In this document: piece after piece, positions 1-21,449 of the stretch
How the letters are laid out: the number at the start of each line of letters is the position of its first letter
How positions within the stretch are numbered: the stretch's first letter is position 1
IMG/VR virus record: IMGVR_UViG_3300030060_002989
Location: 1 to 21,449 of that record
DNA: 21,449 nucleotides
Source: a virus
Reading direction: 5' to 3' (one strand)
Position numbers and translations under genes: made by a program
Notes under the pieces: generated by a model
The model's database searches: none
Told to the model about the DNA's origin: nothing
What the model saw: only the letters and a program-made list of their open reading frames with translations

Positions 1-41
1 TAGTCCTCTTGTCCTACCATATATTCTCTAGTCTTTAGCAT
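1..41 (-). CDS. Partial small early protein (N-terminus only)
   Basis: Only the first 13 codons are inside the window (MLKTREYMVGQED); the gene runs off the left edge. The ATG at 41 shares its A with the TAA of the preceding gene (TAATG), and the AAGGAAGGT Shine-Dalgarno lies at 47-55 inside the end of that gene, the same arrangement as at other junctions of this leftward operon. The start is therefore well supported, but the product cannot be recognised from so short a stretch. Confidence 0.55.
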   Translation of the reverse strand, partial: MLKTREYMVGQED

Positions 42-145
42 TACTTACCTTCCTTATCTGTTTTCTTATTCAAGTCATAGGTCTCGGTCTTAACTTCATT
101 ACCAAAAATATCTACCCAGGTAATCTCTATTGGTTCACTTGACAT
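41..145 (-). CDS. Small hypothetical early protein, 34 aa
   Basis: A 34-residue ORF beginning MSSEPIEITWVDIFGNEV and ending KEGK. The start ATG at 145 overlaps the last 11 bases of the 93-residue gene upstream, and a purine-rich AAGGGGGC lies just before it. The stop TAA overlaps the next ATG by one base. The C-terminal KEGK is dictated by the AAGGAAGGTAAG ribosome-binding site of the next gene, so the tail of the protein may be constrained by DNA function rather than protein function. No family is recognised. Tight packing on both sides is the main reason to accept it as real. Confidence 0.6.
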   Translation of the reverse strand: MSSEPIEITWVDIFGNEVKTETYDLNKKTDKEGK

Positions 146-416
146 TTACTGCCCCCTTCTTATCAACATAGAATTGACCAAAAAAATTTCTTGCTTCATA
201 AGGACTTGGTCCAACAAAAGTTATTTCCCCTTGCTCTTCTAGTATCTCTTTAGTAACTGGTCCAGCATACTGTTCAGGTCCAATCAGATTAACTGCTTCA
301 ACATAAATAGTATCTAACTTACCAGCTGCAATTAAATCTTTTAATTGCTTTTTACTCTTAGGTCTCTGTTCAAAACCTACTTCATCATCAATGATGAACA
401 CTCCTTGAGCACTCAT
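135..416 (-). CDS. Small conserved phage protein, 93 aa
   Basis: A soluble 93-residue protein with no membrane segment. It has an N-terminal RPKSKKQLKDLIAAGK stretch, a central GPEQYAGPV, and a C-terminal FVGPSPYEARNFFGQFYV. From memory, the order 'RPKSKKxLK ... VGPxPYxxRxxYAxV ... K' resembles a common family of small unknown-function proteins in actinobacteriophages; I could not check this. If right, it is one of the better host clues in the window. The start at 416 directly abuts the stop of a 7-codon micro-ORF that carries AAGGAAGGT at 423-431. The gene overlaps its downstream neighbour by 11 bases. Function is unknown. Confidence 0.85.
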   Translation of the reverse strand: MSAQGVFIIDDEVGFEQRPKSKKQLKDLIAAGKLDTIYVEAVNLIGPEQYAGPVTKEILEEQGEITFVGPSPYEARNFFGQFYVDKKGAVNVK

Positions 417-440
417 TTATTTACCTTCCTTTTTTACCAT
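417..440 (-). CDS. Leaderless micro-ORF (MVKKEGK) coupling to the 93-aa gene
   Basis: ATG GTA AAA AAG GAA GGT AAA TAA reads MVKKEGK. Its start overlaps the stop of the 189-residue gene (TGATG) and its stop is immediately followed by the next ATG. Its ATG lies 5 bases downstream of the TCTAAT of promoter copy 1, so a transcript from that promoter would begin at or next to this ATG. The body of the micro-ORF contains the AAGGAAGGT ribosome-binding site for the next gene. It may exist only to bring ribosomes to that site. Whether the peptide is made is unknown; an untranslated spacer is the alternative. Confidence 0.35.
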   Translation of the reverse strand: MVKKEGK

Positions 441-1009
441 CACTTATTAGACTCAACCTTCTCCAATTTGGTTACATCTTTTTTATTTTTTTTATCCTGT
501 TTATATTCGGTGCAGTTTATAAGTGGATGTGTTGGGCAGAATGTTGGGATGAAATACTCTTGCATGTATTCCTTATAGCTACTGAATCCAGGGAATCTCT
601 TAGCAAACTCTTCATCTTTCATTGCCCACTGTTCCTTAGCTAAATCAAATGGTGTGTGTACCATGTGTTCAAAGGTTATCTCGTTTAATTCTTTCAGAGT
701 GTATTCCTTCCAAACATATTTACCCTCGGTTAGCAAGAATGTTTTTTCTACGTACTCATCAAGCGGCATCCCATCAACAACACCATCAACAGAACCATCA
801 ATATATTTTGCACTGATTGAACTATCGTAAACAGTTTTTGTTTTCTTATTCAATAAGAATGCGTGTCCTCCATAGTGTTCACCACCTGGGAAGATATCTC
901 TTAAAGCATGGACCACAATCCAATCATGGTTTGGGTCATGGTCTTTAGTAAAAAACTTGCTGCTGTTTATAGCCTTGAACGCAGCAGGATAACAGTCACC
1001 AGCTCCCAT
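440..1009 (-). CDS. Putative cysteine-protease/transglutaminase-like fold protein, 189 aa
   Basis: The N-terminus reads GDCYPAAFK (Cys6), followed by WIVVHALRD (His34), GGEHYGGHAFLL (His45, His49) and TVYDSS (Asp62). The order Cys in a helix start, then GGHAF on a strand, then an Asp a dozen residues later is that of papain/transglutaminase-like folds, and small phage proteins with 'GDCYxAA ... VHG ... GHAWxE ... D' are familiar to me. Catalysis is inferred from motif order only. The C-terminal half is charged and ends in a Lys-rich tail, which also encodes promoter copy 1. The start at 1009 has a good ribosome-binding site (AAAGGAAGGAG). Possible roles include host-protein cleavage early in infection; no substrate can be named. 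Confidence 0.8.
   Translation of the reverse strand: MGAGDCYPAAFKAINSSKFFTKDHDPNHDWIVVHALRDIFPGGEHYGGHAFLLNKKTKTVYDSSISAKYIDGSVDGVVDGMPLDEYVEKTFLLTEGKYVWKEYTLKELNEITFEHMVHTPFDLAKEQWAMKDEEFAKRFPGFSSYKEYMQEYFIPTFCPTHPLINCTEYKQDKKNKKDVTKLEKVESNK
446..475 (-). promoter_or_regulatory. Leftward promoter copy 1 (TGTAACC-N18-TCTAAT)
   Basis: On the minus strand the sequence reads GTAACC, 18 bases, TCTAAT, with an A-rich tract immediately upstream (roughly 476-492) resembling an UP element. It lies inside the 3' end of the 189-residue gene and points at the micro-ORF and 93-residue gene. Four copies in the window share TGTAACC and GTCTAAT with 17-18 base spacing. The -35 part does not match the TTGACA consensus, so a host alternative sigma factor or a phage factor may read it. 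Confidence 0.55.
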
Positions 1010-1024
1010 TACTCTCCTTCCTTT

Positions 1025-1198
1025 TTAATACTCTGTATCTTGAATGAATCCAACTTTATTTCCATTCAGGTCATACAGATTTATATAATCTTTTGTTTTA
1101 ATTTCTGGTACATATTTTGTTAATATTCTTTGAACTTCAAAGACTCTATCATTACCAAACGCTTCATTATCTGTTTCTATTTCTATATTAATTATCAT
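1025..1198 (-). CDS. Small hypothetical early protein, 57 aa
   Basis: A 57-residue ORF starting MIINIEIETDNEAFGNDRVF and ending FIQDTEY. The ATG at 1198 shares its A with the TAA of the 51-residue gene, and AGGAAGGT lies at 1204-1211. The stop is 15 bases before the ATG of the 189-residue gene. The composition is acidic and soluble, with mixed charged and hydrophobic residues as in a small alpha/beta protein. No family is recognised. Exact stop/start overlap and a shared ribosome-binding site support it. Confidence 0.65.
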   Translation of the reverse strand: MIINIEIETDNEAFGNDRVFEVQRILTKYVPEIKTKDYINLYDLNGNKVGFIQDTEY

Positions 1199-1353
1199 TA
1201 CTCACCTTCCTGTATCAAATATGAATACATATAATTATCAAATGTTGTAAAGGTAGCCGCTGTATTTACCAACGCTATCTCTATTTGTTTGACATCCTCC
1301 GCTGTTAAATCTTCTGTCTTAACAGCAATCATTTCTCCTACCTGGATAGACAT
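1198..1353 (-). CDS. Small hypothetical early protein, 51 aa
   Basis: A 51-residue ORF starting MSIQVGEMIAVKTEDLTAED and ending YSYLIQEGE. The start at 1353 overlaps the stop of the 110-residue gene by one base (TAATG), and the stop at 1198 overlaps the next start in the same way. AAGGAAGGT sits at 1359-1367. The C-terminal QEGE is again written over the next ribosome-binding site. Predicted mostly helical and acidic; no recognised domain. Confidence 0.65.
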   Translation of the reverse strand: MSIQVGEMIAVKTEDLTAEDVKQIEIALVNTAATFTTFDNYMYSYLIQEGE

Positions 1354-1685
1354 TACTTACCTTCCTTTTCTTCTTCTACTTCAATTCCTTTTGGGTTATA
1401 AATCCAGTGTTTCTTTTTTGTTTTATCTGGAATAAATAAATTGTTAATATCTGCCAGTAATTGCAAGTCATGAATTACTTTTCTTAGGTCTCTCATCTCT
1501 GTAATAGTTAGGCTGTTATCTTTACTTCCTAATCTCCCATTAACAGTAACAGTAACGCTCGGCTTACTGTCGTAAGTATCTCTTTCAAATGGGTTAATCC
1601 CATCATGAAAACTAACACACACTTTATGATTCCAAGCAGACTTTTTCTTAGCGTAGAATTTGCCGTATATATCTAACGTTCTCAT
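1353..1685 (-). CDS. Hypothetical early protein, 110 aa
   Basis: A 110-residue soluble protein. The first half has beta-like alternation (SVTVTVNGRLG), a helical middle follows (TITEMRDLRKVIHDLQLLADI), and the tail EVEEEKEGK overlaps the next gene's ribosome-binding site. A single Cys lies in HKVCVSFHDG. I do not recognise the family. The start ATG at 1685 overlaps the TGA of the micro-ORF at 1682-1711 (ATGA), with AAGGAAGGT at 1692-1700. It lies one gene downstream of promoter copy 2, so it is probably transcribed both from that promoter and by read-through from the kinase gene. Confidence 0.8.
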   Translation of the reverse strand: MRTLDIYGKFYAKKKSAWNHKVCVSFHDGINPFERDTYDSKPSVTVTVNGRLGSKDNSLTITEMRDLRKVIHDLQLLADINNLFIPDKTKKKHWIYNPKGIEVEEEKEGK

Positions 1686-1711
1686 TTATTCACCTTCCTT
1701 TTGCTTTCCAT
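1682..1711 (-). CDS. Leaderless micro-ORF (MESKRKVNK) coupling to the 110-aa gene
   Basis: Ten codons from ATG 1711 to TGA read MESKRKVNK; the TGA overlaps the next ATG as ATGA. The ATG is 4 bases downstream of the TCTAAT of promoter copy 2. An in-frame ATG at 1717, inside the promoter box itself, would add MN and overlap the kinase stop as TAATG. The micro-ORF contains AAGGAAGGT, the ribosome-binding site of the next gene, matching the layout at 417-440. It could be a coupling device rather than a functional peptide. Confidence 0.35.
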   Translation of the reverse strand: MESKRKVNK

Positions 1712-1715
1712 ATTC

Positions 1716-1745
1716 ATTAGACTACGCACCTTGTTAAAAGGTTAC
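1716..1745 (-). promoter_or_regulatory. Leftward promoter copy 2 (TGTAACC-N18-TCTAAT)
   Basis: Minus strand: TGTAACC, 18 bases after the C, then GTCTAAT. The motif overlaps the last codons of the kinase gene, and the kinase stop TAA is part of the TCTAAT box. AT-rich DNA lies upstream. An ATG occurs 4 bases after TCTAAT. It should drive the 110-residue gene and everything downstream, independently of the kinase gene. Confidence 0.55.
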
Positions 1746-2292
1746 ATAGTTTATGAAATTTTATTCTTTTATATCCTTCTACTATTTTTGTGTCTATGGA
1801 TTCCTGGGACTTTAAATATTCTATTGTTGCATGGGTCCCTTTATAGGCTCGTATTACTTCCATTATCTTCATACTTCTTTTGCTTTTACGATTCCTAATT
1901 GCAACATTCAAAACGCAATTAACTATATCATTTTCTACGATTATAAACTGCACCTTCAGCCCAGCCTGTATAGCGTTAATGATACGCCCCTGGACCTTCT
2001 TTAAATCTTTACCGCGGTTATCTAATATGACCGAGTTGCAGTTATATCTATCCTTAAATCCTTCCGCATCATTGAAATAAGATTCCAATAACTGGGCTGC
2101 GAATTGTGATGCCGCTGGATGAAGATTTTCATTAGTCTCTTTATCTAATGGCATCTGCTTATTTAGTTGTAACTTAATTGCATCTGGGTCAATAATAAAA
2201 GCATTCATCTCTTTAGCTGCTTTATTACAGTGCCTAGATTTACCAGAGCCAGAGGCTCCAATCATCATTGTTATAGTGTTTGTGTTTTCCAT
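1717..2292 (-). CDS. P-loop kinase (AAA_33 / polynucleotide-kinase or zeta-toxin-like), 191 aa
   Basis: The Walker A motif GASGSGKS (residues 12-19) is followed by IIDPDAIK (Asp35, Asp37), VILDNRGKD (Asp91, a Walker-B-like strand) and an Arg-rich lid-like segment AIRNRKSKRSM (131-141). This order fits the small P-loop kinase group that includes polynucleotide 5'-kinases, zeta-like kinases and AAA_33 proteins. The substrate could be a nucleic-acid 5' end, a nucleotide or a small metabolite and cannot be told from sequence. Length (191) is normal for a single-domain member. It is the first gene of the leftward operon. No ribosome-binding site precedes ATG 2292, but TCTAAT of promoter copy 3 ends 4 bases upstream, so its mRNA is probably leaderless. 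Confidence 0.85.
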   Translation of the reverse strand: MENTNTITMMIGASGSGKSRHCNKAAKEMNAFIIDPDAIKLQLNKQMPLDKETNENLHPAASQFAAQLLESYFNDAEGFKDRYNCNSVILDNRGKDLKKVQGRIINAIQAGLKVQFIIVENDIVNCVLNVAIRNRKSKRSMKIMEVIRAYKGTHATIEYLKSQESIDTKIVEGYKRIKFHKLCNLLTRCVV

Positions 2293-2296
2293 GTAG

Positions 2297-2326
2297 ATTA
2301 GACAGCATCCTATGTAAAAAGGTTAC
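2297..2326 (-). promoter_or_regulatory. Leftward promoter copy 3, head of early operon
   Basis: Minus strand: TGTAACC, 18 bases after the C, GTCTAAT, then CTAC and the kinase ATG. A long A-rich tract (about 2331-2348) lies upstream like an UP element. With TCTAAT as the -10 box, transcription would start within a base or two of the A of ATG. This is the cleanest copy for arguing orientation, because it is not inside a gene and has an annotated start directly downstream. Confidence 0.65.
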
Positions 2327-2588
2327 AGGGTTTTTATATTTTTTTTATTAGGTTGAAACTATCAATCCTTTATATTTGAAACCATGCCACCTACATTTAA
2401 AAACAAATCAGGGTCATTTTGAGTAGGTATATTTTAAAGTAGTGAAACAAGGCTTTTAATCAATAAAGCCAGTAATTAAAGACCCACCAACGCAACATAA
2501 TATAGATTATAGGACAAACATTGGAAATGCTAATTTGGGTGGGGGGTATTCGTATTCGTAACCCTAGAGTTATTTAATGCCAATTTAA

Positions 2589-2632
2589 TACTATATATAG
2601 TGGTACTACATATTGGGGTACTATATCTAGTG
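2589..2632. repeat. Direct repeat TACTATATMTAGTG, 30-bp period
   Basis: TACTATATATAGTG at 2589-2602 and TACTATATCTAGTG at 2619-2632 differ at one base and start exactly 30 bp apart, close to three helical turns. The first contains the perfect palindrome ACTATATATAGT. Two near-identical, partly palindromic sites on the same helix face in a non-coding region fit a protein-binding operator. The binding protein is unknown; the zinc-finger protein encoded at 3022-3228 is a nearby candidate. Confidence 0.45.
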
Positions 2633-2746
2633 TATTGTTATAGTCTTTGTAGATAAAGTACACAAATTAGGACTACTATCACAGTAGTAATTACTAGTAT
2701 TGTTTACCTGTTTTAAAGTGTTCTTACACTCTTTACATTTCTTCAA
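2627..2746 (-). CDS. Possible small zinc-ribbon ORF, 39 aa (TTG start)
   Basis: Minus-strand reading from TTG 2746 gives LKKCKECKNTL, then NYYCD and PNLC. That is a Cys-x2-Cys, a gap, then Cys and another Cys six residues later, like small zinc ribbons. TTG would overlap a TGA of an upstream mini-reading frame as TTGA. There is no ATG, no clear ribbon-family match and no clear ribosome-binding site, and the ORF lies over the palindromes described for this region. It could be a decayed gene or chance. Confidence 0.22.
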   Translation of the reverse strand: MKKCKECKNTLKQVNNTSNYYCDSSPNLCTLSTKTITIH

Positions 2747-3021
2747 TAAGATAATTCTAATAGAAAAGAAAATACAGATGAATACTTCTTACCCTGTGTC
2801 ATCCCTCCCAAACCGATAACAAATCTATTTATGACTTATTTTATATTATGAAGTAATAGGCTTTAACCCTAGTTATCATGGTCCAGCTAATCCACTTCCT
2901 CTTACTGTTTAATCAGATACCCTCTTCTTAAAGCTGGAAAGATATCTTAATTGTGTTTGATAACTTTATCATAGGGGAAAGACAAAAACAAGTTTATGAC
3001 TTTACAGAAAAAAAATTTTTT

Positions 3022-3228
3022 TTACTCCAGGGGGGATTGCTTCGTAGAGTCAGGGTGCCTTCCTTTGATTCTAGGAAAGGTCTTTGGCTTATGATTATTA
3101 CAATATTTATATTTGTTATACTGGGATAGAATAGTAGTACAAGCAGAATTGATACAGGTTCTATCTTTTTGAAACTGTCTATTCTTTTTTGAATTGGGGT
3201 ATTTGGAACCCTGTATATATTCTGCCAT
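3022..3228 (-). CDS. Small zinc-finger protein, probable DNA-binding regulator, 68 aa
   Basis: Residues 25-46 read C-INSA-C-TTILSQYNKYKYC-NNH, giving Cys25-x4-Cys30-x12-Cys43-x2-His46 with the LSxYN core. That pattern is familiar from N-terminal zinc fingers of small phage and actinobacterial nucleic-acid-binding proteins. The rest is basic (SKKNRQFQKDR before, KPKTFPRIKGRH after), fitting DNA or RNA binding. No HNH or sigma-like domain follows. The ATG at 3228 lies 5 bases downstream of a perfect TATAAT (3234-3239, minus strand) and has no ribosome-binding site, so the mRNA is probably leaderless. It is divergent from the late operon, whose first gene starts 22 bp away, a natural place for a regulator of that operon. 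Role inferred, not shown. Confidence 0.55.
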   Translation of the reverse strand: MAEYIQGSKYPNSKKNRQFQKDRTCINSACTTILSQYNKYKYCNNHKPKTFPRIKGRHPDSTKQSPLE

Positions 3229-3233
3229 ACTGA

Positions 3234-3239
3234 ATTATA
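3234..3239 (-). promoter_or_regulatory. -10 box TATAAT for the zinc-finger gene
   Basis: Minus strand reads TATAAT, TCAGT, ATG. The spacing of 5 matches the TCTAAT-to-ATG spacing of the leftward promoter copies, so it would give a leaderless mRNA. No TTGACA-like or TGTAACC-like -35 is evident. The box overlaps the plus-strand ribosome-binding site (TAGGAGGAG) of the 21-residue gene at 3250. Confidence 0.4.
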
Positions 3240-3249
3240 GGAGGAGAAA

Positions 3250-3315
3250 ATGCCAGGAAAGAAGTATTCATATAAAAAAGGTATGAAGAAAAATAAGCCT
3301 AGAAGAAGGAAGTAG
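3250..3315 (+). CDS. Tiny basic protein, 21 aa
   Basis: A 21-residue, very basic ORF beginning MPGKKYSYKKGMKKNK and ending in an Arg/Lys cluster. A strong ribosome-binding site, TAGGAGGAG, precedes ATG 3250, and the stop TAG overlaps the next start as TAGTG. Short Lys-rich proteins of this style (MPGKKxSYKKG) are common near phage structural genes. It may bind nucleic acid; no family can be assigned from so few residues. Confidence 0.6.
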   Translation: MPGKKYSYKKGMKKNKPRRRK

Positions 3316-3419
3316 TGCCTTTTAAAAAAATAGGACCTAATAAGTACAGGTCCCCTAGTGGTAGGATTATGACAAAAAAACAGGTAGCTGCGTATTATGC
3401 AAAGAATAAAAAAACGTAA
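3315..3419 (+). CDS. Small conserved basic phage protein, 34 aa (GTG start)
   Basis: The reading frame from GTG 3315 gives MPFKKIGPNKYRSPSGR, then TKKQVAAYYAKNKK. The pattern 'MPxKKxGxNKYxSPSGRxxTKKQVxxYYA' is a recurrent small phage protein of unknown function in my memory, which supports the unusual GTG start. The GTG overlaps the preceding TAG, an AAGGAAG sequence lies just upstream, and the stop TAA overlaps the terminase ATG (TAATG). It is probably translationally coupled to both neighbours. The ATG inside the frame, at 3369, would remove the conserved half and is less likely. Confidence 0.65.
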   Translation: MPFKKIGPNKYRSPSGRIMTKKQVAAYYAKNKKT

Positions 3420-5314
3420 TGGCAAACCTTAAAAACTTAACCTGTCCGCACTGCGGAGATAAATTTAAACAAGCTCATGGTAGGCAGAAGTATTGTAATT
3501 TAAAATGTACTAAAGCTGCCAATGTTCGTTCCAGGAATAAAGCAATCCAGGATGAAAAGAAACTAGCTACCACTTCAAACAATAGAGCTAATCGTGGAGA
3601 ATACTTTGATACTTTTGTAGAAGAGTATGCTGAAGAAATATTAGATGGAATCATAACACAAAAGTTTGTAGCTGAAGATATGGGTATAGATGCCAGTGTT
3701 GTTGCCAGAATGTTATTGGCATATAAAGAAGATAAAGCCCTGGGCAAAGCTAGAGAAGATTGGAGTGTTCCAGAAGAAGCTAAAGAATCTTTAAAATCAT
3801 TTGAAAGTTTTAGAAATAGATACTTCTTAACAGAGACAGGAAAGCCTTACGAAACAGCTAAGTTTCACAAGAACTGGATTAAAAATATTTTGAAAGCTAT
3901 TGATAAAGGAGAACAGCTTATGATTCTCTCTCCACCACGACATGGCAAAACAGACTTACTGACACACTTTGCTGTATGGCATATATGTAAGAATCCAAAC
4001 ATAAGGGTTATGTGGGTAGGTGGTAATGAAGATATATCTAAGAATGCTGTAGGTGCGGTTCTTGACCATCTTGAAAATAATGAACAACTAATAGAAGATT
4101 TTTGTGGACCAGGGGAAACTTTTAAACCAAAGAGTAGAACTGGTAAGACCTGGAGTTCAGGACAGTTTACAGTTAAGACCAGGACAGTTACTGGTATTAA
4201 ATCTCCAACAATGGTAGCTGTAGGTAAAGGTGGAAAGATTCTTTCAAGAGACTGTGATTTAATTATTGCAGATGACATTGAGGACCACTCAACTACAATT
4301 CAACCAAGTTCCAGGGAGCAGACAAAGAGATGGTGGACAACAACTCTATCTTCCAGGAAAGAGGAACATACAGCTATTGTTGTTATTGGTTCCAGGCAAC
4401 ATCCTGATGATTTATATAATTCATTAATTGATAACCCAGAGTGGAAGAAGATAATTAATTCAGCTCATAGTTTAGATATACCTATTGACTCTGGTAAACC
4501 TAAAGACCACAAGAAACACATGCTATGGGCAAGTAAGAGAAGTTATAACTGGTTAATGGCACAGAGAAGAAATGCAGAAACAACTGGTGGTCTAGCTATT
4601 TTTGAAATGGTGTATTTAAACCGACCATTCTCTGAAGGCTTACAAATGTTTAAAGGAGAAGCATTAGATAATGCCAGGGATTATGAAAGGTCTATTGGAC
4701 ATATACCAGCTGGTACAAGATTAATTGCTGGACTTGACCCAGCTTCAACTGGTTACCAGGCTGCCTTTTTATGGGCATATCATGTAGAACAAGGTAAGTT
4801 GTACATGGTAGATATTGAAAACTCTAAAGGTGGTGGAATACCACAAGCATTTAAAACAATTAAAGAATGGTATGCAAAGTATGGATTATCTCATTGGATT
4901 ATTGAAGAAAATGGATTTCAACGTGCTATTAGACAAGATAGAGAATTAAAAGAATGGACAGCTGCTAGAGGAATACATTTAGAAGGTCATCAGACTCAAA
5001 CAAACAAATTTGACCCATATTTCGGTGTTGGTGCAATGAGTGAGTTGTTTGAGAAGGGATTGGTAAATTTGCCTTATGGTAGTGCAGATTCACAAAACAA
5101 GAGTAATATATATCGTAGGCAGCTTTTGTATTTTTCAAATGCTGCTAATAAAGCAAGTAGCAGAGGATATAAATCGGATATAGTTATGGCAAGTTGGTTT
5201 CCAATAAAGATTGTAAGAAGATTACAAAAAGAGTTTATTGCTGAAATGGGTTATGAATATACTCCTGCTTTTAAAGGTTTTGATGTCTCTGATATGAATA
5301 AGGCACCATGGTAA
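3419..5314 (+). CDS. terL: Terminase large subunit with N-terminal zinc ribbon, 631 aa
   Basis: This is the DNA-packaging motor: an ATPase that threads DNA into the procapsid through the portal plus a nuclease that cuts concatemers. Residues 9-30 form a zinc ribbon (Cys9-x2-Cys12, Cys26-x3-Cys30). A helix-turn-helix-like stretch lies near 80-101 (TQKFVAEDMGIDASVVARML). The ATPase has Walker A SPPRHGKT (171-178), Walker B LIIADDIED (281-289) and the coupling motif VIGSRQHPDD (322-331). The RNase-H-like nuclease has GLDPAS (Asp440), IIEENGF (Glu496/497) and SDIVMASW (Asp587). The extra N-terminal part makes it longer than the usual 450-550 residues and may do the DNA recognition normally assigned to a small terminase; no separate small subunit is seen. 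Start overlaps the upstream stop (TAATG). Confidence 0.95.
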   Translation: MANLKNLTCPHCGDKFKQAHGRQKYCNLKCTKAANVRSRNKAIQDEKKLATTSNNRANRGEYFDTFVEEYAEEILDGIITQKFVAEDMGIDASVVARMLLAYKEDKALGKAREDWSVPEEAKESLKSFESFRNRYFLTETGKPYETAKFHKNWIKNILKAIDKGEQLMILSPPRHGKTDLLTHFAVWHICKNPNIRVMWVGGNEDISKNAVGAVLDHLENNEQLIEDFCGPGETFKPKSRTGKTWSSGQFTVKTRTVTGIKSPTMVAVGKGGKILSRDCDLIIADDIEDHSTTIQPSSREQTKRWWTTTLSSRKEEHTAIVVIGSRQHPDDLYNSLIDNPEWKKIINSAHSLDIPIDSGKPKDHKKHMLWASKRSYNWLMAQRRNAETTGGLAIFEMVYLNRPFSEGLQMFKGEALDNARDYERSIGHIPAGTRLIAGLDPASTGYQAAFLWAYHVEQGKLYMVDIENSKGGGIPQAFKTIKEWYAKYGLSHWIIEENGFQRAIRQDRELKEWTAARGIHLEGHQTQTNKFDPYFGVGAMSELFEKGLVNLPYGSADSQNKSNIYRRQLLYFSNAANKASSRGYKSDIVMASWFPIKIVRRLQKEFIAEMGYEYTPAFKGFDVSDMNKAPW

Positions 5315-5318
5315 TAAG

Positions 5319-7055
5319 ATGAACGCAAGTGAACTACAAGATAAGATAACGCAGTTACATTACGATAACCAGGATGCTTATGCAACAAGAGGTCGTATTC
5401 GTTCAATAATGAATGGTGGACCAAATGGAATACTTGCTTTATTAGGAGACCAGATAAAAGGATTCCAGGATTGGCAAATCCCAATGCCTAATCTTATGTC
5501 ATCAGGATTAGAACACCTGGCACAGAAAATAGGTCGTATTCCTAACCTCAAAATAGATGTTCCTAATGATAAAGATTCTGAAAGAGCTAGAAGAAGAGCA
5601 GAGAAAATAGGGAGAATAATAACCGCTTATGATGAAGTACAAGGACTTGAAAAACAAATGCCACAAGTTGGTAGATGGTTACCTGGTTATGGATTTGCTG
5701 TATGGGTCATACGTGAAAGAAAAGATGCTAATGGGAACCCCTACCCAATAGCTGAACTACGAGACCCATACAACTGTTTCCCTGGATATTTTGGTGCAGA
5801 CCAACAACCAAAAGATTTATCTATAGTTCGTAGAGTTCCTAAATATGCACTTGCTCAAGTTTATCCAGATTATAAAGAACAGATTTATGCAAAGGATATG
5901 GGTACTGGATTATCTATTGGTAGTGGTTCAGCTTCACCTTATACAGATTCTTATTCAGGTTCCTGGGCTAACTCAAATGGTCAAGGGGATTTAATATCTG
6001 AATATTACAATGAAGAAGGAACTTATATATTCCACATGTCATCAGGTACAATATTTGATTTTATTCCTAATCCGCTAAAGAGTGGTCCTGCTTTCGTTGT
6101 AGCAAAGAAGTTTTCTTTTGACCAGCTACAAGGACAGTATGACCAAATAATCGGATTAATGGCAGCTATGGCAAAGATTAATGTTATGAGCATTATTGCT
6201 ATGGAAGATGCAGTATTCACTGAAACAAACATAACTGGTGAATTAGAATCAGGTCAATACAAAAAAGGAAGATTTGCAGTTAATTACTTTGCTCCAGGAA
6301 GCACAGTATCAAAACCTGCATCAAATATTCCTTATCAGATTTTTCAACAGATAGATAGAGTAGAAAGACAACTTAGAGTTGGAGCAGCTTATCCTGCTAC
6401 AGATGATTCACAATCACCTGTATCTTTTGCTACTGGTAGAGGTTTAGAAGAACTAGGTGCATCTATGTCATTAATGATTAGAGAATATCATACCATTATG
6501 GCTGATGCTATAGAACAGACAGATGCTAAAAGACTTGAGTGGGATGAGATGATGTACCCAGGTAAATCAAAACATTTATCTGGATATAGAGATAATAAAT
6601 TCTTTTCAGAAACTTATGAACCACTTAGAGATATTTCAAGTAATTATAAAACTAGAAGAGTCTATGGTGCTATGGCTGGTTATGATGAACCACAAAAAAT
6701 TGTTACAGGTTTACAGTTGCTTAGTTCTGGTGTTATTGATACACAGACTTTACAAGAAAACCTAGATGGTTTAGATAATGTAGTAAGAGTTAATGAAAGA
6801 ATTACAAGAGAAAAAGCAGACAAAGTTTTATTTGATACTTTAATGGCACAAGCTAATCAGGGAGACCAGAAGGCTTTAATGGCAATAGTTCAAATAAGAA
6901 AGAATCCTGCTGACATGCAAAACATTTTAGATAAATTTTTTACAGCCGAAGAACCAGAGATTCCAGAAGAAGAAGCAGCAATGATTGAAGGTATAGGTCC
7001 GACCACCACTGGACCTACGCCTTCTATACAACAAGCGTTAGGTATGGTCCAATAA
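5319..7055 (+). CDS. Portal protein, 578 aa
   Basis: The portal is the dodecameric ring at one capsid vertex that docks the terminase and the tail. Position directly after the terminase, length (578) and content support this. There is a helical N-terminus, GLEHLAQKIGRIPNLKIDVP near residue 65, RDPYNCFPGYFG near 150, then a long mixed domain and a helical C-terminal part with QPQxx-like acidic tail (EEPEIPEEEAAMIEG). The overall arrangement resembles SPP1-gp6-type and actinophage portals. Only a weak ribosome-binding site (AATAAG) precedes the start, 4 bases after the terminase stop, so coupling is likely. The stop TAA overlaps the next ATG. Confidence 0.85.
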   Translation: MNASELQDKITQLHYDNQDAYATRGRIRSIMNGGPNGILALLGDQIKGFQDWQIPMPNLMSSGLEHLAQKIGRIPNLKIDVPNDKDSERARRRAEKIGRIITAYDEVQGLEKQMPQVGRWLPGYGFAVWVIRERKDANGNPYPIAELRDPYNCFPGYFGADQQPKDLSIVRRVPKYALAQVYPDYKEQIYAKDMGTGLSIGSGSASPYTDSYSGSWANSNGQGDLISEYYNEEGTYIFHMSSGTIFDFIPNPLKSGPAFVVAKKFSFDQLQGQYDQIIGLMAAMAKINVMSIIAMEDAVFTETNITGELESGQYKKGRFAVNYFAPGSTVSKPASNIPYQIFQQIDRVERQLRVGAAYPATDDSQSPVSFATGRGLEELGASMSLMIREYHTIMADAIEQTDAKRLEWDEMMYPGKSKHLSGYRDNKFFSETYEPLRDISSNYKTRRVYGAMAGYDEPQKIVTGLQLLSSGVIDTQTLQENLDGLDNVVRVNERITREKADKVLFDTLMAQANQGDQKALMAIVQIRKNPADMQNILDKFFTAEEPEIPEEEAAMIEGIGPTTTGPTPSIQQALGMVQ

Positions 7056-7276
7056 TGTTTAATAATACAAATAAAGAATTTGCAGAGATTGTTAATAATT
7101 CATTATGGGATGTAGATGAAAATGGTGATGATATATTGCTTGAAGCTAATTTAATTGAACCTAAGATATTTACAGACCAATTACCACCAATGGTATTTCC
7201 ATTTGGTTATATGATTATTAGTTCAACATTTGCTTATTACGAAGATGAGGATGAAGATGGCAACGAGAATAACTAA
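7055..7276 (+). CDS. Small acidic hypothetical protein, 73 aa
   Basis: A 73-residue ORF starting MFNNTNKEFAEIVNNSLWDV and ending in an acidic run (YYEDEDEDGNENN). The start overlaps the portal stop as TAATG, and the end overlaps the next gene by 20 bases. The centre has FTDQLPPMVFPFGYMIISS, a short hydrophobic stretch too brief for a confident membrane segment. No family is recognised. It belongs to the packaging/portal block by position; a role in head assembly is only a guess. Confidence 0.7.
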   Translation: MFNNTNKEFAEIVNNSLWDVDENGDDILLEANLIEPKIFTDQLPPMVFPFGYMIISSTFAYYEDEDEDGNENN

Positions 7277-7613
7277 AAGAAATGCAGCTGTTAAGCCGCC
7301 AACAAATAACTATATAGACCAATCAAGATTTGTATATGGTGAACAACAAGAATTAAAAAATTTAAACAACGAAGTTAAAGATTTAGAAATGACTGGAGGA
7401 CCTACACCAGGACCAACAGCTCCACCTCCAGGACAACAAGGAGTAGATGTATTTAGAGGGACAGACCAACCACTTAGACCAGTAGAAGATGGATTAGCAT
7501 TTGGTCCAGGAGTTGGACCGCAAGAATCTGCTATGGAATCAACAGAGCAGTTAATTCAACAGTTTTATGATTTAACTGGGGACCCATTACTAGCTAATAT
7601 ATTAAAAGGTTAG
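7257..7613 (+). CDS. Proline/glycine-rich small virion-block protein, 118 aa
   Basis: I place the start at ATG 7257 (MATRITKRNAAVKPP) rather than an upstream in-frame ATG at 7230, because a GAGG sequence lies about 8 bases before it and the codons before it only read the acidic repeat of the previous gene. A charged N-terminus and a helix with GEQQELKNLNNEVKDLE lead into a flexible GGPTPGPTAPPPGQQG linker. The C-terminus is QLIQQFYDLTGDPLLANILKG. The Pro/Gly linker recalls the one in the 643-residue protein. Unknown function; possibly a minor virion protein. The next gene starts one base after the stop. Confidence 0.7.
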   Translation: MATRITKRNAAVKPPTNNYIDQSRFVYGEQQELKNLNNEVKDLEMTGGPTPGPTAPPPGQQGVDVFRGTDQPLRPVEDGLAFGPGVGPQESAMESTEQLIQQFYDLTGDPLLANILKG

Positions 7614-7614
7614 T

Positions 7615-10600
7615 ATGTCATACAGTACCTTTGATGCTGCTGACTTTGTAGATGACTCTGCTACACAAAGAGCTATAGCTAAATCTAAAGCTCCTTCACA
7701 AATTACACAAGATATGGCTAATAGAGCTTCAGCTATTGTTAAAAAATATCCAACAATAAGTAAAGGTTCTTTAGTTGGTGCAGTTAAATTAGGTATCAGT
7801 GATGAGGACCCAAGACTTAGACAGATAGTATTACAAGAATCTATAGCAAAAGAGAGAGAAGGATATGGTGCTTTAAGAAAATCTATTACTAATAAATCTA
7901 AAAGTATGAGTAGAGGATTATTCTTAGGATTCCAAAACTTATGGGAAGCTGGAGCTGCAAGAGGTGTACGTTATTTAGAAGGCAGACAACAAGGCATGTC
8001 TCATAAAGAAGCTAGAGATAAATCTAAATCTTCTTTATTAGATATGAAAGCACAAGCAGAAGCTGCTGGTAAAGAAGTTGATTTAGGAACTGGATGGTTC
8101 TTAGGTAGCACTGACCCAACACAAACAGATGAATATAAAAACTTAGTTCAATCTGGAGTGGACCCAGTAGAAGCAAGAGAGTTTGTTTTAGATAATGTTT
8201 TAGGTGTACAGATTTATGAAGAACAAAGAAAGAAAGCAGAGACAGCAATACAGTTTACTGGTGAAAGAGCAGAGAGATTTGAAGAAGCTGGGTTAGACCC
8301 AACAGTTACTATTGGTCGTTGGTTATTTAAACCACTTGATGACATTATAGAACCAGGAACAACAGCATATAAAAATATAACTGGAACATTAGATGTACTT
8401 GCACAAATATTTTTAGACCCTGTTGGTATGGCAGCTTTAGGAATAGGTAAAGCAAGAGCTGGTGCAAAAACATTTCAAGCTGCTAGTTATGATTTTAAAA
8501 AAGGTGAACAAACATTAGAAAACTTAAGTACAATGGCTAAATTATTTGAGACCACTGGATTACTCCAGGGAGCAAGAAAATCTATCTTTGGTCCAACAAC
8601 TAAAGAGTTTTTATCTGGTAAAGCTGGTTTAAAGTTTAAAGAGTTTATATGGAATAACTCTACATCTGACATAATGTCTGCATCTAAAAACAATATTGAT
8701 GATTTTGATTTTTATAATACGTTAGATAAATTAAAAGCAAAACATAAAGGAAAGTCTTTTGAAGAAATAGATGATATCTTAACCAAAGAGTTAATAGAGG
8801 ACCAATTTTTAATTAAAGCTACAGCTAACAACTTACCTACTGTAAGAACTAAAGGCAACAGAATGACACGTATGTTAGATGAGTGGTCAGAGAAAACTTA
8901 TGGTACAAGATTAGTTACTGAAAACAAAAGTGATTCTCTTGTTAAGTTAAATAGATTTATTAGATTATCTACTAGCTCATTAGATGATGCAACAAAGATT
9001 ACAAAAAGAAATGACTTTATGAAAAAAGCTATGAAAGCATTAGATTCTAAAAATGCTCCAGGAGAAGTAGCTTTACTTGTTAGTAGATATTTAGAAAAAA
9101 GTATGAAACCAGCTGTTATTAAAAAATTAGTTAAGAAAGAAATGAAAGGAGAAAGTTTACTTAAACAAGAAGCATCTCTAACTAAGTATCAAAAAAAATT
9201 AGTAGAAGAAGGTTTAAGTATTCAAGCTAAATTTATTAGCGGTTCTAAAAAACAAAAGGATGCTGTTAAAAGTTTTGCTATTGAAACAGGTGGAGAAAAC
9301 TTACCTATTACTAATGTATTAAGACAATTACAAAAAGGTGAACTAGATGGAGTACCTAATCTATTAGACCCAATGACTTCTGTACAGTTAGCTGATGAAA
9401 TATTTTTACCTAATCCAACTAAATTATTACGTGCAGCAAAAGCATTAGATGATGATTTAGGAGCAATAGGAACAAAGTTATTAGCTTCTGACAATATTGA
9501 TACTGTAAGAAGATTTATGGACTGGTATTATGGTTCTGTATTTAAACCATTAGTTTTGTTAAGACCAGCATGGACAGTAAGGGTTATAGCTGAAGAACAA
9601 TTAAGAATGGTTACTTCAGGTGTAACCAGTGTTATATCCCATCCAGGACAATTTATAGCAAGAATGATTGGTAAACCAAGAGAAGCTAGTAAAAGTCTTA
9701 TAGGTTCTTTTGAAGATAACGCACAGTTTATTGATGTTACTTTAAATGGAATGAACCCTACTGCAGTAAGAAGAGGTTATGGTAGTACTTCAGAATGGAC
9801 AACAATTTCTAAACATGAAAACAAAAGAGCATGGGGTGAAAATGCTTTTAGAAACTTTATGCAACATAAGTTTGACCCTTTGTCCAGGAGACTGGCACAG
9901 ATACAACTAGAACCTAATACAGCTAAAAGAACTAGAGAATTAAATAAATTAATTAAAGAAGTACAAACAACTGGCAATCCTTTAAATGACCATATTAGAA
10001 AAGTAACAGCAGCAGATGGTCATGCTTTCAAAGGAGCTGGTAATAAAGGTAAACCTGGTGCAGCAAAAGCAGAAGAGTTTGTACATTATGTTAATGCAGC
10101 AGTAGCACAAGTTACTGGAGGTATTGTAAATACAGGTGCAACAATACCTAGAAAAGCTAGAAAAGCTAAAAACTGGATAGATGAGAATGGTAAAGAAGAT
10201 TTATTAAAAGCATTAGGTGATGAGAATATGACAGCTGCAGAATTAATTGGATTAGAAGATGTAGATATGGCTAAGTATTGGGCTGGTGAATTAAAACCAG
10301 GAGATTACGATTCTATATCTACACAGTTAATGAAGAACCAAGAAAAACTTAAAAAAAGTTTTATTAAAAAATATCAAAAGAGTTTGCCAGAAAATGTACG
10401 TGGTGAATTAAAAATGGGTATATCAAGACAGACAAGATGGTTAGATGATTTTACTGATGATATGTTTAAATTGTTTATGACTATTCCTACTAAAAATATG
10501 TCAAGAGCACCAACATTTAAATATCATTACTGGGATAAGGTAGGAGACTTTGCACAACATGCTAACGCTAGAACATTAAAAAAACTTCTTAAAGAAGCTA

Positions 10601-12375
10601 AAGATGCAGGGTTAGATAAAGGTACCAGGCATGAAAGAAATATATATAAAAAATTAGAAAACTACAAAGGTGTTACTGGTGGTATTAACAAAGTAGAGAT
10701 AGTAGATAAGATGGCTTCATCACATGCTTTAACTGAAACTAAAAAATTATTATATGATGTAACAAGTAGAAGTAGAATAGGAAATGCTACAAGAGGAATA
10801 TTCCCATTCGGAGAAGCATACGTAGAAATCTTTAGTACTTGGGCAAGATTAATTAAACAACAAAATTTAAGACCACTTAGAAGAGCACAGCAAACAGTAC
10901 AAGCTGCAAGAAAACCTAATCCTGTATTTGATGAAGAAGGACAACAAGGATTCTTTTATAAAGACCCAAACACTGGAGAAGAATTATTTGGTTATCCAGG
11001 AGAAGGTTTAATAAACAAATGGATGTTTAAAGATTTAAACGAGGGAGGAGTAAATGTTAATTTACCAGTCTTTGCTAGTTCTTTAAACATAGCTGGTAAT
11101 CTTATTCCTGGATTTGGTCCATCTGTTACTGTTCCAATGGCAATAATAAATCAAAAGTTTAATCTACTTAGACCAGGCAAATGGGAAGAGACATTATTAT
11201 TTGGAGACTTTGCACCACCAAGAACAGGTAACGCAGGAGAAATACTAGGTTCTCTTACACCAGTTCCATCTTGGGCAAAGAAAATAGGTACAGCATTTGG
11301 TGTAGGAGGAGATGAATCAAAACGTTTATTCTCTAACACAATGATTGATGTTTATAAAGCAATGATATATGCAGGTATTGCAGATGATAGTACACCAGAA
11401 GGAGCAAGTGCTGCAATGGAGTTAGCTGGAGATTATGCAAGAAATATATTTTTAATAAGAGGTATAGCACAAGCATTAGGACCATCAGGACCAGTAAGTC
11501 CTAAGTATGAAATATCAGATAAGACAGGGAATATATTTTTATTTGAAACATTAGCTACAGAATATAGATTCATAAGAAACTCTGCTGCTAATGATTACGA
11601 AGCAGTAAAAACATTTACAGATAGATTTGGATTTAATCCAATAGCTATGACTACAAGTAGAACAGATACTATAAAGAAAAGACCTGTTACTGAAGATGGA
11701 GCTAGATGGGCTAGAAATAATAAAGAACTTGTAGATAAGTATGATTTAACATACGCATATTTAATTGATGATGCTGATTCAGAATTTAGATATGAATTAT
11801 ATTGGCAACAGCTTATAGATAAAGATAGAGTTCCTAGAACTCCTGAACAATGGCAACAAGCTAAAAATATTCTTTTAGGCAATATGGAGTATGAAGAGTT
11901 TATTCGTAAGAATGGTTTATTAACAAGAGGAGATAGAGTATCTAATCAAGCTAAGTTAAATAAGAAAGCAGAGTTAGCAGGTAAATATCCTGGATATGGA
12001 AGAAGTATAGATTACACAATGCAGAAACCAGAGATGGATGATTTAATAGATGAACTCTATACCTGGTTTGACCCAGTTACATATCAATTAGAAAGAGATT
12101 TAGTTACTAACCCAGCTGCACAAGGATTAGTAGAATATGCTAAGACTAGAGATAAGATAATTGCTGCTACTAAAGCATTAGACCCAACATATACTGATAC
12201 TTCATTTAGAAGAGCTAGTAAGTTAGCTCCATTTAGAAACTTGTTAAGAGATAAATTAAAAGCTATATTGGTAAGATATCCAGAGTTTGCTCCTATGGCT
12301 AGAGAAATATTTGAAAGAGAGCTACGAGAAGCAGATGAAGATATAGAATTAATACAGGGATTATATGACAGTTGA
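7615..12375 (+). CDS. Giant probable internal virion / DNA-ejection protein, 1586 aa
   Basis: By far the largest gene. No tape-measure heptad pattern or long transmembrane helix run dominates. It is a mostly helical, Lys-rich protein with a few hydrophobic segments: FKPLVLLRPAWTVRVIAEEQ near residue 645, a FPFGEAYVEIFSTWARLI segment near 1063, and SLNIAGNLIPGFGPSVTVPM near 1160. Size, position in the virion block and the transglycosylase-like protein two genes on suggest an ejected internal protein, comparable in role to T7 gp16, though I see no sequence match to it and no catalytic motif here. A polyvalent multidomain virion protein is the alternative. AAAGG lies 6-7 bases before ATG 7615. 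The last 11 bases overlap the next gene. Confidence 0.75.
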   Translation: MSYSTFDAADFVDDSATQRAIAKSKAPSQITQDMANRASAIVKKYPTISKGSLVGAVKLGISDEDPRLRQIVLQESIAKEREGYGALRKSITNKSKSMSRGLFLGFQNLWEAGAARGVRYLEGRQQGMSHKEARDKSKSSLLDMKAQAEAAGKEVDLGTGWFLGSTDPTQTDEYKNLVQSGVDPVEAREFVLDNVLGVQIYEEQRKKAETAIQFTGERAERFEEAGLDPTVTIGRWLFKPLDDIIEPGTTAYKNITGTLDVLAQIFLDPVGMAALGIGKARAGAKTFQAASYDFKKGEQTLENLSTMAKLFETTGLLQGARKSIFGPTTKEFLSGKAGLKFKEFIWNNSTSDIMSASKNNIDDFDFYNTLDKLKAKHKGKSFEEIDDILTKELIEDQFLIKATANNLPTVRTKGNRMTRMLDEWSEKTYGTRLVTENKSDSLVKLNRFIRLSTSSLDDATKITKRNDFMKKAMKALDSKNAPGEVALLVSRYLEKSMKPAVIKKLVKKEMKGESLLKQEASLTKYQKKLVEEGLSIQAKFISGSKKQKDAVKSFAIETGGENLPITNVLRQLQKGELDGVPNLLDPMTSVQLADEIFLPNPTKLLRAAKALDDDLGAIGTKLLASDNIDTVRRFMDWYYGSVFKPLVLLRPAWTVRVIAEEQLRMVTSGVTSVISHPGQFIARMIGKPREASKSLIGSFEDNAQFIDVTLNGMNPTAVRRGYGSTSEWTTISKHENKRAWGENAFRNFMQHKFDPLSRRLAQIQLEPNTAKRTRELNKLIKEVQTTGNPLNDHIRKVTAADGHAFKGAGNKGKPGAAKAEEFVHYVNAAVAQVTGGIVNTGATIPRKARKAKNWIDENGKEDLLKALGDENMTAAELIGLEDVDMAKYWAGELKPGDYDSISTQLMKNQEKLKKSFIKKYQKSLPENVRGELKMGISRQTRWLDDFTDDMFKLFMTIPTKNMSRAPTFKYHYWDKVGDFAQHANARTLKKLLKEAKDAGLDKGTRHERNIYKKLENYKGVTGGINKVEIVDKMASSHALTETKKLLYDVTSRSRIGNATRGIFPFGEAYVEIFSTWARLIKQQNLRPLRRAQQTVQAARKPNPVFDEEGQQGFFYKDPNTGEELFGYPGEGLINKWMFKDLNEGGVNVNLPVFASSLNIAGNLIPGFGPSVTVPMAIINQKFNLLRPGKWEETLLFGDFAPPRTGNAGEILGSLTPVPSWAKKIGTAFGVGGDESKRLFSNTMIDVYKAMIYAGIADDSTPEGASAAMELAGDYARNIFLIRGIAQALGPSGPVSPKYEISDKTGNIFLFETLATEYRFIRNSAANDYEAVKTFTDRFGFNPIAMTTSRTDTIKKRPVTEDGARWARNNKELVDKYDLTYAYLIDDADSEFRYELYWQQLIDKDRVPRTPEQWQQAKNILLGNMEYEEFIRKNGLLTRGDRVSNQAKLNKKAELAGKYPGYGRSIDYTMQKPEMDDLIDELYTWFDPVTYQLERDLVTNPAAQGLVEYAKTRDKIIAATKALDPTYTDTSFRRASKLAPFRNLLRDKLKAILVRYPEFAPMAREIFERELREADEDIELIQGLYDS

Positions 12376-13387
12376 TGAATTTTTACAGAGAATAGAAAAT
12401 ATTATTTTATCTATTAATGAGGACCCAGTTCTTGGTACTCAAAAATTAGGTATAACAACAGAACAACGTATTGATGTATTGTCTGCTGTAAATATAGATG
12501 ATGCTTCAAAGTATTTAATATCTTATGGTATTCCAGAATATGTAATAGATTTTGCAATATCAGGTGAAGATATATCAGCATTAACAGGTGATGATGTAGC
12601 AATAGCTGCAGCTACCCAACAATGGGGTATGTTCGGACAACAGAATATGAACATTGGTGTACCAGCTGATTACACACCGCCAAGAGAAGGTGCAACAGAT
12701 TTTTATACAGAATCTGATTTAGTTAATTTATTTGGTGGATTAGCTCCAGAAGAGATAGCTTCAATACAGGCAGATTTAATTAATGGTGGATTACTTAGTG
12801 TAGGTGATGGGTTTATTCCTGGAGAATGGGATGCAGTAACTCAAGGTAAGTTCACTCCAGTATTAGCAAGAGCTAATAGAGGTGGAGTAACAGAGTTAGA
12901 AAAGCAAAATGGTTCTGCATGGAGAACAGCTTTAAAAGAATATGTTGCTAATCCAGTACCAGATATACCAGAAGAAGATGTTTACCTTCCACAAGACCCA
13001 GCAACTATTGCACAAAAGGTTAAATACTTATATGCTTCAGAATTAAATAGAGACCCTACAGCTGCAGAGCTTAAGATGTTATCTAATACAATGTATAAAG
13101 AAGCAGAAGCAAGACATTCACAAGATGCTCAATTAGCTGAAGCTGCACAGCAAGACCCAACAATGACAGGGGAAGATATTATGGGTGGTGATTATGGTAA
13201 CTATGCAGTGGATAATGTACAACAAACTATAGAAGAAGAAGGATTTACACAAATAGATGCAGAGAGTAGAATGAGAGAGAAGTTTGATGCTATTACAACA
13301 AAAGAACAAGATAGATTAGGAGAAAACTACAGTGCAAGGAATACTAGGTCTGTTATTCTCAATAGTATCGCTAATAGACCCACATAG
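12365..13387 (+). CDS. Hypothetical virion-block protein, 340 aa
   Basis: A soluble 340-residue protein, acidic and mostly helical. Near residue 215 it has YLPQDPATIAQKVKYLYASE, then LNRDPTAAELKMLSNTMYKE, a helix pair typical of repeated small structural domains, followed by Gln/Ala-rich helices. There is no signal peptide, membrane segment or enzyme motif. The start ATG overlaps the end of the giant gene by 11 bases, with ACAGGGA just before it. Its place between the giant protein and the transglycosylase-like protein suggests an ejected or minor virion protein; the family is not recognised. Confidence 0.75.
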   Translation: MTVDEFLQRIENIILSINEDPVLGTQKLGITTEQRIDVLSAVNIDDASKYLISYGIPEYVIDFAISGEDISALTGDDVAIAAATQQWGMFGQQNMNIGVPADYTPPREGATDFYTESDLVNLFGGLAPEEIASIQADLINGGLLSVGDGFIPGEWDAVTQGKFTPVLARANRGGVTELEKQNGSAWRTALKEYVANPVPDIPEEDVYLPQDPATIAQKVKYLYASELNRDPTAAELKMLSNTMYKEAEARHSQDAQLAEAAQQDPTMTGEDIMGGDYGNYAVDNVQQTIEEEGFTQIDAESRMREKFDAITTKEQDRLGENYSARNTRSVILNSIANRPT

Positions 13388-13391
13388 TTAT

Positions 13392-14132
13392 ATGAGTCAG
13401 CAAGAATTAATTTCGTTTATGGAAGCTATAAAACAGCAAGAGAATGCTGGTGGCAACTATACCCTTAAACATAAACCAACAACTATTTTAGATTTTTATG
13501 GTAATCCTTTAGAAGTCCAGGCATTAGGTGCTTATGGAATATTAGATGTTAATTGGGATGTATGGGCAGCAGAAGCAGGATATAAAGGTGCTGACTGGAA
13601 GATACCAGAGATGCAAGATATTGTTGCTGCATATAAGATGACAGAATATTTTAACAAGTATGGAACCTGGGACATGGTAGCAGTTGCCTGGTATGGTGGT
13701 CCTGGTAAAGCAAACAAAGCTGCTGCAGAAGGTATAGATTCTGTAGGAGACATAGGTAACCTAGAAGGATTTGGTCCAAATATAAGAGATTATGTAAATA
13801 GTGTTATGGAAACTTATGCAGAGAATTTAGAGAGAGAACCTGAAAATGAAGATGTATCTAGTTATATACAACAACAAGAACAAGTAGTTACATCTAAACC
13901 AAAACTTAATGTTCAAGATGGTGGAATGGTTCCAACTGTGGACCCTATGCAAAAATATGCAGTTGATTTGTTATCAGCTTTAGTTCCTAAAAGAAATATG
14001 CAATCAGATTTTGAATCACAAGTTCCAGAAGAAGCAGGTAGCTTTGAAGGAGCACAGATTAAAACTGAAATTGTTAGAGATGAAAATGATGAGTTCACTA
14101 TAGAAGATATTATGGGAGTAATAGAAGGATGA
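13392..14132 (+). CDS. Lytic transglycosylase / lysozyme-like virion protein, 246 aa
   Basis: Residues 10-105 look like an SLT/goose-lysozyme-type fold. MEAIKQQENAGGNY has a candidate catalytic Glu17, VQALGAYGILDVNW (43-55) fits the GxYGI/Q strand, and VAVAWYGGPGKA (97-108) fits the A-x-x-Y-N-x-G-P-G motif of transglycosylases, here AWYGGPG. It would cut peptidoglycan glycan strands to let DNA or ejection proteins through the cell wall. The C-terminal half (from about residue 125) is Gln/Glu-rich and non-catalytic, probably for virion attachment. I start it at ATG 13392, 4 bases after the upstream stop; an in-frame upstream ATG at 13332 lies inside the previous gene and adds 20 hydrophobic residues that are probably not real. 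Confidence 0.8.
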   Translation: MSQQELISFMEAIKQQENAGGNYTLKHKPTTILDFYGNPLEVQALGAYGILDVNWDVWAAEAGYKGADWKIPEMQDIVAAYKMTEYFNKYGTWDMVAVAWYGGPGKANKAAAEGIDSVGDIGNLEGFGPNIRDYVNSVMETYAENLEREPENEDVSSYIQQQEQVVTSKPKLNVQDGGMVPTVDPMQKYAVDLLSALVPKRNMQSDFESQVPEEAGSFEGAQIKTEIVRDENDEFTIEDIMGVIEG

Positions 14133-14236
14133 AAGACTTACGTGATATGAGTTACAGAGAACAAATGGAATTTTGGATGCAGACACGTAAGTTAGGATTA
14201 CCGAAATACAAAAGTAAAACTCTTAAGAAATCGTAA
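14129..14236 (+). CDS. Small basic hypothetical protein, 35 aa
   Basis: A 35-residue ORF beginning MKDLRDMSYREQMEFWMQ and ending in LPKYKSKTLKKS. The ATG overlaps the TGA of the transglycosylase gene (ATGA) and the TAA overlaps the next ATG (TAATG), so it fills the gap exactly and is probably coupled at both ends. An amphipathic helix followed by a basic tail is visible. No family is recognised. Confidence 0.7.
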   Translation: MKDLRDMSYREQMEFWMQTRKLGLPKYKSKTLKKS

Positions 14237-16143
14237 TGGCTGAAGATAACTTCGGTCAAGATGAGTTAGTTGAAATACTTGCAACTTCTACAGGAGTAGC
14301 AGCACCATTAAGAAAATCTTTTAAAGATGTTAAATACATTAGAGACTTCGTTCCTGAACTAAGAGCAGATAGTAAATTACTACAACAAGATTATAAGAAA
14401 TTAATGAAATCATTAGATAGTTGGATAAAAACATTTGATATTAACCCTAAAGATTTTGATAGATATTTATTAAATGAATTAATTTCAGATGTAGGAAACA
14501 CTACTCATGCAGATGTTGCTGATAAAGTACAATGGGAATTTGTAAATAAACTAATGGACATGGACCCTTCTTTAAAAGAAAAAAAAGCAGGAGAGTTTTT
14601 ACGTTCACTCATAGAGTTAGAAGAAGAAGTAACAGGAAAACCTTTAAAGTCATTTACATTTGGTGCTTATGGTAATGAACTAAGTTTGTTTGATTCTTAT
14701 AGTAGAGAAATAGCAACAGATATAGAACAATTACTAGGAAGATTACATACTTTCGTTGGTAAAGAAAGATTAAAGAATCCTTTAGATGTAGCAAAACAAA
14801 TGGAACAAGGGAATTTTAATAAGTTTGCAGGAGCTGATGAAACAATAGATGATATAGCAAGAAGTTTATCTGATTACTTAATCAATGCAAAATTAGAAAC
14901 AACAAGAACCTTTGTTCCAGAAACACAACAGTTAGGTAGTATTGCTTTCTTCTTACAAAATGAACCAGAGCTTATTAAAAATGCACAAGCACTTTATCCT
15001 AACGCTGATTTAGAAATACCAGAGATTAAAGAATTTATGAAAACAAAAACAAATGACTTTTTAACACGTAATAAAGAATTTTATAACAGGTTAGCTAGTA
15101 ACACAATAATAGATAATGAGATGAGTAAATTTGGTAGATGGTCAGGAGTAATCCAAGAGGCTGAATGGTTTTTAAATGCGGACACAGAGATTGATAAGAG
15201 TAACCTTTATAGTTATGAGAGACTTTTAAATAATGCTCAAGATTTGGAAGGGAACTTAATCTCATCAGTAGATGCAACTGAAACATTTAACATTAAACCA
15301 TATAAGGGTTCTTTTATTCCAATAGGTATTGAAGATGTTATGGTGGATAAAGGTACAGCATTTTTAAAAGACCCTGGTAAGCCTGATTTAAGATTAAATA
15401 TTACAGGTCCTGGAAGAATGCACTTGAGACCAATATCTGAATTTATGAAGATAGCTCAAGATACAGATATTTTATTAGAAACCTATGATAAAGTTGGAAA
15501 TCTAAAACAACTTAATCCTATTTCATTTGCTAGTAATCTAGGGGATATTCAAAAGACAGGAACAATAGATTTATGGGCAGCTCCAGGTTATGAAGAAAAG
15601 TTACCAGCTTTTACTGAAAAGATAACAAAAACACCTTTAGATGAAGGTAGGGTAATTTTAACAATAGGTGAAGAAACTCCAGAATCTAAGCGTGTACGCT
15701 TAGAAAATATACGAAATACTTTCGTAGATAATCATGGAGAAGATGCACTTAAAAAAGCAGAAGATATAGTTAAGAATAAACCTAAGTTTGCATCAAAAGT
15801 TTTAAAAGGATTAAGCAAGTTAGATGTTGGACAAGAAGTTATAGAGAAAGCATTAACAAAAGTTGGAACCAAATATGGTATGGCTAGTGTTACAGGACCA
15901 GCTGCAGGATTGTTAGCATTCTATGAAACAATGGTATTAGCTGCAGATGTAACTAATGCTGCAACTAAAGCAGCCTTTGATAAGGATGTAGATTTCTGGG
16001 ATAACTTTGGAAAGATAGATGATAAATATTCTATCACGTATAAATTAACTAAACCTTTTTATGAAACTTTATTTAAGGGAATAGGTAGTATAACTAAGCC
16101 CAATACAGAGAATAATCAAGTACAATCATATTATGGAAAGTAG
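14236..16143 (+). CDS. Hypothetical large virion-block protein, 635 aa
   Basis: A mostly helical, charged protein in its first 300 residues (coiled-coil-like stretches such as LIELEEEVTGK), followed by a beta-richer middle. Near residues 545-572 lies one hydrophobic stretch (MASVTGPAAGLLAFYETM) that could insert in a membrane or pack in a virion. The C-terminus is KPNTENNQVQSYYGK. No catalytic motif is recognised. Its position among large proteins downstream of a wall hydrolase suits an ejected or internal protein; a membrane-inserting helix would fit a role in making a DNA conduit, but this is inference. The next gene follows after 6 bases. Confidence 0.75.
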   Translation: MAEDNFGQDELVEILATSTGVAAPLRKSFKDVKYIRDFVPELRADSKLLQQDYKKLMKSLDSWIKTFDINPKDFDRYLLNELISDVGNTTHADVADKVQWEFVNKLMDMDPSLKEKKAGEFLRSLIELEEEVTGKPLKSFTFGAYGNELSLFDSYSREIATDIEQLLGRLHTFVGKERLKNPLDVAKQMEQGNFNKFAGADETIDDIARSLSDYLINAKLETTRTFVPETQQLGSIAFFLQNEPELIKNAQALYPNADLEIPEIKEFMKTKTNDFLTRNKEFYNRLASNTIIDNEMSKFGRWSGVIQEAEWFLNADTEIDKSNLYSYERLLNNAQDLEGNLISSVDATETFNIKPYKGSFIPIGIEDVMVDKGTAFLKDPGKPDLRLNITGPGRMHLRPISEFMKIAQDTDILLETYDKVGNLKQLNPISFASNLGDIQKTGTIDLWAAPGYEEKLPAFTEKITKTPLDEGRVILTIGEETPESKRVRLENIRNTFVDNHGEDALKKAEDIVKNKPKFASKVLKGLSKLDVGQEVIEKALTKVGTKYGMASVTGPAAGLLAFYETMVLAADVTNAATKAAFDKDVDFWDNFGKIDDKYSITYKLTKPFYETLFKGIGSITKPNTENNQVQSYYGK

Positions 16144-16149
16144 TAGATA

Positions 16150-18081
16150 ATGGCATATACAGGTGATAAATACATAGGTGATTTAGCTTTATATTACATA
16201 GCAAAAAAATTAGAATCTGGAAAAGAAACTGGTTCTGTTAAAGATGTTATTAGCCAAAGGGATATAGATAAACAATTAAAGGGTGATTATACAGGAGCAG
16301 AACCTACAGCAGGAGCTACTATAGGTCTATCATATTATCAACCTGGTGATAAAGCAACAGTATTTAATCAAGATGAAATAAGTGCTGCTATGAATATTGC
16401 AGACAATTTAATAAAGACATCATTACCAGTCGCTAAATCAGAAAAAAATGGATTTACAGAAAAAGATTTATATATAGTAGCAGAAGAAATTTTATCCTCT
16501 AAAAGCAACATAGGTCAAGATTTAACACCTCCAAAAGCTGCAACAGGTGAATATGAAAGAAAACAATTTCAAGAAGGTTTGAATCAAGTTATGGAAGATA
16601 GTATTCAAATGACATTAAGAGGTAGTGGGGAACAAGAAAGAAATACATTTTTAAATGCTTTAGGTTATGATAATATATCTCAAGGTCCAGGAATGATTCC
16701 ACCACCACCTGGTGGAGAATTACCTCCAGGAGAAACACCACCTCCAGGAGATGAAACTCCAGGTGGAGAAACACCACCTCCAGGAGATGAACCTCCAGGA
16801 GATGTACCACCTCCAGGTGGTCCAGAAGTTCCTCCTCCAGGAGAACAAACTTTAAATCCTAATAAAAATCAATTCAATAATATTCCTGATGGTGCAGACC
16901 TAGTAGATGTAGAAGGTCAATTATTTTTAAGATATGCAGTACCAGGAGCAGGTGAGTTATACCAGGGCAGTACAATATTTATGTTTTATGAGGTAAGATA
17001 TAATGACCCAGTGGAAGCTGGATTTGTAACTCCAGGACAAGATTGGTTTGTTAATGCTAAGTTTTCTTATGATGATTTAGATTTAATGGGAGTAATTGCT
17101 GGTAACAGTGCAGACCTTCCAGGTAATGACCCAGTTACTGGTAAGGCACCACATCCATTTACATCTTTTTCAGAGAATCTAGCAACAGAAGCACAAATAG
17201 CACCTTGGATATTAGACCCAGATTCAGTTGCATTAATAGCTGAAGCTGCATTAGAAGGTAGAGAAGTAACAGAAGCTGAATGGTTTTCTACTAACTGGTA
17301 TAAAACACATAATGAATCAGAACGTTCTTGGCTTAGAGAATATACTAAGGACCCACTAACAGCTAAACAAAAAGCTAATGATTACAAACTACAAGTTGCT
17401 GCAGCCTTAAAAGCTGCTGGTGTATCAGGGGGATATGATAGTGAAAATAACCAGGAGCTAGGAGCACCAGATGCTTTATCTTCATACATAGCTAACAAAT
17501 GGGTAAGCGGTCAATGGTCAGAATCTTACACAACTGAACAGTTAGCTTTATTTGCTGACCCATTTAGAACTGGTGTAAGAGACCAAGACTTTACAGATTG
17601 GATAGATACAGCTGGTGTTGGTGGTTTAAATAGAACTGCTGAACAAGAAGATAGAATTAGAAACTTATATACACAATGGCTTGGTCCAGTGTTTGGACAA
17701 TTAACAGATTCAGAGTTATCAGAAAAAGCTGGAAGATTAAGAAACAATCCAGACTATGAAGCAGCTTTAGTAGAGAATTTAAAGACAAGTAGATTAGCTT
17801 TGTTTCCTAAATATACAAATACAGAATTAACTTATGATGATATTGTTGCTCCTTGGAGAGGTATGACCAGGCAAGTATGGGGTAAAGAAGCTGATGAGAC
17901 AGAAGGCTGGTGGCAAGATATGGTAGCTACTAATGATTATGAAGCAGGTCAAACTACATTAAGAGAAAAAGGTTTAGAACAAAATATAGGACAAGTTACT
18001 GTAGCAGCAACACAAGCATTACAACAAGCATTGGGTGCATCTGCTGGTTCAGTAGAAGAGAATTTAGGAGTTAATCAATAA
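16150..18081 (+). CDS. Large virion-block protein with Pro/Gly linker, 643 aa
   Basis: Three parts are visible. Residues 1-175 are a helical acidic domain, 179-232 are a PPPG/PPG-rich low-complexity linker with repeated TPPPGDE, and about 235-643 form a long soluble C-terminal region. The latter includes DFTDWIDTAGVGGLNRTAEQ near 480 and LFPKYTNTELTYDDIVAPWR near 555, then a Gln/Ala-rich tail. The linker probably acts as a flexible spacer between domains. Similar 'FPxYTxxxLTYxDIxxPWR' sequences occur in unclassified marine phage proteins as I recall, without known function. No membrane segment. The stop overlaps the next ATG (TAATG). Confidence 0.8.
   Translation: MAYTGDKYIGDLALYYIAKKLESGKETGSVKDVISQRDIDKQLKGDYTGAEPTAGATIGLSYYQPGDKATVFNQDEISAAMNIADNLIKTSLPVAKSEKNGFTEKDLYIVAEEILSSKSNIGQDLTPPKAATGEYERKQFQEGLNQVMEDSIQMTLRGSGEQERNTFLNALGYDNISQGPGMIPPPPGGELPPGETPPPGDETPGGETPPPGDEPPGDVPPPGGPEVPPPGEQTLNPNKNQFNNIPDGADLVDVEGQLFLRYAVPGAGELYQGSTIFMFYEVRYNDPVEAGFVTPGQDWFVNAKFSYDDLDLMGVIAGNSADLPGNDPVTGKAPHPFTSFSENLATEAQIAPWILDPDSVALIAEAALEGREVTEAEWFSTNWYKTHNESERSWLREYTKDPLTAKQKANDYKLQVAAALKAAGVSGGYDSENNQELGAPDALSSYIANKWVSGQWSESYTTEQLALFADPFRTGVRDQDFTDWIDTAGVGGLNRTAEQEDRIRNLYTQWLGPVFGQLTDSELSEKAGRLRNNPDYEAALVENLKTSRLALFPKYTNTELTYDDIVAPWRGMTRQVWGKEADETEGWWQDMVATNDYEAGQTTLREKGLEQNIGQVTVAATQALQQALGASAGSVEENLGVNQ
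16686..16846 (+). repeat. Imperfect PPPG/PPG coding repeat
   Basis: Within the 643-residue gene, about 160 bases consist of variations on CCACCTCCAGGAGATGAA and shorter CCTCCAGGA units, encoding GETPPPGDE-like repeats. CCA/CCT and GGA/GGT are mixed, so the protein sequence rather than the DNA seems to be kept. Such tracts vary in length by slippage between relatives. Confidence 0.75.
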
Positions 18082-18908
18082 TGGCAACATACTTAGAAGA
18101 AGCAGAATTATTATATCCAGATTTAACTGGAACATTACTACAGTTGTTTGCAGCTGCATGGGCTAAGTCTGGTAATCCACAAACTGCTATACAAGAAGTA
18201 AGACAAACAGATGAATATAAAGCGGAGTTTCCTGGTAACTATAATCCAGAGACTGGACAAGTTAGATACAATGAAACTACGTATAAAGCATTAGAACAAT
18301 CTTATATAGGAACTCTTGCTGAATATGGTATTCCAGCACAAACATCTAAAGTATTATTAGCAGATAGATTTGTTAGTTTATTAGAAGGAGAAGTCTCCGC
18401 TAGAGAATTTCAACAAAGAGTATCTTCTGCTTATGAAGGTATCGTAGATAATATTCAAGGAGTTCAAAACTTCTTTTCAACTAATTACAATGTGGACCTA
18501 ACTCCTGAAGCTATATTCATGGGAGCATTGGACCCATCAGTTGGTGAAGAAATTATATCTGGAAGAATTACAGCTGCACAAATAGGTGGTGAAGCAGCAA
18601 GAGCAGGATTTACATTAACAAGAACTGAAGCAGAGAATCTTAGAAAAGCTGGTCTTACTCAACAACAAGCAAGACAACTTTATACAGCTGCACAAAGAGA
18701 ACTACCAAGACTTAGAGATATACAATTAAGACAAGACAGTGGTGAACAACAATTAACAATAGAAGAGTTTACACAAGCTGTTGTATTCCAGGACCCAGAC
18801 CAATTAGAAAACATTAGAAGATTAGAAGCAGAAGAAGAATCAATGTTCTCACCTGTTGGTGGTGCCGCAAGAGAAGGTGGCAGAGTTACTGGATTAGTTG
18901 AGGGATAA
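18081..18908 (+). CDS. Hypothetical virion-block protein, 275 aa
   Basis: A soluble, mostly helical, Ala/Gln/Glu-rich protein. Its parts are MATYLEEAELLYPDLTGTLL, a central YIGTLAEYGIPAQTSKVLLA, then DPSVGEEIISGRITAAQIGG and a Gln/Arg-rich helix pair (GLTQQQARQLYTAAQRELPR). It ends in a Gly/Arg tail (GGAAREGGRVTGLVEG). It has no recognisable enzyme or membrane motif. The start overlaps the stop of the 643-residue gene, and it is the last gene before the hairpin and promoter cluster at 18905-19331. A minor or ejected virion protein by position. Confidence 0.75.
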   Translation: MATYLEEAELLYPDLTGTLLQLFAAAWAKSGNPQTAIQEVRQTDEYKAEFPGNYNPETGQVRYNETTYKALEQSYIGTLAEYGIPAQTSKVLLADRFVSLLEGEVSAREFQQRVSSAYEGIVDNIQGVQNFFSTNYNVDLTPEAIFMGALDPSVGEEIISGRITAAQIGGEAARAGFTLTRTEAENLRKAGLTQQQARQLYTAAQRELPRLRDIQLRQDSGEQQLTIEEFTQAVVFQDPDQLENIRRLEAEEESMFSPVGGAAREGGRVTGLVEG

Positions 18909-18959
18909 CAAAAACCCCAACCAGGAAAACACAAATGGTTGAGGTCTTTGTTTTACTTC
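18905..18959 (-). ncRNA. Candidate leftward ~55-nt hairpin RNA
   Basis: Arms 18907-18923 and 18936-18952 are complementary over 17 positions around a 12-nt loop. Read rightward, the RNA has two mismatches (18917/18942 C-A and 18913/18946 A-C). Read leftward, both become G-U wobbles, so only the leftward RNA is fully paired. A leftward GGGGTTTTTGTT follows the stem, as in an intrinsic terminator, and promoter copy 4 points at it with a predicted start near 18959. No ORF fits. It may also act as a rightward terminator for the upstream operon, weaker because of the mismatches. Confidence 0.45.
18907..18956 (+). terminator. Possible rightward terminator of the ejection-gene block
   Basis: The hairpin described for the leftward RNA begins immediately before the end of the 275-residue gene (stop at 18906-18908). 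Read rightward, the core stem CCCCAACCA/TGGTTGAGG (one mismatch) is followed by GTCTTTGTTTT, a moderately T-rich tail. It could stop most rightward transcription there, with a new start at 19010 or 19116 serving the capsid block. Confidence 0.45.
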
Positions 18960-18964
18960 TATAG

Positions 18965-18993
18965 ATTAGACTCAAATAATAAAAAAAGGTTAC
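18965..18993 (-). promoter_or_regulatory. Leftward promoter copy 4 (TGTAACC-N17-GTCTAAT)
   Basis: Minus strand: ATGTAACC, 17 bases after the last C, TCTAAT, with a run of nine A bases just upstream (plus-strand T run 18998-19006). It is the same motif as the three early-operon copies, yet no gene lies to its left in its orientation, only the hairpin at 18905-18959. TCTAAT is followed by CTATAG and not by an ATG. It therefore looks like a promoter for a short RNA, or a binding site whose target protein also controls the early operon. Confidence 0.5.
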
Positions 18994-19009
18994 ATAGTTT
19001 TTTTTTGTG

Positions 19010-19015
19010 TATAAT
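19010..19015 (+). promoter_or_regulatory. -10 box TATAAT for the small-RNA-like unit
   Basis: A perfect TATAAT followed by TAATA and an ATG at 19021, giving a predicted transcription start near 19020-19022. A T run lies about 4-12 bases upstream, and no good TTGACA -35 is visible at 16-18 bp. It shares TATAATTAA with the box at 19116. It diverges from promoter copy 4 with overlapping upstream DNA. Confidence 0.4.
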
Positions 19016-19020
19016 TAATA

Positions 19021-19110
19021 ATGAGGAAATACTCTAGCAATAGAGAATATAACCTTCCTTTCGTGTACGTATAAAAATAGTGGGGATAAAACCCCACTAT
19101 TTTATTTTTA
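19021..19110 (+). ncRNA. Candidate regulatory small RNA with anti-Shine-Dalgarno stretch, ~90 nt
   Basis: From the predicted start the RNA has a short 5' end and a hairpin CTCTA-GCAA-TAGAG (19032-19045, GNRA-type tetraloop). An unpaired stretch holds AACCTTCCTTTC (19051-19062), and a perfect intrinsic terminator follows (19074-19110). Hairpin, unpaired seed, terminator is a classical small-RNA layout. The seed is complementary over 9-10 bases to AAGGAAGGT, the ribosome-binding site repeated in the leftward early operon, suggesting translational repression in trans. A 17-codon reading frame also fits from ATG 19021 (MRKYSSNREYNLPFVYV, stop TAA 19072-19074), in the leaderless position. The transcript may be dual-function, or the peptide may be chance. 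Confidence 0.5.
19074..19110 (+). terminator. Intrinsic terminator, perfect 12-bp stem
   Basis: AAAATAGTGGGG (19074-19085), a 6-nt loop, and CCCCACTATTTT (19092-19103) pair perfectly, followed by ATTTTTATAAG. The T-rich tail is on the rightward side, so it terminates rightward transcripts, ending the small-RNA unit just before the next TATAAT. The A-rich start means it may also work leftward. Confidence 0.8.
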
Positions 19111-19115
19111 TAAGA

Positions 19116-19121
19116 TATAAT
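19116..19121 (+). promoter_or_regulatory. -10 box TATAAT for the scaffold/capsid unit
   Basis: TATAATTAA at 19116-19124 sits just downstream of the terminator and about 210 bases before the scaffold start. The predicted transcription start is near 19128, at the first base of a hairpin. No -35 match is seen at the usual distance because that region is the terminator stem. The shared TATAATTAA with 19010 may be a late-promoter feature. Confidence 0.4.
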
Positions 19122-19127
19122 TAAAGT

Positions 19128-19331
19128 ATCGGATTGCGGCTTTCTCCGATTAAAAATGGATGCTGCACCTCCAGCTTATTTCAAGCGTGTAAGTTGAGTA
19201 TTAAAATCGCTGGTATCTGAATAGCCAAGAGTGGCTGACAATTTTCGTTATTCTTAAATTATTTTATTTGTCGCCTATCGCATTATATTCCCCAGGGTAA
19301 TGCAGTTAGTAGAAACTGGGAGAGGAGAGAT
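19128..19331 (+). promoter_or_regulatory. Structured 5' leader of the scaffold/capsid operon
   Basis: About 200 non-coding bases with more G+C than the surroundings and several hairpins. These are ATCGGA/TCCGAT (19128-19150), CCAGC/GCTGG (19171-19213) enclosing TTCAA/TTGAG (19180-19198), and GAATA/TATTC (19219-19253) enclosing GCCA-AGAG-TGGC. Two pairs of alternatives exclude each other. GCTG 19162-19165 competes with GCTGG for CCAGC, and near the start codon CAGTT/AACTG (19303-19318) competes with CCCAG/CTGGG (19291-19320). The strong ribosome-binding site GGAGAGGAGA follows at once. This could be a regulatory leader or an RNA-stability element; I match no known riboswitch class. Confidence 0.45.
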
Positions 19332-19799
19332 ATGGAAAATATAGAAGAAAATACAGTAGAAGAAACGCAGGAAGATAACAACGCTATCAAGAATATGCGA
19401 GAACGCATTAAAGAACTTGAAGGTGTTGAGAAGGAATATAAATCTGTACAGATGGACACAGCCATTAAAGATGCAGGTTTTGACCCAGCTTCTGGACAAG
19501 GCAAAGCACTAAAGGACCTTTACAAAGGCGACTTGGAAGTAGATGCGATAAAGGCATTTGCTGCTGAACAATATGGATGGGGTGAAGAAGCTCCAGCAGT
19601 TCAGGAACAAGAAGCACAAAAGGCAAGAGTAGTAACTAGCCAAGATAGTTTAGATGCTGTAGCACAAGCTAGTGTTCCAGTTGAACCAGCTAATGTAAAC
19701 GACCAGATTTCACAAGCTATGCAAGATGGTGATTGGCAAAAGAGTTCAGCTCTCAAAGCAGAAAAATTAAAAGCACTAATGAACGACAAGTTAAATTAA
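19332..19799 (+). CDS. Capsid scaffold protein, 155 aa
   Basis: An acidic, highly helical, Gln/Ala-rich protein. The coiled-coil-like N-terminus (EENTVEETQEDNNAIKNMRE, IKELEGVEKEYKSVQ) is followed by AIKDAGFDPASGQGKALKDL, an Ala/Glu/Gln-rich middle and the basic C-terminal helix KSSALKAEKLKALMNDKLN. Acidic helical body with a basic C-terminal capsid-binding helix, placed directly before the major capsid gene, is the usual scaffold pattern; proteins of this kind are lost from the mature head. The ribosome-binding site GGAGAGGAGA is the best in the window, as expected for a highly made protein. The stop is 13 bases before the capsid ATG. Confidence 0.8.
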   Translation: MENIEENTVEETQEDNNAIKNMRERIKELEGVEKEYKSVQMDTAIKDAGFDPASGQGKALKDLYKGDLEVDAIKAFAAEQYGWGEEAPAVQEQEAQKARVVTSQDSLDAVAQASVPVEPANVNDQISQAMQDGDWQKSSALKAEKLKALMNDKLN

Positions 19800-19812
19800 A
19801 GGAGATTAAAAA

Positions 19813-20751
19813 ATGGGTGCAGTATCAGGAATGGGTGATTCGTATGATTTACCCAATTACGTAGGAGAGTTATTTAATATAACTCCAAATGATACGCCAT
19901 TTCTTTCTGCTATTGGTGGAATGACTGGAGGTAAATCAGTTACCTCTAAACAATTCACCTGGCAAACAGTTGACAATGCAGCCGCAGCTCAAACAGCAGC
20001 TGTAGAAGGTGCAGACCCAACATATGCAGAGAGAAGCAGAAGTGAAGTAATTAACGTTACTCAAATTATGCAATATGGTGTAAACGTATCATACACAAAA
20101 CAAGCAGCAACAGGAAACCTTTCTGGACAAGCTATTATAGGAAATCAACCAGTTCAAGATGAATTGGCTTTCCAATTAGATATGGCTTTAAAGAGAGCAG
20201 CTAGAGATATAGAGTTCTCTTTCTTGCAAGGTACTTATGTTGCAGATACAAACGTAACAACAGCAAGAAAAACAAGAGGTATGTTAGCAGCTATCTCAAC
20301 TAACGAGAGAGCAGCTGCTGGAGGAGCATTAGCACAAGGAGATGTTAATACTATTCTAAAATCTATGGCAGATTCAGGAGCTCCATTTGAGCAACCTGTA
20401 ATGTTTGCTAACGCCTTTCAAAAGCAAAAACTATCATCTATCTATTCAAGTGCATTATCACTTGCACCAAGAGATAGAAACTATGGTGGTGTTAATATCA
20501 ACACTATAGAAACTGACTTTGGTGAGATTGGTATTGTCTATAGCAGACACGTACCAGCAGATGATATTGTAATTGCTGACCTTGCATTTTGTAAGCCAGT
20601 TTTCTTGGATATTCCAGGAAAAGGACACTTCTTTGTTGAGCCACTAGCTCAATCAGGAGCAGCTTACAAGTATCAAGTCTATGGAGAAATTGGATTAGAA
20701 TATGGTCCAGAACAATTCCACGGCAAAATTACAAACCTAGCTACTTCCTAA
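19813..20751 (+). CDS. Major capsid protein, SU10/DUF5309-type, 312 aa
   Basis: The shell-forming protein. The N-terminus has SYDLPNYVGELFNITPNDTP and FLSAIGGMTGG, a hallmark of the family described for phage SU10 and its relatives. Next come KQFTWQTVDNAAAAQTAAVE, EVINVTQIMQYGVNVSYTKQ, and an axial-domain-like DIEFSFLQGTYVADTNVTTA. The C-terminus has GIVYSRHVPADDIVIADLAF and EIGLEYGPEQFHGKITNLAT. It lacks a long N-terminal delta domain, fitting a separate scaffold. AAAGGAG precedes the ATG. The stop lies within a 14-bp palindrome (20745-20758). Confidence 0.9.
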   Translation: MGAVSGMGDSYDLPNYVGELFNITPNDTPFLSAIGGMTGGKSVTSKQFTWQTVDNAAAAQTAAVEGADPTYAERSRSEVINVTQIMQYGVNVSYTKQAATGNLSGQAIIGNQPVQDELAFQLDMALKRAARDIEFSFLQGTYVADTNVTTARKTRGMLAAISTNERAAAGGALAQGDVNTILKSMADSGAPFEQPVMFANAFQKQKLSSIYSSALSLAPRDRNYGGVNINTIETDFGEIGIVYSRHVPADDIVIADLAFCKPVFLDIPGKGHFFVEPLAQSGAAYKYQVYGEIGLEYGPEQFHGKITNLATS

Positions 20752-20758
20752 TTAGGAA
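20745..20758. repeat. 14-bp perfect palindrome over the capsid stop codon
   Basis: TTCCTAATTAGGAA reads the same on both strands and contains the TAA stop of the capsid gene (20749-20751). In RNA it would form at best a short stem with a strained loop, so a DNA-binding or processing role is as likely as folding. It may be chance. Confidence 0.35.
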
Positions 20759-20775
20759 TTAGATAGTATATTTAT

Positions 20776-20803
20776 TAGAGGGAGATAAATACATCTCCCT
20801 CTA
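20776..20803 (+). promoter_or_regulatory. 11-bp hairpin between capsid and head-completion genes
   Basis: TAGAGGGAGAT (20776-20786) and ATCTCCCTCTA (20793-20803) pair perfectly around AAATAC. No T run follows, so it is not a standard intrinsic terminator. A stable hairpin just after the capsid gene could protect the mRNA's 3' end or reduce transcription into the next gene, giving more capsid than connector protein. Confidence 0.6.
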
Positions 20804-20818
20804 GTATTATGGAGTTAT

Positions 20819-21449
20819 ATGGCAGCAGTAAGCACACTTGTAGATAGAATATATAGAGATTTCTTAAATAAACCAGATGATTTGTCTGCGTTCTCTAGGT
20901 TAGATGGTGCTATAGATAACACAACATCTACAGTAATTTACGAAGATGGTTTATTAAGTTCTGAAGAAGAAAACCTTTTAGCTGGTGGTGCATTAATAGA
21001 GATAAATCAAGAGTTAATGTTAGTTACAAATATTGTTTCATCAACTAGAACATTAACTGTAGCTAGAGGATATGCAGGAACAACAGCTGATTCACACGGA
21101 GATAAAACAAATATGTTTATCAATCCAACATTTCCAAGGAAGTCTGTATTTGATGCAGTAGCAGATAATATATCAAGACTTTATCCAAGTTTATATAACA
21201 TAACTACAACTAATGTAACTTCTAATTCAACTTACGCAGAAGTTCCAGCAACCACAGTATCTATAGTTAATTCTTGGGTACAGAATGCAGATGGCGACCA
21301 ATACACAAGTGCAGGAATAGAGTTACTTACTAACTTCCCACCTTCAAGTACTAATACTGCTGTTCAGTTTTCAAATACTTCTAATGGTAAGACAGTTTAT
21401 TTAGTTGTTAAAAGAAAGTTTGCTAGACCTACTGCTGAAACAGATGATT
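20819..21449 (+). CDS. Probable head-completion/adaptor protein, partial (210 codons seen)
   Basis: The ORF opens with MAAVSTLVDRIYRDFLNKPD, contains beta-rich stretches (ALIEINQELMLVTNIVSSTR and LTVARGYAGTTADSHGD), then PTFPRKSVFDAVADNISRLY and a second beta region, and is open at the window end. The 'EIxxELMLVTxIxxxxLTVxRGYxGTTAxxH' pattern is typical of phage proteins that sit just after the capsid gene and are called head-tail adaptor or virion structural proteins, especially in actinobacteriophages as I recall. TATGGAG lies 6-8 bases before ATG 20819. Full length and end lie outside the window. Confidence 0.75.
   Translation, partial: MAAVSTLVDRIYRDFLNKPDDLSAFSRLDGAIDNTTSTVIYEDGLLSSEEENLLAGGALIEINQELMLVTNIVSSTRTLTVARGYAGTTADSHGDKTNMFINPTFPRKSVFDAVADNISRLYPSLYNITTTNVTSNSTYAEVPATTVSIVNSWVQNADGDQYTSAGIELLTNFPPSSTNTAVQFSNTSNGKTVYLVVKRKFARPTAETDD

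Follow-up and report, generated by a model that had tools for sequence, protein, structure and literature searches.

The phage T4 protein RegA, which recognises an A+U-rich sequence near the AUG, competes against the ribosome for the initiation regions of about 30 phage mRNAs, among them those of early and middle genes (PMC3014915). Among bacterial regulators, the S. aureus small RNAs RNAIII and RsaE pair through C-rich UCCC/UCCCC seeds with the Shine-Dalgarno sites of several mRNAs, and one seed of RsaE is normally held in a stem-loop (PMC9217828). A 2025 review of small RNAs in phages presents lambda OOP, P22 sar and P1 c4 as antisense RNAs directed at single phage genes, sar by blocking translation initiation, and lambda PreS and VP882 VpdS as trans-acting, Hfq-dependent RNAs with host transcripts among their targets (PMC12197685). 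Those phage small RNAs with a known function for which we found descriptions target single phage genes or host genes; neither a keyword search of that review nor searches of open-access full text yielded an RNA that controls early genes through a Shine-Dalgarno site common to them.

Here we analyse a unit, carried by uncultured phages known only from environmental contigs, whose RNA apparently matches ribosome-binding sites throughout an early gene set. We propose, with a probability of roughly two in three, that this RNA pairs with early Shine-Dalgarno sites and blocks them, as an RNA version of T4 RegA. The likeness, which is not one of membership, lies in a phage factor directed at many phage initiation regions, with predicted targets here that are early and not late; RegA, however, is a protein, whereas the RNA would pair with the Shine-Dalgarno site. 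RNAIII and RsaE work in a similar manner to that predicted here, but they are host-encoded, have metabolic and virulence targets and carry seeds that fit ordinary G-rich sites; the unit's seed ACCUUCCUUUCGUG has no UCCC, which places its RNA outside that group, and it fits a special site spelling common to one temporal class of phage genes. With OOP, sar and c4 it would share being a phage-encoded small RNA that regulates phage genes, but at least 17 kb separate the unit from its predicted targets, of which there would be many. Trans action would be common to it and to PreS and VpdS, for which the keyword search of the review showed no shared early Shine-Dalgarno regulon (PMC12197685). A small RNA that blocks Shine-Dalgarno sites is a known kind of regulator, and what would be unusual here is the regulon. 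If the proposal is true, these phages would pass from the early to the late programme post-transcriptionally, with an RNA as the switch, and the spelling of the Shine-Dalgarno site would itself mark a temporal gene class.

The window, by which we mean the whole 21.4-kb stretch of DNA analysed, is an IMG/VR viral fragment. Genes were classed as early or late by strand and gene content: the minus strand of 1-2292 holds the early genes, and the rightward genes comprise terminase, a portal-like protein, very long virion proteins, a gene in scaffold position (19332) and the capsid gene (19813). DNA searches among named phages found none similar to the window and no near relative. The capsid protein is ∼45% identical to those of Mycobacterium and Propionibacterium phages, and the closest terminase and portal matches are from Streptomyces phages; because of these affinities a low-GC actinobacterial host is plausible. 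WhiB, sought as a host marker, had 0 matches in 8 contigs.

The RNA unit and its conservation

The unit occupies 19010-19110 on the plus strand. It opens with a -10 box, TATAAT (19010-19015), which all units have in this form or with a slight change, as in TATACT. The promoter scan returned none at the unit, with no consensus -35 at normal spacing; GTTACA can be read 15 nt 5' of the -10 box. Judging by the spacing to this box, the RNA would start at about 19021-19023. A short copy of the target, AGGA (19024-19027), lies near its 5' end and is followed by a hairpin (19029-19048) with a GCAA loop at 19037-19040. Next comes the CCTTCC stretch, read as AACCTTCCTTTCGTG at 19051-19065, with the seed ACCTTCCTTTCGTG (19052-19065), which is the complement of AAGGAAGGT. 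The unit closes with a strong intrinsic terminator (19074-19103), a 12-bp stem and then a TTTTT-rich tail. Right after the unit stands the -10 box of a separate promoter for the capsid operon (19116-19121, plus strand), kept in nearly all relatives. The -10 box, the GCAA-capped hairpin and the terminator had all been described in an earlier note on this DNA and were found as described. That note had also taken the CCTTCC stretch to be unpaired; in predicted folds of the window's RNA and of six relatives it is instead partly paired with the RNA's own 5' AGGA/GG segment.

A conserved unit at this place in related phages had been proposed as a check, and one was found. A covariance model built from 16 units recovered full copies, scoring 95-117 bits, in 20 related phages (the window and 19 other contigs), one copy in each and no second copy elsewhere in the genomes, always directly before the conserved capsid promoter and ∼800 nt 5' of the capsid ORF. 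The model gave nothing above 21 bits in unit-less relatives, and matches of up to 33 bits represent the opposite strand of the terminator region in the same unit-bearing phages. Units came from a subset of capsid relatives and from pattern scans of all viral contigs; the seed is identical in 16/16 aligned units, some of which were retrieved by a seed-containing pattern and the capsid-derived ones without it, and no variant seed turned up when all relatives were searched with the model. Exact-pattern matches in bacterial genomes (L103-L105) and in the viral records L090 and L098 were taken as chance, as the surrounding sequence is unlike the unit. Rfam release 15 has no family that matches the unit at its curated cut-off, the best being STnc400 with 25.3 bits against a cut-off of 80.

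Across the 16 units, pairing in the hairpin is maintained by compensatory changes, with both sides altered at 5 of its 8 pairs. Terminator pairs are kept in 98% of cells. The covariation score of the whole structure is 0.203, against 0.072 in shuffles, and 0/500 shuffles reached it. Mean identity is 63% in the 5' part and hairpin, 91% in the terminator and 100% in the seed, whereas identity to the window at fourfold-degenerate sites of the adjacent gene is no more than 50-66% outside the closest phage, which has 98%. Since the hairpin covaries and the seed is invariant against this divergence, the unit is almost certainly a conserved, constrained RNA gene and not a chance promoter-terminator pair.

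Early ribosome-binding sites as predicted targets

The seed is complementary to sites on the minus strand in front of six early genes. The longest matches, of 10 nt, are to AAAGGAAGGT at 423-430, 1359-1366 and 1692-1699, which precede the genes starting at 416, 1353 and 1685. Matches of 9 nt are made with the Shine-Dalgarno site AAGGAAGGT (47-54) of the gene starting at 41 and with AAAGGAAGG, which contains GGAAGG at 1016-1021, of the gene starting at 1009; the site AGGAAGGT (1204-1211) of the gene starting at 1198 matches over 8 nt. Thus 6 of the 8 early starts examined offer 8-10 contiguous Watson-Crick bases to the seed, with duplexes of -13.0 to -15.9 kcal/mol, whereas 0 of the 11 late starts in the window offer more than 7, in line with what had been claimed for both classes. 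AGGAAGGT occurs 6 times in the window, five times as a minus-strand early Shine-Dalgarno site and once as the unit's own complement (19052-19059); in shuffles its mean count was 0.88 and never reached 6. A further claim, that the early sites pair worse with the 16S tail than with this RNA, stood in part: the RNA is favoured by 4-5 kcal/mol at three of the six sites and by 1.6 at one, and the two partners are about equal at the remaining two. Judged by sequence, then, the unit has several features of trans-acting base-pairing small RNAs: it is short, has its own promoter and intrinsic terminator in 20 phages, combines conserved secondary structure with a constrained seed that is partly paired in predictions, and is complementary to several distant initiation regions above chance.

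We compared start sites in 34 phage contigs, both unit-bearing and unit-less. GGAAGG precedes 77/226 early-strand starts in unit-bearing phages and 4/188 in their unit-less relatives, against 6/362 and 3/310 late-strand starts respectively; these counts are approximate because the gene calls came from a simple script, and raw word counts, which are independent of gene calls, give the same ranking. With one genome per clade the early figures are 38/108 and 2/150, and by gene family 22/56 and 2/111. About two thirds of the early starts in unit-bearing phages are without GGAAGG. The commonest early 7-mer is AGGAAGG in unit-bearing phages and AGGAGGA in unit-less ones, and the late genes of both groups alike use AGGAGA-like sites. 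The main test proposed in the earlier note, that unit and early sites should occur together, was thus borne out, and none of the contigs compared showed the contrary case of early sites kept without CCTTCC; co-variation of seed and target cannot be scored because the seed is invariant.

Pairing energies agree with the counts. In unit-bearing phages the mean duplex with the seed is -11.2 kcal/mol at early sites and -7.0 at late sites, a contrast of -4.2 kcal/mol; for permuted seeds the average contrast is -0.6, and 0/300 reach -4.2. The 16S anti-Shine-Dalgarno sequence itself prefers early sites by 3.0 kcal/mol (a contrast of -3.0), so that part of the seed's contrast reflects stronger early sites. 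Early sites of unit-bearing phages nevertheless pair better on average with the RNA than with the 16S tail (-10.4), whereas the 16S tail is the better partner for late sites and for early sites in unit-less phages. The seed CCUUCCUUUC differs from a mimic of the 16S tail CACCUCCUUUCU by one extra base.

Portal, terminase, the 275-aa neighbour of the unit and the 642-aa gene that precedes it place all unit-bearing phages in a single clade, so the co-occurrence of unit and GGAAGG sites is nearly one historical contrast. In the capsid tree the unit is scattered and at least 10 changes are required; the scaffold tree requires 4. Set against the backbone clade, this scatter indicates that capsid modules have been swapped between clades, the unit staying with the backbone and its GGAAGG early sites; in G001 these sites lie ∼17 kb from the unit, across the structural genes. 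We regard this linkage of the unit with the backbone and with distant sites as suggestive. One well-shared early gene, weakly similar to Rad52/annealing proteins, carries GGAAGG in 7/11 unit-bearing phages (two separate lineages) and in 0/11 unit-less ones, a comparison that amounts to only 2 independent pairs. The window and the unit-less L003 have identical capsid proteins (module 19332-20751), and the portal and terminase trees keep their clades apart.

Proposed mechanism and alternative readings

In the proposed mechanism, a small RNA of ∼85-90 nt would be made from the unit's own promoter and ended at its own terminator. Its invariant ACCUUCCUU(UCGUG) would act in trans, base-pairing with Shine-Dalgarno sites of the form AAGGAAGGU in front of many early genes; the paired sites would be hidden from the ribosome and early protein synthesis would be lowered as a group, with late genes that have AGGAGA-type sites left untouched. 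Until a better partner is met, the RNA's 5' AGGA would cover part of the seed, and targets would have to displace this stand-in. Because pairing would fall on the Shine-Dalgarno site, a few bases 5' of the start codon, competition with the 30S subunit is expected. We infer transcription, timing, pairing in the cell and repression from these features. It is quite likely that the early ribosome-binding sites are the RNA's main targets, and it probably represses them: the invariant stretch is the exact complement of an unusual ribosome-binding site that is almost confined to the early genes of these phages, so a joint shut-off of many early genes by the RNA is probable. To a fuller version we give even odds: the early genes of this clade would carry a private Shine-Dalgarno spelling, AAGGAAGGT, which one small RNA reads, closing much of the early programme and leaving host-type and late sites open, as RegA's RNA counterpart with a co-evolved site code.

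The resemblance of the seed to the 16S tail CACCUCCUUUC could also mean that its complementarity to early sites is a by-product of the likeness between Shine-Dalgarno and anti-Shine-Dalgarno sequences, with GGAAGG an independent trait of the clade and the conserved RNA serving another role, such as binding a protein or insulating the capsid operon by a promoter-terminator arrangement in front of it. Unit and GGAAGG sites do mark the same backbone clade, and the terminator sequence is strongly conserved too. An insulator, however, needs no invariant 14-nt single-stranded block, and the seed has exactly the extra base that separates GGAAGG from GGAGG. The failure of every permuted seed (0/300) to match the early-late contrast, together with GGAAGG on the shared early gene in two separate unit-bearing lineages and not in unit-less relatives, further argues against this reading, which we consider unlikely. 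We hold it quite unlikely that the RNA mainly targets host transcripts, for example a host Shine-Dalgarno group, with the early-site match secondary: the seed fits GGAAGG rather than GGAGG-type sites, the best partners of the 16S tail, and the unit-bearing phages' own early genes are enriched in GGAAGG. On the other side, many phage small RNAs of known role act on host genes, according to the review (PMC12197685), and complementarity was scored on phage genes.

Pairing alone leaves the direction of the effect unset, and the RNA's own AGGA mimics the target, so one might suppose that pairing with early leaders raises their expression or stability. The paired stretch is, however, the ribosome-binding site, where pairing normally blocks the 30S subunit, as with RNAIII and RsaE (PMC9217828), and activation seems very improbable to us. 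The window also has an ATG-led open frame 6 nt after the -10 box, which could make the locus a leaderless 17-codon peptide gene (MRKYSSNREYNLPFVYV, 19021-19074) or a chance promoter-terminator arrangement with no RNA gene. We rejected the peptide, since the ATG and frame are missing in most relatives, which keep hairpin and seed; the chance of either is close to negligible.

Neighbouring promoters and further elements

The motif TGTAACC-N16/17-GTCTAA, which resembles promoters of ECF sigma factors, occurs in the window on the minus strand at 2297-2327, 1716-1746, 446-476 and 18965-18994. Unit-bearing phages have 50 copies, all on the early strand, and unit-less phages have 0. As no phage-encoded sigma factor was found (no match to Sigma70 region 2 or 4_2 in 14 contigs), a host ECF sigma factor may drive the early genes of unit-bearing phages. 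Many of these early promoters have a GGAAGG site close behind, often ∼5-25 nt after the GTCTAA box, so that the site would sit in a short leader. G002, G013 and G016 are without the ECF-like early promoters of the other unit-bearing phages, and in them unit and GGAAGG sites are both kept.

The leftward copy at 18965-18994 (TGTAACC-N16-GTCTAAT), just upstream of the unit, has no gene behind it in the window. In most unit-bearing phages such a promoter overlaps the 5' portion of the RNA promoter, and the window and a few other phages retain it despite the lack of a leftward gene behind it; on these grounds it may help to set when the RNA is made. In the window (18908-18994) it is directed into the last part of the virion operon, and the motif is intact, also in the L035 and L089 contexts.

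The early genes of the unit-less contigs G026, G030, G035 and G036 favour another common site, AGGAGGA(AT); no matching RNA for AGGAGGA-type early sites was found in unit-less phages, the candidates looking like opposite-strand Shine-Dalgarno sites. Avoidance of AAGGAAGG in late coding sequence was set aside as evidence for the RNA, all Shine-Dalgarno-like words tested being avoided in both groups. Words of this kind, GGAGG for example, are strongly depleted inside late genes, with 94 observed in unit-bearing phages and 322 expected from synonymous shuffles.

The last five bases of the seed (TCGTG) are unexplained by the Shine-Dalgarno match. They are invariant, and the ACGTA that follows is nearly so (19061-19073 in the window, and the relatives' units); neither is needed for that match. 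As ACGT is self-complementary, an RNA dimer or a second contact is possible, and ACGU-ACGU contacts between the RNA and early leaders show a weak excess (8/65 vs 5/115).

The leader of the scaffold/capsid operon, ∼200 nt long (19130-19331, plus strand), is a second, separate structured RNA with compensatory changes. It has no match in Rfam and is conserved in unit-bearing and unit-less phages alike, L185 and L186 included. A pseudoknot (CATTAT..CCCCAG..ATAATG..CTGGG) is likely in this leader, and its CUCC stretch can base-pair with GGAG, the Shine-Dalgarno site of the scaffold gene itself.
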